A stretch of 64,000 nucleotides of DNA from NCBI RefSeq assembly GCF_030064895.1, contig NZ_JASJEB010000013.1, positions 1 through 64,000 of the forward strand. Reading direction: 5' to 3'. Shown here piece by piece: positions 1 through 64,000 of the stretch. The notes under the pieces were generated by a model. It was not told where the DNA came from, made no database searches, and saw only the letters and a program-made list of their open reading frames with translations. The position numbers were made by a program, and so were the translations under genes. Source of the DNA: Crocosphaera sp. Lineage in GTDB: Bacteria; Cyanobacteriota; Cyanobacteriia; Cyanobacteriales; Microcystaceae. Position 1 is the first letter of the stretch. The number at the start of each line of letters is the position of its first letter.

Positions 1-20
1 CTTGAAACCAAAATGAAAGA

Positions 21-46
21 TGTTCAATGTTCAATGTTCAATGTTT
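21..46. repeat. Heptamer tract TGTTCAA x3
   Basis: Three head-to-tail copies of TGTTCAA followed by a partial unit. The same heptamer, read on the other strand as TTGAACA, recurs at 8264-8308 and 45071-45112. Short tandem heptamers of this kind are known in cyanobacteria as STRR sequences; no function can be read from this tract. Confidence 0.85.
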
Positions 47-89
47 GGTCAGTCTACTATAGCAATTTAGATGCTTAACAGTTTATATT

Positions 90-422
90 TTATGATCCTA
101 ATTTAAGGGCTTCAATATATAAACTATAAGTTACCCCGATTTTAAAAAGATTGAGAATATCGAGACTGAGAGATCGCCCTTCTTTTTTGTTTCTACTATA
201 GACAATTCTACTAATTCCTTCCGTAAAAATTAGTAAAAAGATTCCTACAGTAATATCCCAATAAGCTTCTTGTCCTGCGGTAATAGAAACAGCTTGACCG
301 ACAAAAAAGCCCAAAAGAACACTAATCAGACTTAAAGAAATACGTCGCCAAGGATTACTAAAAGTTTCATTAAACTTGGTTTGAGTTACTTCCACCAAAG
401 TATTTAATCTCGTTCTTTGCAT
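90..422 (-). CDS. ycf20: Ycf20-like protein (DUF565)
   Basis: A 110-residue membrane protein of the Ycf20/DUF565 family, found in cyanobacteria and plastids. Plant relatives have been linked to non-photochemical quenching, but the bacterial role is not settled. The family core is visible: NPWRRISLSLISVLLGFFVG near residue 24, an AGQEAYWD loop, then a second hydrophobic stretch with LIFTEGISRIVYS near residue 66. Two or three membrane helices are likely. It starts at an ATG and its length fits the family. A diverged repeat element lies upstream, so its promoter is not obvious. The family call is secure; the function is not. Confidence 0.85.
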   Translation of the reverse strand: MQRTRLNTLVEVTQTKFNETFSNPWRRISLSLISVLLGFFVGQAVSITAGQEAYWDITVGIFLLIFTEGISRIVYSRNKKEGRSLSLDILNLFKIGVTYSLYIEALKLGS

Positions 423-448
423 AGGTTAAATTTCCTCATTTTTTAGCT

Positions 449-551
449 ATAACATTACGCATTTATTTTATGAAATTAGGTCCAATTTTCCTTCTTAACC
501 CATGATAGTTCAGAGGAAAAAAATGTCCTAACTAATTTTTGTATTGCTATA
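449..551. repeat. Diverged copy of the TATAGCA-ended element
   Basis: The right part (about 519-551) reads ATGTCCTAACTA and then ATTGCTATA, matching the right end of the two identical elements at 2746-2855 and 28900-29009. The left part has ATTAGGTCCAATTTT, resembling the left arm ATTAGGACATTTTT. The heptamer core is missing. It fills the gap between ycf20 and the DUF3611 gene. The right arm is clear; the left boundary is approximate. Confidence 0.5.
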
Positions 552-552
552 A

Positions 553-1131
553 TTATCGATCCAAACGATCTAATAAATATAAACCTACAACAATACCAGC
601 AAAGTGACAGAGAATTGTGTGAGTATTAGCGAGAAGTAATAAAATTTCACTAGGAGTCGGTAACTTACTGGTATCATAAACTGCCGCACCTTGAGGAATA
701 TTAGAAAGTTTGCGCCACAAAATTCCAACAAACCCTTCTGCACCAATAATTGAGAGGAAAATACCTACTAAATTGGATAATAAACCAGCCCTAATTAATT
801 GTAGTGTAGATGATTTTTTTGGCCGTGATTTTGCCTCGGGGTTGCGCATCAATTGGGCAATTTTTTTATAACGAAAACAAATCAAAATACTGATCACCAA
901 TGCGATAACGCCGGCAATGGAACAAAAGACACTAAAAGAAGTTCCTTCGGTTGAGGTTTCTTGGGCCACTAAACCAGCTAAGGCCAAGAATAACAGAGCA
1001 GCAGCTAATACACCTAATACCAACTGTCCCCAGAAACCGATATTTCCAGACCATTGCAGAATTCTCGCAGCGCGTTTGACGTTGGGGGGAAGGGGGGGAC
1101 GGGGTCGAGAAATTTCGTAGTTTTGACTCAT
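553..1131 (-). CDS. DUF3611 membrane protein (Tic21-like)
   Basis: A 192-residue protein with four hydrophobic segments, near residues 29-53, 66-86, 110-133 and 155-185, and a proline-rich N-terminus (SRPRPPLPPNVKRAARILQW) typical of DUF3611. The plant relative Tic21/PIC1 sits in the chloroplast inner envelope and has been proposed as a protein-import or iron-transport component. The cyanobacterial protein is therefore probably an inner-membrane protein, with transport only inferred. It starts at an ATG, on the same strand as ycf20, with a repeat remnant between the two genes. Confidence 0.75.
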   Translation of the reverse strand: MSQNYEISRPRPPLPPNVKRAARILQWSGNIGFWGQLVLGVLAAALLFLALAGLVAQETSTEGTSFSVFCSIAGVIALVISILICFRYKKIAQLMRNPEAKSRPKKSSTLQLIRAGLLSNLVGIFLSIIGAEGFVGILWRKLSNIPQGAAVYDTSKLPTPSEILLLLANTHTILCHFAGIVVGLYLLDRLDR

Positions 1132-1187
1132 AATCTGATGGTGAAAACTTTGATCGTTTGAACTCTGTGGGTTCTTCTTTCTAAATT

Positions 1188-2501
1188 TTACATTCTAAAT
1201 TCTACATTCTCAACGATGGTAGCCTTTTCTTGCCCAATAGCAAAGGCCAGCAAACAATTTTCTAACATTTGGATTAACCATCGAGATTTATCTATAGAAG
1301 TTGACTCATAATACTCAAAGAGATGGGCTAATTTTTGTCGTAAAGAATATTTCAGTTTGGGACTCAAAAAAGTCAATTTTAAAAGTAACCCAACTAACTG
1401 GGTTGAGCCTAAACAGCTTCTCAAGTTCATCATATCAAGACGGTTTGAGGGTTGATTCGGATTAAATATTAGTTTATTTAATAATTGATTTCCGATGCGT
1501 AATATTATAAATTCTTTGAGTAATTTTTCGTGTGAATTAGTGAGATTTATATCGATATTTTTTATTAAATATTGATGTACTTGAAGTTGCTTACGTTCTT
1601 CTTTAATATCTTCGACTAAATAATTTATAAACTCTATTTTAAAGTCCTGGTAGGATAGGGATTCAATTTTTTCAAAAAAAAGACTTGATTTCCGATTCTT
1701 TATGTTATTTTTGGTTAATTCTGTAAAAGTTTTTGTCGCTTGATTGAAAGCTTGATTCTTTAACAAGCTTGGATTAGGAACAGCCTCAATTATTTGTGGA
1801 AGTTTAGTTTCTAAGGTGCGAAGACGAGCAACTTCAATTTTTTGTTTCTGACGTATGATAGTTCTGCTTAATTTTTGATTAAAAGACTTTTGTTGATGCC
1901 TTTTGAAACAACCTAAAAAATCAATATATTGCTGAACACTATGATTATTCAGTAAACAATCTTTATATAAAAAGGGATAACGTCCTAATAAATCTCCCAA
2001 AACTTGGGGTTTTCCTTGATGATAATTTTTACGTTGATTGGTAATATGAATTAATCTTTGTAGTTTTAAATATTCAGTTGTTTCTGAAAAAGCTTGACTC
2101 TCTTCTTGCCATATTGTGATAAATTTTTGCTGCTCTATTTGATAAATATTGGTTTTTTTAAATAAATCTAATAACTCGAAAATAGCTTGTTTAGTTTCTT
2201 TATTAATTATCCAATGAGCAATACACACTTGACAAAGACGATTGAAAAATGATAAGCAATTAGTTTTAGCTGTTGGTGAATAAACTAGATTCTTTACCAT
2301 TTCTTGAACTTCACTATCAGGATAATTGTCTATTTCTACTAATAGTAAACGTATTCTATACAATACCTCACAGCTATGTTTAGTTTTGAGCAGTCTGAGA
2401 AAATATTGATAGAGACTATCATCCATCATTATAGTTTCTTCAGACATATAGCCTAATGTATCAAATGCTGCTTGTTTCACCATCATATTAATTACTTTCA
2501 T
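1188..2501 (-). CDS. Hypothetical alpha-helical protein
   Basis: I do not recognise this 437-residue protein. It is rich in leucine, lysine, glutamine and asparagine, has no signal peptide and no membrane segment, and looks helical throughout, possibly a HEAT-like or coiled scaffold. Basic heptad-like stretches occur near residues 205-235 and 310-330. The ATG start is followed by two further in-frame ATGs within eight codons, so the exact start is uncertain. Codon use matches its neighbours. It stands alone, with a large repeat-bearing gap upstream. Confidence 0.6.
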   Translation of the reverse strand: MKVINMMVKQAAFDTLGYMSEETIMMDDSLYQYFLRLLKTKHSCEVLYRIRLLLVEIDNYPDSEVQEMVKNLVYSPTAKTNCLSFFNRLCQVCIAHWIINKETKQAIFELLDLFKKTNIYQIEQQKFITIWQEESQAFSETTEYLKLQRLIHITNQRKNYHQGKPQVLGDLLGRYPFLYKDCLLNNHSVQQYIDFLGCFKRHQQKSFNQKLSRTIIRQKQKIEVARLRTLETKLPQIIEAVPNPSLLKNQAFNQATKTFTELTKNNIKNRKSSLFFEKIESLSYQDFKIEFINYLVEDIKEERKQLQVHQYLIKNIDINLTNSHEKLLKEFIILRIGNQLLNKLIFNPNQPSNRLDMMNLRSCLGSTQLVGLLLKLTFLSPKLKYSLRQKLAHLFEYYESTSIDKSRWLIQMLENCLLAFAIGQEKATIVENVEFRM

Positions 2502-3307
2502 TCATATAATTTTACCCAATTATTACGGAAATTACTGATAAACTCAAGAAAAAAGATCAACAAGATGATGTGATATATTCTATCGACATTTAACTAAAAC
2601 TATGATAAGCAAATTAAACTCAATATTGTCCTCCTATTGTTTCACAAATAGGAGGCATTTGGTATTAGCCAAAAGAACCCAAAAAGGAGTAAGTAATACT
2701 ACGTGGATTAAGAACAAAAGTTATCAATGGATAAAAGCTTTACTTTTATAGCAGTCGCCAAAGCTATTAGGACATTTTTCTGTTCCCTGTTCCCTGTTCC
2801 CTGTTCCCTTAAAATATAATTTATGTGTCCTAACTAGCCTGTCTATTGCTATATATTGCCACCTGGTGATAAAGTTTTTCTGTTTATGCTCAGTATATTC
2901 CCAGTTTTTGAATAAATTTAGTAAGCAAAAAATACTATTTTGTGTCTCTTACTCAATTATCCAATAGGCAATATAAATTTGAAAAATATGATCTTTTCTA
3001 TTGACACTATTGACTTACTATGATAGTCCAAAATACTATAGTAATCTTCCACAAAATAGAACTGGAAGTATAGTTGAGAAGAGTTATTTTTACTGAAACC
3101 TAGATACTTTTGCCTGTTTAAGTTCTAACTTCAAACTTCTGAGTTTTGACTTCTGCATAAGGGGAGATTTCAGGGTAATCTAGAAGATATGGCAGTTCAA
3201 GTTTGGGTGTTTCAATAAGGCCGATTCTCACATTTTAGGTAAATACACCTTCATTAATCACTCACTTTTGCTATTACTCATCACAACCACAGAGATTAAA
3301 AAATATA
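2502..3307. other. Gene-poor gap with a short ORF and a repeat element
   Basis: This 806-base gap lies between divergent genes. It holds a small ORF of 49 codons (2602-2751, plus strand, ATG start, basic and not recognised) whose stop codon is supplied by the end of the repeat element at 2746. Inside that ORF is a hairpin with 9-bp arms at 2630-2638 and 2647-2655. The rest, upstream of the GH57 gene, shows no gene and must contain promoters for both flanking genes. Confidence 0.5.
2746..2855. mobile_element. MITE-like element, copy 1 (heptamer core)
   Basis: The 110 bases here are identical to 28900-29009. The ends form an imperfect inverted repeat: TATAGCAG, then GCTATTAGGACAT on the left, against TATAGCAA, GGCTAGTTAGGACAC on the right when reverse-complemented. 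The middle consists of CTGTTCC heptamers (four units). No transposase is encoded, so it is a non-autonomous element or a folded repeat. If TA is the target duplication, the element proper is TAGCAG to TTGCTA. Flanks differ between copies, which supports a discrete unit. Confidence 0.8.
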
Positions 3308-5557
3308 ATGGCTCATCCTCTATACGTTGCATTTATTTGGCATCAACACCAACCCTTGTATAAATCCCGTGAAGCGATTAATGATCCCAATGGACAGTAT
3401 CGTATGCCTTGGGCCCGTTTACACGGTGTCAAAGATTATTTAGACCTAATTCTTGTCTTAGAAGAGTTTCCCAAGCTGCACCAAACCGTTAACCTCGTTC
3501 CTTCTTTGATTCTACAGTTAGAAGATTATGCCCGAGGAACAGCACTGGATCGCTACATGGCCTTAACCTTAACTTCTGCTATTGATCTCACAGATGAAGA
3601 TAAAGGATTTATTTTTGACCACTTTTTTGATGCCCACCATCGCACCTTAATCGATCCCTATTATCGTTATTCTGAATTGAATATGCAAAAGCACGATAAA
3701 GGTCGAGAATGGTGCTTTGAAAACTGGAGTGTCCATGATTATAGCGATCTTTTGGCTTGGCACAACCTAGCTTGGATCGATCCCATTTTCCGAGAAAAAG
3801 ATCCCGAAATTGCTGCTTGGTTTGAACAAGGAAAAGGCTTTTCTTTGGAAGATCGCAAAAAAATTATTGCTAAACATCGGGAAATTATCGGACAAATTAT
3901 CCCGCAACACAAAAAAATGCAGGATTCTGGGCAGTTAGAATTAATGACAACGCCCTATACTCACCCCATTTTACCCTTACTAGCGGATACGGACTCAGGA
4001 CAGGTAGCCATTCCTGAAATGACCTTACCGCAAAAACGTTTCCAGTATCCTCAAGATATTCCCTGTCATCTGCGTAAAGCCAAAGAAAATTACGTCGATC
4101 GCTTTGGTTGCCAACCGAAAGGACTCTGGCCCTCCGAACAGTCCGTTAGCCCTGCCATTCTACCCTATGTAGCGCAAGAAAACTTTAATTGGTTGTGTTC
4201 CGATGAATCAGTTTTAGGTTGGAGTGTGGAACACTATTTCTATCGGGATGAAACTGGCAATGTTTGTGATCCCCACAGAATGTATCTTCCCTATCGCTTA
4301 GAAACGGAATACGGAGATTTGGCCATTGTCTTCCGTGATCACCGTTTATCCGATTTAATCGGCTTTAGTTATAGTGGAATGGAACCCCGTCACGCGGCTT
4401 CTGATTTCCTCGGACATTTACAAGCCATTTCTCGTTCTTTGGTGGAACGTCAAAAAAGCAAAGTTACCACCCTGGAAGATCCCTGGTTAGTCACCATTGC
4501 CCTAGACGGAGAAAATTGTTGGGAATACTATCATGATGATGGTCTACACTTCCTCCGAGCCTTATATTCCCAGTTGAGCGAAGTTGATGATATAGAATTG
4601 GTCACTGTTTCCGAATTTATTGAGAAGTTTCCCCCAAAAGAAGAAATTAAGCCCCAGAAATTACATAGTGGTTCCTGGGTAGATGGTAGCTTTAGCACTT
4701 GGATCGGTGATCCCGTCAAAAATAAAGCTTGGGATCTATTAACAGATGCTCGTAAGATGATGGCCAAACACCCCGAAGCTACCGAAAAAACTAATCCCGA
4801 AGCTTGGGAAGCGTTATATGCAGCTGAAGGATCGGACTGGTGTTGGTGGTTTGGGGAAGGACATTCTTCCAGTCATGGGGCTTTATTTGATGAATTGTAC
4901 CGCGAACATTTACGGGGAGTTTATTCGGCCTTGGGTGAACCCATTCCTGAAAACTTATATCAAGCTTTAGACGATCACAGCAAAAAAGGCGATCGCCCCC
5001 CAGAAGGCTTTATTCAACCGGTGATCGATGGTAATGTTGATGAAGAAGACTGGGAAAAAGCTGGACGCATCGAAATTGGGGGATCAACGGGAACTATGCA
5101 CAAAGCGAGTACTGTACAACGCATTTATTATGGCGCAGATCACCTCAATTTATATCTACGCTTTGATGTGAAAATGGGGTCTCAACCTGGTCGAGATTTA
5201 CCCAATGAGTTACATTTACTCTGGTATTATGCTGATACCGATGTCTTTACCAGTACGGTTCCTTTAGCGGATGTTCCGGACGAAGAGCCGGTTAACTATA
5301 CTTTCCACCATCATGTAGGCATTAATTTGGTTTCTCAGTCGGCCTGGTTACAACAAGCTTGGCATAGTAATGACTGGCATCCCAAAAATCACCGTATTCA
5401 GGTGGCATTTAATCAATGCTTAGAAATTGCTATCCCTTGGAGTGATCTACACCGTGAACCGGACGCTTGGTTGCATTTAGTAGCTTTATTTGCTGATCAT
5501 GGTAAGTTCCGTAGCTTTTTACCTGAAAACCAATTAGTGGAGTTGAAAGTTCCTTAA
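3308..5557 (+). CDS. Glycoside hydrolase family 57 protein
   Basis: A 749-residue GH57 enzyme acting on alpha-glucans such as glycogen, either hydrolysing or transferring. Family motifs are present: HQHQP at residues 12-16, the probable nucleophile Glu277 in LWPSEQSVS, and the probable acid/base Asp400 in ALDGENCWEYY. After the catalytic barrel and helical region, residues from about 565 to the end form a separate beta-rich domain, probably carbohydrate-binding. There is no signal peptide, so it acts in the cytoplasm. It begins at an ATG, is a single-gene unit and is followed by a strong terminator. The exact substrate cannot be read from sequence. Confidence 0.88.
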   Translation: MAHPLYVAFIWHQHQPLYKSREAINDPNGQYRMPWARLHGVKDYLDLILVLEEFPKLHQTVNLVPSLILQLEDYARGTALDRYMALTLTSAIDLTDEDKGFIFDHFFDAHHRTLIDPYYRYSELNMQKHDKGREWCFENWSVHDYSDLLAWHNLAWIDPIFREKDPEIAAWFEQGKGFSLEDRKKIIAKHREIIGQIIPQHKKMQDSGQLELMTTPYTHPILPLLADTDSGQVAIPEMTLPQKRFQYPQDIPCHLRKAKENYVDRFGCQPKGLWPSEQSVSPAILPYVAQENFNWLCSDESVLGWSVEHYFYRDETGNVCDPHRMYLPYRLETEYGDLAIVFRDHRLSDLIGFSYSGMEPRHAASDFLGHLQAISRSLVERQKSKVTTLEDPWLVTIALDGENCWEYYHDDGLHFLRALYSQLSEVDDIELVTVSEFIEKFPPKEEIKPQKLHSGSWVDGSFSTWIGDPVKNKAWDLLTDARKMMAKHPEATEKTNPEAWEALYAAEGSDWCWWFGEGHSSSHGALFDELYREHLRGVYSALGEPIPENLYQALDDHSKKGDRPPEGFIQPVIDGNVDEEDWEKAGRIEIGGSTGTMHKASTVQRIYYGADHLNLYLRFDVKMGSQPGRDLPNELHLLWYYADTDVFTSTVPLADVPDEEPVNYTFHHHVGINLVSQSAWLQQAWHSNDWHPKNHRIQVAFNQCLEIAIPWSDLHREPDAWLHLVALFADHGKFRSFLPENQLVELKVP

Positions 5558-5587
5558 AGGTGGGTACGATATCAATCCTTTTACATA

Positions 5588-5626
5588 CTCCCCCACTAAA
5601 TTACAGATTGTAGTGGGGGATTTTTT
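5588..5626 (+). terminator. Rho-independent terminator after GH57 gene
   Basis: A 9-bp perfect stem (CCCCCACTA with TAGTGGGGG) and a 12-base loop are followed by ATTTTTT, 32 bases after the GH57 stop codon. Confidence 0.9.
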
Positions 5627-5966
5627 CCAGTTGACTGTTAGAAATTCCTGTTTCAACTAGACGGTTTAAATTCTCAATTTCCCCAGTAAAAACGCCAAAA
5701 TAATCTAATAATTCAAGATTATGGCATTTTTTTCTTTTTTTATTTAAAAATATTAAATACTTACTAATATTAAAAATGTTCTCATTCTGCTCTTGACCTA
5801 AGATTGAAGATTGAGTAAATATAAGCCTTTGCTTTTAAAAATTTTTAAATCTATAATAAAGCCTCTTAAATCAATAAGAAATCTGAAATCTACCCTTTTC
5901 TTTTCTCTTTTCCTGTCTTTTCAGCACGAGTCAATGTATAATCTGTACTCTGCGACCGGCAATTGC

Positions 5967-6124
5967 TTGACACTTTAGAAAAATGTGATAGCACAAATAA
6001 GTAAATAAAATAATAAAAAACTCATTAATTATCACTGATTTTCTCAGTTTTGCTCTTGACACTTTAGGAAAATATGATAGCACAAATAAGTAAATAAAAT
6101 AATAAAAAACTTATTAATTTTCAC
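5967..6124. repeat. 69-bp direct duplication in promoter region
   Basis: Positions 5967-6035 and 6056-6124 are near-identical (about five mismatches), each starting TTGACACTTTAG and ending TTAATT.TCAC, 89 bases apart. TTGACA followed by a TATGAT-like hexamer occurs in the second unit, but the 11-base spacing is too short for a normal promoter. The unit could be a duplicated regulator-binding region. Confidence 0.85.
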
Positions 6125-6159
6125 CTATTTTTGAGAATCTTGTTGTTATCTTGGTGTTG

Positions 6160-6194
6160 TTACTTAAGGGTGTTTACTTAAGGGTGTTTACTTA
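6160..6194. repeat. 14-bp tandem repeat before start codon
   Basis: Two and a half copies of TTACTTAAGGGTGT end six bases before the ATG of the PEP-CTERM gene. The repeat occupies the leader where a ribosome binding site would lie; AGGG in the repeat is the only candidate. Confidence 0.85.
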
Positions 6195-6200
6195 TTAATC

Positions 6201-6923
6201 ATGATTAACAAAATTCAAACAAATTCTGCCTTAGCCGTTGTAGTTGCTCTTGCTTCCACTCTAATTGGTTCTTCAGCACAAGCCCAAACTTTCTCTGGTG
6301 ATTTTTCTGGATTCATCTTAAACCAAACTACAATTGAGGACGCTATGGGTAATCCCTACACCGCAGTTGTCTTAGATAGTGGCTTAGCTAAATTAACATT
6401 TGATAACTTCAATTTTGACGGTGACTCTGAAACTGACTTTATTGAAGATGAAATTACAATTAGGTACGACCTAATACTTGACGAATTCATATTCGAGTAT
6501 GCACCACTACCTACCCCTGTCCGAGCTAATGGCAAGATTTCTTATGATATCACTGGCACTGTATTACCTGTTCCTGGTGGAGAGTTTCAAACTGTTGTTA
6601 CCGCTACAGAGGTTGGTAGTATCGTTAACGGATTTGATGGAGTATTCGAGATTGATGTAGATATCACCACCGATGTAGGCGGCCCATATACATTATCTTC
6701 TAATAACGGTAGTCCTGATGCTGAAGCTATTGTTCCAAATGCCAACAAACTTAGTGTTGTGAATACATTATCCGATGGTGGTGATACTATTAGTATGTTA
6801 TCTAACTCTTACATCGCAGCAAACAACTTTGTACCGCAGAGTGTTCCCGAACCCGGAACTATTATTGGACTTCTTGCTTTAGGCGGATTAGGATTAGCTA
6901 CCAAAGGCAAGAAACAAAAGTAA
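6201..6923 (+). CDS. PEP-CTERM sorting domain protein
   Basis: A 240-residue exported protein. An N-terminal signal peptide ends near AQAQT (residue 29). The C-terminus carries the sorting tag VPEPGTIIGLLALGGLGLATKGKKQK in outline: a VPEP motif, a hydrophobic helix and a basic tail. Such tags are recognised by exosortase systems and are common in surface or matrix proteins. The body is acidic and rich in Asp, Thr and beta-prone sequence, with no recognised catalytic domain. It is a single gene preceded by duplicated promoter-proximal repeats and followed by a bidirectional terminator. Confidence 0.88.
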   Translation: MINKIQTNSALAVVVALASTLIGSSAQAQTFSGDFSGFILNQTTIEDAMGNPYTAVVLDSGLAKLTFDNFNFDGDSETDFIEDEITIRYDLILDEFIFEYAPLPTPVRANGKISYDITGTVLPVPGGEFQTVVTATEVGSIVNGFDGVFEIDVDITTDVGGPYTLSSNNGSPDAEAIVPNANKLSVVNTLSDGGDTISMLSNSYIAANNFVPQSVPEPGTIIGLLALGGLGLATKGKKQK

Positions 6924-7151
6924 AAAGTTGTCAAGTCTTGTCAACATTGACAACCACTGTATCTATATATTTTTTATGTGGCTCTTATGAAGAGTATTTT
7001 AATAGTTCACGAGCCACTCTCCAAAACCAAATTGCCACCCATAGCTATCTAATTTTTCTGGGTTGAGAATACTAAAACGAAACCATTACCTACATTCTTT
7101 TTAACGGTTTCGCCTTGCTTATCAGCCTAGATTTATCATAACACAAAATTC

Positions 7152-7184
7152 AAATCTACCGACCTATAATCGGTAGATTTTTGT
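7152..7184. terminator. Bidirectional terminator between convergent genes
   Basis: A perfect 11-bp stem (AAATCTACCGA with TCGGTAGATTT) has a 7-base loop, followed by T-rich sequence on the plus strand and GAATTTTG on the minus strand. It lies between the convergent PEP-CTERM and solute-binding genes and can serve both. Confidence 0.85.
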
Positions 7185-7206
7185 TAAGCGACATCTTACC
7201 GTGATT

Positions 7207-8037
7207 CTAGTCGGTTTGTTCGATGATATAAGGGAATTCTCCGCTATTAATGCTAAACCATTCTTTTTGTAGAATACGATTTTCTGGACTAAGAATAGTT
7301 AAATTAACCAATTGTTTAAATTCCGTATTTTCTTGAGGTAAAATACAGCCGTACAACTCTCTAGTAATGGGTTGAGAAGGCAATAAAACGAAGTCTCCAA
7401 TACTACCACCTTGTTGAACAATTTCTCCTAATAACAAAATACCATCACTAACAACCGCTTTAACTTCATTTTGTTTGAGTTTTCTTACTCCTTCTTCTCG
7501 ACTTTTGATATCTTTCCAGTTGGCTAAAGGATAGATTTGAGGAATAATTTCTTGAGTAGTGGTTCCTGGTAAAAATGCAATGGAAATGTCGGTTAAGTTG
7601 CCATTATAATTAAAGTTAGGAGCATCTTGTAGTTTAACTAAAAATTGCGCTCCTGTCATAAAAAAGGGAACGGAAAAATCGACTCTTGTTAAACGGGTTT
7701 GGGTGATAGTTGTCGCACCACACACAATATCAACATCTCCCCGTTGGATAATACGAAACCGACTATCTATAGTTGCTTCTCTCAGGTTTAACTTTATGGG
7801 TTGATTGAGTTCTTTTTCTAATTTTTTGTGAATTAAACGAATGAGATCAACAGAGTATCCTGTCCATTTTCCTTTTTTATTAACATAACCAAACGGAATA
7901 GCATCTTTTCTAACTCCTGCGTTTAATTCTCCTGTCCGTTTTATTTTTTCTAAGACAGTTTCCGCTAAAACAAAACGAGGTAAAAGAACAAATAAACTTA
8001 AAATTATTAAAACAGAAATTGAGTATTTCTTATTCAT
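7207..8037 (-). CDS. Amino-acid ABC transporter substrate-binding protein (family 3)
   Basis: A 276-residue periplasmic solute-binding protein of the polar amino-acid family. It has a signal peptide ending near VLAETV (residue 26), then the family pattern: GELNAGVRKDAIPFGYV, GYSVDLIRLI, GDVDIVCGATTIT and RVDFSVPFF. No permease or ATPase gene lies beside it, so it either works with a transporter elsewhere or acts as a sensor-type binding protein. It starts at an ATG after an AT-rich gap. The substrate cannot be deduced beyond a polar amino acid. Confidence 0.85.
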   Translation of the reverse strand: MNKKYSISVLIILSLFVLLPRFVLAETVLEKIKRTGELNAGVRKDAIPFGYVNKKGKWTGYSVDLIRLIHKKLEKELNQPIKLNLREATIDSRFRIIQRGDVDIVCGATTITQTRLTRVDFSVPFFMTGAQFLVKLQDAPNFNYNGNLTDISIAFLPGTTTQEIIPQIYPLANWKDIKSREEGVRKLKQNEVKAVVSDGILLLGEIVQQGGSIGDFVLLPSQPITRELYGCILPQENTEFKQLVNLTILSPENRILQKEWFSINSGEFPYIIEQTD

Positions 8038-8263
8038 TTTATGATTATTTAACTATAGATATAATTCTTGAGACTCGTAAATTTTTCTAAAGTTCCTGTG
8101 ATTAGTTATATCTTTTACATATTATATGGACTAACCTACAATGAATTTACCGGGCTGATCAATACGTTATCTAAAGATAACTGAATAGTAGATATATTAG
8201 ACATTATAAGTCCAATCAATTGAACACCATTTGTTAGTCTTGAAATTAATTTCAATGAGCAAA

Positions 8264-8308
8264 CATTGAACATTGAACATTGAACATTGAACATTGAACA
8301 TTGAACAT
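8264..8308. repeat. Heptamer tract CATTGAA x6
   Basis: Six exact copies of CATTGAA are followed by CATTTATCATTTATTG. The tract sits in the roughly 290-base gap between the solute-binding gene and the next hypothetical gene. The sequence, including the CATTTAT variant, matches the left flank of the four-helix-bundle gene at 45143. Confidence 0.92.
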
Positions 8309-8328
8309 TTATCATTTATTGACTTTTT

Positions 8329-8850
8329 TTAGATTTTTTCTATATTTTTTTTGATAATTTGTTTTTGTTCTTCGTCGTATTCCCATTTCTCTAAAAAACC
8401 TTGATAACTGCCATTATTATTAATAATAGTTTGTTTTAATGCTTCTAATTTTTGGGAACTTAAATCTAAATTGGTTAACTTAATTAAATTTCCGTTTCTT
8501 TGAGCAACTTTTTCAGAACTTTGTGCTTGCTTTTCATCATTATTACGACGATGAGTGATTGCCATAGCTGAAGACATGGCGAGATTTTTTACTAATAGTT
8601 CACTAACAATCTCTGGGGAGGTTTTTAAAGCATTAATTACCCCTTCACTCGGATTATCCGCCAAAGAAAGATCGCTAGTTAAATAGATAACAAAAAAACC
8701 CCTTGCCCCATTTTCACTATTGACTAAAGTAGTAACTATTTCTTGAATCTCATCGTCTTTTAGTTTCTTGTTAACTATTGCTTCGGTGAGAGTTTCAGTT
8801 AACTGTAATGCTTCTTCAAAGGAAAGATTATTAGGAATATGCCAATTCAT
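8329..8850 (-). CDS. Conserved hypothetical protein
   Basis: I do not recognise a named domain in this 173-residue protein. It is soluble, acidic in its first half and lysine-rich at its end. The first 60 residues look helical (FEEALQLTETLTEAIVNKKL), followed by a central region with ENGARGFFVIYLTSDLSLAD and then RRNNDEKQAQSSEK. The ATG start is plausible. It lies immediately downstream of the bestrophin gene (24 bases), so the PBP, bestrophin and this gene may form one transcript. Confidence 0.6.
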   Translation of the reverse strand: MNWHIPNNLSFEEALQLTETLTEAIVNKKLKDDEIQEIVTTLVNSENGARGFFVIYLTSDLSLADNPSEGVINALKTSPEIVSELLVKNLAMSSAMAITHRRNNDEKQAQSSEKVAQRNGNLIKLTNLDLSSQKLEALKQTIINNNGSYQGFLEKWEYDEEQKQIIKKNIEKI

Positions 8851-8874
8851 TTTAGTCAGTAGTTTTGATAATTA

Positions 8875-9804
8875 TTAAGGTTGATTTTTTGGTAAATAGC
8901 TAACAGACGGGGCTAGGGTAATCAAGTCTTCAATGTTTTTCTCCATAGTATAACAAATCTGATCTAAGGGTAGATCATTAGCATCGTAACCGAAGGGATC
9001 TTCAATTTCTATGCCAATAGCTTCTATGCCGAGTATAGTAAAACTAATTAAAGCAACAATGGGTGCAGTCATCCACCCTAACTCATCTACAAATTGAAAC
9101 GGTAATGTTAAACAATAAAGTAAAACTAATTGTTTCAAATGAATAGTATAGGCTAAAGGAATGGGGGTTTTGAGGATTCTTTCACAAGCACCTAATCCAT
9201 CTACCATAGTATCTAATAATTTAAACATGGCAGTAAGTTGATAAGAATCAATAGCTTTTTTTTCATATTGTTGCTGTAAATAATCACCGATCCAAAAAGC
9301 GATCTCTAGAGGAGGATGATTCATGTTACACAATTGATCGTAAACCTCTTGAGGTAAAAATCGAGCGAGTTCTTCATTAACCCCTTCAGAACGCAAATGT
9401 AATTTAGTGGCGATCGCGAAAGCAATTAATAGTTTTAAATTGGTGATTTTTTCCCTGCGATCGCTACTATCATTTTCCTGAATTGTCACCCAGATAGTGC
9501 GGGATAAATTACGAACTGTGTTAATTAAAGTTCCCCAAAGTTTTCGCCCTTCCCAGTATCTTTCATAAGCTGTATTAGTGCGAAATACTAACAGTAAACC
9601 AAGAACAATACTAGGAACTAAACCACTTTTTAAGGGCAAAGCTACATTAACCCCAAAATGATACAAGCAGCTAACCCCCAGAGCAAAAAAAGCGCAGGCA
9701 GAAACTCTGGGCAAAATGGCGGGGATAACGGAACCTTGCCATTGCCAGATGAAACGAAACCAGGGGCGGTGATTAAGGTTTGGTACGAATTTTCCCCTGT
9801 TCAT
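8875..9804 (-). CDS. Bestrophin family ion channel protein
   Basis: A 309-residue membrane protein of the bestrophin (former UPF0187) family, whose members form pentameric anion or cation channels. The characteristic FRTNTAYERYWEGRKLWGTL segment follows the second helix (residues about 74-93). Further conserved parts are VDGLGACERILKTPIPLAYT and, near the end, IEIEDPFGYDANDLPLDQIC, the calcium-clasp-like acidic stretch. Cyanobacterial bestrophins have been linked to bicarbonate movement into the thylakoid lumen. The gene begins three bases after the PBP stop codon and is surely co-transcribed with it. Confidence 0.87.
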   Translation of the reverse strand: MNRGKFVPNLNHRPWFRFIWQWQGSVIPAILPRVSACAFFALGVSCLYHFGVNVALPLKSGLVPSIVLGLLLVFRTNTAYERYWEGRKLWGTLINTVRNLSRTIWVTIQENDSSDRREKITNLKLLIAFAIATKLHLRSEGVNEELARFLPQEVYDQLCNMNHPPLEIAFWIGDYLQQQYEKKAIDSYQLTAMFKLLDTMVDGLGACERILKTPIPLAYTIHLKQLVLLYCLTLPFQFVDELGWMTAPIVALISFTILGIEAIGIEIEDPFGYDANDLPLDQICYTMEKNIEDLITLAPSVSYLPKNQP

Positions 9805-9807
9805 TGG

Positions 9808-11766
9808 CTATTTTTTTTCTTTAACCTTGGGACGGGGAAACTTAGAAGCAGCATGGAATTGCAGAACCGGCTGATTTTTCAGGGCTTCTGACATAAAACT
9901 ACGCCAAATTGGTGCAGCATGACCACCCCCTGTGGTTCCCCTACCCAGAGGACGGTTAGCGTCGTCTCCAATCCATACTGCCGTAGATAACTGAGGTACA
10001 TAACCCACAAACCAGACATTGCGTTCGTTATCGGTGGTTCCGGTTTTACCTGCGGCGGGACGGCCAATATTAGCGGCCCGTCCGGTTCCACTGGTAATCA
10101 CCCCTCGTAAAACAGTGGTTAAGGAAGCAGTTGACCAAGGGTCAAGCACTAATTGTGGTTGCGGGGTATTATCTCTTAAAACATTGCCCCGACTGTCTGT
10201 AATGCGGACAATAATGGTCGGTTCAGAGTACCAACCGTTGCTGGCAAAAGTAGCATAGGCGTTGGCCATTTCTAGAGGGGTCATATCACCGGCACCCAAA
10301 GGAAGAGAAATCACCGGTTGCATGGGACTATTTATCCCCAAACGACGACAAACTTCAATCACCTTGCTAACACCGATTTTTTGCCCAATAACCACAGCAG
10401 GAATGTTGCGAGAACTAATCAAAGCTGCTTGGATGGACATGGGACCGGCAAAGCTACCACCGTAGTTTCTGGGGCTATAAACACCGCTACCGTCGCGATA
10501 ACTGACGGGACTATCGTTAACCACTGAACCGGGGCCATATTTACCACTGGCAAAGGCTGCGTAATAAACAAAGGGTTTAAAAGAGGAACCCGGTTGACGA
10601 AGGGACTGAGTAGCGCGGTTTAATTGACTTTTTTCGTAATCTACGCCCCCAACAATGGCTTTGATAAAGTGGGTTCTTGGATCAACCGCTACTAGGGCAA
10701 TTTGTAAATCTTTGGTTCTTAAACCTCTACGCCTTAGTTGTTTATAGCCTTTTTCAACGGTTTCTTGCGCTCTTTGCTGCATGAAATAGTCCACGGAGGT
10801 TTGAATACGCATCCCTCCTTTGGTGATTACTTCTTTGCTAAAGGTTTCTTGTAACTCCTTCATCACCGTATCGGTAACGTAGGGAAGTTTACTAGCTTGC
10901 CAGGAAGTGGGTTTTCCCACCCCTAGAGGGGTTTTGTGGGCTACTTGGGCTTCTTCTGGGGTGATCCAACCTAAATCAGCCATACGGTCTAGAACCATCT
11001 TCTGGCGTTGCTTAGCGTTGGCGTAGTTGTTAAAAGGACTATAGCTTTCAGGAGCCTGTATTAACCCAGCCATCATGGCAGCTTCGGGTAGGTTTAATTC
11101 CGAGGCGGGTTTATTGAAGTAACTTTGGGCTGCGGTTTGGGCCCCGTAGTTATTGTGACCCCAATAGATATTATTGAGGTACATTTCCATAATTTCTTCT
11201 TTCTCAAAGACTTGTTCGACACGAACGGCCAGAACTGCTTCTGAGAGTTTACGGCTAAAGGTTCGATCTTTGGTTAGGAAAATATTTTTCACTAACTGCA
11301 TGGTGATAGTCGAAGCCCCTTCTACCACACCCCCACTTTTCCAGTTAACCCACAAGGCCCGTCCGATACTGTTGGGGTTAATACCTTGGTGTAAGTAAAA
11401 ATGGCTGTCTTCAATGGCTAAGACGGCCCTTTTTAACTCAGGGGAAATTTTGTCGAGTGTTACTCCTTCTCGGTTGGCTTCTCCGTGGAGTCGAGTTAGG
11501 AGCCTTCCTTTGATATCGTAGACGTAACTGGTTTCTGATGGGGAATAGTTCCTCAGGGTCCGGACATCGGGAAGGTTACGGAAACTGATAGCTAAGCCTA
11601 CTAAACCCCCGGCGACGAGGGAAGTGGCTAAGAGACTCACCCCCAGGGCTGTCCCTCCAGCAGTACGAACAACTCCCTTGATAAACGAAAGGTCGTTATT
11701 AGGGGAGTCCTGAGAGTTTTTTTGCTGTCTAATAGTGCTAGACGACACGATGTTTAATTTCCTCAC
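9808..11766 (-). CDS. Class A penicillin-binding protein (PBP1A type)
   Basis: A 652-residue bifunctional peptidoglycan synthase anchored by one N-terminal helix (about residues 33-60). The GT51 glycosyltransferase domain shows IEDSHFYLHQG and STITMQLVKN. The transpeptidase domain has the active serine Ser394 in GSSFKPF, an SRN motif and the KTGT box. The tail after KTGT is short, as in many cyanobacterial copies. The start is GTG. The gene heads a likely three-gene transcript. Its upstream region is occupied by the end of a TnpB-like gene only 166 bases away. Confidence 0.92.
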   Translation of the reverse strand: MRKLNIVSSSTIRQQKNSQDSPNNDLSFIKGVVRTAGGTALGVSLLATSLVAGGLVGLAISFRNLPDVRTLRNYSPSETSYVYDIKGRLLTRLHGEANREGVTLDKISPELKRAVLAIEDSHFYLHQGINPNSIGRALWVNWKSGGVVEGASTITMQLVKNIFLTKDRTFSRKLSEAVLAVRVEQVFEKEEIMEMYLNNIYWGHNNYGAQTAAQSYFNKPASELNLPEAAMMAGLIQAPESYSPFNNYANAKQRQKMVLDRMADLGWITPEEAQVAHKTPLGVGKPTSWQASKLPYVTDTVMKELQETFSKEVITKGGMRIQTSVDYFMQQRAQETVEKGYKQLRRRGLRTKDLQIALVAVDPRTHFIKAIVGGVDYEKSQLNRATQSLRQPGSSFKPFVYYAAFASGKYGPGSVVNDSPVSYRDGSGVYSPRNYGGSFAGPMSIQAALISSRNIPAVVIGQKIGVSKVIEVCRRLGINSPMQPVISLPLGAGDMTPLEMANAYATFASNGWYSEPTIIVRITDSRGNVLRDNTPQPQLVLDPWSTASLTTVLRGVITSGTGRAANIGRPAAGKTGTTDNERNVWFVGYVPQLSTAVWIGDDANRPLGRGTTGGGHAAPIWRSFMSEALKNQPVLQFHAASKFPRPKVKEKK

Positions 11767-11850
11767 TCCGAAAGTACAATATAGATAAATATAAACAGGT
11801 ATTTACTTGTTTATGTTTTTTTAGTTATTGATATAGTAGCTTACTAGAAT

Positions 11851-11865
11851 TTGACTGAGAGTCAA
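11851..11865. other. Hairpin near the 3' end of the TnpB-like gene
   Basis: TTGAC and GTCAA arms enclose a 5-base loop about 68 bases beyond the stop codon of the TnpB-like gene. IS200/IS605-type elements end in a small hairpin with a cleavage tetranucleotide such as TCAA, so this is a candidate right end, not a proven one. Confidence 0.3.
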
Positions 11866-11932
11866 TCCCTTAAGTTCATTATGGGGTACACTAAACCCAA
11901 AATTTAGGTATGTGATTAAATTGCTGTTATCT

Positions 11933-13225
11933 CTACAAAGGTAATTCGAGTTGGATAAACTCTTCCTTTTCAGAGCTTAAACGTCCCCGATACCCCATCG
12001 GGGGATATTCTGACTCTACAGCCAAAGCCTCTGACTTGAATTTAGTTGATAACCAACCATGTTCAAGAGCATAACTGACACTGTATCCAATAGAGTGCAG
12101 ATATCGCACAGTACGATGCAACAATATCCGTCTAACGTCCCGATACTTCATATATCGAGTAATTTCTTCATCTGTACCACGATGAGCAATGACGTTAGCC
12201 GCATTGTAATCACTCTGCAATACCTCCCCATTGTAACGGTAAAAGCAATCTCCAACCCAACTCCCTAAGAGAGTCCCCGTCTGGAAATCAGTTTGCGAGG
12301 TATAGGCAGCACAAACGGTTTTAACGGTTGAACCCGTTTGTTGTCCAATTTCTTCGAGTGAAGTCTGTAATTCTCCTTTAACCCATTGATTAAGTTTTCG
12401 ATTGATGCGCTTCGATTTTACTTTAGAGTTAATAGGAATTGATAAATCTTCTGCATAGATATTCGTCGGTTCAGTTAATACCTGTCTTAATCCATGTCTA
12501 ATCATACTTTTAATTTCTGATTTATCTCGTTGTAATTTTCGATTTTGAACCTTTCTTCCTAAATTATTCGAGAAAATACTGTTTCTTTTTTGTCTATTTT
12601 TAAAATTAAAAGCATGATGATATAAACGAGAACGGTTCTGGCTAATTTTATTAATTCGCTCTGTTTTAGCCGTTAATTTTTCTCCCAATTTAGGGGCAAC
12701 TACTCGACCATCACTTAGATAAAATCCTTCTGTATATCCTTTATCTAATCCCAGCTGTTTTTCTGGTTTATCTTGAGCCATAATTTCTTTTTCAAAAACT
12801 GTGTGAACTTCTAATTTTCCCTGATTATTCATCACTCTAATTTGACCAACAGGCAATCGATTAGACTTGATAATTAAACTAATTCTTTGACATCTCACTA
12901 ATCCCTGAACTTCTAATCTAATTGTATAGCGAGATAGTCTTTTGGCTTTATAGCCTCCCTTTTGATAAACAACCTGGTTTCTATTAAAGGTATGTCCTCT
13001 TTTATATTGTTTTCTCCATTGGCGATGTAACCAAGGGTCTGTTGTTGGGTCTAATCGAAGTAATTTTATCAGTTCTTTTCTTGGTTTTTCTTCACTGTGT
13101 CTAGAATAAATTTTTCTAATTAAATACGTTTTCGCTGCTTCTTGTTGTGCCGTAATTGCCTTAAAGCAATCATTGACTGACCACTCAAACAACTTAGAAG
13201 GAAGTCCTATCTTCTCAGGATGCAA
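11933..13225 (-). CDS. TnpB-like RuvC protein without zinc ribbon
   Basis: A 430-residue protein of the IS200/IS605 OrfB (TnpB) group, relatives of which are RNA-guided nucleases. RuvC-like acidic residues are visible: Asp161 in LGLDKGY, Glu259 in YAEDLSI and Asp339 in QSDYNAANVI. The usual CxxC pairs between the last two motifs are absent; after AAYTSQ comes DFQTG and GDCFYRYNG. The start is TTG, and in-frame sequence upstream is open for only eight more codons. There is no tnpA and no CRISPR array nearby. It is probably a mobile-element gene, possibly stranded; catalytic activity is unproven. Confidence 0.75.
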   Translation of the reverse strand: MHPEKIGLPSKLFEWSVNDCFKAITAQQEAAKTYLIRKIYSRHSEEKPRKELIKLLRLDPTTDPWLHRQWRKQYKRGHTFNRNQVVYQKGGYKAKRLSRYTIRLEVQGLVRCQRISLIIKSNRLPVGQIRVMNNQGKLEVHTVFEKEIMAQDKPEKQLGLDKGYTEGFYLSDGRVVAPKLGEKLTAKTERINKISQNRSRLYHHAFNFKNRQKRNSIFSNNLGRKVQNRKLQRDKSEIKSMIRHGLRQVLTEPTNIYAEDLSIPINSKVKSKRINRKLNQWVKGELQTSLEEIGQQTGSTVKTVCAAYTSQTDFQTGTLLGSWVGDCFYRYNGEVLQSDYNAANVIAHRGTDEEITRYMKYRDVRRILLHRTVRYLHSIGYSVSYALEHGWLSTKFKSEALAVESEYPPMGYRGRLSSEKEEFIQLELPL

Positions 13226-13321
13226 TACTTTTCTGACAATATCATATTATAGTGGGGGGGAGTGGGGGAAGAGTAGAAACAATATTAATATTCTGCTCCC
13301 CCATCTCCGAATCTCCAAGTC

Positions 13322-14665
13322 TTACAAGGCCCCTGCGGCGGTTTTATCCAAAACTCCCCCTAAATGGGTGGTAATATTGATTGCTTGTAATACGGGATGT
13401 CCCTCAACTCCTTTAGGATAGTCAATGACACTAACACAGCCATTCCCCTGTTTAATGTTCCAAAAATTAGCTGGTTGCAATCCCAATAAGTGACATAAAA
13501 TAACTTTATTAATGGCATCGTGGGCAACAACAATGCCTGTTTTGGGGTTGGCATCTTGGCTATAATCTTTAACAATCTCTTGCCAACAAGCAACGGCACG
13601 GTCCCAAACCTGTTGTAAGGTTTCTCCTTCTGGCATTTGCACGGTTTCTGGCGCATCTTTCCACTGTTGCAGCATTCCAGGAAAGTCGGCTTCAATCTCG
13701 CTTTCTAGTTTACCTTCCCAGAGTCCATGACAAATTTCTTCTAGGGGTTGGCGCAGGTCTAAGGTAATATTGGGATGATATTTGAGGATGATTTCGGCGG
13801 TTTCTTTGGGTCGTAATAATGGACTACTTACGCCAAAATTTATGTTAATTTCTTTAAGAAAATCGGCTGCTTTTTGTCCTTGTTTTTTGCCGTTTTCATT
13901 TAAGGGAATATCTCTAATTCCTTGGAATCTAGATTCACGGTTCCATTGGGTTTCTCCGTGACGAATAAAGAGTAATCGCAGCACATTATCTTGTGAACGA
14001 GGGGGAGGAATAGGAATGCCTAAATGAGAGGTTTGATTAAGGGATTCTAGCTGCACTGTTTCTCCCCAACTTCCTGTAAAATTTAAGATATTAATACAAC
14101 AATTTGATTGTTGTATATGGTGATAATGGGAGGGAGGAACGCCGATAGCACTCATAATTAAACAGCGATTAATGCCGTTATGAGCTACTATTAGAATGGT
14201 CTGATCTTGGTGTTTATTTAGTAATTTTTGCCAGAATTCTTTGGCTTGTTCATAAAGAGAAAGCACGGGGAAATGATCTTTTTCTCCTTCAGGAGTCGGT
14301 AAGACCATTTTAAATTTATGGGGACGTTGTTTCCAGCGTTTATAGTCGTCGGGAAATTCCTGGGCAACTTTGTCTTTATGCAACTTTTCCCACAAAGGAA
14401 GGTCTACTTCTCTTAGTTGTTCATCTGGGGATAAAGTAGGAGGTTCTTGAAAACAATTTTGGATAATTTCTGCGGTGCTTTTTGCCCGTTGTAAAGGACT
14501 ACAATAAATGGCATCAATGGCTAAAGAATTTAAGGTATTACCGACTTTTTCAGCGTCTTGGCGACCTTTTTCTGTTAGCACAGATTCATCATTACGCCCT
14601 TGAATTAATTTTTGAGCGTTGTAGCTGCTTTGTCCGTGACGCACTATAATAACGCGAGTAGTCAA
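13322..14665 (-). CDS. Tandem histidine phosphatase family protein
   Basis: A 447-residue fusion of two histidine-phosphatase (phosphoglycerate mutase-like) domains. The first begins with IIVRHGQSSYN at residues 5-15 and the second with LFIRHGETQWN near residue 231. Each also carries the later histidine (VAHNGINR and VAHDAINK). Cyanobacterial members include metal-independent phosphoserine phosphatases, so a small phosphoester is the likely substrate. Domain duplication is usual in this subgroup. The start codon is TTG, giving the RVIIVRHG start expected of the family. It is divergent from the membrane block to its right. Confidence 0.85.
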   Translation of the reverse strand: MTTRVIIVRHGQSSYNAQKLIQGRNDESVLTEKGRQDAEKVGNTLNSLAIDAIYCSPLQRAKSTAEIIQNCFQEPPTLSPDEQLREVDLPLWEKLHKDKVAQEFPDDYKRWKQRPHKFKMVLPTPEGEKDHFPVLSLYEQAKEFWQKLLNKHQDQTILIVAHNGINRCLIMSAIGVPPSHYHHIQQSNCCINILNFTGSWGETVQLESLNQTSHLGIPIPPPRSQDNVLRLLFIRHGETQWNRESRFQGIRDIPLNENGKKQGQKAADFLKEININFGVSSPLLRPKETAEIILKYHPNITLDLRQPLEEICHGLWEGKLESEIEADFPGMLQQWKDAPETVQMPEGETLQQVWDRAVACWQEIVKDYSQDANPKTGIVVAHDAINKVILCHLLGLQPANFWNIKQGNGCVSVIDYPKGVEGHPVLQAINITTHLGGVLDKTAAGAL

Positions 14666-14742
14666 TCTTCTTATCCTCTCTCAGAATTATCATTTTCTAG
14701 ATTACAGGTTATTGCCACTTTATACTTAACTTATTTTGCTAT

Positions 14743-16371
14743 TTGTCAGATTTCTTATTAATATTTTTGAAGTATTTTTCATCTTCTATGGTTTTAAAGC
14801 AAAAAAAAATATCTAAATTGTCTTCTCAATCTTATTATAAAAGTAATCGTTTTGAAATAGTTTTAATAATAATTTTTGCTATCATTACCTTAATTGGTAT
14901 CTTAAATCATGCCATGTGGCGTGATGAGTTAAACGGTTGGTTAATTGCTAGGGATAGTTCTTCTTTTATAAATTTTTTCGATAATATTAAGTATGAAGGA
15001 CATCCTTTTATTTGGTACGTTTGCTTATGGCTTTTAAATCAAATAACGGCTAATCCTATTGCTATGCAGCTTTTTCATTGGTTAATTGCTGTTGCTACTA
15101 TTTCTATTTTTGTTATTTTTTCTCCTTTTAATAAGACACAGAAAATTTTATTTAGCTTTGGTTATTTACCTTTATATGAATATTCCTTAATTAGTCGTAA
15201 TTATGCTATTGGTGTTTTAGCAATTTTTCTTTTCTGTGCCTGTTTTAAAAGTCGTTATAGTTCTTATATCCCTTTAGCATTTATTCTCGCTGTTATGGCG
15301 AATACAAATGCTTATTGTTTACTAATATCTTTAGCATTAGGATTTAGTTTAACCATTGAATATATTTTTAGAGATTATTTTCAGTATCAAACCAAGGCAA
15401 ATAAATATAATCTTATTGCTGCTTTATTTATATTTTTTGTGGGAATATTTATATCAGTTTTTATGTTATTACCTCCTGCTGATAGTACGCTACAAGGAGG
15501 AGCAAATCAATGGTTTTTTCACTTTGATTTTAATCGTTTAACTCAAACAATTACGAGAATTTGGCGCAGTTATGTTTTAGTAATTATTCCCAGTGATTCT
15601 AAACCGCTAGATTTATTTATTTTTTCGCTTTTCTCTCTTGGTTTATTTATTTTTTCTCTATTAATCTTGATTAAAAAGCCCATAGCTTTACTGTTTTATT
15701 TAGTGGGAAGTTTAGAAATTCTTGCTTTTACTTACGCTAAATTTTTGGGTTCTCAAAGACACTATGGACACCTATATATAATCCTTATTGCTGCTTTATG
15801 GATAGCACATTATTATGCTGATTCTCAAATTGTTATTAAGTTTATAAATAGGATTAATAATCGATTATCAAAAATAATGTTAAATGGCTACAATATTGTT
15901 AATCATCATCAAAAATATTTTTTATTAATCATCTTATGGCTACAACTTATTGCTGGAATCATTGCTTTTAGTCGTGATTTAATAACACCTTATTCCAGTA
16001 GTCACATCACAGCAGAATTTATAAAAAATAATCAGTTATCAAAGCATTTTATTGTAGGGAGCGAAGATTTTACAATTGCCCCTATTAGTGGTTATCTCAA
16101 TCAGAAAATATACTATCCCGAAAGTCAAGAATTAGGGAGTTATGTTCTTTTTACCAATAATCGAAAAATAGTAAATGATACTGATATAATTAAGCAAATG
16201 AATCAGATTATAGATAAAGAAAATAAAGATATTTTATTAATTATGAATCGAGAATTTTCAGAGCGAGCGCCTAATTTAAAAATTAAATTTATAGAAAAGT
16301 TTACCGATTCTTTTATCTATAACGAAAAATATTATCTTTATTTAGTAAAATCAGCGCCTAATTTAAGTTAA
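14743..16371 (+). CDS. Polytopic membrane protein, GT-C glycosyltransferase-like
   Basis: A 542-residue protein with roughly ten to twelve membrane helices. After the first helix comes MWRDELNGWLIAR and then YEGHPFIWY, an acidic first loop like that of lipid-linked-sugar glycosyltransferases (GT-C fold). It lies five bases before an ArnT/PMT-type gene, supporting a shared role in glycosylating lipids or exported proteins. The frame opens with a TTG; an in-frame ATG lies 15 codons later and may be the true start. No catalytic test is possible from sequence. Confidence 0.65.
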   Translation: MSDFLLIFLKYFSSSMVLKQKKISKLSSQSYYKSNRFEIVLIIIFAIITLIGILNHAMWRDELNGWLIARDSSSFINFFDNIKYEGHPFIWYVCLWLLNQITANPIAMQLFHWLIAVATISIFVIFSPFNKTQKILFSFGYLPLYEYSLISRNYAIGVLAIFLFCACFKSRYSSYIPLAFILAVMANTNAYCLLISLALGFSLTIEYIFRDYFQYQTKANKYNLIAALFIFFVGIFISVFMLLPPADSTLQGGANQWFFHFDFNRLTQTITRIWRSYVLVIIPSDSKPLDLFIFSLFSLGLFIFSLLILIKKPIALLFYLVGSLEILAFTYAKFLGSQRHYGHLYIILIAALWIAHYYADSQIVIKFINRINNRLSKIMLNGYNIVNHHQKYFLLIILWLQLIAGIIAFSRDLITPYSSSHITAEFIKNNQLSKHFIVGSEDFTIAPISGYLNQKIYYPESQELGSYVLFTNNRKIVNDTDIIKQMNQIIDKENKDILLIMNREFSERAPNLKIKFIEKFTDSFIYNEKYYLYLVKSAPNLS

Positions 16372-16376
16372 TCAAT

Positions 16377-18020
16377 ATGATGAAAATAAACACAAAAAAT
16401 GATAGTTTTTGGTTCTTCTTTCTGTTAATACTAGCCTTATTTTTATGGCTTTTAAATTTAGGGAATGTTCCCTTAAGAGACTGGGATGAAGGATACTACG
16501 CTACTGTAGCACAAGATATGTTTCAATCAGGAAACTGGCTTTATTTAACCTATGCAGATCAACCTTTTTTATTAAAACCTCCTTTGATTATTTGGTTAAT
16601 TAATATAAGTTATAACTTATCAGGTATTAATGAATTTACTACTCGTTTTCCTTGTGCTTTGATAACTGCTGTTGGTGTTCCCCTGTTATATTTAGTGGCA
16701 AAAAAATTATTTTTAAAACAACAACCAGCTATTTTTAGTAGTTTAGTTTATCTAACTTTATTACCCATAGTACGTCATGGCCGTTTAGCCATGATAGATG
16801 GTATTATAAACACGTTTTTTATCCTTGCTATTTTCTCTATAGTAAAATCAAAAAAACAACCTTTATGGGCCATAGGTTTTGGTTTTGGGATAGGATTAAT
16901 TGCTTTAAGTAAAGGAATTTTAGCCTTAGCTTTAGGAGGAGTTTTAGGGATTTATATACTTTGGGATAGGGAAAAGGAAACTTTAACAATTTTCTTAAAT
17001 AAGATAACACAACTACTAGGATTACAAACTATATTTAAACCAATTTTGAATACTTCTCAAAACAGTGAACAAAGTCTGCTTAAAAATTATTGGTTATGGA
17101 TAGGTTTATGTCTAGGATTTTTACCTGTAATAATTTGGTATTATTTTCAAATAAAATATTATGGAGAACAATTTATACAAGTTCATTTTTTACAACAAAA
17201 TTTTGATCGTTTATCTACTGCTGTTGAGGGAAATAGTGGTTCCCCTTGGTACTATTTTTTAGAATTAGTTAAATATAGTTTACCTTGGTTATTATTTTTA
17301 CCCAATGGCTTATTTTTAGCCTGGAAAAAAAGAGAAGAAAGTTGGAGCAAATTAGTTTTAACTGGGTTTTTTGTCTTCTTAGGAATTATCACTATTATGG
17401 GTACTAAACTACCTTGGTATATTATGCCAATTTATCCTTTTTTTGCTTTAGCTATTGGCTATCATTTAAGTAATTTATATCAAGTCAAAAAAACCTATCC
17501 TAAAATATATATATTATTCTTCTTTGCTTTAAGTATTATAGCCATAGCTGGCGGTATTTATTTATGGAAAGACACCCAAGAAATAATAACAAGTATTATT
17601 TCTTCTCTTCTTTTTATTACCTTTCTTTTAACAAGTCAAAAACTCAAACAAAATTCACCAAATTTTATTAATATTCTTGTGATTGGTTTATACAGTAGCT
17701 TAATATTATTTATAACATCAAATGTTTGGGTATGGGAACTAAATGAAGCATTTGCAGTTAAACCTGTTGCTAACCTTATTAAAGAAAATACCCCTCCAAA
17801 AACCATTATTTATACTTCATTTGAGTATAGTCGTCCTAGTTTAGATTTTTATAGCGATCGCCAGATAGTTGCTGAGGATAACACAACATTAGAAAAACTC
17901 GCTTCAACTGCATCTTATTTATTATTAGATCAGGAAACTTTTGACAATTTAAAGTTAACTAATGTTAAAATACTAGGAGAAGTCAACGAATTTATTTTGA
18001 TTTCCACAAATAATCAGTAG
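16377..18020 (+). CDS. ArnT/PMT-like glycosyltransferase (GT39 family)
   Basis: A 547-residue membrane glycosyltransferase of the dolichyl-phosphate-mannose/ArnT group. The diagnostic first loop is DWDEGYYATVAQDM (about residues 33-46), containing the catalytic DE pair, followed by PPLIIWL and TTRFPCAL. About a dozen helices follow, with a small soluble C-terminal domain. The sugar donor would be a polyprenyl-phosphate sugar. It is five bases after the upstream membrane protein and 23 before the CPBP protease, so all three probably share a transcript. Confidence 0.85.
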   Translation: MMKINTKNDSFWFFFLLILALFLWLLNLGNVPLRDWDEGYYATVAQDMFQSGNWLYLTYADQPFLLKPPLIIWLINISYNLSGINEFTTRFPCALITAVGVPLLYLVAKKLFLKQQPAIFSSLVYLTLLPIVRHGRLAMIDGIINTFFILAIFSIVKSKKQPLWAIGFGFGIGLIALSKGILALALGGVLGIYILWDREKETLTIFLNKITQLLGLQTIFKPILNTSQNSEQSLLKNYWLWIGLCLGFLPVIIWYYFQIKYYGEQFIQVHFLQQNFDRLSTAVEGNSGSPWYYFLELVKYSLPWLLFLPNGLFLAWKKREESWSKLVLTGFFVFLGIITIMGTKLPWYIMPIYPFFALAIGYHLSNLYQVKKTYPKIYILFFFALSIIAIAGGIYLWKDTQEIITSIISSLLFITFLLTSQKLKQNSPNFINILVIGLYSSLILFITSNVWVWELNEAFAVKPVANLIKENTPPKTIIYTSFEYSRPSLDFYSDRQIVAEDNTTLEKLASTASYLLLDQETFDNLKLTNVKILGEVNEFILISTNNQ

Positions 18021-18043
18021 TCAAAATACTTAGAGAGAGTTTA

Positions 18044-19609
18044 ATGACAACTAAAAGAGTAATATTAATTGTTTTAACTATCGTTTCACTTATCCCTGTA
18101 ATTTTATCGTTAATTGGTAGTATTAATCAACCGCAAGTCCAATCGAACTTACAACTTTATCAAACAAACTTAGTGCTACAAGCAGCAGAATTTTCAGATG
18201 AAAATATTAATGGAATTGAGCAAATTCGTGAATCAGTATTGGGGAAAAATCCTTATAAATCAGCCCTAAAACAATATCAAGATGCTCGTAAACTCTCTGA
18301 GAAAAATTTAACAAAGTTAGAAAATAATCTAAAAATACTCGAAGAAGAAAGTCAAGGTATTAACCAGGAAGAAAATTACAATTCTCTGCCCATTTTATTA
18401 GGAAATAATGAGCAAACAAAATTACAGATAGAAGTAAATCAACAACTACAAGAAATTGAAAAAATAACCGTTAAAATAGCACTCTTAGAAATCGCAGAAG
18501 GAGAAGGAAATCCAAACAAAGGGTTAGGAACATTAAACGAACTACAAAAATTATCTTTTTCAACTTCTATAAAAAATACAGCTAATATACTCAGCTATTT
18601 ATGGAACAATAATGAGCCTATTTTAGCAGAATCAGAAGCAACAATTAAACAAGAATTAAACGGATGGTTTCGGACTTATTCTCTTAACCAACTCTACCAA
18701 ATTCAAGAGCGAAAAGATGATTTAATTAAATTGCAAGAAAGCCAACAAGAAGCAGCAAAACAAGCAATTATTAAGTTAACAATTATTGCTATTATTCCCG
18801 TAGTAGGTGGATTAATAGGAGTCGGAATTATTATCTTATGTTTGATTCAATTAGCTGTTAAGAAAGAATCAGCTATTTTAGTCATAGATGAAAGATTTAA
18901 GTGGGAAACTCCCTGGACAATAGAAATTCCTTGGCAAGTTTTAGTAGTTGGATTTCTCTTATTTGGGCAAATACTTCTCCCCATTTTAGCTAGTTTTCTT
19001 ACTATTAATGTTGCTGAATTAAGCTTGCGAGGAAAAGCGTTTTATGTATTAGCAACCTATGTTGCCCTATCTTTAGGAGGAATAGGAGTGCTATATTTAT
19101 CAATTAAATCCTTTTTTCCCTTACCGAAAGATTGGTTTAACTTTAATTTTTTCAATAACTGGATTATTTGGGGAACAGGAGGCTATTTAGTTGCTTTACC
19201 TTTAGTGATTATTATTTCATTGATTAATCAAAATATTTGGGATGGTCAAGGAGGAAGCAACCCCTTACTTTCTCTCGCATTAGAAGGACAAGATATAGTG
19301 GTTTTAGCTATCTTTTACTTCACCGCAGCTATCGCCGCACCTTTTTACGAAGAAATTATGTTTCGTGGCTTTTTATTACCCTCTTTAACTCGTTATTTTC
19401 CCCTATGGGGAGCCATTGGAATCAGTAGTTTAATCTTTGCTGTTGCTCATCTTAATCTTTCAGAAGTGCTGCCTTTAACTGTTTTAGGTATTGTTTTAGG
19501 AATTGTTTACACACGCTCTCGTAATCTTCTTTCTTCCATGCTATTACATAGTCTTTGGAATAGTGGTACTTTAATTAGTCTTTTCTTATTAGGGAGTGGA
19601 GGAAATTAA
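18044..19609 (+). CDS. CPBP-family intramembrane metalloprotease
   Basis: A 521-residue protein with an N-terminal anchor, a coiled-coil-rich periplasmic region (residues about 40-235), then a bundle of helices ending in a CPBP (Abi, Rce1-like) domain. The catalytic motif EEIMFR spans Glu436-Arg441, with later histidines in VAHLNLS and LLHSLWN. Relatives cleave CAAX-type or other membrane substrates, and in bacteria some protect against self-made peptides. The large coiled N-terminal region is typical of cyanobacterial members. It is the third gene of the membrane block and has an ATG start with an AGAGAG ribosome site. Confidence 0.85.
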   Translation: MTTKRVILIVLTIVSLIPVILSLIGSINQPQVQSNLQLYQTNLVLQAAEFSDENINGIEQIRESVLGKNPYKSALKQYQDARKLSEKNLTKLENNLKILEEESQGINQEENYNSLPILLGNNEQTKLQIEVNQQLQEIEKITVKIALLEIAEGEGNPNKGLGTLNELQKLSFSTSIKNTANILSYLWNNNEPILAESEATIKQELNGWFRTYSLNQLYQIQERKDDLIKLQESQQEAAKQAIIKLTIIAIIPVVGGLIGVGIIILCLIQLAVKKESAILVIDERFKWETPWTIEIPWQVLVVGFLLFGQILLPILASFLTINVAELSLRGKAFYVLATYVALSLGGIGVLYLSIKSFFPLPKDWFNFNFFNNWIIWGTGGYLVALPLVIIISLINQNIWDGQGGSNPLLSLALEGQDIVVLAIFYFTAAIAAPFYEEIMFRGFLLPSLTRYFPLWGAIGISSLIFAVAHLNLSEVLPLTVLGIVLGIVYTRSRNLLSSMLLHSLWNSGTLISLFLLGSGGN

Positions 19610-19630
19610 AAATTTATCGCATTTTCATTA

Positions 19631-19680
19631 ACTTGGACTATAGATGTGGACTTTTTAGGGGTTAACTGCCATTAACCCCT
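19631..19680. repeat. ACTTGGACTA / AGGGGTTAA palindromic repeat
   Basis: ACTTGGACTA is followed after a short gap by a 24-base near-perfect palindrome (AGGGGTTAA, centre, TTAACCCCT). The same arrangement appears inverted at 54416-54465 and as a half copy at 42640-42675. It belongs to a dispersed palindrome family; it may also end transcription of the membrane block. Confidence 0.75.
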
Positions 19681-19789
19681 AATTGATGAAAATTCTTCTA
19701 ACAAAATATTGAGCAGTGATAACAAAATACGGATTTAAGGGAATAATATAAATAGTATAATCTCAACAAAATAGTAACTTAAATAATCA

Positions 19790-20605
19790 ATGAATAGCAC
19801 ATTACCACAACAACAGTTAGGAAAAATGATAGGAACAATAGCTATTATTGCCCTCAGCTTAACCGGGGTAATTGGGCTACAAAAATCCCTAATTGCCCCT
19901 GAAAAACAAGCGTTAACCCCAGAGGAATATAAGAAACAACAACAACTAGAAAAAATACAATTGAACGTTTACAAAGGATTACCCAGTTTTGGATATGGTA
20001 ACTTACTAGCAGATTGGTTTTACTTAAAGTTTGTTCAATATTTTGGAGATGGGGAAGCACGTAAACACACTGGGTATCCCCTTAGTCCAGATTATTTCCA
20101 ATTAGTGATAGACAACGATCCTCGTTTTGTAGATGCTAATCTTAGAATAGCCGTGTCCACTTCTCTTTTCGCGGGTTTACCCCATAAAAGTGTCGAATTC
20201 TTAGAAGAAAGTTTAAAACATACCCCACCTAAAGTAACATCTCCTGTATATCCTCCTTATTATTTATGGATTTATAAAGGTGTAGATGAATTACTATTTT
20301 TAGGGAATGTAGAAGCAGCAAAAAACTCGAATACGATGGCTGCTAACTGGGCTGATACCTATCCTGAAAATGATAGATTTAATAGTAAAGGTGTAGCTAA
20401 AAGAAGACGACAAACGGTTAACTTTTTAGAAGAAAATCCCGACAGTCGAGCGGCACAAATTGGAGCTTGGTCCCAGATTTTAAGTAATGCTAATAGCCAA
20501 GAAATGATTGAGCGAGTATTAGCAGAAATTCAATCTCTAGGGGGTGAGATTTCTATAGATTCTGATGGCAATGTTAGGGTTCGTGTTCCTGAATGGATTG
20601 ATTAG
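19790..20605 (+). CDS. Membrane-anchored hypothetical protein
   Basis: A 271-residue protein with one N-terminal membrane helix (residues about 12-29) and a soluble helical domain facing outwards. The segment GNLLADWFYLKFVQYFGD resembles a motif seen in cyanobacterial proteins with degenerate TPR-like repeats. Helical pairs follow, with PHKSVEFLEESL and GNVEAAKNSNTMAANW. No enzymatic motif is visible. The ATG start is supported by the anchor. It sits 180 bases after the membrane block, beyond a palindromic repeat, so it may have its own promoter. Confidence 0.6.
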   Translation: MNSTLPQQQLGKMIGTIAIIALSLTGVIGLQKSLIAPEKQALTPEEYKKQQQLEKIQLNVYKGLPSFGYGNLLADWFYLKFVQYFGDGEARKHTGYPLSPDYFQLVIDNDPRFVDANLRIAVSTSLFAGLPHKSVEFLEESLKHTPPKVTSPVYPPYYLWIYKGVDELLFLGNVEAAKNSNTMAANWADTYPENDRFNSKGVAKRRRQTVNFLEENPDSRAAQIGAWSQILSNANSQEMIERVLAEIQSLGGEISIDSDGNVRVRVPEWID

Positions 20606-20650
20606 ATATAGGTTATTAACTAGGTAGAGATAATGGGATAATTATCTCTA

Positions 20651-21013
20651 CTAAATCGGTAAATTACGTACTCGAAAAGCACCATCACTAACTGAAATAA
20701 TTGCCCCTGTTAACAACTCATTTTCACATTGACCGATAACTTTCTCTAATTGAGGATTGATTTTATCATAATTCTCGTTACCTAATCTAAAGATAATTAC
20801 ACTGGGTAATATATCTTTACTCCATGCTAATAAATTGGTAAAATCTAAGTCCATTGTTAATATAATTCTTTCCTCATTTTTTGCTTTAATTAAAATAGCT
20901 TCATCATCAAGTCTTTGTAACCCTTCTTCCCTTAAATGAACAGTATTATAGCCTTGGTTTCGTAGCCATTCTAACGTTTTTTGAGAGATTCCCATATCTG
21001 CTAAAAACTTCAT
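20651..21013 (-). CDS. DUF5615 PIN-like toxin
   Basis: A 120-residue protein of the DUF5615 (Mut7-C/PIN-like) family. It begins MKFLADMGIS, and carries TMDLDFTNL, giving conserved acidic residues for a metal-dependent RNase fold. It overlaps the DUF433 gene by four bases (ATGA), the usual layout of this toxin-antitoxin type, in which the DUF433 protein precedes the PIN-like toxin. Lengths fit both families. Toxicity is inferred from the pairing. Confidence 0.85.
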   Translation of the reverse strand: MKFLADMGISQKTLEWLRNQGYNTVHLREEGLQRLDDEAILIKAKNEERIILTMDLDFTNLLAWSKDILPSVIIFRLGNENYDKINPQLEKVIGQCENELLTGAIISVSDGAFRVRNLPI

Positions 21014-21264
21014 TTTACTGACTCTAGTTTCTGATTTTGTTCAATGGGCATAACTCTTTCCTCAGCTAACCAAGCAGCATATAATAAACATTGTTTAATA
21101 TCCTCTAATTCTAAATCAGGATATTCGTCTAAAATTTCTTGATTGGGTTTCCCATTAGCAACTAAATTAAGAATCAAAGACACAGGAATTCGCATTCCTC
21201 TAATACAGGCTTTACCCATCATGATTTTAGGTTCAAAAGTAATTCTGTCTAGTTGTTTTAACAT
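21010..21264 (-). CDS. DUF433 antitoxin
   Basis: An 84-residue DUF433 protein, a winged-helix-like antitoxin. The family signature KACIRGMRIPVSLILNLVA is visible in the first half (residues about 19-37), followed by EILDEYPDLELEDIKQCL. It starts at an ATG and overlaps the downstream toxin start by four bases. It probably binds its own promoter in the gap between itself and mnmG. Confidence 0.88.
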   Translation of the reverse strand: MLKQLDRITFEPKIMMGKACIRGMRIPVSLILNLVANGKPNQEILDEYPDLELEDIKQCLLYAAWLAEERVMPIEQNQKLESVK

Positions 21265-21401
21265 TAAATTTATTCTCCTTTATTGTTGAATGAGTTGAAT
21301 TATTAGTGTTTCAATAATATTAGAAGATAATCTATAACATGATTCTCGATTATCTTCTTTTTTATTTTTCTATTCCTCTACAGTTCGGTATACTTAAAAA
21401 T

Positions 21402-23330
21402 TTAAACAGATTGATAACGCGCACCGCTTTGCGGATCTCTTCGAGATCGCAGTTCTAAATAAACTAATAAAGCGTTAATATCAGCAGGATTTACACCACC
21501 AATGCGAGAAGCTTGGCCAAGGGTCAAAGGACGTACTTTTGTCAATTTTTCCCTCGCTTCCATAGAAAGGGTGTCTATGGACATATAATCGATGTCTGAG
21601 GGCAATTTTTTGTTACTATGTCGGCTAATTTGTTCGATTTGAATTTGTTGACGTTTCAAATAACCTGAGTATTTAATGTCAATTTCTGCTCCTTGTTTTT
21701 CAACGGTTGTTAACTCTATATTGCCTAAACCATACTGTTCTAAATGTTGATAATGAAACTTGGGACGACGTAATAAATCAGCTAAGGTTACTGAACCTTT
21801 TATCTTCTGTTGGGTATCATTAACAATCTTAATTCCTACTTCATCTCTTTCTTTAATTCTTGTTTCATAAAGTCGTTCTTTTTCCCCTAAGATATTAGCT
21901 TGTTTTTCTTGGAATAAATTCCAACGACGGTCATCAATTAAGCCAATTTCTCGACCTAAAGGAGTCATTCTTTGATCCGCATTATCTGACCGTAAAATTA
22001 GACGATATTCAGAGCGAGAAGTTAACATTCTGTAAGGTTCTCGTAAATCTTTGGTACATAAATCATCGATTAATGTTCCTAGATAACTCTCTTCTCTGGG
22101 GAAGATAATCATCTCCTCATTTCTAACAAATTTAACTGCATTTATTCCAGCAACAATTCCTTGTGCTGCTGCTTCTTCGTAACCGGTTGTTCCATTAACT
22201 TGTCCAGCAGAAAATAACCCTTCAATCTTCTTAGTCATCAAAGTAGGATAACATTGGGTTGCCGGTAAAAAGTCATATTCTACTGCATAAGCAGGACGCA
22301 ACATCACACAATTTTCTAACCCTGGCAAGGTTCTTAACATGGCTAATTGTATTTTTTCTGGGAGACCAGTAGAAAACCCTTGGATATACAATTCTGGTAT
22401 TTCTCTTCCTTCGGGTTCAATAAAAATTTGATGGCTTTCTTTATCAGCAAACCTAACAATTTTATCCTCAATAGAAGGACAATAACGAGGCCCTTTAGAA
22501 TCAATAAACCCCCCATAAATAGGAGACAAATGTAAGTTATCTTTGATTAATTGATGAGTTTTGGTAGTAGTTCGGGTCAAATAACAATTCATTTGTTCTC
22601 GTTGCACCCAAACCGCCGGATCAAAACTAAACCAACGCACTTCCTCATCTGGGGGTTGGGGTTCCAAGCGAGAATAGTCAACCGATCGCTTATCTACCCT
22701 AGCTGGTGTTCCTGTTTTCAATCTTCCTGTTTCAAACCCTAAGTTATTGAGAGTTTCCGTTAAACCCACTGCTGCAAACTCTCCAGCCCTTCCTGCTTCC
22801 ATAGACTTATTACCGATCCAAATGCGACCCCCTAAAAAGGTTCCCGTGGTCAAAATAACGGCTTTAGCCTCAAAACAAGTGCCAAAATAGGTTTGGATGC
22901 CGATCACCTCGTCATTTTTCCCCAATACCAGATCCGTCACCATTCCTTCACGGATGCTTAAATTCTCTTGATTTTCGACAATTTCCTTCATTACTGCCGA
23001 ATACTCTCGTTTATCCGTCTGCGCCCGTAACGCCCAAACAGCAGGCCCCCTTGAAGAGTTGAGAACCCGTTTTTGCAGATAGGTGCGATCAGCCATTTTG
23101 CCGATCTCTCCTCCCAAAGCGTCCACTTCGTGGGTTAACTGGGACTTTGCCGGACCGCCTACAGCCGGGTTACAGGGTTGCCAAGCGATGCGATCGAGGT
23201 TGAGGGTTAACATGAGGGTACGACACCCTAAACGCGCTGCTGCTAGGGCTGCTTCACACCCAGAATGGCCAGCACCTACAACAATAATATCAAAGCTATC
23301 CTGGAAGTCAACGGGAGTGGTAACGGTCAT
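21402..23330 (-). CDS. mnmG: tRNA uridine-5-carboxymethylaminomethyl enzyme MnmG (GidA)
   Basis: A 642-residue FAD enzyme that, with MnmE, modifies the wobble uridine of certain tRNAs. The FAD site [17 protein letters not shown] lies at residues about 18-34. [24 protein letters not shown] and the C-terminal helical domain ending in [17 protein letters not shown] are all as expected. Length matches the family and it starts at an ATG. Toxin-antitoxin pairs lie on both sides. Confidence 0.96.
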
Positions 23331-23427
23331 AATTTAGAACTCGGAAGTTAGAAATAACAGGCTTAATTTTTAGCTACTATATTTCATTTTAGCTGATGGA
23401 TTTGATAGTGATTGTGCTGTTGAATAT

Positions 23428-23838
23428 TTATCTTAATAATGCTTGAAAACCTGCTTGAATAAAATGAATATCTGAAGTGACAGCATCAGTTAAATTTTTT
23501 TCTTTCATAACAAGAAACGAAATGCAGTCGACTAACCCCCAATTTTTATCTTGTCTAGAACCATATAATATTAAACCTTTTTGAAAAAGTTGAGGGGTAA
23601 TATTAATGACGAAAATGTTATCAGTAGAGTAACATTGTTGAATAAAAGCAATGACTTTTTCACGGTTATAGTTACTAAGCGCGTTAGCAACTTCCATAAA
23701 AATAGCTTCTGTTACCCAGATTTCTTTTGCATTTCTTACACGGGGTAAAAACTCTTTGGCAACTTGATGATATTGATCACGGGAGTTAAGAATTGCCTGA
23801 ATGAAAACAGTATCTAGAAAAAGTCGCTCTTGATTCAT
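23428..23838 (-). CDS. PIN-domain toxin (VapC-like)
   Basis: A 136-residue PIN-domain protein. The start FLDTVFIQAIL has the first acidic residue; Glu in WVTEAIFMEVANAL, Asp in WGLVDCISFLVM and TSDIHF complete the usual acidic set of a ribonuclease. It overlaps its partner's stop codon by one base (TAATG). Members cleave specific RNAs when not bound by the antitoxin. This target is unknown. Confidence 0.85.
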   Translation of the reverse strand: MNQERLFLDTVFIQAILNSRDQYHQVAKEFLPRVRNAKEIWVTEAIFMEVANALSNYNREKVIAFIQQCYSTDNIFVINITPQLFQKGLILYGSRQDKNWGLVDCISFLVMKEKNLTDAVTSDIHFIQAGFQALLR

Positions 23839-24083
23839 TAATCATTATCTCTTTTCGGTGTACCATATAAGTAATGATCATGTTCACTTGACCAGTCTTC
23901 AGGTGCTTCATAAGTTCCTGTCATCTCTTCTAGGAGATCCCAAGCATTTTTAGAAGTGATTTGTTGAGTTTTTTCTTGAGAAATAATTTGAATGGTATAA
24001 CGGGTATTTGGTTCCAATTTAATATTTTCTTCTGGATAAAAAGCTGAACCATCATAAGTTACTATTAATTTTTCTTGTATCAT
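23838..24083 (-). CDS. Antitoxin partner of PIN toxin
   Basis: An 81-residue protein that starts KLIVTYDGSAFYPEENIKLEPNTRYTI in outline, a short beta-rich N-terminal region like that of small antitoxins, followed by an acidic tail (EDWSSEHDHYLYGTPKR) suited to blocking a PIN active site. It is translationally coupled to the toxin. The family name is less certain than the role. Confidence 0.75.
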   Translation of the reverse strand: MIQEKLIVTYDGSAFYPEENIKLEPNTRYTIQIISQEKTQQITSKNAWDLLEEMTGTYEAPEDWSSEHDHYLYGTPKRDND

Positions 24084-24361
24084 TTAATTTTTCCTTGGGA
24101 TTGGTTAATTATAAGAGTAATATAAGACTATTGTTTCTTACCCCTTATCTATAGTATAAAGTAAGCTCTAGTAGTCAGTAATGATATATGAGAAACGAGA
24201 TAGTATTATGTCCCTAAGAATAATCTTTGTCGGGGTTTAAGACTGTTAAAAATTGCTTCTAATTTTCTCACCACTGAAACCTGATCACCATATTGTGGAC
24301 AGTTAGGACTGATTTAAGCTAAATTGGTAACGAGTATGTTTAAGTCAATCTTAGGAAAAAA
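24084..24361. other. Intergenic region, divergent promoters
   Basis: This 278-base gap lies between the antitoxin gene and the Fur-family gene, which are divergent. I see no gene or strong repeat. AGGAAAAA just before the Fur-family ATG is its ribosome site. Confidence 0.4.
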
Positions 24362-24835
24362 ATGGTCGAAGAAAACACACAAATTCGCTCTTTAGAAGAT
24401 GCTTTAAACCGTTGTCAATGTCTAGGAATGCGTATTAGTAGGCAACGTCGCTATATCCTAGAATTACTCTGGAAAACTAAAGAACATCTCTCAGCTAGAG
24501 AAATTTATAATCGTCTGAGTCAAAACGGCAAAAATGTTGGTCACACATCAGTTTATCAAAATCTAGAAGCTTTATCCAGTCAAAGGATTATTGAATGTTT
24601 AGAACGATGTGATGGACGACTGTATGGAACCATAACCGACTCCCATAGTCATGTCAATTGTTTAGATACTCAGCAAATTATTGATGTTCATGTTCAGCTA
24701 CCTTCTGACTTAATTGAACAGATAGAAGCGCAAACAGGGGTCACTATAACTGACTATCGTATCGATTTTTATGGCCATCAACAACCAGAACAGTCTAAAC
24801 TAGATGAAGCCTTAACCAAGCCTTCACCGGTATAA
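24362..24835 (+). CDS. Fur-family metal/peroxide regulator (PerR-like)
   Basis: A 157-residue DNA-binding regulator of the Fur family. The winged helix includes GMRISRQRRYILELLW and GHTSVYQNLEALS, the recognition helix region. The metal region SHSHVNC is present, but the paired CxxC motifs that bind structural zinc in Zur and many Fur proteins are absent, pointing to the PerR-like cyanobacterial group. Target could be peroxide-stress genes. It is five bases before the next gene, so the two are co-transcribed. Confidence 0.82.
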   Translation: MVEENTQIRSLEDALNRCQCLGMRISRQRRYILELLWKTKEHLSAREIYNRLSQNGKNVGHTSVYQNLEALSSQRIIECLERCDGRLYGTITDSHSHVNCLDTQQIIDVHVQLPSDLIEQIEAQTGVTITDYRIDFYGHQQPEQSKLDEALTKPSPV

Positions 24836-24840
24836 ACCTT

Positions 24841-26499
24841 GTGAGCGATCGCCCTATATCCCTTCTTATTGTAGACAAAGATCCTATTTTTCGCTTAGGA
24901 CTGGAAACGATCTTAAGTAATAATTCTCAGTGGGAAATTTCTGGTCAAACGGATAATTTAACGGATGCTTTAAACCAGTTATCAAATAACAATTTTGATT
25001 TAATTAGTTTAGATTCTAATTTAATCGATGAGACGTTAACAGTTGAAACTTTCTATCAGCAAATAAAAGAAAGTCAACCGGAGATAAAACTATGTTTACT
25101 TAGTTATGATATTAGCTTAAAGCAACAACAAGAATTTAAAAAAATAGGTATCGAAGGCTATATTAATAAAGGAACAGTTATAGAAAGTTTACTTGAAAAC
25201 TGGCAAAGAATTATCGAGGGGGAATTAATTTGGCCGACTATTGCTGGTGGTAAATTATCTGAAGTAAAGACGAAAAAAACTCAAAGAAATTGGTTATCTA
25301 AAGCAAGAAAATCGGGACTAGAACAAATTAATAGTAACTTGCAACTTATTAATAAAAATTTGAAAAAGCCTCCTACTTCTAAGTTAGATCGACTATTTTT
25401 GAAAGGAAGAAAAAGGGAATTATTAACAGCGAGGTGGTTAGTGGAACAGTTGTTACCTGTTGAGGTTATTGTCTTACCTTCTCAAGTAATCAGTAGGGAA
25501 AGTTCAGCATTAACAGCAAAAGTAACAGTAGAGGAAAAAGGGTTAACAATTTTTGATGACACTGTTTATAAACTGCAAAATAACCTTAATAACTTAACTA
25601 AATGTTCCTTAGAAATTGATATTTTAAAGTCTGAGAAGAAAAAAGAAGTATTAGAAATTGTTTTAAAACAATTGTACAGGATTATCAGTGATATTAAGTT
25701 TATCGAGAGAGATAATATTCAATTATCAAAAATAAGAAATAGCTTGTCAATTTTAGGTAGATTATGGCGAGAATCAGCTTTAATTTTTCTCAGTAAATAC
25801 TGTAACGATCAAGAAAACTTTTCCCTAGAAGATATAGAAATAATTGTAGAAGACAACGAAGATATTGTCTCTCAAGAAATTTTAAAGAGAATACCTGGTA
25901 TTCCAGAATTATTTGATTTTCTTTTATTAGCAAGTGATGAAAATATTCAGGAAATTGGCAAAGAAAAAGAAGAACAAGAAAAAATACTGCATAACCTTCT
26001 TATACAAGTTGCCAACGCTATTACATCATTGATTTTAAACTATTTTTCTAACAACGAAAAAATCAAAGAAAGATTGTATAATTTAGAAACAGTATCATCC
26101 AGAGAAATTGCCAAATTTAGAAACCGCTTAGCCTGGGAATACAGAAAAAAACAATATTGGGGAGAACCAAAAGACATTTTTGAAAGTCAGTATAGACTCT
26201 TCTTTTTCAACGAAAAAGGTATTGATTCCTCCGTTATTTATAGTCCCCGTCAACAAGAACTAAATAGTTTAAGGGGAATAAAATGGAGCGTAACCATACT
26301 ATTAGAAATTAGAGACGCAACTTCTCCCTTATTGCGCTCATTAGTGGGGAAACTAGGCAAAGCATTAGTGTATATATTAACCCAAGTAATCGGGCGTGGA
26401 ATTGGATTAGTTGGTAAAGGTATTTTACAAGGAATTGGTAATAGTCTTTCCGAAAGAGATTATCAGAAAAAACCAGCAAAACAAAAAACAAAATACTAA
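24841..26499 (+). CDS. DUF3685 (Ycf55-like) protein with response-regulator receiver
   Basis: A 552-residue protein. The first 120 residues are a receiver domain (LLIVDKDPIFRLGLETIL, phospho-acceptor region DLISLDSNLID, then KLCLLSYD and EGYINKGT). The rest matches DUF3685, related to algal plastid Ycf55, whose function is unknown. It starts with GTG, and that start overlaps a HIP1-type site (GAGCGATCGC). There is no DNA-binding output domain, so signalling by protein contact is likely. It follows the Fur-family gene closely. Confidence 0.75.
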   Translation: MSDRPISLLIVDKDPIFRLGLETILSNNSQWEISGQTDNLTDALNQLSNNNFDLISLDSNLIDETLTVETFYQQIKESQPEIKLCLLSYDISLKQQQEFKKIGIEGYINKGTVIESLLENWQRIIEGELIWPTIAGGKLSEVKTKKTQRNWLSKARKSGLEQINSNLQLINKNLKKPPTSKLDRLFLKGRKRELLTARWLVEQLLPVEVIVLPSQVISRESSALTAKVTVEEKGLTIFDDTVYKLQNNLNNLTKCSLEIDILKSEKKKEVLEIVLKQLYRIISDIKFIERDNIQLSKIRNSLSILGRLWRESALIFLSKYCNDQENFSLEDIEIIVEDNEDIVSQEILKRIPGIPELFDFLLLASDENIQEIGKEKEEQEKILHNLLIQVANAITSLILNYFSNNEKIKERLYNLETVSSREIAKFRNRLAWEYRKKQYWGEPKDIFESQYRLFFFNEKGIDSSVIYSPRQQELNSLRGIKWSVTILLEIRDATSPLLRSLVGKLGKALVYILTQVIGRGIGLVGKGILQGIGNSLSERDYQKKPAKQKTKY

Positions 26500-26566
26500 A
26501 TTATTCGGAGTATCCAAAACAAGCTTTCTTACCCTTTATTATATAATAGCTAATCGGCTGAAATTT

Positions 26567-26638
26567 CCCCCCCTCTCCCCCTCTCCCCGTCTCCCCCTCT
26601 CCCCGTCTCCCCGTCTCCCCCTCTCCCCGTCTCCCCGT
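26567..26638. repeat. Octamer tract CTCCCC(C/G)T
   Basis: About nine tandem octamers of CTCCCCCT and CTCCCCGT lie between the DUF3685 and ftsH genes. The tract is pyrimidine-only on the plus strand apart from the G positions, in sharp contrast to the AT-rich surroundings. Confidence 0.9.
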
Positions 26639-26764
26639 CAAACTCCAAAGATGATTTGTCCATAAAAATAAGATACTCCCAAATTATCCCTGAGAGACTC
26701 CCCTAGATACTGCTTAATGGTTCATAATAAAAGTAAAGAGTAATTTTTTAACAACAGACTGGTT

Positions 26765-28675
26765 ATGAAAGATATCTGCTCCTTAACATCACGACAAAAT
26801 CAAACTCAAACAACCATTCAAGAAAAACAACGGGAATTAACCCGTCCCCAACATAGTCGACAAAGTCGTTTCATGGGGTGGGGCAAATTAATAACCAGCA
26901 CCCTTTTCCTACAATTATTGTTAATGGCCGGTCCAAGTTGGGGACAAGAGAAAGAAGAGAAATATAGTTATAGCCAACTTTTAAATGATATCAATGCAGG
27001 GAAAGTTACCCTGGTAGAAATTGATCCCAGACTACAAACAGCACAAGTAACCTTAAAAGGTCAAGAAGAACCCCGAGAAGTTCCCTTATTACAACAAAAT
27101 CCCGAACTCATTAACAGTCTCAAAGCCAACAATGTCCAGATTGACTATAATCCTTCTCCCGACAACTCGGCTATGGTGCGGTTAATGCTACAACTCCCTA
27201 TAGTTTTATTTATTTTATTCATAGTCATTGCCATTATTCGCCGTTCAGCTAGTATGTCCGGTCAAGCGATGAACTTTAGTAAATCCCGTGCTAGGTTTCA
27301 AATGGAAGCTAAAACAGGGATCTCTTTTGGAGATGTTGCCGGTATTGACGAAGCTAAAGAAGAACTAGAAGAAGTTGTTACCTTCCTTAAAGAACCCGAA
27401 AAATTTACTGCCATCGGTGCAAAAATTCCTAAAGGTGTGCTTTTAATCGGCCCTCCTGGAACAGGAAAAACCCTCCTCGCTAAAGCAGTGGCCGGAGAAG
27501 CAGGGGTTCCCTTCTTTAGTATTTCCGGGTCAGAGTTCGTTGAAATGTTTGTTGGTGTAGGTGCTTCACGGGTCAGAGATTTATTCAAAAAAGCTAAAGA
27601 AAACGCCCCTTGTCTCATATTTATCGATGAAATCGATGCAGTTGGCCGCCAACGTGGTGTTGGTTACGGTGGGGGGAACGATGAAAGGGAACAAACCCTC
27701 AACCAATTATTAACAGAAATGGACGGGTTTGAAGGGAATACCGGAATTATCGTTATTGCTGCTACCAACCGTCCCGATGTCTTGGACAGGGCCTTAATGC
27801 GGCCTGGACGCTTCGATCGCCAAGTTATGGTTGATTACCCGGATATGAAAGGCAGACAGGGTATATTAGAGGTTCATTCCCGTGATAAAAAGGTGGATGA
27901 GGAGGTATCCTTAGAAGCGATCGCCCGACGCACTCCAGGATTTACAGGTGCGGATCTCTCCAACTTACTCAACGAAGCTGCTATTTTTACGGCCAGACGA
28001 CGCAAAGAAGCGATTACAATGGCAGAAATTAACGATGCGATCGATCGCGTGGTTGCTGGTATGGAAGGAACCCCATTGGTGGATAGTAAGAGTAAGCGAT
28101 TGATCGCCTATCATGAAATCGGTCATGCTTTAGTAGGAACCATGATGGCCGGTCATGATCCGGTAGAAAAGGTTACTCTTATTCCCAGAGGTCAGGCCAA
28201 AGGGTTAACCTGGTTTACCCCGGATGAGGATGCAGGGTTAATTACCCGTAACCAATTATTAGCCCGTATTGCAGGGTTATTGGGGGGTAGAGCAGCCGAA
28301 GAAGTAATTTTTGGCGAAGATGAGGTAACGACCGGTGCAGGCAATGACATCGAAAAAGTGACTTCTTTAGCGAGACAGATGGTTACTCGTTTTGGGATGT
28401 CGGAACTGGGTTTATTGGCCTTGGAAGAGGATAATCAAGAAAATTATGCGGCCTTTGATGAAATTGCAACACAAATTGATTCACAGATTAATTTAATTGT
28501 AGAAAAATGTCATGAAAAGGCGCAAAATATTATCCGAGAAAATCGAGCGATGGTCGATCGTTTAGTGGAAATTTTGATTGATAAAGAAACTATTGAAGGG
28601 GACGAGTTTCGTCAGTTATTGGAGGAATTTAAGGAACCGGTTGATTCAGGCATTGAACTTTGTAAGTCAGTTTAA
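26765..28675 (+). CDS. ftsH: ATP-dependent membrane zinc protease FtsH
   Basis: A 636-residue AAA protease that removes damaged membrane proteins such as photosystem II D1 in cyanobacteria. Two membrane helices (about residues 40-60 and 142-158) flank the lumenal part. Walker A GPPGTGKT begins at Gly229, followed by IFIDEIDA and the arginine-finger segment RPGRFDR. The protease motif HEIGH spans His450-His454. A basic 36-residue extension precedes MGWGKL; translation might begin at that inner methionine instead. Cyanobacteria have several paralogues, and this one is of the thylakoid type. Confidence 0.95.
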
Positions 28676-28710
28676 TTCGTAGTGCAAGCATCTTGCTTGC
28701 TAACCTTAAT

Positions 28711-28776
28711 TTAAGGGAACAGGCAACAGGCAACAGGCAACAGAAAAATGTCCTAATAGCCTTAGCCACTGCTATA
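28711..28776 (-). mobile_element. Partial MITE-like element, inverted
   Basis: Read on the minus strand it has the left end TATAGCAGTGGCTAAG, then GCTATTAGGACATTTTT and CTGTTGCC-type heptamers (three CTGTTGC and one CTGTTCC). The right arm of the full element is missing. It faces the complete copy at 28900-29009. Confidence 0.7.
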
Positions 28777-28817
28777 TGTATTGTATGATACTAACTTCGA
28801 GATTAGTACCCCCTTTT

Positions 28818-28845
28818 GTAGAGACGTTGCATGCAACGTCTCTAC
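28818..28845. repeat. 28-bp perfect palindrome
   Basis: GTAGAGACGTTGCA joined directly to its reverse complement, with no loop. This palindrome is dispersed in many cyanobacterial genomes. It lies between the two inverted MITE copies. Confidence 0.9.
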
Positions 28846-28899
28846 GGGGTTTTAGATGGAATAGATAAGCGGATTTTGTATTACACGGTAGTTTGACAG

Positions 28900-29009
28900 T
28901 TATAGCAGTCGCCAAAGCTATTAGGACATTTTTCTGTTCCCTGTTCCCTGTTCCCTGTTCCCTTAAAATATAATTTATGTGTCCTAACTAGCCTGTCTAT
29001 TGCTATATA
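28900..29009. mobile_element. MITE-like element, copy 2 (identical to copy 1)
   Basis: Base-for-base identical to 2746-2855 over 110 positions, with the same inverted ends and four-unit CTGTTCC core. Identity across 26 kb implies recent duplication or strong conversion. It encodes no protein. Confidence 0.85.
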
Positions 29010-29259
29010 AAATTGTCACAATGGGACGTTGCTAATTCTTTGACTTAGTTTATACTAATGTTGTTTAAACATTTGTTATTTCTAGTGAGTAACATTTTTT
29101 ATCTCTAGTTAGCAAGATTCTCACACTACTGGATCTCAAACGTACTGGAAACTACTATAATTGTCATTCCGAGATACGAGTAATCTCTCTTAACTGTAAT
29201 TCCAATAAACCAGGAATCTCATATTAGATATCATTCCGAGTTAAGCTGACACGCATTTA

Positions 29260-29319
29260 TTAGACAGTCTCTAAACCTTTATTTGTTACCTGTTACCTGT
29301 TACCTGTTCCCTTGTCTAA
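29260..29319. repeat. Heptamer-cored inverted repeat
   Basis: TTAGACA and TGTCTAA flank three TGTTACC units and one TGTTCCC. After the right arm comes AACTAGC, as in the MITE elements. This resembles a shortened relative of them. Confidence 0.6.
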
Positions 29320-29393
29320 ACTAGCGATTTGAATGTTTAAAAGCTTACGAAGAATATCTCTTAACTTCCTAACAACATATACTGGTGTAAATC

Positions 29394-30014
29394 ATGATTA
29401 GTTACGAAAAGCTTTTCATTTATTCTGTAATTCCTTTTGTCTTAATAGGTGCCTTTTTGGTTAATGCTATGACTAATAAGGAAGAAGATTCTGTTTCGAC
29501 TGCTACAAAAGAAGGCATAACCTTTACTTGTGAACAAGACGAATATAACGGTCAAATGGTTCCTGCAACTGTAGTTAATAAACCGAAGTCACAAACACAA
29601 ACAACGATTATTTCCTGGAAACCTGAGAATTATTATTTTGGGGAAAAATGGAGTCCAGAAGAACGTTGTAAGGAGGTTGCTAAACGGTTTCAAAGAATAC
29701 ATAATCGTGATGGTTTAAAATATGTTGTTGCGGAAGTAGATACTTGGGTTCCTGATAGAGATGTTAATGTAGTTTGTGCAGTTAAAAATGAAAATGCTGT
29801 TTGTAATGAAGATGATTTATTGTTTACTTTAGAAGGAAAAGATAATCCTAATGAGGTGTTAAGAGATTTGATTAATCGTCGTCAGTTTCCTAGTAAAGAA
29901 CCTGTGTTAGTTAGAGGAGAAAAAAAACCAGAAACTTTTGCAGAAGGTAAACGAGTTTATTATGATATGTCTGAAATTCTTATTGATGAAGAATCAGAAG
30001 AACCTGCTTTTTAG
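29394..30014 (+). CDS. COP23 family protein
   Basis: A 206-residue protein of the COP23 (circadian oscillating polypeptide) family, first described as a rhythmic membrane-associated protein in Cyanothece/Synechococcus RF-1. It has an N-terminal anchor or signal (residues about 7-26) and four conserved cysteines in TFTCEQDEYN, EERCKEVAKRF, NVVCAVKN and NAVCNEDD, which probably form disulfides. RRQFPSKEP near the end is also characteristic. Its molecular role is unknown. It lies upstream of a CHAT gene, with an IVP gene and repeats between. Confidence 0.85.
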   Translation: MISYEKLFIYSVIPFVLIGAFLVNAMTNKEEDSVSTATKEGITFTCEQDEYNGQMVPATVVNKPKSQTQTTIISWKPENYYFGEKWSPEERCKEVAKRFQRIHNRDGLKYVVAEVDTWVPDRDVNVVCAVKNENAVCNEDDLLFTLEGKDNPNEVLRDLINRRQFPSKEPVLVRGEKKPETFAEGKRVYYDMSEILIDEESEEPAF

Positions 30015-30023
30015 ATTTTTAGA

Positions 30024-30112
30024 GGGAACAGGGAACAGGCAACAGGCAACAGTTGGAGTTTATTATGGCTTATTTTTCAGAAAGGCAACGGGGAACGGGG
30101 AACAGGCAACAG
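30024..30112. repeat. Left heptamer tracts of the first IVP gene
   Basis: Two tracts of four units, GGGAACA/GGCAACA at 30024-30051 and GGCAACG/GGGAACG/GGGAACA/GGCAACA at 30084-30111, lie between the COP23 stop codon and the IVP start. Their orientation is opposite to the tract that follows the IVP gene. Confidence 0.92.
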
Positions 30113-30124
30113 TCAGAGTATCTT

Positions 30125-30487
30125 ATGTCTGAAGTTAGGGATTTTAAGGATCTGAAAGTATGGCAAAAAGGTATGATTATTGCTGAAAAATGTTATGTTC
30201 TAACACAAAAATTTCCTAAAGAAGAAATTTATGGTATGGTTCAACAAATTAGGCGATCAGCAACTTCTATTCCTGCTAATATTGCGGAAGGTTATGGGAG
30301 AAGATCAACAGGAGATTATGTAAGATTTTTGAATATTGCTCAAGGTTCTATCAATGAATTAGAAACTCATCTTATTTTATCCGCAAGAGTCAATCTATGT
30401 AATTTTAATGATATAGAATCAATTATTGATGAAATTAAGCAGGAAAGCAGAATGATTATTTCTCTTATCAAGAAGTTGAAATCATAA
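30125..30487 (+). CDS. Four-helix-bundle protein (23S rRNA IVP / S23 type)
   Basis: A 120-residue protein of the intervening-sequence-protein family, named for proteins coded within 23S rRNA insertions of Leptospira and others. The hallmarks are VWQKGMIIAEKCYVLT, RRSATSIPANIAEGYGRRSTGDY and FLNIAQGSINELETHL. These form pentameric basic bundles; the same fold serves as Avd in diversity-generating retroelements. The biochemical role is unknown. The start chosen is the ATG giving MSEVRDF; a longer frame would translate the repeats. It is bracketed by opposite heptamer tracts. Confidence 0.88.
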   Translation: MSEVRDFKDLKVWQKGMIIAEKCYVLTQKFPKEEIYGMVQQIRRSATSIPANIAEGYGRRSTGDYVRFLNIAQGSINELETHLILSARVNLCNFNDIESIIDEIKQESRMIISLIKKLKS

Positions 30488-30491
30488 AATT

Positions 30492-30514
30492 CTGTTCCCT
30501 GTTCCCTGTTCCCT
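30492..30514. repeat. Right heptamer tract of the first IVP gene
   Basis: Three CTGTTCC units begin five bases after the IVP stop codon. They are the reverse complement of the GGGAACA type on the left side, so the gene sits inside an inverted repeat. The unit is the one found in the core of the two 110-bp elements. Confidence 0.92.
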
Positions 30515-30551
30515 CTTGCCTCTATCAACCATTATCTAATTACTATTAATC

Positions 30552-32825
30552 ATGAAATTATCTCAATTAGCAACAGCAGCAGTTATTACTTTAGCTTCTA
30601 TATTTTCTAATCCTATAGAGACTATAACTCAGAAAAAGTTGACTATTTCTTCAGCTTCAGCGCAGGCAACTTATCAAGAATCAAGAATAGAAATAACAGA
30701 AAATACACCAGTAAATGAAATCAATCATTTTTTCTTTATGATAGAGAACTTATGGAGCTATAATGTATATGTTTCTGAATCAGATAAGAAAAATCTAATA
30801 GAAGATTTGGAAAAAATTGAAGCTATAACAAAATATCACGATGAATATCGTTGGGATAGTATATGTCAAGTTTATCTTATTGCTGAAGCTTATGATAAAG
30901 CTGTCAAAGCTTGTGAAAAAGATTTAGAATCTGGAGAAATACCAAATCCGTGGCATTCAATACACCAAGCTTATATTGCAACCAAACAATATGATAAAGC
31001 AATGAATTCTCTTACAAAAAGTATTAATAATGATGATAAAAATAATCAGGAACAAGACCCTTTTATTCATAAACTTATTGGAGATGTTTATTTTTCGTTG
31101 GGTAACTATAATAAAGCTATTAAAAACTATAAAGAACCAATAGATTCCTTAATAAATGCCAGAGAAGAAAAACAAAATGATGGGAGTTTAATTGCATTAA
31201 TCCAATCAAATCTTGGATTAGCATTATTAAGAGAAGGAAAAGAAAGTGAAGCAGAGAATTTGTTTCTAGAAGCTATGAAAAATGATCAAATATATTGGAA
31301 TTATGAGCTAGACGGCCTTAGTATGTATGGTAATGAATTGGGTGGACTTTGGGAAGGATATGTATTAGGACAAATTCAGGGAATATTCCCTCAAGGATTA
31401 ACAGAATTAAGAATTAAACAAAACAACTATACAGATGCTTTAGCGTTTGCCGAATATGGACGTACTCGCACTCTTTCTTATTACATCAGTCGTAATACAG
31501 AATCATCTATAAGCATTGATGAAATTAAAGATATTGCCAAAGAACAAAACGCAACATTAATCAAATACTTTACACCTACAAGTATCGATTTTGGTTATGC
31601 CGCAATACCTCAAGAATACGAACCCAAAGTATATATCTGGGTAGTTAAACCAACGGGGGAAGTTCACTTTGCTAACGTTAACCTCAACCCAAAAGAATCA
31701 GTTTCTGCTGCTAATATTCCTGTTATTCCTATCCTTATACTCGTCATCGGTACAGGTTTAACCGTATATTTCCTTCGTAACCGAAAACCCTATTTAATTG
31801 CAGGACTAACCCTAACAGCTATTGCAACAGCAACAACCCTCTTTATACACCAAAATAATCCCGTCGCTACCAACGTTAACTATAATATTGATGGTTCCAT
31901 TGCCGATCTTTCTAATAATACCTTTGCCACAGTTAGAGGAAGAAACAGCCAAGAAGTTACCGAAAACTTAAAAGAAGGAACCTGTCATAAAGATGACGAC
32001 TGTTTACAACAACTGCACAAAATATTAATCGATCCTATCGCTCAACATTTACCCAGCAACCCAGAAGAAGAAATAGTTATTATTCCAGACGGGGAACTCT
32101 TTAAAGTTCCTTTTGCTGCACTAAAAAATAACAATAATCAATACCTGATTGAAAACCATACCCTGAGAGTTGCACCTTCCATTCAATTATTAAAATTTAC
32201 CGCACAACAACAAGCTAAACAAACCCCTAAAAATTTTAAAACAGCCTTAATTGTTGGCAACCCAGAAATGCCTAGAGGTAACAATAATCAACCTCTTGAT
32301 CCCTTACCCGGAACCGAAGAAGAAGCTTATGCGATCGCCGAATTATTGGATACAACTCCCCTTATTGGAGAAAATGCAACCGAATGGCTAATTAAAAATA
32401 ATATAGAATATGCAGACATCATCCACTTTGCAACTCATGGAGATCCCACAAGCTTAGTTTTTGCCTCTTCCAGCAGCAATGATGGCTTTTTACGGGACGG
32501 AGAAATTTACGGTTTGGATCTACAAGCAGAATTAGTGGTTTTAAGCGCGTGTGAGACAGGTTTAGGAGAAATCACCAGTGATGGTATTGTCGGCATTTCT
32601 CGTCCCTTCATCGCTGCTGGAGTCCCCAGTGTGGTCATGTCTTTATGGTTAGTTCCCGATGCAGCAACCTCTGAATTAATGATTGACTTTCATAAGAACC
32701 TGCAAACAGGACAAAACAAAGCCCAAGCATTACGCCAAGCCATGTTAAGCACCATGAAAACCAACCCCGAACCGGTTAACTGGGCCGGTTTTATTCTTGT
32801 CGGGGAGTCTGATCCTATTCAGTGA
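30552..32825 (+). CDS. CHAT-domain protease-like protein with TPR repeats
   Basis: A 757-residue exported or membrane-bound CHAT (caspase-like) protein. A signal-like segment ends near SASAQA (residue 39). TPR-like repeats fill residues about 85-250. The CHAT domain at the C-terminus has the catalytic pair His629 (HFATHGD) and Cys667 (LSACETG). Unusually, two membrane helices (residues about 388-433) sit just before the CHAT core, after the strand VWVVKPTGEVHF. Substrate is unknown; bacterial CHAT proteins often act as proteases in signalling or defence. The COP23 gene upstream may be functionally linked. Confidence 0.85.
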   Translation: MKLSQLATAAVITLASIFSNPIETITQKKLTISSASAQATYQESRIEITENTPVNEINHFFFMIENLWSYNVYVSESDKKNLIEDLEKIEAITKYHDEYRWDSICQVYLIAEAYDKAVKACEKDLESGEIPNPWHSIHQAYIATKQYDKAMNSLTKSINNDDKNNQEQDPFIHKLIGDVYFSLGNYNKAIKNYKEPIDSLINAREEKQNDGSLIALIQSNLGLALLREGKESEAENLFLEAMKNDQIYWNYELDGLSMYGNELGGLWEGYVLGQIQGIFPQGLTELRIKQNNYTDALAFAEYGRTRTLSYYISRNTESSISIDEIKDIAKEQNATLIKYFTPTSIDFGYAAIPQEYEPKVYIWVVKPTGEVHFANVNLNPKESVSAANIPVIPILILVIGTGLTVYFLRNRKPYLIAGLTLTAIATATTLFIHQNNPVATNVNYNIDGSIADLSNNTFATVRGRNSQEVTENLKEGTCHKDDDCLQQLHKILIDPIAQHLPSNPEEEIVIIPDGELFKVPFAALKNNNNQYLIENHTLRVAPSIQLLKFTAQQQAKQTPKNFKTALIVGNPEMPRGNNNQPLDPLPGTEEEAYAIAELLDTTPLIGENATEWLIKNNIEYADIIHFATHGDPTSLVFASSSSNDGFLRDGEIYGLDLQAELVVLSACETGLGEITSDGIVGISRPFIAAGVPSVVMSLWLVPDAATSELMIDFHKNLQTGQNKAQALRQAMLSTMKTNPEPVNWAGFILVGESDPIQ

Positions 32826-33134
32826 ACAGTGAACAGTTAAGTAGGGTGGGTTAGACGGCTATAATTTAGGTAATAATTAGAATATAAAAATCCGTCGTAA
32901 CCCACCATTTTCATTAAGTAGGCTGCGTTTAGTCAATAGGTTTAACTGATATTTTTCACCAGTACATAAAAATTTAATAATAAAACAAATAAAATCAATT
33001 CCAAATTAGTTACAGTCAAAATCAACCCTTTTACCTATTTTATGTTCCCTGTTCCCTCTGTAAACTAGCTAATTTTATCAAAGGTGCAAGATGTGAGTTA
33101 TAATTGATGAGAATTTTAGAATTGACGATAATGT
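32826..33134. repeat. Gap with GGTGGGTTA inverted repeat and heptamers
   Basis: AGTGAACAGTGAACAG follows the CHAT stop codon. GGTGGGTTAGACGG (32845-32858) pairs with CCGTCGTAACCCACC (32892-32906) with one bulge, a dispersed cyanobacterial repeat that could act as a terminator. TGTTCCC twice, then TAAACTAGC, occur at about 33042-33069. No gene is seen. Confidence 0.7.
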
Positions 33135-33386
33135 ATGAAAGGAATTCAATTTATTGTCGATGATCAGGGTCGAAAAACGGCCGTTGTTATTGATTTAAAA
33201 CAATGGGGAAAAGAATGGGAAACTTTTTACCAGACTTTATGCGAAGATGTTCCATTAGATGAAAGTTGGTTACATAAATCTCCTTTCGTTGAAAAACTTG
33301 ATCAAGCCTTAGAATGGAATGCAAATCATCCACCACAAACCTCAAATTTAGATGAATTAGAAACGAATATAGAACATAATGAGTAA
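33135..33386 (+). CDS. Antitoxin of a RelE-like pair
   Basis: An 83-residue acidic protein with a beta-rich start (IQFIVDDQGRKTAVVIDLKQW) and an acidic tail (NLDELETNIEHNE). I do not know its family, but it overlaps the following toxin-like gene by eight bases, the standard coupled arrangement. It probably neutralises that protein and represses the operon. Confidence 0.7.
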   Translation: MKGIQFIVDDQGRKTAVVIDLKQWGKEWETFYQTLCEDVPLDESWLHKSPFVEKLDQALEWNANHPPQTSNLDELETNIEHNE

Positions 33387-33678
33387 AATATTACTCGATC
33401 TTAATAACCCAGTGTTTCAGAAAGATTTATTTAATTTACCTAAAGTAGAGGCAGTGGCTATCTTAAAGACTTTTCGGAAAATTTCTCAATTAACTTGGGA
33501 ACAATTATATAAAGATAAAGGCTTGAAATGGGAGATGATTCGTTCCAAAAAAGGTAAAAAAGGAGAGACTCTATATAGTTTGAGAGTTACCCAAAAGTGT
33601 CGGTGTATTGTCTTGAGAGAAGGGGATTATTTAAGATTTTTATCCTTACATTCCGATCATGATTCAGCGTATAAATAA
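33379..33678 (+). CDS. RelE-like toxin
   Basis: A 99-residue basic protein resembling RelE/HigB cytotoxins. The second half, GKKGETLYSLRVTQKCRCIVLREGDYLRFLSLHSDHD in outline, matches the strand-rich RelE core, with arginines for mRNA cleavage on the ribosome. The first 45 residues are longer than in minimal RelE. Overlap with the upstream antitoxin supports the call. Confidence 0.75.
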   Translation: MSKILLDLNNPVFQKDLFNLPKVEAVAILKTFRKISQLTWEQLYKDKGLKWEMIRSKKGKKGETLYSLRVTQKCRCIVLREGDYLRFLSLHSDHDSAYK

Positions 33679-33731
33679 TACACATCTATTCAATAATATC
33701 TATTGGTGTCAATTATCAATTCCACTTCTAA

Positions 33732-33965
33732 TCAATCAGTAAGGGTAATATCCCATTCTGACCAATCTTCTTTTTCTTGTGCCATCTCTTGATAGGTTTC
33801 CTCCCATGATAGTTGTTCATCGCCACAATTGACTGGTTGTTTTTGACTTTGTTGTTCTAATAAGTGAAAGGCTTCGGTAATCACTTGATCAATGCTTTGA
33901 TATCTTCCCGTTTTTAGTTTTTCTTTGACAAAATTTTCCTGTTCAAGAGTAAGAATAATTGACAT
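33732..33965 (-). CDS. Orphan ParD-like antitoxin
   Basis: A 77-residue protein starting MSIILTLEQENFVKEKLKTG, the ribbon-helix-helix pattern of ParD antitoxins (TLxxxxFVxxxLxTGRYxSxxxVITEAF). No ParE-type toxin follows on the minus strand before the convergent RelE-like gene, so it is an orphan. An upstream in-frame start exists 16 codons earlier but would add a basic extension not seen in the family. Confidence 0.75.
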   Translation of the reverse strand: MSIILTLEQENFVKEKLKTGRYQSIDQVITEAFHLLEQQSQKQPVNCGDEQLSWEETYQEMAQEKEDWSEWDITLTD

Positions 33966-34101
33966 AGCTGTAACTCTTTTTCTAATCTTATTTTTTGCCT
34001 TCTTCCATAGCATACATCATTTATCGCTAAACGCAGTTAAATAGGGTGGGTTAGAATGAACAATAAACAGTTATATTATCCAAAATCTTCTACGAGAATG
34101 A

Positions 34102-34218
34102 AAACGAAAAGAATTATTAGAGAATGTTGCAAAATCAGAACAAGATTATGTACAGGGTAAGATTGAGCGCGGTTCAGTTAGTGATTTTATGAAACCCTTA
34201 GAAAAATACGACAAATAG
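34102..34218 (+). pseudogene. C-terminal remnant of an antitoxin-like gene
   Basis: A frame opened after a stop at 34099 encodes 38 residues including LLENVAKSEQDYVQGKIERG and then FMKPLEKYDK, ending in TAG. It resembles the tail of small antitoxins and has no start codon of its own near the beginning. A GGGTGGGTTAGA repeat lies just upstream (about 34044-34055), so the gene may have been cut there. Confidence 0.35.
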
Positions 34219-34281
34219 TAATAAAAAATTCTGCTTTTAGCAATTTGTTATCATAATGAAGTGTATTAAAATTCTACGAAA

Positions 34282-34719
34282 ATGTCGATATTCAATGTCA
34301 ATCAATTACATAATTTTTCAGATAAATTAGTACAAAAAATTCCTCATCTAAAAATACTAATTTTGTTTGGTTCGAGAGCAAGAGGTGATCATGATTCTCA
34401 TAGTGACTGGGACTTTGCTATATTGTATGATGAAACCAAAAACCAAACTATGACAGGATTTAATCTTTTAGAAATTTATAGTATTCTAGCTGATATATTT
34501 AACATTCCTGATGATAAAATTGATCTGGTTAATCTTGAATATTGTTCTCCTTTAATTGCTCATTATGTAAGTCGTGATGGACAGCTTTTATATGAACAAG
34601 AAACAGGATTATTTGAAAATTTTAAAAATAAACACCTACTAAACCAACAACAATTATCTACTATTCAAACCTCTCTGCGAGAAAAATTAGAAAATTTTTT
34701 ACAACGGAAAGGACTATGA
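34282..34719 (+). CDS. MntA-like nucleotidyltransferase antitoxin
   Basis: A 145-residue minimal nucleotidyltransferase. The motif GSRARGDHDSHSDWDFAI (residues about 33-50) is the signature of MNT antitoxins, which AMPylate a partner HEPN (HepT) toxin. The gene's stop overlaps an ATG (ATGA), exactly where hepT should begin, but that frame closes after 11 codons. The antitoxin therefore appears to have lost its toxin. Confidence 0.85.
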   Translation: MSIFNVNQLHNFSDKLVQKIPHLKILILFGSRARGDHDSHSDWDFAILYDETKNQTMTGFNLLEIYSILADIFNIPDDKIDLVNLEYCSPLIAHYVSRDGQLLYEQETGLFENFKNKHLLNQQQLSTIQTSLREKLENFLQRKGL

Positions 34720-34751
34720 AAACATTAGACTCAATTACCAATCATGATTAA
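34716..34751 (+). pseudogene. Truncated start of a HEPN-type partner gene
   Basis: An ATG overlapping the MntA stop opens an 11-codon frame (MKTLDSITNHD) ending in TAA. Its position is where HEPN toxins start in MNT-HEPN operons. No HEPN sequence follows, so this is at best a remnant. Confidence 0.35.
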
Positions 34752-35237
34752 ATTACTTTTAATAGTTAGTTTGGTGGGTTTAATGGTATTAAACCCCTAC
34801 AATAATCTTTATCCCCGAAAAAAGATCAAAAAGTTTCAAAATACTCATATACACAGGATCGCACGGTTGTCAACATCAGTTTACAAAAATTAAAATATCA
34901 TTTTTAAAACGTTACAATCTGATGGATCAATTTAGATAAAAATTTCAACAGTAGGGAAGTGCTTTTAACGGAGTTTAGGCATTTGCCAGGAAAAAGCTAA
35001 TCTGTAGGTACACTTATTTCCCGATCCTACCTGATAGGCAAGATAACACGAAAATAGCCAAAATGCAAATATGGAGCAAAATAAGTCAAAATCAGCCAAA
35101 AAAAAGACAATGTTAACTTGTGTAAATTCAGAGTTTTGTTTTGTAGATTAAATATCAATTAGTTTGATATATAACTATCCGTTATCAGTTACCAGTTATA
35201 TTCATCTTAATTATTAACTGTTCGCTGCTAAAAAAAA
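34752..35237. other. Gap with palindrome and possible structured RNA
   Basis: No gene is seen. It has GGGTTTAAT/ATTAAACCC arms (34776-34796), related to the AGGGGTTAA palindrome family, followed by CCCTACA. A possible folded region at 34983-35041 is listed separately. Confidence 0.5.
34983..35041. ncRNA. Candidate structured RNA element
   Basis: Outer arms TTGCC and GGCAA enclose an inner GTAGG/CCTAC stem, with CCAGG and CCTG able to extend the outer stem. It stands out as GC-richer than its surroundings and lies about 200 bases upstream of the lytic transglycosylase promoter. It matches no riboswitch that I know. Strand and transcription are unknown. Confidence 0.25.
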
Positions 35238-35264
35238 TTGTTTAGAAAATATTAAGAGTATAAT
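35238..35264 (+). promoter_or_regulatory. Probable promoter of the transglycosylase gene
   Basis: TATAAT at 35259-35264 is preceded 15 bases upstream by TTGTTT. Transcription would start near 35271, favouring the ATG at 35296 as start codon rather than the GTG at 35281. Confidence 0.45.
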
Positions 35265-35295
35265 GTAGTCTTAAGTTGTTGTGTGTGGGAATAGA

Positions 35296-37476
35296 ATGCT
35301 TAAACCACTGAAAGATAAACGTCCTCTTCTGATTCTATCTAGTATCGCGTTACTAGGTTCTATCAGCACTGTTGCCTTAACTCCGAAAGTCCTAGAATGG
35401 TTTGAAACAAGACAACAAGCTAAAGTCGAAACTGCCCTAGAAGAAGACATTAACCAGCCATCCCTTGTCTTAACCCTAGCTGAAGTTCCGCCACAACAAA
35501 GACGAGAACAACTAGAAGCGATCGCAGCGTCTAAAAATCTCTCCCTAGAAAGAAGTCGGGCCCGTTACTTATTAGCCAGTGATCTCCTCAAAGAATACGA
35601 AGGCGGCCCAGCTTTACGGCAATTGGAAGGGTTAGAAAAAGAATATCCCCCCATGAAGCCCTATATTCTTCTTAAACGGGGTCGTGGTTACGAGTTAACC
35701 AATGAAACAGACTTAGCACAAAAAACCTGGAAAGAACTAATAAAAACCTATCCCGACTCTTTAGCCTCTGCTAAAGCATTATATAAACTGGGAAACTATG
35801 ATCCGAGTTATTGGGACCAAGGTATTGAAAAATTTCCCCAACATCCCAATATTCAAACGGTGATCCGTAAAAGGTTAAAAGAAAACCCCAATCAACCTAA
35901 ACTATTGCTCTTGTTAGCAAGATACGCAGCCAATGACCCCCAAACCAACCCCATACGAGATCGCTTAGTTAACCAATATGCGGCACAACTAACCCCCGAA
36001 GACTGGCAAATAATCGCCGACGGTTACTGGAGAGTCAATGATTTTTACAAAGCAGCCATCGCTTACCAAAAAGCCCCCAAAACTCCTCAAAATTACTATC
36101 GCATCGCTAGGGGACAACAAGTGCAACCCCGAGGTAATAACAGGGAAACGGTAATCGCTGCCTATCGTCAACTCATGTTTGGTTTCCCTCAAGCCCAAGA
36201 AACAGCCCTCGGGCTGAAACGATTAGCTCAATTATCCCCTCCACAGACCGCTATCACTTATTTGGACGAAATTATCAAAAAATTTCCCGAACAAGCCCCA
36301 GAAGCCCTTTTAGACAAGGCTAAATTGCTAGATAAATCGAATAGGGGGACGGAAGCGGCCGCAGTTCGTCAAACCCTTTTATCTCAATACGCCAACTCAG
36401 ACGCAACAGCAAAATATCGTTGGCAAATGGCTCAACAAGCAGCAGAAAGAGGAGATGCTCTCGAAGCTTGGACTTGGGCCCAACCTATCACCACCAATAA
36501 CTCTGATAGTTCTATTGCCCCCAAAGCTGCTTTTTGGGTCGGAAAATGGGCAGCAAAATTGGGTCGGGTACAAGATTCTCAATCCGCTTTTGAATACGTA
36601 GTTGCCCGTCATCCTCAATCTTACTATGCTTGGCGATCGGCGGTACAGTTAGGCTGGAATGTGGGGAATTTTAACAATATTCGTCAAATGTTGCCCCAAG
36701 TTAATAAACCTACAAGTCGTCCTCTTCCTCCTGCTGGTTCTCCCATGTTTAAGGAGTTGTATCGTTTAGGAGAAGATCAAGATGCGATCGCTTTATTCCA
36801 AGCAGAAATCGCTGATAGCCAAGAATTAAGCGTTAATGAAGGATTTACCGATGCTTTATTAAAGTTAGTTCAAGGGAAAAATCTGCAAGGAATTAATCAA
36901 GTTTGGGCCCTTCAGAAAAAAGATGATCCCGAACAACAAAAACAATGGCAAGAACTCAGAGAAACGGATAAATATTGGCAAACTTTATTCCCTTTTCCTT
37001 ACTATGGTCCCATTACAGAATGGTCTAACCGTCGTCAATTAAACCCTCTTTTAGTTACCTCTTTAATGCGTCAAGAATCACGTTTTGAAAAGGAAATTAA
37101 GTCTCCAGTTGGTGCAACCGGTTTAATGCAGGTAATGCCGGCAACAGGGGAATGGGTAGCTAATCAAATTAATTTAGACAATTATTCTTTAACCGATCCT
37201 GATGACAACATTAATTTAGGAACTTGGTACTTAAATTATACCCATTCTAAATATAGTAATAACTCTTTATTAGCGATCGCTAGTTACAACGCCGGACCCG
37301 GTAATGTTTCAAAATGGGTAAGAAGATATCAGGAAAGTGATCCTGATGCTTTTGTGGAAAAAATACCTTTCCGAGAAACAAAAGGATATGTAGAAACTGT
37401 GTTTGGTAATTATTGGAATTATCTACGGATATATAACCCGGAAATTTCTCAATTATTAGAAAGATACTCCAAATAA
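35296..37476 (+). CDS. Soluble lytic murein transglycosylase (Slt-like)
   Basis: A protein of about 726 residues that cleaves peptidoglycan glycan strands. After an N-terminal membrane anchor come helical TPR-like superhelix repeats for most of its length, then a C-terminal SLT domain with MRQESRFEKEIKSPVGATG (catalytic Glu in RQES), GLMQVMPATG and SYNAGPGNVSKWV. An in-frame GTG lies five codons upstream; the ATG is preferred because of promoter spacing. It is monocistronic and acts in the periplasm. Confidence 0.9.
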   Translation: MLKPLKDKRPLLILSSIALLGSISTVALTPKVLEWFETRQQAKVETALEEDINQPSLVLTLAEVPPQQRREQLEAIAASKNLSLERSRARYLLASDLLKEYEGGPALRQLEGLEKEYPPMKPYILLKRGRGYELTNETDLAQKTWKELIKTYPDSLASAKALYKLGNYDPSYWDQGIEKFPQHPNIQTVIRKRLKENPNQPKLLLLLARYAANDPQTNPIRDRLVNQYAAQLTPEDWQIIADGYWRVNDFYKAAIAYQKAPKTPQNYYRIARGQQVQPRGNNRETVIAAYRQLMFGFPQAQETALGLKRLAQLSPPQTAITYLDEIIKKFPEQAPEALLDKAKLLDKSNRGTEAAAVRQTLLSQYANSDATAKYRWQMAQQAAERGDALEAWTWAQPITTNNSDSSIAPKAAFWVGKWAAKLGRVQDSQSAFEYVVARHPQSYYAWRSAVQLGWNVGNFNNIRQMLPQVNKPTSRPLPPAGSPMFKELYRLGEDQDAIALFQAEIADSQELSVNEGFTDALLKLVQGKNLQGINQVWALQKKDDPEQQKQWQELRETDKYWQTLFPFPYYGPITEWSNRRQLNPLLVTSLMRQESRFEKEIKSPVGATGLMQVMPATGEWVANQINLDNYSLTDPDDNINLGTWYLNYTHSKYSNNSLLAIASYNAGPGNVSKWVRRYQESDPDAFVEKIPFRETKGYVETVFGNYWNYLRIYNPEISQLLERYSK

Positions 37477-37485
37477 GAAGTTTTT

Positions 37486-37543
37486 CAGTGAACAGTGACC
37501 AGTGGCCAATAATTAATAACTGGTAACTGTTCACTGGTCACTG
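37486..37543. repeat. Long imperfect hairpin between convergent genes
   Basis: CAGTGAACAGTGACCAGT on the left is matched by ACTGGTAACTGTTCACTGGTCACTG-type sequence on the right, giving an extended imperfect stem around an AT loop. It sits between convergent genes and could terminate both, though there is no good T-run. Confidence 0.75.
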
Positions 37544-37548
37544 TATAG

Positions 37549-38043
37549 TTAAACAGGTAAATTCAGTAAAAGTAAAATACTAGAATCTATATCATCCCCT
37601 AGATTTGTATACTTTATAATCTCATTTAAGATTTGATTTTTAGGAATACGTAAAACTTCAATTATTTCATCTTCATGAATATTTTGCTCTCCCGATTTTT
37701 CACTGTATTTACTAACAAAAATATGTGCCTTTTCATTTGTTAAGCCAGGAGAACGATCAATGGTCAAAAAATAGTTGATATCTAGAATCTTATAACCTGT
37801 TTCTCCTTCCGCTTCTTTGGCTGCAATTGGTATTATTTTATCTAATGAAGCATCAGGAAAAGCTCCCATAGGCGCACTAATTACAAATTTATTAACGGGA
37901 GGTCGATATTGACGTATTAAAATTAGAGAATTGGTTTTTTCTGTAAATCCAAAAACAATTAATAACACTTTTTTGGCATCAGCATAAACCCATTTTCCAT
38001 TCATAAATGGTTTAGTTTTAACCGAAAAAAAATCATTTTCCAT
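37549..38043 (-). CDS. Nudix-like protein with altered Nudix box
   Basis: A 164-residue protein with the fold of ADP-ribose-type Nudix hydrolases (ILIRQYRPPVNKFVISAPMG, then SPGLTNEKAHIFVS). The catalytic box normally reads GX5EX7REUXEEXGU. Here the corresponding segment ends in AAKEAEGETGY, so the conserved arginine is lysine, one glutamate is glycine and the first glutamate is not evident. Activity may be lost or altered. It is 13 bases after the methyltransferase gene and probably co-transcribed. Confidence 0.75.
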   Translation of the reverse strand: MENDFFSVKTKPFMNGKWVYADAKKVLLIVFGFTEKTNSLILIRQYRPPVNKFVISAPMGAFPDASLDKIIPIAAKEAEGETGYKILDINYFLTIDRSPGLTNEKAHIFVSKYSEKSGEQNIHEDEIIEVLRIPKNQILNEIIKYTNLGDDIDSSILLLLNLPV

Positions 38044-38056
38044 AAGGATTAAACTT

Positions 38057-38845
38057 TTAAGAATTAGATAGTTTGATATTGTCTAAAACAATCAAAGGAT
38101 GATTTTCAGGCAAGATATTATTTTCCACAATATTGCTACCCTCATTATTTTCTCCCTTATAAAAGAAGACAATATTATGATAAAAATGAATCTCAATCAG
38201 ATTTTTATCAAAGTAAGAAGGAACATACCCAGGACGATCAAATTCTTCATAGTTTAGACAGTCCACTAAACTTTTGAATAGTCCCATTGTAGTTGTCACA
38301 CTGTTTAAATCATTACTATTCCCTCCAAACATTTTCCAGTAGGAAGTCTGAGTATCTTCAACCACATAAATTCCTCCATCTCTAAGCAAAGGAAAAAGAG
38401 TTTTGAAAGATGTAATTACATAGCTATTAATATGACAGCCATCATCAATAATAATATTAAATCCGCCAACTTGCTCAACAATATTTTCTAAAAAAATAGC
38501 ATCATCTTGACTTCCTTGAAAAATTTTTATTCTTTCTTCTTCAAGACCTGATTTATCATAGATATCAATGCCATAAATTACACTATTAGGAAAAAAATCC
38601 CTCCACATTTTTAAAGAAGCACCACCAGAATTAGTATCACTAAATCCACCAACACCTATTTCCAGAATATTCAATTTTTCAAATCTTAGGGATTCAAAAT
38701 GCTTTTGATAATGCTGTGCATAGGAATGACTATTCCATTTATCACTTTGGTAATAAGTAGCTAAACTCATTAAGTTATTACTATCAGGACTAGACATAGT
38801 TGATATTTGCTGAAAAATCCATAATATTTGATATTTTTGCTTCAT
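38057..38845 (-). CDS. SAM-dependent methyltransferase (MycE/TylE-like)
   Basis: A 262-residue class I methyltransferase like the sugar O-methyltransferases of macrolide pathways. Features are SDKWNSHSYAQHYQKHF, motif I LEIGVGG, MWRDFFPNSVIYGIDIYDKS, IIIDDGCH and YVVEDTQTSYW. In cyanobacteria, relatives sit in polysaccharide or glycolipid gene sets, so a sugar or lipid-sugar substrate is plausible. The start could also be the methionine 17 codons on (MSSPDSN). Confidence 0.72.
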   Translation of the reverse strand: MKQKYQILWIFQQISTMSSPDSNNLMSLATYYQSDKWNSHSYAQHYQKHFESLRFEKLNILEIGVGGFSDTNSGGASLKMWRDFFPNSVIYGIDIYDKSGLEEERIKIFQGSQDDAIFLENIVEQVGGFNIIIDDGCHINSYVITSFKTLFPLLRDGGIYVVEDTQTSYWKMFGGNSNDLNSVTTTMGLFKSLVDCLNYEEFDRPGYVPSYFDKNLIEIHFYHNIVFFYKGENNEGSNIVENNILPENHPLIVLDNIKLSNS

Positions 38846-38932
38846 TTGATTTTAGCTAATCAATTAGCAAAAGTCAATAGTAAATTTAAAAGAGCTAACC
38901 AGTTACGCTAAGCTGGTAGTATACTGAGAAGT

Positions 38933-39163
38933 ATGAATATGAAGCAACTTCGAGAACAAGCGGGGCTAAGAACCATTGATGTGGCCTATCATTTAGATGT
39001 AGCTGAAAGCACTGTCCGCAATTGGGAGTATGGACGGACTATGCCTAGACTGCGTGCAGATCAATTTGCTCAATTGTGTGAACTCTACAAATGTTCAATC
39101 CATAAGTTAGCTCAAGCATCTCAGAATTCCCAAGCTGAAGCTCTTGGAAATAATCGTCAATAA
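38933..39163 (+). CDS. XRE-family helix-turn-helix regulator
   Basis: A 76-residue DNA-binding protein with a Cro/C1-type HTH: MKQLREQAGLRTIDVAYHLD, then AESTVRNWEYGRTMPR, covering nearly all of it. Small single-domain regulators of this kind are common in cyanobacteria. It is divergent from the methyltransferase-Nudix pair, which it might control. Targets cannot be read. Confidence 0.85.
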   Translation: MNMKQLREQAGLRTIDVAYHLDVAESTVRNWEYGRTMPRLRADQFAQLCELYKCSIHKLAQASQNSQAEALGNNRQ

Positions 39164-39289
39164 TATTAGTTAATATTCTAATAGTTTTCCTTTAGTTTAC
39201 CCTCATAACATAGAGAATTTAGGGGTATTATAGAATAATAAGTCTAATTTATTCCCATTGTCTCATTTTTTCCCTTATTAATCATTATT

Positions 39290-39901
39290 TCAAATTAATT
39301 GCGCTCTTGCTTGAGTGAGAACTTTCCCCGCAGATTGAGCAAAAACAAAAGTGAGTAATAACCCCAAAATAAAATCTGGCCAAAAAGAACCTGTTAAGAA
39401 AACTAAGCCAGCAGTTAGCAATACTGAGGTATTGGCAATAATATCGTTACGAGAACACAGCCAAACTGAAGACATATTAATATTATCGTTACGGTGACGA
39501 ATTAACAGAAAAAAGCAGATTAAGTTAGCTATCAAAGCTAAAAGACCAATTTCGCTCATTACTTGCACTGTGGGGACTGTTTGAGCAAATAATTGATAGG
39601 TGGCTCTGGCAAATACTGCGATCGCGGACATAAACATAATACCACCTTTAAGGATTGCTGCTCGTGCCTGGGCTTTATTGCCTCTTTGAATTACATAAAG
39701 GCTACAACCATAAACTAGAGCATCACCAAGCATATCTAAAGAATCTCCAGTTAAAGACAATGAATCAGCCTTAATACCTCCAATAAACTCTACTAAAAAC
39801 ATTACTGCATTAATTACCAAAATAATCCATAACACCTTACTCTGGCGTTTTTGCAGCTTTTGTAATTCCTTTGCTTTGTTTTGACAACAGTGTTCTGACA
39901 T
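39290..39901 (-). CDS. Cation transporter of the CDF type (short)
   Basis: A 203-residue protein with about six membrane helices and the CDF pattern (FIGGIKADSLSLTGDSLDMLGDAL, then SVWLCSRNDIIANTSV). Metal-site aspartates are in SLTGDSLDMLGD and RNDIIAN. It lacks the C-terminal cytoplasmic domain of longer CDF exporters, and its start MSEHCCQ has a cysteine pair. It probably exports zinc or a similar metal. The ATG used here avoids a TTG seven codons upstream. It lies downstream of the ArsR-type regulator on the same strand. Confidence 0.8.
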   Translation of the reverse strand: MSEHCCQNKAKELQKLQKRQSKVLWIILVINAVMFLVEFIGGIKADSLSLTGDSLDMLGDALVYGCSLYVIQRGNKAQARAAILKGGIMFMSAIAVFARATYQLFAQTVPTVQVMSEIGLLALIANLICFFLLIRHRNDNINMSSVWLCSRNDIIANTSVLLTAGLVFLTGSFWPDFILGLLLTFVFAQSAGKVLTQARAQLI

Positions 39902-39939
39902 AATGTACAATTTGACGTTCAAATGAATGTTTGAATAAT

Positions 39940-39974
39940 ATCAATGATATCGTGCAAACGTTCAAAAGAACATT
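39940..39974. promoter_or_regulatory. Candidate ArsR/SmtB-type operator
   Basis: Upstream of the transporter are ATATCAATGATAT (13-base palindrome) and AACGTTCAAAAGAACATT (39957-39974, arms with one mismatch). Palindromes of about this size are typical sites for the ArsR/SmtB family coded next door. Confidence 0.5.
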
Positions 39975-40036
39975 AGAATGTAAATTAAATTAATAATGAC
40001 GGTTATTCAAAAAGAGAAAAATAAAGTAAATAATAT

Positions 40037-40399
40037 TTAAACTAACTTTTGCAAAGAATAAATAAGAATATCAGTTACACGCTCATCTTTTAAAGAATAA
40101 TAAGCTAATTTGCCGTCATTACGGTATTTAACTAATTTTAAATCTCGCATTTTTCGTAGATGATGGGAAGCAGTTGCGATCTTGACATTTAACATAGCAG
40201 CAATATCGCAGACACAAAGCTCATCGCCGTTTCTGAGAGCATAAAGGATCTTAACCCGCAAGCGATCGGCTAAAACATTAAATATAACCGTCATTTCCTC
40301 TAAAGTATCTTCTGAGGGTAAAGTTTCCCTAATTTGCGCAACTAAATCGGTGTTGAAACATCTTACTTGACAAATATCGTCTGCTTTGGTTTTACTCAC
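40037..40399 (-). CDS. ArsR/SmtB-family metal sensor
   Basis: A 120-residue winged-helix repressor. It has the metal motif ELCVCD (Cys62, Cys64) in the DNA-binding helix region, HTH NVKIATASHHLRKMRDL, and two more cysteines at 10 and 14. This pattern resembles CadC/AztR-type sensors that bind Cd, Pb or Zn. Metal binding would release DNA and derepress the CDF gene. It starts with GTG. A GTT-rich 137-base gap separates it from the transporter gene. Confidence 0.87.
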   Translation of the reverse strand: MSKTKADDICQVRCFNTDLVAQIRETLPSEDTLEEMTVIFNVLADRLRVKILYALRNGDELCVCDIAAMLNVKIATASHHLRKMRDLKLVKYRNDGKLAYYSLKDERVTDILIYSLQKLV

Positions 40400-40526
40400 G
40401 GGTATTTAAGGGCAACGGTTAAATATATTTATTTCAATGTTACAGGATACAAATTACTTAAGTCATTGGTGCAATCTCCCCTTGCGAGGTAAGCTTAAAA
40501 CAGAAAGCGGATATAGGAAGAATTAT

Positions 40527-40733
40527 TTGCCCAAGAAAATTAGAGAATTAAAAGCTATGCTATTGAAAGCAGATTGTATTTGCGAACAAGGAAACGGAAG
40601 CCACACTAAATGGAGTCATCCTTTGTTAAATTACAAAATAACTATATCTGGTAAAGATGGGAATGATGCTAAACGCTATCAAGAGAAAGATGTAAAAGAT
40701 TTTCTTAAAGATATCAAGGAGGTTCAAAAATGA
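40527..40733 (+). CDS. hicA: HicA toxin
   Basis: A 68-residue HicA mRNA interferase. The pattern PKKIRELKAMLLKAD, GNGSHTKW with the catalytic histidine, and SGKDGNDAKRYQEKDV is typical. It starts with TTG at 40527, preceded by AGGAAG with six-base spacing; a longer frame from 40437 has no such site. It overlaps hicB by four bases (ATGA). The second HicA in the window (52024) also starts with TTG. Confidence 0.85.
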   Translation: MPKKIRELKAMLLKADCICEQGNGSHTKWSHPLLNYKITISGKDGNDAKRYQEKDVKDFLKDIKEVQK

Positions 40734-40945
40734 AATCACGCTACAGCATTGTAATTCAATGGTCAGATGAAGACCAATGTTATATTGTTTCTCTACCCGA
40801 ATTTGGCAAATATGCTCGAACTCATGGCGATACTTATGAAGAAGCCGTAAAAAATGCTCAAGATGTTTTAGAGTTACTAATAGAAGATAATAAAAATCTT
40901 CCACAACCAAACATTTATCAAAGCTTTGCTGCTAAATCCTCATAA
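40730..40945 (+). CDS. hicB: HicB antitoxin
   Basis: A 71-residue HicB-type protein (YSIVIQWSDEDQCYIVSLPEF, then HGDTYEEAVKNAQDVLELLI). It has the partial RNase H-like HicB fold and no added DNA-binding domain. It is translationally coupled to hicA and probably neutralises it. Confidence 0.88.
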   Translation: MKSRYSIVIQWSDEDQCYIVSLPEFGKYARTHGDTYEEAVKNAQDVLELLIEDNKNLPQPNIYQSFAAKSS

Positions 40946-40970
40946 AATAACTAATCTAATCAAGACTTAT

Positions 40971-41789
40971 ATGCTAAGGCAAAAACTGAAACTACCTTTT
41001 GAGTTAGAACTTTACAGACAAAAAATAGAAGCTACTCTTAAGCCTTATATCAAAATAAAAGAAAGAGCAAACAATAAACTCGATCTATGGCAAAGTAAGT
41101 TTGGTGGTTTACTATACCTGCCCAAAGGTGTAGATTATCCTAAAAATGCCAAAGGAGAATATTTATATTTGTTGGCGCAAATTAATTTCTCAGAAGTACC
41201 TAATTTAAAAAACTTTCCAAAAACAGGAATTTTACAGTTTTATATTTTACCTAATGAATTTTATGGTAAATACCTTCAATCTCCAGTAGATCAGGAAGAT
41301 TTTCGCATTCTATATATTCCAGAAATAACCTATGATTCCAAGAAAATAATTACTGATTTTGATTTCTTACCAAAATTACAGTTAGATACTAATATTTTTC
41401 CAATTAAAAATAGTTGCTCGTTAGAATTTAGTTGTGAAATAGCACCCATGAGTTTTAGTGATGGTAATTTTACTTCTCAAATAGGTTATGAACTTTACGA
41501 TATTTTGTGCAGTAATCACCAACTTTGGGATGAATATACTCAAATTGCAGATTGTGGCTCAAATATTGGAGGATATCCTACTTTTGTCGTTGAAGGTGAT
41601 GAACGCTTTTATCATTTACCAGATGAAGATTATAGACATTTTATTCTACTGCTACAAATAGACTCTAATAACAGTGAAAATATATGTTGGAAAAATAGTG
41701 ATGGAGTTGGAAATTTCTTCATAGAGCAATCTGCTTTAAAAAAACTAGATTTTTCTGAAGTATTTTATGCTTGGGATTGTAGTGATTAA
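40971..41789 (+). CDS. YwqG-like (DUF1963) protein
   Basis: A 272-residue protein resembling YwqG/DUF1963. Support comes from SKFGGLLYLPKGVDYPKN, LLAQINFSEVPNLKNFP, GILQFYI and GGYPTFVVEGDE, and the C-terminal ILLLQIDSN and VGNFFI. The family is often found near polymorphic toxin loci and is suspected of immunity roles. The frame opens 15 codons earlier, inside hicB, but the ATG chosen avoids that overlap. No toxin gene lies beside it. Confidence 0.75.
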   Translation: MLRQKLKLPFELELYRQKIEATLKPYIKIKERANNKLDLWQSKFGGLLYLPKGVDYPKNAKGEYLYLLAQINFSEVPNLKNFPKTGILQFYILPNEFYGKYLQSPVDQEDFRILYIPEITYDSKKIITDFDFLPKLQLDTNIFPIKNSCSLEFSCEIAPMSFSDGNFTSQIGYELYDILCSNHQLWDEYTQIADCGSNIGGYPTFVVEGDERFYHLPDEDYRHFILLLQIDSNNSENICWKNSDGVGNFFIEQSALKKLDFSEVFYAWDCSD

Positions 41790-41910
41790 GATAAAGGCAG
41801 GACATTTATGTTATTGTAAGACATTACTTTACTAACCTTAGTCAAACCTAGCTATTCTTAGAATAATCGGGCCAAAATTTGTATTAGCGATCGCAATTTT
41901 CAGCATTTAG

Positions 41911-42099
41911 ATGAGGAAGAAGATATCTGTAATACCTAAACCTCAACCTGGAGAAATATGGCTAAATTATTTATTATTTTCGGCTATTTTTGTGATATCG
42001 TTTGTAAAGTGGTTAGAAAATGCGATCGCTCAAATGAAACAAACAGAAGAACCGATAGTTTTAACACTGAATGATAAAGCTGAAAGTTTACCCATATAA
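41911..42099 (+). CDS. Small hypothetical membrane protein
   Basis: A 62-residue frame with one hydrophobic segment (WLNYLLFSAIFVISFVKWL) between polar ends. It starts with ATG. I do not recognise it and the evidence for expression is weak; its frame overlaps no other gene. Confidence 0.35.
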   Translation: MRKKISVIPKPQPGEIWLNYLLFSAIFVISFVKWLENAIAQMKQTEEPIVLTLNDKAESLPI

Positions 42100-42145
42100 G
42101 TTATCCGACTGAAGATGTAAGTTGTTATGTTTTTGAGGAGATATT

Positions 42146-42562
42146 GTGGATACTAATGAGTGCTATGTATATTTTGCTTTGGACGGTGAAGATTTTGAAC
42201 CAAATGATGTGACTGATTATCTAAATATTGAACCTACATCAGTGAGAAGGAAAGGAGAAAGATTACCAGGTAGAATACCCAGATACAGTTCTTGGGTATT
42301 ATCAACACAAAAGATAATAAACGAAATAATTGATGTTGATGAAATGGCATCAGAACTAATTAAAATTTTGGAACCAAAAACTAATCAAATAAATGAAATT
42401 GCCGAAAAATTAAATCTTGCTACTCGATTAGAAGTGGTACTTTGGATTACAACGGATGATACTCAAACTACTCCAATGATAAGCTTTAATGTCAATAGTA
42501 TTAATTTTTTATCAAATGTGAATGCGTATATTGATATTGATATTGATATTTATCGAAATTAA
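42146..42562 (+). CDS. DUF4279 domain protein
   Basis: A 138-residue protein of the DUF4279 family. Typical parts are ECYVYFALDGEDFEPNDVTDYL, EPTSVRRKGERLP and SSWVLST. The family is found among immunity-type genes in polymorphic toxin systems, but its role is untested. The start is GTG with a strong ribosome site GAGGAGAT four bases before it. The end is low complexity (IDIDIDI). It follows another immunity-type gene. Confidence 0.75.
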   Translation: MDTNECYVYFALDGEDFEPNDVTDYLNIEPTSVRRKGERLPGRIPRYSSWVLSTQKIINEIIDVDEMASELIKILEPKTNQINEIAEKLNLATRLEVVLWITTDDTQTTPMISFNVNSINFLSNVNAYIDIDIDIYRN

Positions 42563-42639
42563 AATTAAGAAGTATAATCACGGTCTGTAATCAATTGCGA
42601 TCGCCTAATTTTTGAAAAGCTATTATACCATTTTCATCA

Positions 42640-42675
42640 ACTTAGACTACATAAATTCATCTTGTAGGGGTTAAC
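42640..42675. repeat. Half copy of the ACTTGGACTA / GGGGTTAA repeat
   Basis: ACTTAGACTACATAAAT followed by GTAGGGGTTAACG matches the complement of 54416-54465 in its left part, but the palindrome is not completed. Confidence 0.6.
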
Positions 42676-42735
42676 GAATGAAATAAGAAAAAAGTCCTAT
42701 TAATCAAATGACTAACAAAAAGAATAAGCAAAAAA

Positions 42736-43947
42736 TCACCTAATCGCCAAACTAGGTTTAACAATTGCTGGAACGATACTTTTACAAGCCATTCTTGCAC
42801 CACCAATATTTCTGGCAACAGGGCCAATGCGTAAAGCAGCTAAACCACCCATAATAAAAAAGTTAGACTTGGGCAGACGTAAATATTCATCTAATACGGG
42901 TAAACCGTTAACTATTTCTGTGGGATAAACCTCAAGTACCTCTTGCAACAGAGGATGTTCTATAACACTAAATCTCGTACCAGTAGCCAACCAGATACGG
43001 TTAAATTTATGTTGACTTCCGTTGTCACAATCAATCTGCCAGAGATTATCTTGCCATTGCGCAGTGCTAACTTGACAGCATTCATTGATTATCATTGTAC
43101 CTTCAGACACTGCCTTTCTTAATTGCAGCATCATTTCAGGAGTCATTGAACCACCATTACGGGCCTGCTGTATTTGCTGGTAACGCATAGACCAATCAGT
43201 TTCGGCGTGAAAGTCCTTGAGATATTTCGGTCCTAACCAACCTGGGTCCGCATCAAAAATTTTTTCTTGTAACTGTTTTCTGGTCATTAAAGTAACAGTC
43301 GCCCCCAGTTTGATCGCACCTTTAGCTAAATGTCCGCTAGTTAACCCACCACCAACAATTAAAACTCTTTCTCCTGTTAATTTAAGTTGGTTGAGATTTA
43401 CCTGTTGAGAATGACATAATCTCTCTGAGGGGTAATCTGAGGTAATCTTCTCTACCCAATCAGGAAACTGTCTTTTTCCGCTTCCCGTAGCTAATACCAC
43501 TCTACGAGTCAGAATAGTTTCTCCCGTGTCTAAAACCAATTGAAATCGCGAACGTAAAGCACATTTAATTGGTAGAATCTGGATAACTTTAGCTGGATAA
43601 ACCTTATCAGTTAACTTCCAGCGACGAATAAGCTCATCACAGAAATCGTTAAATAGTTTTGTCCCTGGTCTATCATAGGGAGAAAACAATTCATGATGGC
43701 GATGTTCAGCAAAAGTTCTTAATTGATGTGGGTTAGGATCAGGATGATGAACCGCCGGCGATCGCAAAGCAGGAATTTGTTGCGCTGCAAATTGTTGTTG
43801 CCATTGACTCATCCACGTTTGACTGGGATCGAAAATTAAAACTTTATGATCATACTTTGCACTTTTTTGTAAGAGGTGTGTGGTTAGCGTTAGTGCCTGA
43901 ACCCCTGCCCCAATCATCGCTAGGTCTATATAATTAGGTAGTGTCAC
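42736..43947 (-). CDS. FAD/NAD(P)-binding oxidoreductase
   Basis: A 403-residue flavoprotein with two dinucleotide-binding sites: MIGAGVQALTLT near residue 12, and VLIVGGGLTSGHLAKGA near residue 194. VLATGSGKRQFPDW and WLATGTRFSVI are the usual ATG motifs. Fold and layout resemble lysine/ornithine N-monooxygenases and related flavoproteins. It is divergent from znuA, sharing a promoter with two Zur-type palindromes, the nearest 19 bases from its GTG start, so it probably responds to zinc. The reaction is unknown. Confidence 0.78.
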   Translation of the reverse strand: MTLPNYIDLAMIGAGVQALTLTTHLLQKSAKYDHKVLIFDPSQTWMSQWQQQFAAQQIPALRSPAVHHPDPNPHQLRTFAEHRHHELFSPYDRPGTKLFNDFCDELIRRWKLTDKVYPAKVIQILPIKCALRSRFQLVLDTGETILTRRVVLATGSGKRQFPDWVEKITSDYPSERLCHSQQVNLNQLKLTGERVLIVGGGLTSGHLAKGAIKLGATVTLMTRKQLQEKIFDADPGWLGPKYLKDFHAETDWSMRYQQIQQARNGGSMTPEMMLQLRKAVSEGTMIINECCQVSTAQWQDNLWQIDCDNGSQHKFNRIWLATGTRFSVIEHPLLQEVLEVYPTEIVNGLPVLDEYLRLPKSNFFIMGGLAALRIGPVARNIGGARMACKSIVPAIVKPSLAIR

Positions 43948-43965
43948 TGTGGATTAATAAAGGGA

Positions 43966-44002
43966 ATAATAATGATTATTATACAATGAGAATGATTATC
44001 AT
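43966..44002. promoter_or_regulatory. Two tandem Zur-type boxes, divergent znuA promoter
   Basis: ATAATAATGATTATTAT (43966-43982, perfect palindrome about its central base) and ATGAGAATGATTATCAT (43986-44002, one mismatch) lie 20 bases centre to centre. They fit the cyanobacterial Zur pattern TGATAATNATTATCA. They sit between the flavoprotein gene and znuA and can control both. Confidence 0.75.
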
Positions 44003-44031
44003 TTTAATTGAGCATTTATCCACTAGATTAT

Positions 44032-45069
44032 ATGAGTTCTATGAATCAATATTTATCCCTAGTCCATGGCCTTCGTTCAAAAGCATCTTTACAACGTATT
44101 TTCATTACTGCTTTCACTTTTTTAAGTGCGATCGCTTGTAGTCCAGAAACAACTCCACCAACAAGTTCTGATCCTACACCAGAAACAAGTTCTGGTCCCA
44201 AGATTGTCACTACTTTTTTACCAGTTCATTTGTTTACTAAAGCTGTAGTAGGAGAGACGGGACAAGTAGATATTTTGATTTCCCCTGGGAACGAAGTTCA
44301 CGACTATCAAGCGACCCCAGAAGATGCAAAATTGTTAGCACAAGCCGATGTTTTAGTAGAAAACGGTTTGGGGATGGAAGCGTTTTTATCAGATTTAGTT
44401 GCCAATGCAGGTAATTCTGAACTTCAGCAAATTGATTCTAGTAAAGGAATAGAAGCAATGGACGGGGAGCATGGACATGATGAACATGGACATGATGAAC
44501 ATGGACATGATGAACACAAACATGATGAACACAAACATGATGAACATGGACATCACCATCCAGAGGGAAATCCTCACGTTTGGTTAGATCCTGTTTTAGC
44601 GCAACAACAGGTAGCGAATATTAGAGATAGGTTAATTGAAATCGACCCCGATAATGCAGATAGCTATCGTAGCAATGCTCAAGCTTATATTGAACAACTA
44701 CAACAGCTAGACAGTGAATTTAAAGAAAAATTAGCCCCCGTTCAAGGTTGTAACTTTATTACTTTTCACGATGCTTTTCCCTATCTAGCACAACGCTACG
44801 GACTGGAACAAGAAGCAATAGTGGAAATTCCTGAAGAGAGCATTACTCCCCAAAATATCCAACGGATAAAACAAATAACTGAGGAACATTCTGTTAAAGC
44901 TTTATTAACTGAACCAGGAATTAAAGACAAACGGGTTGAGCAAATATCCAGTGACTTAAATCTATCTCTCGAAGAAATCAACCCTCTTGAGGCAGGAGAA
45001 ACAGATCCACAATATTATTTTGTAGCGATGCAAGGTAATTTGGAAGCGTTATTAAGAGCGTGTCAGTAA
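44032..45069 (+). CDS. znuA: Zinc ABC transporter substrate-binding lipoprotein ZnuA
   Basis: A 345-residue zinc-binding lipoprotein of cluster 9. The lipobox ends at SAIAC. The metal ligands include the histidine in HDYQ, the loop before NPHVWLDP, and ITFHDAF. A histidine-aspartate-rich loop, built from five-residue repeats of HGHDE/HKHDE, spans the middle; on DNA this is a 15-base tandem repeat at about 44467-44555. It captures zinc outside the membrane for ZnuB. The ATG start is chosen over an upstream TTG. Zur boxes lie 30 bases upstream. Confidence 0.92.
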   Translation: MSSMNQYLSLVHGLRSKASLQRIFITAFTFLSAIACSPETTPPTSSDPTPETSSGPKIVTTFLPVHLFTKAVVGETGQVDILISPGNEVHDYQATPEDAKLLAQADVLVENGLGMEAFLSDLVANAGNSELQQIDSSKGIEAMDGEHGHDEHGHDEHGHDEHKHDEHKHDEHGHHHPEGNPHVWLDPVLAQQQVANIRDRLIEIDPDNADSYRSNAQAYIEQLQQLDSEFKEKLAPVQGCNFITFHDAFPYLAQRYGLEQEAIVEIPEESITPQNIQRIKQITEEHSVKALLTEPGIKDKRVEQISSDLNLSLEEINPLEAGETDPQYYFVAMQGNLEALLRACQ

Positions 45070-45070
45070 A

Positions 45071-45112
45071 CATTTATCATTGAACATTGAACATTGAACA
45101 TTTATCATTGAA
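45071..45112. repeat. Left heptamer tract of the second IVP gene
   Basis: Six heptamers (CATTTAT, CATTGAA three times, CATTTAT, CATTGAA) begin two bases after the znuA stop. They are oriented opposite to the tract after the IVP gene. Confidence 0.93.
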
Positions 45113-45142
45113 CAATAAATACTGATAAATGGAAAATACTAA

Positions 45143-45505
45143 ATGTTAAATGAAAAAAATGTTACCTACGATAAGGCTTATAAATTCGCCATCAGAATTC
45201 TTAATGCCTACAAATATTTACAAGAAGATAAGAAGGAGTTTGTTTTGTCCAAACAATTATTAAGAAGCGGTACATCTATCGGAGCAAATATTGCAGAAGC
45301 GAATGGCGGAATTTCTCCAGCAGATTTCTCAGCAAAAATATCTATCGCTTATAAAGAAACCCTAGAAACAAAATACTGGCTTTCTCTACTCAAAGATACA
45401 GACTACATCGACGAAAAATCATTCAGCAGCATACATCAAGATGCCGATGAAATAGCCAAAATACTCTTTTCTATTCTGAAAAACTCCAGAATCAAAAAAC
45501 AGTGA
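45143..45505 (+). CDS. Four-helix-bundle protein (IVP / S23 type), inside znu operon
   Basis: A 120-residue relative of the 23S rRNA intervening-sequence proteins. RNA- or protein-binding four-helix hallmarks are KAYKFAIRILNAYKYL, LRSGTSIGANIAEANGG and FSAKISIAYKETLETKYWLSLL. It is paralogous in family, though not close in sequence, to the gene at 30125. It splits znuA from znuC, and is bracketed by heptamer tracts of opposite orientation, which suggests the gene and its flanks entered together. It has no plausible role in zinc uptake. Confidence 0.88.
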   Translation: MLNEKNVTYDKAYKFAIRILNAYKYLQEDKKEFVLSKQLLRSGTSIGANIAEANGGISPADFSAKISIAYKETLETKYWLSLLKDTDYIDEKSFSSIHQDADEIAKILFSILKNSRIKKQ

Positions 45506-45514
45506 ACATTAAAC

Positions 45515-45549
45515 ATAAATGATAAATGTTAAATGCTCAATGATAAATG
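45515..45549. repeat. Right heptamer tract of the second IVP gene
   Basis: Five heptamers (ATAAATG, ATAAATG, TTAAATG, CTCAATG, ATAAATG) are the reverse complement of CATTTAT-type units on the left. The last unit supplies the znuC ATG. Confidence 0.92.
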
Positions 45550-46323
45550 ATGAATGATACCATTGTTACAGTCAAAAATCTATCGGTAATGCGTGGGGAA
45601 TATCTAGCAGTAGATAATGTGTCTTTTGAATTATTGCCAGGTACTCATACTGCCATTATTGGTCCAAATGGTGCAGGGAAAAGTACCTTGATTAAATCTA
45701 TTTTAGGGTTGCTTGAAGCGCAGTCAGGTGAAATTAGCTTTTTTGATAGTAATGGTAAACGGTTAAAGCGATTAAAACAGGAAATTGGTTATATTCCCCA
45801 AAAGTTTCCCTTTGAGCGCACTTTTCCGCTAATAGTATCAGAGTTAGTTGGTTTAGGCTTAAATAGCAAATACTGGTGGTGCGATCGTAAACGTAAACGA
45901 GAGATTATCTACCAAGCTTTAGAAAAAGTTCATCTAACCAAACAAGCAAACCAAAAAATCGGGACTCTTAGCGGAGGGGAGTTAAAGCGAGTTTTATTAG
46001 CTTACTGTTTAGTAGTTCCCCGTCGTCTTTTAATTCTCGATGAAGCTTTAGCCGGGGTAGATGCGACAGGAGAAATGGAATTTGCTGCTTTACTTAATAG
46101 TCTCAAAAAAGAACAAAACTGGACAATATTGGAAGTTTCCCACGATTTAGATTTAGTTAGTCGCTATTGTGACTCAGTAATTTGTTTAAACCGTCGCTTA
46201 CTTTATCAAGGTTCCCCTAAAACCACTCTCACTGCCGAAAATCTCTTGCACATATACGGTGCTTTAGTCAGTCCTACTTGTCATCATCATAATGAATCTA
46301 GTCAACTTCCTGAATCTTTTTAG
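45547..46323 (+). CDS. znuC: Zinc ABC transporter ATPase ZnuC
   Basis: A 258-residue ABC ATPase. Walker A GPNGAGKST, Q-loop GYIPQKF, signature LSGGELKRV and Walker B LLILDEALAG are present, with the H-loop VSHDLDLV. The end carries a histidine-rich TCHHHNES. It drives ZnuB. The ATG coincides with the edge of the IVP right repeat; another ATG follows at once. It overlaps znuB by 32 bases. Confidence 0.94.
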   Translation: MMNDTIVTVKNLSVMRGEYLAVDNVSFELLPGTHTAIIGPNGAGKSTLIKSILGLLEAQSGEISFFDSNGKRLKRLKQEIGYIPQKFPFERTFPLIVSELVGLGLNSKYWWCDRKRKREIIYQALEKVHLTKQANQKIGTLSGGELKRVLLAYCLVVPRRLLILDEALAGVDATGEMEFAALLNSLKKEQNWTILEVSHDLDLVSRYCDSVICLNRRLLYQGSPKTTLTAENLLHIYGALVSPTCHHHNESSQLPESF

Positions 46324-47107
46324 TTTACCCTTTATGCAACGAGCGGTACTAGGTGGTGTACTGCTTGGTATTTTAGGGGGTATTTTAGGTAGCTTTTTAA
46401 TCCTGCGTCGTCTCTCCCTATTCGGGGATACGGTGGGACATTCAGCCATGCTAGGAGTGGTTTTGGCTGCTTTATTAGGACTTCCTACCACTTGGACGTT
46501 AATTGGTTTTACCGTTGCTTTTGGTTTAGGTGTAATTTATTTAATTGACAAAACCGATCTCGGTAGCGATACAGTCTTGTGTATTTCCCTATCGGGTTCC
46601 ATCGCTTTAGGTACAATTGGTTTTAGTTATTTAAAGGGATATCGGGGTAATTTATTATCGATTTTATTTGGTGATATTTTAGCTATTAGTAATACAGATT
46701 TAATTTTATTGTTATTAATTTTAGGCGTAACTATAGCCTGGATTATCATTAGTTTACCAGAACAAATTTTACTTACCCTGAATAGCGATTTAGCTGTAGT
46801 AAAAGGTGTACCTGTTCGCAGCCATCGTTATTTTTTTATCATGCTTTTAGCAATTACTATCGCTCTAACTATTCGTGCTGTTGGTATTTTATTGGTCAAT
46901 GGTTTTTTAGTTATTCCTGCGGCAACTGCCAGATTAATTTGTCAGCAGTTTGTCCCTTTTTTAGTTACTGCTGCTGCCATAGGTGCCACCAGTGGAGTAA
47001 TGGGAATGGTTATTTCTGGGGCGATCGATTTACCTAGTGGTCCGAGTATTGTTTTGGTTCAGTTATTTGCGTTTTTGGTTGTAGCTTTATGGTGTCGGCA
47101 AGTTTGA
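46292..47107 (+). CDS. znuB: Zinc ABC transporter permease ZnuB
   Basis: A 271-residue permease with eight or nine membrane helices of the cluster 9 family (LGGILGSFLILRRLSLFGDTVGHSAMLG and the later GVLLVNGFLVIPAATARL region). It imports zinc with ZnuA and ZnuC. It starts inside the end of znuC, giving translational coupling. Confidence 0.94.
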   Translation: MNLVNFLNLFSLPFMQRAVLGGVLLGILGGILGSFLILRRLSLFGDTVGHSAMLGVVLAALLGLPTTWTLIGFTVAFGLGVIYLIDKTDLGSDTVLCISLSGSIALGTIGFSYLKGYRGNLLSILFGDILAISNTDLILLLLILGVTIAWIIISLPEQILLTLNSDLAVVKGVPVRSHRYFFIMLLAITIALTIRAVGILLVNGFLVIPAATARLICQQFVPFLVTAAAIGATSGVMGMVISGAIDLPSGPSIVLVQLFAFLVVALWCRQV

Positions 47108-47145
47108 TAGAATATGTTTAAAGTTTATCTTTTTATGGGGAAACT

Positions 47146-47376
47146 ATGCGGTCAATTGAGCAACTAACAGAGGAAATATTATCCTTGCCTAATGCTTCAA
47201 GGGTAATTCTTGCAGACAAATTGGTAGAAAGCTTAGAATTTGATACCGATTCAACAATTCAGTCAATTTGGATAACTGAAGCCAAAAAGCGACGGGATGA
47301 AGTTCGGGATGGTTCTGTGCAAGTAATTCCAGGAGATCAGGCGTTGGCTCAAGTTAGAGGTATGATTGAGCCGTGA
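47146..47376 (+). CDS. Addiction-module antitoxin (unstable antitoxin family)
   Basis: A 76-residue protein of the addiction-module antitoxin family (EEILSLPNASRVILADKLVESLE, ending with KRRDEVRDGSVQVIPGDQAL). Partners are normally RelE/ParE toxins. Its stop overlaps the start of a toxin remnant (GTGA), so this antitoxin is left without a working partner. Confidence 0.85.
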   Translation: MRSIEQLTEEILSLPNASRVILADKLVESLEFDTDSTIQSIWITEAKKRRDEVRDGSVQVIPGDQALAQVRGMIEP

Positions 47377-47444
47377 AGTATGTATTTCATCCTGAAGCAC
47401 TGACAGAATATGCTGATGCTGTATACCATGATTATTGGCTATGA
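47373..47444 (+). pseudogene. Truncated RelE/ParE toxin
   Basis: GTG opens KYVFHPEALTEYADAVYHDY, the start of a RelE/ParE-type toxin, but it ends in TGA after 23 codons and no continuation is seen in another frame. The toxin is lost while its antitoxin survives. Confidence 0.75.
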
Positions 47445-47540
47445 TATCCAGACGTTTTCTTGATGTCACCTACAAATATACTGAATAATAAATAGTTAGG
47501 GCTTTTGTGTAAATGACCTCATAGTAGCGGGGAACAAAAA

Positions 47541-48065
47541 ATGGCATCAAAAGGAAAGACATGGTTGGCTTTGCTCAAAAAACCGTTAAATATATTTTTG
47601 CATAAGACGGATTTTGAAATAAAGGTTGACGATGCCTTAAATCAAATAGGAACTCAGTCAGCACTTATTACTGGTTTCTCATTTGCAATAATGATGCAAG
47701 AATTAAGCTCAATCAATAAACTAGGAATATTTTCTACGCTATATCTTATCTTATCTGCAATAACCATTATATTGGAGTTATTCGTAACATTTGGTTCAGG
47801 CGTTCTTGCTATTTCAGTAAAGCCTAATGGAAACCCCAACGCAATCCCTCAAAGCACGATATATCAAATATGGTGGGCATATATGATAGGAATCATTGCA
47901 TTTGCAATATCAGTCTTTCTTATTTTGTATGATAAATTGCATATTCTAGGTAATGGAGGTGCAGCAATATCACTTTTAATTTTATTTTTAATGGTGATTG
48001 CTATTTTTTATTCTAGAAATTTAATGAGAACAATACATGATTACCAAAATCCACCAGCTAATTAG
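47541..48065 (+). CDS. Hypothetical membrane protein
   Basis: A 174-residue protein with four hydrophobic segments (residues about 38-56, 62-90, 110-131 and 138-158). I do not recognise the family. The first 35 residues are basic and soluble. The ATG has GGGGAACA before it. It lies among toxin-antitoxin fragments and has no clear partner. Confidence 0.55.
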   Translation: MASKGKTWLALLKKPLNIFLHKTDFEIKVDDALNQIGTQSALITGFSFAIMMQELSSINKLGIFSTLYLILSAITIILELFVTFGSGVLAISVKPNGNPNAIPQSTIYQIWWAYMIGIIAFAISVFLILYDKLHILGNGGAAISLLILFLMVIAIFYSRNLMRTIHDYQNPPAN

Positions 48066-48133
48066 CGAAACGGCTTATTATTTGTATATTAGCTGCATTG
48101 CCTAATGAATCAAAAATGCGAATAATTTTAATT

Positions 48134-48373
48134 ATGAACTATAGAAACTACATCACAGTTGAAGCGAATAAACGCGGTGGGAAGCCTTGTGTACGGGGTT
48201 TGCGAATTACAGTATATGAAGTTCTTGAATACTTAGCTTCTGATATGACTGAAGCAGAAATTCTCGATGATTTTCCCGATCTGACACGAGAAGACTTAAA
48301 AGCTTGTATTGCTTACGATCGCCTGAAAGTTGGTCAAGCAAATACATGGTACGATCTCCTAAACTATAAATAA
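48134..48373 (+). CDS. DUF433 antitoxin (orphan)
   Basis: A 79-residue DUF433 protein (NYITVEANKRGGKPCVRGLRITVYEVLEYLA). The ATG giving MNYRNYI is the normal family start; upstream in-frame starts would add an unrelated leader. No DUF5615 toxin follows, unlike the pair at 20651-21264, so this is an orphan. Confidence 0.85.
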   Translation: MNYRNYITVEANKRGGKPCVRGLRITVYEVLEYLASDMTEAEILDDFPDLTREDLKACIAYDRLKVGQANTWYDLLNYK

Positions 48374-48396
48374 GTCAATTACGCAAACATATACCC

Positions 48397-48612
48397 ATGA
48401 CACTTGCTGATGTACTTCCTGCTATTAGACAACTATCTGCAACAGAAAAACTAAAACTAATCCGCATTTTGGCAGAAGATTTAGATGTAGCTGACAATAT
48501 TGCTCCTTTAGAACCTTTTAAAACCTACGAGCTACCAACGCCATACGATAATTTTGGGGTTGGTGATGTTTTAATAGAAGCCTTAAATGAATCTGAGGAA
48601 AATTGCCAATAA
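48397..48612 (+). CDS. Small antitoxin-like partner of a retropepsin-like gene
   Basis: A 71-residue acidic protein (MTLADVLPAIRQLSATEKLKLIRILAEDL). The N-terminal helices resemble small unstable antitoxins. It lies three bases before the next gene, a retropepsin-like protease, and is surely co-transcribed. Function unknown. Confidence 0.6.
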   Translation: MTLADVLPAIRQLSATEKLKLIRILAEDLDVADNIAPLEPFKTYELPTPYDNFGVGDVLIEALNESEENCQ

Positions 48613-48615
48613 AGT

Positions 48616-49020
48616 ATGAGATTTAAGTATTCAACTAACAGTCCAAATCAAAACGAATTCGATAGTTTACCCAGAATACCAATTACTTTACATAAAAATA
48701 ATCTAAGTATTCAAACAAATGGTTTAGTAGATAGTGGAGCAACAGTTAATGTCTTACCTTATCAATTTGGTATTCAATTGGGTGAGGTTTGGGATAATAA
48801 TCAAGCTGTTATTCAATTAGCAGGCAATTTAAGCAATCAATCAGCAATACCTGTTTCGGCAATGGTCAAAATTGCAGATTTTCCTTCTACTAGATTGGTA
48901 TTTGCCTGGACAAATCGGCCTAATTTACCTTTGATTTTAGGTCAGACCAATTTCTTTCTTGAATTTGATGTTTGTTTTTATCGCTCTAAGTTAGAGTTTG
49001 AAGTTAACCCTAAGTCTTAG
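48616..49020 (+). CDS. Retropepsin-like aspartic protease
   Basis: A 134-residue single-domain clan AA aspartic protease-like protein. The catalytic motif is GLVDSGATVNVLPY (Asp at about residue 38), and ILGQTNFFLEFDV is the second conserved strand. It would need to dimerise to act. It is tightly coupled to the small gene upstream. No signal peptide is seen, so it is cytoplasmic. Activity is inferred. Confidence 0.78.
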   Translation: MRFKYSTNSPNQNEFDSLPRIPITLHKNNLSIQTNGLVDSGATVNVLPYQFGIQLGEVWDNNQAVIQLAGNLSNQSAIPVSAMVKIADFPSTRLVFAWTNRPNLPLILGQTNFFLEFDVCFYRSKLEFEVNPKS

Positions 49021-49195
49021 TATGATGAGTGTTGATTATTTTCCCTCTGAGATTTACCAAGTAAATACATAATGCGATCGCCCGTAATTTTAAAGCAGTA
49101 AAAAAGGCGATCGTATAAGGTTCATTGATAATCAAATCAAGAAATACCATAACCAAGATATAATCTAAAAAAATCAAAGATATAACAACCAAATT

Positions 49196-49408
49196 ATGAG
49201 CTTTAGTGATGTAGTAGAAACAATTAAAAACCTTTCAGTAGAAGAAAAGCAGGAAATCCAAGCTTTATTAACTCAATATCTGCGTGAAGAGCGAAGAGAA
49301 GAAATATATAACAATTATCGAAAAAGCATCAGCGAAGAGCAACAGGGGGAATTAAACTTTTGTTCAAGTATTGACGAATTAAAACAATTAATAGGAGATT
49401 TTATATAA
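49196..49408 (+). CDS. Small hypothetical, antitoxin-like
   Basis: A 70-residue acidic helical protein (VVETIKNLSVEEKQEIQALLTQYLREERREEI). It resembles small stand-alone antitoxins of cyanobacteria. No toxin follows. The ATG start is plausible. Confidence 0.5.
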   Translation: MSFSDVVETIKNLSVEEKQEIQALLTQYLREERREEIYNNYRKSISEEQQGELNFCSSIDELKQLIGDFI

Positions 49409-49650
49409 TATTAAATTTAATTTTCTTGTATCTGATCTGTTTTGAAAAGAAGAAAAAACAAAATTAAAGAAATTAGCGATCGCCATACAAAAAAAATAAT
49501 AAGTAGTCGGACATAAATAGATACCACTATATTAAGAAATATTAATAAATCTGCAACCCTTATCTGTTGCCTGTTCCCCTTTCTCTGTTACTTTTTCTGA
49601 CAATTAACTTTAAATATGTTTGACTACTTAATAATAATCAAAATCATTGT
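49409..49650. other. Gap containing a MITE-like inverted repeat
   Basis: No gene is seen between the small ORF and the Zur box of hemB; most of it is taken by the element at 49499-49631. Confidence 0.5.
49499..49631. mobile_element. MITE-like element with AAGTAGTC ends
   Basis: The left end AAGTAGTCGGACATAAAT and the right end, reverse-complemented, AAGTAGTCAAACATATTTAA form imperfect terminal inverted repeats. CTGTTGC and CTGTTCC heptamers lie in the middle. The end sequence differs from the TATAGCA family but the layout is the same. Confidence 0.55.
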
Positions 49651-49667
49651 ATGATAATTATAGTCAT
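49651..49667. promoter_or_regulatory. Zur-type box upstream of hemB
   Basis: ATGATAATTATAGTCAT matches the Zur pattern with two mismatches in the right half, 50 bases before the hemB ATG. It is weaker than the znuA boxes. Confidence 0.55.
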
Positions 49668-49672
49668 ATTAA

Positions 49673-50692
<1,020 letters not shown>

Positions 50693-50707
50693 GGATAATT
50701 TCGCTCT

Positions 50708-51109
50708 TTATACAAAAGGATTGTAGTAAAGAACATCGCATCGCATAATATCCTTAGTGTTCCGCGTCACGAAAATACAATTATGTACCTTGGCTGTGGC
50801 TGCAAGTAGCCCGTCTACAGTAGAGATAGGGTCAGGTACATTCATTTTCCCCCATGTTTCGGCAATTTCTTGGGTTATGGGAAAAATCCGATCGCTGTAT
50901 TCTCGAATGATTTTTTTGAGCCAGACATCCAAATTTGACGCGGCATCAGGATCACGTCTTCTAATCAATTCAACACCACAACGAAGTTCGCCAATTACTA
51001 GCACACTCAAATAAATTTCTTGTTCGTCAATAGTTGTGTACCAATTTCTAACGCCTAAATTACAGCGATTTTTCTTCCGTAGTTCGGAGATAACATTTGT
51101 ATCAAGCAA
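50708..51109 (-). CDS. PIN-domain toxin (FitB/VapC-like)
   Basis: A 133-residue PIN protein (LLDTNVISELRKK, IGELRCGVE, STVDGLLAATAKVH, FVTRNTKDI) with all acidic residues. The usual start would be at TKYLLDTN, but no ATG or GTG precedes it in frame; TTG giving MLDTN is the only standard start, with a GTA before TKY. It is eight bases after the antitoxin stop. Confidence 0.85.
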   Translation of the reverse strand: MLDTNVISELRKKNRCNLGVRNWYTTIDEQEIYLSVLVIGELRCGVELIRRRDPDAASNLDVWLKKIIREYSDRIFPITQEIAETWGKMNVPDPISTVDGLLAATAKVHNCIFVTRNTKDIMRCDVLYYNPFV

Positions 51110-51117
51110 ATATTTGG

Positions 51118-51351
51118 TTACAGTGAAATTTCTCTATAATTGTCTCTAACACGGTTAAAATCCTCATCTTCGCCCACATCAGGCATAGCAAGAAGTAACT
51201 CTTTAAGAGAATTGTCTGCGGTTTTTTGTTCAAACACGATGGTTAAAATTGAATCTAGTTCTGATTCGAGCGATTGCCCATGAATTGCTGCTCTTTGCTT
51301 TAGGCGATCGCAATTATCTTTACTTAAATCGTCAAGGTTTATACTGGCCAT
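51118..51351 (-). CDS. FitA-like ribbon-helix-helix antitoxin
   Basis: A 77-residue FitA-type protein (INLDDLSKDNCDRLKQRAAIHGQSLESEL). The rest is an acidic tail (MPDVGEDEDFNRV) for binding the toxin. Its first codons and promoter region are repeated at 52065-52161. Confidence 0.85.
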   Translation of the reverse strand: MASINLDDLSKDNCDRLKQRAAIHGQSLESELDSILTIVFEQKTADNSLKELLLAMPDVGEDEDFNRVRDNYREISL

Positions 51352-51420
51352 GGTTGATCGTATATTGAGAGTAAATATTATTTTACTTCTTTAGTTGATG
51401 CTGGCTTAATGAGAGGCAAA

Positions 51421-51512
51421 CAATTTTAACAACTCATACGAGTATAAAACGGGCAGTGACAGATTTGATTTTGACTTATTTTGCCAAACAAGTCGCTTTG
51501 ATGTTGCAGTAG
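51421..51512 (+). pseudogene. hemB: Duplicated 3' end of hemB
   Basis: Similar to the last 92 bases of hemB (50601-50692), with the last 44 bases identical, including the stop codon. The homology may extend leftward with many changes. It is not connected to a start codon. Confidence 0.88.
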
Positions 51513-51606
51513 TCAGTGAATTACAATTGATCGAGCAATGATGTAATAATTCTGGCATCAGCAAATAAAGGTATGAGGAGTGCAAAGCGATTGCTATTCG
51601 ATCAAA

Positions 51607-51825
51607 TTAAGTTGAAACCAGCTTAACCACTGGCAATGATTTATTTTCTGCTCGAAACTGTAAAATTAATTCTTCCATTACATCCAAACCATTTTGCAAA
51701 GCCGATTGATAAGTATCTCCATGAGTTACAGGCTGCATAATTTCATCAGCGAAATCGGGAAGATAAGCTAAATAACATTCATCTTCTTGACTCCAAACAA
51801 TTGTGATTTGATACTTATGATTCAT
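51607..51825 (-). CDS. hicB: HicB antitoxin
   Basis: A 72-residue HicB protein (YQITIVWSQEDECYLAYLPDFADE, then THGDTYQSALQNGLDVMEELI). The ATG at 51825 is chosen over an upstream TTG. It overlaps the end of hicA by 11 bases. It is similar to the HicB at 40730. Confidence 0.87.
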   Translation of the reverse strand: MNHKYQITIVWSQEDECYLAYLPDFADEIMQPVTHGDTYQSALQNGLDVMEELILQFRAENKSLPVVKLVST

Positions 51826-52024
51826 TTTTGGCTCTTTCAATGGCTTGTTTTACCTGTTTTTCTGAATATGCTTTAGCATCAGATCCATCTTTTCCAGGTA
51901 AGTTTACTCTTATTGTAGTCCCTGGATATTGATATATGGCATGACTGCCTTTACCTCGTTTTGGCACTAGCTCAAATCCTGCCTTCAACAACATTGCTTT
52001 TAACTCACGAATTTTCTTAGGCAA
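51815..52024 (-). CDS. hicA: HicA toxin
   Basis: A 69-residue HicA (PKKIRELKAMLLKAGFELVPKRG outline, catalytic His in GKGSHAIYQ, PGKDGSDAKAYSEKQ). It starts with TTG, as does the other copy. This module sits between the duplicated hemB tail and a duplicated antitoxin start. Confidence 0.88.
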   Translation of the reverse strand: MPKKIRELKAMLLKAGFELVPKRGKGSHAIYQYPGTTIRVNLPGKDGSDAKAYSEKQVKQAIERAKNES

Positions 52025-52064
52025 ATTGCTGATTTCCTAAACTTATCTAACTTCAATATATTAT

Positions 52065-52161
52065 AGCGATCGCCCATGAATTACTGCTCTTTGTTGTAGG
52101 CGATGGCAATTATCTTTACTTAAATCGTTAAGGTTTATACTGGTCATGGTTGATCGTATAT
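52065..52161 (-). pseudogene. Duplicated start of the FitA-like antitoxin gene
   Basis: About 97 bases match 51269-51365 with roughly ten changes, covering the antitoxin promoter region and first 25 codons or so, but the reading frame does not continue. It marks the other end of the duplicated block. Confidence 0.82.
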
Positions 52162-52172
52162 CGCTCATAATT

Positions 52173-52427
52173 TTAATAATGAAATCGACACTGAGCGATC
52201 AATATTGCATCTTTTTCTACTACATAAACTAAACGATGTTCTTTAGTAATTCTTCTCGACCAAAAACCTGACCAATTATATTTAAGTGGTTCGGGATCGC
52301 CAATTCCTGAATAAGGATTTCGTTTAATATCTTTGATCAAAGTATTGATGCGTTTGAGAATTTTTTTATCTGTCCGTTGCCAATACAAATAATCATCCCA
52401 GGCTGTTTGCGCAAATGTTAGCTTCAT
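52173..52427 (-). CDS. yoeB: YoeB toxin
   Basis: An 84-residue YoeB mRNA interferase (WDDYLYWQRTDKKILKRIN, GDPEPLKYNWSGFWSRRI, EHRLVYVV, CRFHY end). The terminal histidine and tyrosine and the central arginines fit the active site. It overlaps its antitoxin by four bases. Confidence 0.93.
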   Translation of the reverse strand: MKLTFAQTAWDDYLYWQRTDKKILKRINTLIKDIKRNPYSGIGDPEPLKYNWSGFWSRRITKEHRLVYVVEKDAILIAQCRFHY

Positions 52428-52678
52428 TCCTCTATTAATTCCCGTTCTGTTCCACCTCCAGAACGAAGTTCATCGATCGCATCATTTAATCTATCTGCAT
52501 TATTTTTACTAGACAATAGATGGAAAGTTGCCTCGTAAGCTTTAAAATCATCTAAGCTCATTACTACTACCGAGGGTGCATTTTGCCTAGTAACGATTAA
52601 CGGAGTGCGCTCTACTTCAATTTTGTTGAGATATCCAGCCAGCTTTTGTCTAAATTCTGTATAGTTAACAGTATCCAT
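52424..52678 (-). CDS. yefM: YefM antitoxin
   Basis: An 84-residue Phd/YefM protein (VNYTEFRQKLAGYLNKIE, LIVTRQNAPSVVVMSLDDFKAYEAT). The ATG giving MDTVNYTEF is the family start. It represses its own promoter with YoeB; two TGTACA sites lie 18-35 bases upstream. Confidence 0.92.
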   Translation of the reverse strand: MDTVNYTEFRQKLAGYLNKIEVERTPLIVTRQNAPSVVVMSLDDFKAYEATFHLLSSKNNADRLNDAIDELRSGGGTERELIEE

Positions 52679-52694
52679 AGTTAAGTAGTTGCTG

Positions 52695-52718
52695 TATGTA
52701 CATATCATTGTACATATA
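52695..52718. promoter_or_regulatory. YefM-YoeB operator
   Basis: TGTACA at 52697-52702 and again at 52709-52714, each part of a longer palindromic stretch. TGTACA is the core of known YefM sites, so autoregulation is expected. Confidence 0.75.
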
Positions 52719-52803
52719 CTAAGCGAAATTTAGTAATGGAAAGATTAAAGCGATCGCTTTAGTTTTAATTCTCTAACAAGACTATTCTAATTTTTAGATA
52801 TAA

Positions 52804-52818
52804 TGATAACCGTTATCA
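52804..52818. promoter_or_regulatory. Zur-type box upstream of CobW-like gene
   Basis: TGATAACCGTTATCA is a perfect 15-base palindrome about a central base, 12 bases before the start codon. It fits the Zur pattern TGATAATNATTATCA and lies where a repressor would block ribosome or polymerase access. Confidence 0.65.
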
Positions 52819-52830
52819 AAAATTCTCGTT

Positions 52831-53583
52831 ATGATTATTGCTGTTGCTAGTCCCCCAGGTGCGGGCAAAACCCACTGGATTCATCAACAAATAGCCAAAA
52901 AAAATGAACCTATGGGCTATTTTAGTCCCCAAACCGATTCTATACCAATTGATGCAATTTATCTGCAAAGTGAATATCCTCAATTGAAGCTTTATCAAAC
53001 AGGAGAAGAAGCAGCATTAAGTGATACCATCACTTATGTTGAAATTCCCTGGTATTTGGATTTAGCAGGAATTGAATCTTTACTGCAAACTGTTAATTCT
53101 CATCGAGTCGCTATCATTCCAGATGATACAGATAGTACAGAATTAAAGAGTTGGGCAGACGAAATTATTCCAGGAACTAACATCATTAACCCAACCACAG
53201 CTTTACAGATTCATAGGGGCGTTTTGACGGGAGAAATCCTAGATTTTGATAGTTTAGCTACTTTTTGGCTGGAGCTTACCCAAGGTGCTTACGGTGAGGT
53301 AGTTCGGGCCAAGGGAATTTTTGATTTAGCAGACGGACAAAGTTATTATGGTGACTTTACATCAGAAAAATCGGAAATAGAATTTAAACCCTTAGATTTA
53401 CCCCGTTGGTTAGATGGTAGGCCAGATCGTTTTAGTGGTTTTGAAATAGTGGGTAGTAATTTAGATAAGGCTGAAATTGTTCAGACTGTCCGAGATTGCT
53501 GCGTTCCCGAAGACGCTATTAATTATTATCAACAACAAGTCAAAGAATCTTTAGGAACTGAATTAGAGGTAGAAGTCGTATGA
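52831..53583 (+). CDS. CobW-like (COG0523-related) GTPase, diverged
   Basis: A 250-residue protein with an N-terminal P-loop SPPGAGKTHW and a C-terminal part like the CobW_C domain (YGEVVRAKGIFDLADG, DRFSGFEIVGSNLDK). The usual metal-binding CxCC motif and standard G-domain features are not seen. Such proteins act as metal chaperones during zinc shortage, consistent with the Zur-type site upstream. It overlaps the phosphoesterase gene by four bases. Confidence 0.65.
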   Translation: MIIAVASPPGAGKTHWIHQQIAKKNEPMGYFSPQTDSIPIDAIYLQSEYPQLKLYQTGEEAALSDTITYVEIPWYLDLAGIESLLQTVNSHRVAIIPDDTDSTELKSWADEIIPGTNIINPTTALQIHRGVLTGEILDFDSLATFWLELTQGAYGEVVRAKGIFDLADGQSYYGDFTSEKSEIEFKPLDLPRWLDGRPDRFSGFEIVGSNLDKAEIVQTVRDCCVPEDAINYYQQQVKESLGTELEVEVV

Positions 53584-54395
53584 AAATAGCAGTAATATCC
53601 GATATTCATGGTAACTATGAAGCTTTAGATGCTGTTTTACTAGATATTGATCAACAAAAAGCGGAAAAGATTTATTGTCTTGGGGATTTAGTGGGTTATG
53701 GTCCTTTTCCCAATGCAGTAACCGCACAAATTCGTTCTTTAGATATTCCCACTGTACAAGGTTGTTGGGATGAAGATATTGTGGAGGGACTTAACTCCTG
53801 TGAGTGTAGTTATCCTTCTCTGTTAGCGGAAAAAAGAGGTGTAATCGCCCACGAATGGACAAATAAGCACGTGCATCCAGAAGTTGTGGAATATTTAGCC
53901 CAACTCCCCCATACTTATAAGGAAGGTAATCTCTGTTTCGCACATGGTAGTCCTCATAGCAACCACGAATATTTGTTACCGGAAATGGATGCTTTTACTG
54001 CTTTAGAAAGAGTCCTTGCTAGTGATGCAGAGATATTATTTTGCGGACATACCCATGTTCCCTACGTTCGTACCCTAGATGCTGGACAATTACAGGTAAG
54101 CGTTCATCAACCTGATAAAAAGGAACAACCTACTGTTAGTTTTAATACTCCTCTCAAACGTATTATCAATGTTGGTTCCGTAGGGGAACCCCGTCATGGT
54201 CGTCCTAATGCTACCTATGTTATCTATGATACTGAGACACAAGAGGTAGACTTACGAGAAGTGGAGTATGACTATAAAATAACCTGTAAAGCTATTTTAG
54301 ATGCAGGTTTACCACCGATTTTTGCTTGGCGTTTGGCTAGAGGCTTAGAATTTGCTGAAAAAGCCGACGATCCAACTCATGTTTGCGAACGTTAA
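53580..54395 (+). CDS. Metallophosphoesterase (MJ0936/YfcE-like)
   Basis: A 271-residue calcineurin-type phosphoesterase: SDIHGNYEAL, GDLVGYGPFP, GCWDED in place of the usual GNHDE, FAHGSPH and FCGHTHVP. It is a two-metal enzyme on phosphodiesters or nucleotides. It is coupled to the CobW-like gene, which suggests a shared zinc-related task, perhaps loading its metals. Reaction unknown. Confidence 0.85.
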   Translation: MKIAVISDIHGNYEALDAVLLDIDQQKAEKIYCLGDLVGYGPFPNAVTAQIRSLDIPTVQGCWDEDIVEGLNSCECSYPSLLAEKRGVIAHEWTNKHVHPEVVEYLAQLPHTYKEGNLCFAHGSPHSNHEYLLPEMDAFTALERVLASDAEILFCGHTHVPYVRTLDAGQLQVSVHQPDKKEQPTVSFNTPLKRIINVGSVGEPRHGRPNATYVIYDTETQEVDLREVEYDYKITCKAILDAGLPPIFAWRLARGLEFAEKADDPTHVCER

Positions 54396-54890
54396 TAATA
54401 CGAATTTCCTAAACTAGGGGTCAACGGCCGTTGACCCCTACAATATAAACTTATGTAGTCCAAGTGATTAGAAATTATCTCTAAACTATAGATAATTATC
54501 TCAGATTTGAAAACCTTTTTCTCTTATTCTAATAGAAACTTAGAAATGTTTGGCATGGTAGGTTGGTCAGTGGTCATTCCTACTCTAAACAGTTTAACCA
54601 CCTCTTCAAAATCAGTAATTTTTGAACGTTCATCCAGTTATTGCCCCTAAAATATCAATTTAAAAGTGCTATTCACAATGTTTTCAACCTAATTTATTTT
54701 ACTCTTAGTTTTCCTCAATTAGTTGTGAAAATTAAGATCGGAACATCAAAAAATAAAACTATTTTTGCAAGAGGTACAAATTAAAAACTATGGCAGTACA
54801 CAAAATTGATATATATACTTATGTGCGTCGCTTTTGCCCTTAACTAAATACTGATAAAATTTAAAAGCGATCGCTTAACACAGGAATTAT
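54396..54890. other. Gap between phosphoesterase and DUF2854 genes
   Basis: No gene is seen. A palindromic repeat lies at 54416-54465. AAAAGCGATCGCTT (HIP1) and an AGGAA ribosome site precede the DUF2854 start. Confidence 0.5.
54416..54465 (-). repeat. AGGGGTCAACGG palindrome with TAGTCCAAGT arm
   Basis: AGGGGTCAACGG is followed directly by its reverse complement, a perfect 24-base palindrome, then ATGTAGTCCAAGT. In reverse this matches the repeat at 19631-19680. Confidence 0.8.
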
Positions 54891-55463
54891 ATGTTACGTA
54901 AACTTTCATTAGCACGAGTCGGATTGACAGTCGGAGGAATTTTAACCATTATTGGCTTTGTGGCCTATGCTGTGGACAATCCTACCCTCAACTTAGCAGG
55001 ATTTTTCTATGGTGTCCCCATTTTATTGGGGGGACTCGCTCTTAAGGCCGCCGAATTAAAACCCATTCCTTATAGTCAAAGCACATCTCCAGAAATTATC
55101 GCCTTAAGAGAGGAAAAAGCGACCCCAACCCAAAATCAAATTCGTAAAGATGTCACCCGTTATCGTTATGGACAAGAAGCTCATCTCGATGATTCCCTAG
55201 AAAGATTAGGGTTGAGTCCTTCTGATGAAGATCGACCGGTATTAGTGGCTATTCGTGAGGAAAATATTGAGGGGAATTATGGGTTAATCTTAGAATTTGA
55301 ATCCCCCTTTATTACCTTGGAAACTTGGCAGGATAAAAAGGAAAAAATTGCCAAGTTTTTTGGACCAGGTATCACCGTAAAAATTGATCCTAAAGAAGAT
55401 AATGAAATTGATGTTTTTTTAATTACCGTAGAAGTTAAATTAGATAAAAATCAAGAAACATAA
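54891..55463 (+). CDS. DUF2854 membrane protein
   Basis: A 190-residue conserved cyanobacterial and plastid-lineage protein. Two membrane helices (residues about 11-28 and 33-51) precede a soluble domain (YGQEAHLDDSLERLGL, LESPFITLETW with a gap, FFGPGI). Function is unknown. ATG with ribosome site AGGAATT. Confidence 0.82.
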   Translation: MLRKLSLARVGLTVGGILTIIGFVAYAVDNPTLNLAGFFYGVPILLGGLALKAAELKPIPYSQSTSPEIIALREEKATPTQNQIRKDVTRYRYGQEAHLDDSLERLGLSPSDEDRPVLVAIREENIEGNYGLILEFESPFITLETWQDKKEKIAKFFGPGITVKIDPKEDNEIDVFLITVEVKLDKNQET

Positions 55464-55466
55464 AAT

Positions 55467-55502
55467 AAAGGTAACAGGATTATTTTATCTCCTGTTACCT
55501 TT
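55467..55502. terminator. Hairpin terminator between convergent genes
   Basis: A perfect 13-bp stem (AAAGGTAACAGGA with TCCTGTTACCTTT) and 10-base loop lie after the DUF2854 stop and before the convergent DUF4079 gene. No long T-run follows. Confidence 0.75.
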
Positions 55503-55530
55503 ACCAATTATTTAATTTTTTACAGTTTAT

Positions 55531-56004
55531 TTAGGACATTCTTTCCAGAATTTTTTGTACAATTTCCATACCACTAATTGCTTGCCAACCAAATAAACCA
55601 ACAATGGCAATATTGAGGGTAATGTGAGTATAACGGGCTAATTCATTGCCTTTCTGCATCAAAGGAGAAAGAGAAGCAGAAACAGCAATTAAACCAGTCA
55701 TGGCTAAACCAATTAATAAATGAGGACCAACGAATAATTTACCGTTGTTGATATAAGTAACAGCCATACCGCCAATGTTACCTAATACCATTAAACTTAA
55801 GACGACCGAACCTATTTGATAGTGTCGATTGCGAAAATCTTTTTTTACTAATTCTTTTTTGATATCTTTATCAGCAAAGCGAATTCGTCGCCATTGAAGC
55901 CCTAAATATAGAGCATAAATAGTGAGGCCAAATAAAGACCACATAAGAATAGGATGGCCAAATTGTGACCAGACTTTGATTGGTTCTGGAATATTTATAG
56001 ACAT
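55531..56004 (-). CDS. DUF4079 membrane protein
   Basis: A 157-residue protein with four membrane helices and histidines in WSQFGHPILMW, NRHYQIGS, VGPHLLIGL and RYTHITLN. DUF4079 proteins are found in cyanobacteria; a cytochrome b561-like fold with haem-binding histidines is possible. Function unproven. Confidence 0.8.
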   Translation of the reverse strand: MSINIPEPIKVWSQFGHPILMWSLFGLTIYALYLGLQWRRIRFADKDIKKELVKKDFRNRHYQIGSVVLSLMVLGNIGGMAVTYINNGKLFVGPHLLIGLAMTGLIAVSASLSPLMQKGNELARYTHITLNIAIVGLFGWQAISGMEIVQKILERMS

Positions 56005-56123
56005 AAGTGTTTCCTTACAGAATTTAAGAATAGTTACAAAACTTAACTTAACATCAATTGTATACCATCAAGTGGTTTGACACAATCAGAAGGTGAAACA
56101 AAATTTTTAGGAGTTATCTTAAA

Positions 56124-56627
56124 ATGCTGCTCAAAATGCGTCAAGTTATTGTTGTTTTTTCTCTCAGTCTCCTTCTATTAACATCCTGTGCTACTCAGGC
56201 CCCATCTCGGTTTGAGCAAGCGCAACAAGAAAGCTCTGGGAGGGGTAGTAGTGCGGTTGTCCGAGAATCAGAGTCTGGAGGCAGTTTTAATAAGTTTTTC
56301 CCCCCTTCTGGTGGCGGATATGACCGTGTTTATAGTCAAGAGAAAAAAGGTTTTGCTGAAGCTAAGTTGAAAAAAGACGGTAAAGAGGTGGCAGTATTAG
56401 CTATTTCCGATACTCTTAATAATCCCAGTGCTGTCAAAAAATTTGAGAAAAGTACCCAAAATATTAAGGGTTATCCTGCTGTTTCTCAAGGCAAAACCGG
56501 CACTGCTGTTTTAGTGGGCGATCGCTTTCAAGTGAAGGTTTTGTCCCGTGATCCTGCTTTTTCTGAGAGCGATCGTCAAGCTTGGTTAGAAAAGTTCGAT
56601 CTCAAGGGTTTATCTAAAGTTAAATAA
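56124..56627 (+). CDS. Conserved lipoprotein
   Basis: A 167-residue lipoprotein with a lipobox LLTSC. After it comes a serine-glycine-rich linker (SSGRGSSAVV) and a compact C-terminal domain (GFAEAKLKKDGKEVAVLAISDT, then GKTGTAVLVGDRFQVKVLSRD). No enzymatic motif. Likely periplasmic. ATG start; an alternative ATG lies four codons on. Confidence 0.72.
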   Translation: MLLKMRQVIVVFSLSLLLLTSCATQAPSRFEQAQQESSGRGSSAVVRESESGGSFNKFFPPSGGGYDRVYSQEKKGFAEAKLKKDGKEVAVLAISDTLNNPSAVKKFEKSTQNIKGYPAVSQGKTGTAVLVGDRFQVKVLSRDPAFSESDRQAWLEKFDLKGLSKVK

Positions 56628-56640
56628 TGAACAATGGATA

Positions 56641-56716
56641 ATGGATAATGGATAATGGACAATGAAAAATTAATTAGTTGAATTATTTAAACTAGAGATT
56701 GTCAACTGAATTAATT
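56641..56716. repeat. GGATAAT heptamers and long hairpin
   Basis: Three GGATAAT units are followed by AATTAATTAGTTGA, which pairs across 20 bases with TCAACTGAATTAATT. The element sits downstream of the lipoprotein gene and may end its transcript. Confidence 0.72.
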
Positions 56717-56889
56717 ATCCATTAATAAAGAACTTTTCATTATTTATAGGGCTATTTATAAGATTAGCTTGTGTCCATAATAAAGAAATACCCTTTCTTG
56801 GGACATAAGCTGATGCTTATAAGGTTCAGGAATAATATTTAAAAAGTTTAAAAGCTTTTATAAACAAGAATACATAGATAGATATTAAT

Positions 56890-57942
56890 ATGAATGCAAA
56901 ACGACTAGAAATCTGGGCATTAAATGTTATTGATCTGGTTAAATCTGGTAAAACTAATGAGGATGATTTAGTAGAATTTAAAACAGAATTACCCGAACTT
57001 CCAAAAAAAAATCGGAAAAATGATCCTAAAATTAACGAAGAAAATGCTAAAGCTAAGAAAGAACTTTCTGAAATTGCGCGGCGTATTGCTGGACACGCTA
57101 ATGCAGCAAGAGGAGAAGATATATTATGGTTAATTGGTATTAATGAAAAATCAGAAACGAATAAAATACCAGGATTTAATAATAATATTGAGTTTGCTAA
57201 TTGGTATCCTTATATTCAAAAATATTTTATCGAACTTGCTCCTAAATTAACGATTGTTAATGTACCCATAGATGAAAAAGTTATTTTAGCATTAGGGTTT
57301 GAAACAGATCGCAGTCCTTTTGTTGTTAAAAATCAAAAAGATTCAAATTTCTGTGAGGTTCCTTGGAGAGAAGAAAGTAGAACTAGATCAGCGCGTCGTT
57401 CCGATTTAATTTTATTACTTTCTCCTATAGAAAAGTTACCTGATATTGAGATAGTCAACAAAGAAATTAAAATCAAGAGAGCAGGGAAAAATAAAAAAGA
57501 TCAGTATGGTAACTATAATGTAGACAATATGGTAGATGTTATAAGTGTAGAATTTGAGTTATACATTACACCTAAATATGAAAGTATATTTGCTATTCCG
57601 TTTCATCGTTTTCAAGGCACTGCTTCTATTCAAAAGTTAAATAAGGAACAAAATATTGATTCTAATAGTATGAGTATTGAGTCTAAAGGAGGTAGAAAAT
57701 ATCCTTGCATTGACGGCATAGTTATACAAAATTTGACGATGAAATGTTCAGCAAATGAAATGATTATTAATGGCCCAGGAATGGTAACTTTATCAGCTTG
57801 TTTACTTCCATTTGATTTAAAAAAAAGTGCTAATTATGATGTAGATATAGAAATTAAACTATTTACGACAATATCAGATCATCCTGTCATAGTAAAAACA
57901 ACTCTGCCTTATCCTTGGGAACAAGATACTTGTCTTATTTAA
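56890..57942 (+). CDS. AlbA_2 (Schlafen-like) domain protein
   Basis: A 350-residue protein whose first half matches the AlbA_2 domain: DDLVEFKTELP, ELSEIARRIAGHANAARGEDILWLIGINE and IPGFNNNIE. These domains bind DNA or nucleotides and appear in regulators and anti-phage systems. The second half is beta-rich, with unknown fold and no transmembrane segment. No partner gene lies beside it. It is followed by the 65-bp tandem array. It starts with ATG. The defence role is speculation. Confidence 0.7.
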   Translation: MNAKRLEIWALNVIDLVKSGKTNEDDLVEFKTELPELPKKNRKNDPKINEENAKAKKELSEIARRIAGHANAARGEDILWLIGINEKSETNKIPGFNNNIEFANWYPYIQKYFIELAPKLTIVNVPIDEKVILALGFETDRSPFVVKNQKDSNFCEVPWREESRTRSARRSDLILLLSPIEKLPDIEIVNKEIKIKRAGKNKKDQYGNYNVDNMVDVISVEFELYITPKYESIFAIPFHRFQGTASIQKLNKEQNIDSNSMSIESKGGRKYPCIDGIVIQNLTMKCSANEMIINGPGMVTLSACLLPFDLKKSANYDVDIEIKLFTTISDHPVIVKTTLPYPWEQDTCLI

Positions 57943-58011
57943 TTACAATAATTTAAAATCCAGAAAATTTATAAAAAGTTCTGGTAAAGACAAGTCATAG
58001 CTAGAAAAAAA

Positions 58012-58534
58012 TCAGGTTTTCAACTGTTGCGCTTTAGTACGAGTTCCGAAAATAAAGGCGATCGCTAACCAAAAATCAGATGTTCAACTGTTGCGCTTTA
58101 GTAACGGTTCCGAAAATAGAGGCGATCGCTATCAGAAAAATTAGGTTATTAACTGTTGCGCTTTAGTACGAGTTCTCAAAATAGAGGCGATCGCTAACAA
58201 AAAATCAGATGTTTAACTGTTGCGCATTAGTAATGGTTCCGAAAATAAATGCGATCGCCAACAAAAAAATCAGGTTTTCAACTGTTGCGCATTAGTAACG
58301 GTTCCGAAAATAAATGCGATCGCTATCAGAAAAATCAGGTTTTCAACTGTTGCGCATTAGTAACGGTTCTCAAAATAGAGGCGATCGCTAACAAAAAAAT
58401 CAGATGTTTAACTGTTGCGCATTAGTAAAAGTTCTCAAAATAGAGGCGATCGCTATCAGAAAAATCAGGTTTATAACTGTTGCGCATTAGTAAAAGTTCT
58501 CAAAATAGAGGCGATCGCTAACGAAAAAATTACG
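58012..58534. repeat. Eight-unit 64-65 bp tandem array with HIP1 sites
   Basis: Eight units, marked by AACTGTTGCGC at 58022, 58086, 58151, 58215, 58280, 58345, 58410 and 58475, are spaced 64-65 bases. Each unit contains one GCGATCGC octamer (a single change in the fourth) and AACTGTT facing a variable AACGGTT, AAAAGTT or ACGAGTT. Unit length is not divisible by three, so it is not a protein repeat. Units alternate between two subtypes. Confidence 0.95.
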
Positions 58535-58540
58535 TTTAAC

Positions 58541-58608
58541 TCCCCACACTTCCCAACCCTCCCACACTCCCCACACTCCCCACACTCCCCACACCCCCCA
58601 CACACTCC
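58541..58608. repeat. CACACTCCC tract
   Basis: Tandem CCCCACACT units and variants, strongly pyrimidine-rich, run up to 50 bases before thrS. The tract probably lies in its leader or promoter. Confidence 0.85.
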
Positions 58609-58657
58609 ATTTCCTTAGACACAATAAACTAGATAAAGAGTTATTTTATAAACGTGA

Positions 58658-60484
58658 ATGGTTAAACAAGCAGCATCACCCGAAGTATCAGAACAACAAC
58701 CCATCAAACTACCCCGAACCAGCGAATCTGATAAACTCAAGCGTATTCGTCACACCACCTCCCATGTGATGGCCATGGCCGTGCAAAAATTGTTTCCCAA
58801 AGCGCAAGTAACCATCGGTCCTTGGACAGAAACCGGATTTTACTACGACTTCGATGTACCAGAACCCTTCACGGACAAAGACTTAAAAGCGATTAAAAAA
58901 GAGATGATCAAAATCATCAAAAAGAAGTATCCTGTCGTCCTTGAAGAAGTTTCCCCCGAAGAAGCCAAAAAACGCATTACTGAGCTAAAAGAACCCTATA
59001 AACTGGAAATCCTGGAAGGTTTAGAACCACCCATCACCCTCTATCATTTAGGGGATCAATGGTGGGATCTTTGCGCCGGTCCCCATGTAGAAACCACTGG
59101 AGACTTACACCCCAAAGCGTTTGACATCGAATCTGTAGCCGGTGCATATTGGCGAGGTGATGAAACTAAAGCGCAACTGCAACGCATCTATGGGACTGCC
59201 TGGGAAACTCCTGAACAGTTAGCGGAGTATAAACGACGCAAGGAAGAAGCGTTAAAGCGTGATCATCGTAAGTTAGGTAAAGAGTTGGGGTTATTTATCT
59301 TTTCCGACCCCGTGGGCCCTGGTTTACCCCTGTGGACTCCTAAAGGAACTATTATCCGGTCAACCTTAGAGGACTTTTTGAAGCAAGAACAACTGAAACG
59401 GGGTTATCTTCCTGTGACGACTCCTCATATTGGACGGGTTGACTTGTTTAAAATTTCGGGTCACTGGCAAAATTACAAGGAAGATATGTTTCCCATGATG
59501 GCGGAAAATGAGGAAGCAAAAACTTCAGAAATGGGGTTTGTTCTGAAACCGATGAATTGTCCGTTTCATATCCAAATTTATAAAAGTGAGTTACGATCTT
59601 ATCGTGATTTACCCATGAGATTAGCAGAATTTGGCACAGTTTATCGTTATGAACAATCAGGAGAGTTAGGGGGTTTAACCCGTGTTCGTGGTTTTACTGT
59701 TGATGATTCTCATTTGTTTGTGACTCCGGATCAATTAGACGATGAATTTATCAATGTTGTGGATTTAATTCTTTCTGTATTTAGAAGTTTACAACTGAAG
59801 AATTTTAAAGCAAGATTGAGTTTTCGAGATCCCAATTCTGATAAATATATTGGTTCCAATGAAGCTTGGGAAAAGGCACAAAATGCTATTCGTCGGGCTG
59901 TTCAAACTTTGGAAATGGACTATTTTGAAGCAGAAGGAGAAGCAGCTTTTTATGGTCCAAAATTAGACTTTATTTTCCGAGATGCTTTAGAAAGAGAATG
60001 GCAACTGGGAACTGTGCAAGTTGACTATAACCTCCCCGAAAGATTCGAGTTAGAATATGTGGGAGAGGAGGGCAACCGTGAACGTCCTGTTATGATTCAC
60101 CGCGCACCTTTTGGGTCTTTAGAGCGTTTAATTGGCATTTTAATCGAAGAGTATGCGGGTGATTTTCCCCTGTGGTTAGCACCTATTCAAGTACGTCTTT
60201 TACCGGTTAGTGATGTGCAGTTAGACTATGTTAAAAATGTCGCCCGAAAAATGCAAAGTTTAGGTATTCGTGCCGAAGCTGATACATCAGGAGAAAGACT
60301 GGGTAAAATGATTCGTAATGGGGAGAAACAAAAGATTCCTGTTATGGCAGTTGTCGGGGCAAAAGAAATTGAAGAAAATGCCTTAAGTATTCGCACTCGT
60401 GCATCTGGTGAGTTGGGAACAATGGCCGTTGATGAGGTGATAGAAAAGTTAAGCGATGCTATCACTAATCATAGCAATTTTTAG
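58658..60484 (+). CDS. thrS: Threonyl-tRNA synthetase
   Basis: A 608-residue class II synthetase. The usual TGS domain is missing, as in other cyanobacterial copies. The editing domain has HTTSHVMAMAVQ and the CAGPH motif. The catalytic domain contains the zinc ligands Cys in PMNCPFH, His in DSHLF and His in MIHRAPFGSLER, with motif 2 RYEQSGELGGLTRVRGF. The C-terminal anticodon domain is intact. The ATG start follows a low-complexity tract. It is followed by a terminator. Confidence 0.95.
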   Translation: MVKQAASPEVSEQQPIKLPRTSESDKLKRIRHTTSHVMAMAVQKLFPKAQVTIGPWTETGFYYDFDVPEPFTDKDLKAIKKEMIKIIKKKYPVVLEEVSPEEAKKRITELKEPYKLEILEGLEPPITLYHLGDQWWDLCAGPHVETTGDLHPKAFDIESVAGAYWRGDETKAQLQRIYGTAWETPEQLAEYKRRKEEALKRDHRKLGKELGLFIFSDPVGPGLPLWTPKGTIIRSTLEDFLKQEQLKRGYLPVTTPHIGRVDLFKISGHWQNYKEDMFPMMAENEEAKTSEMGFVLKPMNCPFHIQIYKSELRSYRDLPMRLAEFGTVYRYEQSGELGGLTRVRGFTVDDSHLFVTPDQLDDEFINVVDLILSVFRSLQLKNFKARLSFRDPNSDKYIGSNEAWEKAQNAIRRAVQTLEMDYFEAEGEAAFYGPKLDFIFRDALEREWQLGTVQVDYNLPERFELEYVGEEGNRERPVMIHRAPFGSLERLIGILIEEYAGDFPLWLAPIQVRLLPVSDVQLDYVKNVARKMQSLGIRAEADTSGERLGKMIRNGEKQKIPVMAVVGAKEIEENALSIRTRASGELGTMAVDEVIEKLSDAITNHSNF

Positions 60485-60491
60485 CGGTTTG

Positions 60492-60517
60492 GGTGGGCAT
60501 TGCCCACCTACTTTTTA
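60492..60517 (+). terminator. Palindromic terminator after thrS
   Basis: GGTGGGCATTGCCCACC, a 17-base palindrome about a T, is followed by TACTTTTT. The same palindrome occurs at 62579-62595 and degraded at 61289-61305, so it is also a dispersed repeat. Confidence 0.75.
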
Positions 60518-60526
60518 AAAAATAAT

Positions 60527-60943
60527 TTAGTTTTCTAGATTAATAACATTAAAATTTTGAGTGTCATTAATCCGATAAAAAAAGAAATCAGAATCAAATG
60601 TCAAAATGTTATTAATTCTAATTTGTTCAGCCGTCAATACTAAAGTCGCATCAGCTAAATCCATCGGACGATCTTTATACTTTTCCATCAGAAATAATAA
60701 GCGAGGATGATATTTTTCATCGATTGGGTATAATTTAATTATTTTTTGTACGAGTAATTGACCTAATTGATTTTGCATAAACCATCCTCCACGCATTAGA
60801 CAAAGATACATTGCTTCAGTAAAACAAGCCCAGGTTGTTATCAGAGTAGAGGGATTATTTTTAATAAATATTTTCACTGATTGATGACGAGGTTGAGACT
60901 TATCAACTAAGCTAAATAAAGGGGCTGTATCACATAAAATCAT
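60527..60943 (-). CDS. PIN-domain toxin (VapC-like)
   Basis: A 138-residue PIN protein (ILCDTAPLFSLVDK, Glu in CFTEAMYL, DLADATLVLTAEQ, LTFDSDFFFYR) with the acidic residues for RNase action. It overlaps its antitoxin by four bases. It faces thrS convergently. Confidence 0.86.
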   Translation of the reverse strand: MILCDTAPLFSLVDKSQPRHQSVKIFIKNNPSTLITTWACFTEAMYLCLMRGGWFMQNQLGQLLVQKIIKLYPIDEKYHPRLLFLMEKYKDRPMDLADATLVLTAEQIRINNILTFDSDFFFYRINDTQNFNVINLEN

Positions 60944-61209
60944 AAAATTAAACCTTGATTTTTATACTTTTCAATTAATAAATCTCCATACTGATCATTC
61001 TTTTTAGGAGAAGGTGATAACTCAATCTTCTCTACCTCATCAAACCATCTTTCCCACTTTTCTTTTAGATCATCAGAATTATCTGAAGATGATGTAATGG
61101 TAATAGATACTTTAGTGTTTCCTTGACATTTACGTATATAATTTTGAATTTCTGGAGGAATAACTAAAATACCGTCTTTAATTTCTACTTCAAATGTTTG
61201 ACTATTCAT
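60940..61209 (-). CDS. Antitoxin of the PIN pair
   Basis: An 89-residue antitoxin. The N-terminal half (TFEVEIKDGILVIPPEIQNYIR) looks like an AbrB-type strand-rich DNA-binding part; the tail (WFDEVEKIELSPSPKKND) would bind the toxin. Its N-terminal half is nearly identical to that of the gene at 62220, but the tails differ. Confidence 0.8.
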   Translation of the reverse strand: MNSQTFEVEIKDGILVIPPEIQNYIRKCQGNTKVSITITSSSDNSDDLKEKWERWFDEVEKIELSPSPKKNDQYGDLLIEKYKNQGLIL

Positions 61210-61314
61210 GATTTTTTTTATTTTCTAGTGTATAAATTTACATAAATTTAGTTTATCATATATAATTATAGCAACTTTTAAGGGTTTCGGTGGGTAATGC
61301 AAACCTACTTTGAT
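61069..61314. repeat. About 245-bp segmental duplication, copy 1
   Basis: Similar to 62358-62604 with an offset of 1289 bases: it covers the first half of the antitoxin gene, its promoter and the GGTGGG palindrome. In this copy the palindrome is degraded (GGTGGGTAATGCAAACC). Confidence 0.9.
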
Positions 61315-61347
61315 AAAATAATTACTCATAAATATAGAGGTACAACT

Positions 61348-62223
61348 ATGACTAATCAAAAACCAAAAAATCAAATTTCTTTTGTTCGAGAAACTTTAGA
61401 AATAATCAAAAAACATAATAGTGAATCAGTTTTAGCCGCTTTACAAAAAAGATATAATATTTCAGGTAAAAGAAATATTCGTGTTTTGCATTATTTACAA
61501 AATATTCGTCAAGATAATGAAATTAAAATTTTTTTAGATCCTACTACGCAAATTATGAGTTGCATCAAAATTTTACAGGAATATATTAATTATTTGGAGG
61601 TTAATAAAATTAATGAAGATGGGATAGTTGACGATCTTACAAAAATCAGAAACTTATTTCAAGAAACTGTTCATCATGGACTATATAAAAAATTTACCAC
61701 CTATCAAAATGTTCGGAAAGAACAAGATAATAATAGTTATACAACACCATTAGAAATGATAGAACTCTATATTTCAATTTTGAGAAAAATTGAAAGCCGT
61801 TATCCTAAGCATGAAATAACAGAAGATGAACTTAGAGAATATCAAGAGACTATAAGTGATTTACTTGAAAATATTCAAAAATCTAATCTTCAAGAATATA
61901 TTAAGTCTAAAATAACTAAAAATATCTTAGAGATAAAACAAATACTTGATAACATTTATTCCTTTAGTAAAGATGATATTGAGAAACAAATTATTTCTAA
62001 TTATTATTGGTGGAGTCAATTAGATGATAATGAAGAAGTCATAAAAGAGAACAAATCAAAATTTTTGCAATTTGCTACTGATTTTATGAATAATATTGTT
62101 AGTAAAATGAAAGATCCTATTTTCATCTCTGAAAATTTAATGAGAACATTGATAAGTTCCGAAGTTGGAGAAATGGCTAAAAAGTTACCAGAATTTATAG
62201 ACAAAATAAATCCTCATAATTAG
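61348..62223 (+). CDS. Hypothetical helical protein between duplicated antitoxins
   Basis: A 291-residue soluble protein, mostly helical, rich in Ile, Lys, Glu and Asn. I do not recognise it. The N-terminal region (FVRETLEIIKKHNSESVLAALQ) and a coiled-coil-like middle (ELREYQETISDLLENIQ) stand out. AGAGG lies seven bases before the ATG chosen; a longer frame from 61297 begins inside a degraded repeat and is unlikely. It is very AT-rich and lies inside the duplicated block. Confidence 0.65.
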   Translation: MTNQKPKNQISFVRETLEIIKKHNSESVLAALQKRYNISGKRNIRVLHYLQNIRQDNEIKIFLDPTTQIMSCIKILQEYINYLEVNKINEDGIVDDLTKIRNLFQETVHHGLYKKFTTYQNVRKEQDNNSYTTPLEMIELYISILRKIESRYPKHEITEDELREYQETISDLLENIQKSNLQEYIKSKITKNILEIKQILDNIYSFSKDDIEKQIISNYYWWSQLDDNEEVIKENKSKFLQFATDFMNNIVSKMKDPIFISENLMRTLISSEVGEMAKKLPEFIDKINPHN

Positions 62224-62498
62224 CTCAAAGAAATTATACCTTTTACTTTATTAAAATCACTCCACAATTCATCAACTGATTTAGAAATATTAGATTGAGC
62301 GTGTTTTTTTGACCTTTGTAAAATTGCTTTAGCTTTTTGTCTCTCTTTTTCTGTTATATCATCAGAATTATCTGAAGATGATATAATGGTGATAGATACT
62401 TTAGTGTTTCCTTGACATTGACGTACATAATCTTGAATTTCTGGAGGAATAACTAAAATACCGTCTTTAATTTCTACTTCAAATGTTTTATTATTCAT
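62220..62498 (-). CDS. Antitoxin paralogue with a different tail (orphan)
   Basis: A 92-residue protein. The first 47 residues almost match the antitoxin at 60940 (TFEVEIKDGILVIPPEIQDYVR), but the tail (ERQKAKAILQRSKKHAQSNI) is different. No PIN toxin follows; its end overlaps the convergent hypothetical gene by four bases. It may still regulate the other promoter. Confidence 0.8.
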   Translation of the reverse strand: MNNKTFEVEIKDGILVIPPEIQDYVRQCQGNTKVSITIISSSDNSDDITEKERQKAKAILQRSKKHAQSNISKSVDELWSDFNKVKGIISLS

Positions 62499-62578
62499 GA
62501 TTTTATTTAATTTGATAATCTATAGATTTACAAAAGTTGAGTTTATCATACATAATAATAGCAATTTTTAAGGGTTTG

Positions 62579-62595
62579 GGTGGGCATTGCCCACC
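62579..62595. repeat. GGTGGGCATTGCCCACC palindrome
   Basis: An intact copy of the 17-base palindrome lies upstream of the orphan antitoxin, within the second copy of the segmental duplication, and just after the end of the DUF58 gene. Confidence 0.85.
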
Positions 62596-62626
62596 CTACT
62601 TTATTTGTAGGGATATGGTTTCTAAC

Positions 62627-63787
62627 TTACTGTGGAATTTTTTGTAATTGAGTTTGTAAAGATGTGTCAGAATTAATGACTAAACCCCTTAAAATTTTAC
62701 CGATAAAACTAGGAATTTTAACCTCTTCTTGGGGGAATAAAAGCCAACGACTTCCCGATGGTAACTTATCCAGGGTAGCAGTATTTTCTGTGAGCCAAAT
62801 TAAAGGTAATGTTGGTAATTCATGTTTTCTATCTTCCTCTTCTTGATTAACACCAGCTAAGGTTTCTAATACACTTCTATTACCATGAATAAGTCCCGTT
62901 TTAGCTGTCCATAATTTAACATTTAATTGGGCGCGAGTGGCATAAAAATATAAAGAAGCTGCCGCAATAACCGCCTCTTCAAAGTTATCCTCTAACCAAG
63001 AAGAAGCACTATCCAAACAAATAATAATATCTTCCCCCCCAGTAATCACTTCTAACTCCCGTACCTGAAACTCGTCATATTTGGCACTGGTACGCCAGTG
63101 AATCATACGCATAGGATCACCATAACGGTAAGGACGGAGGGCTTTTGTTACCCCTTCATTTGCCCCTTGAAAACTGCGATCGCTTTGTTGGTTCTCGCTT
63201 TCCTCTTGTCCAATAGTATCGATGAGAGGACAATGATTTAACTGTAAAATTTGCGGATAAACCACTGCTTTGGCCGGAACATCCTGACTGCGACGACACC
63301 AAAATAGTCCCAAAGGTGAACCACTGCGTAACTCGAGATCATGCCAATGATAGATCCCTCTGCGTTCAGTTTTCAGGTAATAAGTCCAATGGTGTTCCCC
63401 TTGGGGGATAATGGTTTCAACAGCAGTATTTTGTGGTTTATCCATAACCATAGGGACAAGATCCCATAGTTGCAATAAACTTTTGGGAGATTTTGACTTA
63501 TTTTCAACAATAACTTCGATAGTGAGATCCTCCCCAGCACTAACCGGGTTAAGGGGATGGCGACGAACTCGTATTTTAGACAGCGATCGCACCGAAAGAA
63601 TAGCCCCTAAAATTAATAAAGCGAGAATAGTCCCACTTAAAACATATAACCATCCTGCCATAGTATTAGTAGCAGCACCAAAGAAACAGAGAGCCAAGAC
63701 TGCTAATAACCAACCACTAAAAGCAGGAGTTGTCCAATGGGTTTCTAACCAGTCTGTGAGGTTCGGTTTTCTCTTACTTATCATCAT
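62627..63787 (-). CDS. DUF58 domain protein
   Basis: A 386-residue protein with two N-terminal membrane helices and a C-terminal VWA-like DUF58 domain, marked by ALRPYRYGDPMRMIHWRTSAK (residues about 216-236). DUF58 genes usually lie beside MoxR AAA ATPases and transglutaminase genes, where they may act as assembly factors; no such neighbour is in view here. ATG start. Confidence 0.87.
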   Translation of the reverse strand: MMISKRKPNLTDWLETHWTTPAFSGWLLAVLALCFFGAATNTMAGWLYVLSGTILALLILGAILSVRSLSKIRVRRHPLNPVSAGEDLTIEVIVENKSKSPKSLLQLWDLVPMVMDKPQNTAVETIIPQGEHHWTYYLKTERRGIYHWHDLELRSGSPLGLFWCRRSQDVPAKAVVYPQILQLNHCPLIDTIGQEESENQQSDRSFQGANEGVTKALRPYRYGDPMRMIHWRTSAKYDEFQVRELEVITGGEDIIICLDSASSWLEDNFEEAVIAAASLYFYATRAQLNVKLWTAKTGLIHGNRSVLETLAGVNQEEEDRKHELPTLPLIWLTENTATLDKLPSGSRWLLFPQEEVKIPSFIGKILRGLVINSDTSLQTQLQKIPQ

Positions 63788-63919
63788 AATTTATGCACCA
63801 ATAGTGATTGTTTCGCACCAACTAAAAACTTGCTAATATCTAACAGTATCTTGCTAAGCTAGAAGTTGAGGCATCGGTGAATCCCCCTATGTTTCTCGAT
63901 AAATTAAAATCACTTAACA

Positions 63920-64000
63920 ATGAGAGATCGCTTAACCCAAAGTTGGCAATGGCAGTCTGTAGAAGGGTTACCCTATTTAACCTGTTCCCTACTACAAGCT
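63920..64000 (+). CDS. Probable PgeF/laccase-domain protein, partial
   Basis: The window ends 27 codons into a plus-strand frame beginning MRDRLTQSWQWQSVEGLPYL, continuing TCSLLQA. WQW...GLPYLTC matches the start of cyanobacterial multicopper-oxidase-like PgeF (YfiH/YlmD) proteins, purine-nucleoside or peptidoglycan-editing enzymes. Too little is present to check the active site. Confidence 0.6.
   Translation, partial: MRDRLTQSWQWQSVEGLPYLTCSLLQA

Follow-up and report, generated by a model that had tools for sequence, protein, structure and literature searches.

Inverted arrays of short tandem repeats bracket free-standing IVP genes in many bacterial phyla and may delimit a small mobile element

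In the window, the whole stretch of 64,000 nucleotides of Crocosphaera sp. DNA analyzed here, a small four-helix-bundle gene stands between a COP23-domain gene and a TPR-CHAT gene with heptamer tracts on either side, and the locus raises the question of what kind of unit the gene and its repeats form. Genes of this family (IVP, S23, or "four helix bundle") are common, with at least 589 found by one peptide pattern at one genome per species, and they have no known function. We know of no accepted origin either for rRNA intervening sequences (IVSs) or for the heptamer repeats of cyanobacteria. The Coxiella IVS is described as having terminal inverted repeats that form a 28-bp stem and GACAGAT heptamers that precede the S23/IVP open reading frame (ORF), and the sporadic distribution of IVSs is taken there as horizontal transfer (PMC4990558). 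For CPR bacteria, IVP genes are reported in inserts of both 16S and 23S rRNA (PMC11270868). The initial annotation of the window held that heptamer tracts in opposite orientation bracket the gene, that this looks like a free-standing version of the rRNA IVS architecture, and that it is possibly a mobile cassette.

The bracket is confirmed from the sequence, with the tracts at 30023-30112 repeated in opposite orientation at 30492-30523 (Table 1). The gene starts with the ATG at 30125 (other in-frame starts lie at 30065 and 30053) and stops at 30485-30487. The first CTGTTCC unit, at 30492, lies four bases past the stop, and the 3' arm continues into CTTGCCTCT, the complement of AGGCAAG, ending at 30523.

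Table 1 Features of the two IVP cassettes of the window and the genes adjoining the first
Feature	Position	Strand	Description
COP23-domain gene, upstream neighbor (host flank)	29394..30014	+	PF14218, 94.6 bits
First cassette, 5' arm, outer array	30023..30052	+	Heptamers GGGAACA x2, GGCAACA x2; AGGGAACAGGGAACAGGCAACAGGCAACAG
First cassette, 5' arm, inner array	30084..30112	+	GGCAACG/GGGAACG/GGGAACA/GGCAACA; GGCAACGGGGAACGGGGAACAGGCAACAG
First cassette, IVP (four-helix-bundle) gene	30125..30487	+	120 aa; PF05635, TIGR02436 and PDB 2gsc matches
First cassette, 3' arm, inverted array copy	30492..30523	-	CTGTTCC x3, then CTTGCCT
TPR-CHAT gene, downstream neighbor (host flank)	30552..32825	+	PF12770, 241.1 bits
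Second cassette, 5' arm	45069..45114	+	AACATTG/AACATTT units
Second cassette, IVP gene	45143..45505	+	PF05635, 106.3 bits; presence/absence in relatives
Second cassette, 3' arm	45515..45559	-	Inverted units

The encoded protein matches PF05635 (131 bits, cut-off 33.8) and TIGR02436 (128.7 bits, cut-off 24), and by sequence the PDB entries 2gsc (E 3.4e-24) and 2rld (E 2.2e-9), which comprise five chains each. In the Pfam profile search PF05635 was the only match, with no Y1/HUH, DDE, or other known transposase domain. The profile search found no known catalytic domain in IVP, which counts against reading the gene as part of a mobile cassette and makes the autonomy of any such element putative. 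Among pairs of IVP genes (58 computable of 91), the median dN/dS is 0.135, which shows purifying selection on the protein. IVP resembles the Avd proteins of diversity-generating retroelements (DGRs) in that the profiles PF22296 (bAvd) and PF05635 cross-match, and a structural likeness between the two proteins is reported (PMC10053308).

The host genome (5.5 Mb) contains six PF05635 matches, five of them above the cut-off, and inverted repeats were seen by eye at all five. The second gene of the window has the same build as the first and a different unit. The automatic inverted-repeat test misses two of the five, L004, which has an internal stop, and L005, which is broken by an insert. The sixth match (L006, on contig C39), below the cut-off, is the Avd of a DGR made up of a sulfatase-modifying-factor-like ORF (identified by eye), the Avd itself (NF033474, 137 bits), and a reverse transcriptase. 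This Avd adjoins the reverse transcriptase and lacks bracketing arrays (inverted score 19), and is therefore a useful negative control. In contrast, IVP cassettes contain no reverse transcriptase, and the window protein matches only PF05635 and has COP23 and CHAT genes as its two neighbors.

Several further repeats were noted in the same genome. The IVP gene of L005 is interrupted by a MITE-like copy of about 110 bases, and the locus abuts a Y1-transposase fragment. A MITE-like sequence (TATAGCAATAGACAGGCTAGTTAGGACA ... TATTAGGACATTTTTCTG) with GGGAACA heptamers occurs at window positions 28740-29000 and at L005:900-1030. Beyond their heptamers, L003 and L005 carry an additional outer inverted sequence (CGCCCTTCGG ... 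CCGAAGGG/CAAAGGGCG) that may represent a longer terminal repeat. Elsewhere in the window are a 65-bp tandem repeat of about eight copies that contains GCGATCGC (58005-58537), a 15-bp tandem repeat CATGGACATGATGAA that is His/Met/Asp-rich if translated in that frame (44470-44553), and an 8-bp array (CCCCGTCT, 8.9 copies) with no adjoining IVP gene (26569-26639).

The bracket was scored for each ORF by aligning its upstream flank locally to its reverse-complemented downstream flank. In a blind ranking of 288 ORFs from 368 kb of the host genome (the window together with up to 20 kb from the start of each of 20 other contigs), the two IVP genes known in this sequence (frames 45143 and 30053) took ranks 1 and 2, and rank 3 fell to the neighboring COP23 ORF, which has the same arrays on its 3' side. 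In a related, array-rich genome (G034; 362 ORFs in 400 contiguous kb), the three IVP genes ranked 3, 4, and 8, the last tied. Two non-IVP ORFs of G034, L276 (G034:C1:1577989-1578504) and L274 (1539580-1540344), outscore the IVP genes of this stretch, with scores of 60 and 56, respectively. Over the 77 scorable of 78 cyanobacterial loci, the median inverted score was 38, versus 17 for mismatched flanks (paired across different loci) and 18 for the direct orientation; a few loci (L010, L026, and L051) have direct rather than inverted repeats. Among the other IVP genes of the genus, most have paired inverted heptamers by eye, as the initial annotation would have it, with exceptions such as L010, L013, L016, L024, and L025.

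The bracket extends well beyond cyanobacteria. A second collection, the named set, consists of the best 80 of at least 589 loci matching one peptide pattern, at one genome per species, and so leans to one IVP subfamily; 79 of its loci could be scored. Their titles name cyanobacteria, Bacteroidetes, Acidobacteria, alphaproteobacteria, Planctomycetes, Nitrospirae, Clostridia, Patescibacteria, Chloroflexi, and Methanophagales archaea. Inverted scores of at least 26 were reached by 56 of the 79 loci versus 2 of 79 neighboring control ORFs, by 7 of 79 when the same flanks were compared in direct orientation, and by 3.8% of 6162 mismatched flank pairs. Tested against dinucleotide shuffles of both flanks, 43 of the 65 cyanobacterial loci and 52 of the 76 named ones scored at p<=0.01, the archaeal locus L127 among those passing. 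About a third failed this strict test (22 of 65 and 24 of 76), which counts against the mobile-cassette reading. An independent set of viral contigs (31 with IVP, of which 8 were dropped as duplicates) gave 17 of 23 loci at or above 26, where the direct orientation gave 4 of 23 and mismatched pairs 4.0%; no IVP match was found in annotated phages. Overall, at least some two thirds of the sampled IVP genes have the inverted bracket, in many bacterial phyla and one archaeon. That it arises by chance or from gene calling, as low-complexity intergenic DNA beside a small ORF, is scarcely credible: the flanks are indeed repetitive and the strict test is failed by about one locus in three, but the dinucleotide shuffles, mismatched pairs, neighboring ORFs, and two blind rankings refute this account, and the bracket recurs in the third collection, the viral contigs.

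These counts depend on some choices of sample. Start codons were set by rule, so that genes that are broken or split (L004, L005, L013, L020, L024-L026, L029, and L030 among them) score as misses, and some of these have arms by eye. L018 and the other archaeal locus, L150, were omitted where their flanks were too short. The Avd locus L006 was kept in the cyanobacterial flank scores, the count of G:U versus A:C mismatches, and the orientation count, and left out of the period, unit-versus-protein, dN/dS, arm-count, dispersed-array, and shuffle tests. Fourteen near-duplicate loci were dropped from the 142-locus G:U count, the unit-versus-protein comparison, the shuffle test, and the arm counts. 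Near-duplicates were retained in the flank scores, orientations, periods, and dN/dS pairs, and those counts therefore include near-copies (in the named set, L120 and L132 resemble L116).

The arms are built alike, and their units vary from locus to locus. Judged against mononucleotide shuffles, the 5' arm is periodic in 118 of 155 loci (near-copies included), with a period of 7 in 88 loci, 8 in 25, 9 in 4, and 12 in one. Both arms are periodic in 91 loci and share the same period in 87 of these. The median number of units is 4.4 in the 5' arm and 4.5 in the 3' arm. Upstream arms are rich in G (34%) and A (32%) and poor in C (10%), and no universal unit motif was seen by eye over all loci. The two arms of a locus also agree in the kind of unit, though in L017 and L039 the unit differs between them. 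Similar proteins tend to have similar units: the mean of shared 5-mers is 0.21 above 70% protein identity and 0.02 below 35%, and the Mantel correlation of unit and protein likeness over 110 loci is 0.105, a value matched by 10 of 2000 permutations.

Comparison of related genomes shows these loci both with and without the gene. In a related genus, 9 of 12 genomes have a clean empty site in place of L034, where the flanks join with an overlap of 3-5 bases and had no array; the filled site has about 517 extra bases. A tenth genome has a remnant lacking most of the gene, and an eleventh has a rearranged copy. The L041 element is found at two sites as copies of about 495 bases that are 94-95% identical, with the homology ending within the arms, and the second of these sites is filled in 6 of 12 genomes. 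A search of 49 genomes for the second cassette of the window found both flanks but no IVP gene in 7, and in one genome (G007) most of the gene is deleted while the arms are retained. At L003, the cassette has taken the place of about 230 bases in a reverse-transcriptase gene, which is a whole ORF of 352 amino acids in G001 and is uninterrupted at the DNA level in G005. No firm target-site duplication was seen: the flanks overlap by 3-5 bases at one empty site, and at this other insertion about 230 bp of target are lost.

At the COP23-CHAT locus itself, no empty site was found among nine genomes of the genus. The COP23 flank is present in only two of them, the host genome (G000) and G008; other genera have distant homologs of COP23. 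The latter also has an IVP gene on the same contig, about 2.5 kb from the COP23 flank, and the end of a group II intron (RF00029; L009, 1791-1868) lies between its COP23 gene and the IVP cassette.

The empty site, the one element at two sites, and the presence and absence of the second cassette support the view that the IVP cassette would be mobile as a family, as the initial annotation had suggested for this copy; each individual change may be a gain or a loss. Flanks without the gene do exist, in the form of an empty site, and so do not refute this reading. However, at both L041 sites IVP-less alleles retain arrays (three genomes were read per site), which indicates that gene and arms are not always gained or lost together and argues against a simple cut-and-paste picture.

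The cassettes tend to be inserted in the sense direction between closely spaced genes. Taking the longest nearby ORF as the neighbor, both neighbors are co-directional with IVP in 60 of 74 callable loci of the named set and both opposite in 3, whereas the cyanobacterial loci show a less marked preference, at 39 and 15 of 67, respectively; a callable neighbor was missing at 6 of 80 named and 11 of 78 cyanobacterial loci. The median distances to the called neighbors in the named set are 58 and 48 bases, so that the arms nearly fill the intergenic space. In Bosea, the order is nuoC-[IVP]-nuoD, and a Rhizobiaceae locus (L099) has the same unit, GGCAGTC, apparently in the same nuoC-nuoD place. Two strains of Flavobacterium columnare are described as having a four helix bundle gene between the genes for guanylate kinase and nicotinate-nucleotide adenylyltransferase, within regions termed phage elements (PMC5524665); this gene is probably another cassette among housekeeping genes. 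An Rfam scan of 40 of the 158 loci, including the window locus (L001), gave no match to an rRNA family, and the sole known RNA in these loci was one group II intron.

The bracket might instead act as RNA, as in rRNA IVSs, with the arms pairing in the transcript, RNase III cutting, and selection keeping the stem; the gene may then be secondary, and the inverted arms would render insertions into operons harmless. The sense orientation of the named cassettes, with three antisense, favors such a role, as does the excision by RNase III reported for the Coxiella IVS (PMC4990558). None of 100 dinucleotide shuffles folds as well as the window cassette itself (z -3.57), although the same would hold for any inverted repeat. 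However, upkeep of an RNA stem would tolerate G:U pairs and not A:C mismatches, and the arms have no excess of the former: over the 109 loci used of 142, there are 142 G:U and 159 A:C mismatches, and restricting the count to the 43 cleanest arms leaves 20 and 29. By the same measure, the acceptor stems of 15 tRNAs have 11 G:U and no A:C. The arms therefore look like DNA-level repeats, and their upkeep as an RNA stem is not supported by this comparison with the tRNA control, with the proviso that register shifts within arrays could mask part of a G:U signal. The arms of one locus may differ in unit, and the cyanobacterial cassettes antisense to both neighbors likewise speak against a role in the transcript. 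We consider this RNA-level explanation rather unlikely, and the sense orientation is best read as a putative need for expression by read-through.

Arrays of the same kind are also scattered elsewhere in the genomes, which raises the possibility that IVP is a passenger: heptamer arrays would multiply by themselves, and the gene would be dropped in when arrays with a common unit recombine. In one genus, the L041 arm array is matched more than 100 times among the matches listed, some of them overlapping within one array. In G034, 39 of 65 dispersed arrays match the arm units of three of its IVP genes, which none of 2000 random sets drawn from other genomes reached. These observations, together with the IVP-less alleles that keep arrays, fit a passenger gene. 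On the other hand, the bracket is rare around other genes, the repeats of the named loci are mostly inverted and seldom direct, and the one clean empty site carried no array. Array density discriminates poorly between the two directions. In up to 40 kb from each of 20 cyanobacterial genomes, the median density was 12.5 arrays per 100 kb in the ten that have at least two IVP genes versus 1.25 in the ten that have none (one-sided p 0.033). One genome without IVP has many arrays (G070) and one with three IVP genes has none (G102), and this weak difference does not decide whether arrays derive from IVP cassettes or IVP genes enter arrays. Taken together, the passenger explanation appears improbable. 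In the surveyed part of the host genome, GGGAACA is the commonest unit (12 of 38 dispersed 7-bp arrays). Descent of the dispersed arrays of this genome from its own IVP arms was not significant, since 18 of 38 match own arms and 759 of 2000 random sets equal that number.

The COP23-CHAT cassette of the window is probably an example of a small mobile element of about 0.5 kb that is widespread. The element would consist of about four to five tandem units (7, 8, or sometimes 9 bp) as its 5' arm, a single IVP gene, and a 3' arm with units of the same kind inverted, the arms being its putative ends. IVP, a relative of Avd that is predicted to be pentameric from solved relatives, may recognize the units of the arrays, most probably in the form of DNA, and may bring them to an enzyme supplied in trans, which would be a reverse transcriptase or else a nicking or recombination enzyme of the host. 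A sense position inside operons would permit expression of IVP by read-through. The IVSs of rRNA would then be the same element landed in rRNA, as a special case, and part of the dispersed heptamer arrays of cyanobacteria (STRRs) would be solo arms or copies without IVP. Further points that weigh against this reading are the direct repeats of a few loci, the two higher-scoring non-IVP ORFs of G034, the lack of a firm target-site duplication, the failure to find an empty COP23-CHAT site in the genus, and the less marked sense preference in cyanobacteria. It is possible, though we would not call it likely, that this is a new kind of element, in which the inverted ends of 7-9 bp arrays are read by a ring of five IVP subunits, one unit per subunit, in keeping with the median of 4.4-4.5 units per arm, and the unit is remade with divergence, seeding arrays across the genome. 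If true, one mechanism would explain both the STRR heptamers of cyanobacteria and the rRNA intervening sequences.

The element shares features with several known systems. The rRNA IVSs of Coxiella, Leptospira, and CPR bacteria have the same protein family and inverted terminal repeats around an IVP ORF, and the likeness of the Coxiella inverted repeats and heptamers to the inverted heptamer arrays found here supports the proposed free-standing version of the IVS architecture. Unlike the IVSs, the window cassette lies between COP23 and CHAT genes and another lies inside a reverse-transcriptase gene rather than in rRNA, and the free-standing arms are inverted 7-9 bp arrays with a locus-specific unit. 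IVP genes in rRNA inserts are already known, and what is new here is free-standing IVP genes within inverted arrays, for which no description was found in the open-licence PubMed Central literature. In REPtrons, which combine REP elements with a RAYT transposase, a gene is likewise bracketed by inverted short repeats, and relatives of these repeats are dispersed in the genome; for the IVP arms, a link to dispersed arrays is strong in G034 and not significant in the host genome. However, REP elements are single palindromes, whereas IVP cassettes have tandem arrays, several kinds of unit per genome, and a protein without a Y1/HUH domain. Classical insertion sequences differ in that no DDE or other known transposase gene is present in the cassette. 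STRRs are tandem 7-bp units of cyanobacteria, described as gene-free arrays; tandem heptamers dispersed in this way are found in the window genome, and the inverted pairing around IVP and the presence in many phyla are added here.

If the cassette moves by means of its own gene, its size of about 0.5 kb would place it, to our knowledge, among the smallest such units. The finding also bears on functional assignments by guilt of association: cas loci are reported to contain IVP genes, in one instance between cmr3 and cmr2 (PMC3936711), and these genes may simply be cassettes that landed there. A single architecture that joins IVP genes, rRNA intervening sequences, and the heptamer repeats of cyanobacteria would make their function and origin testable.
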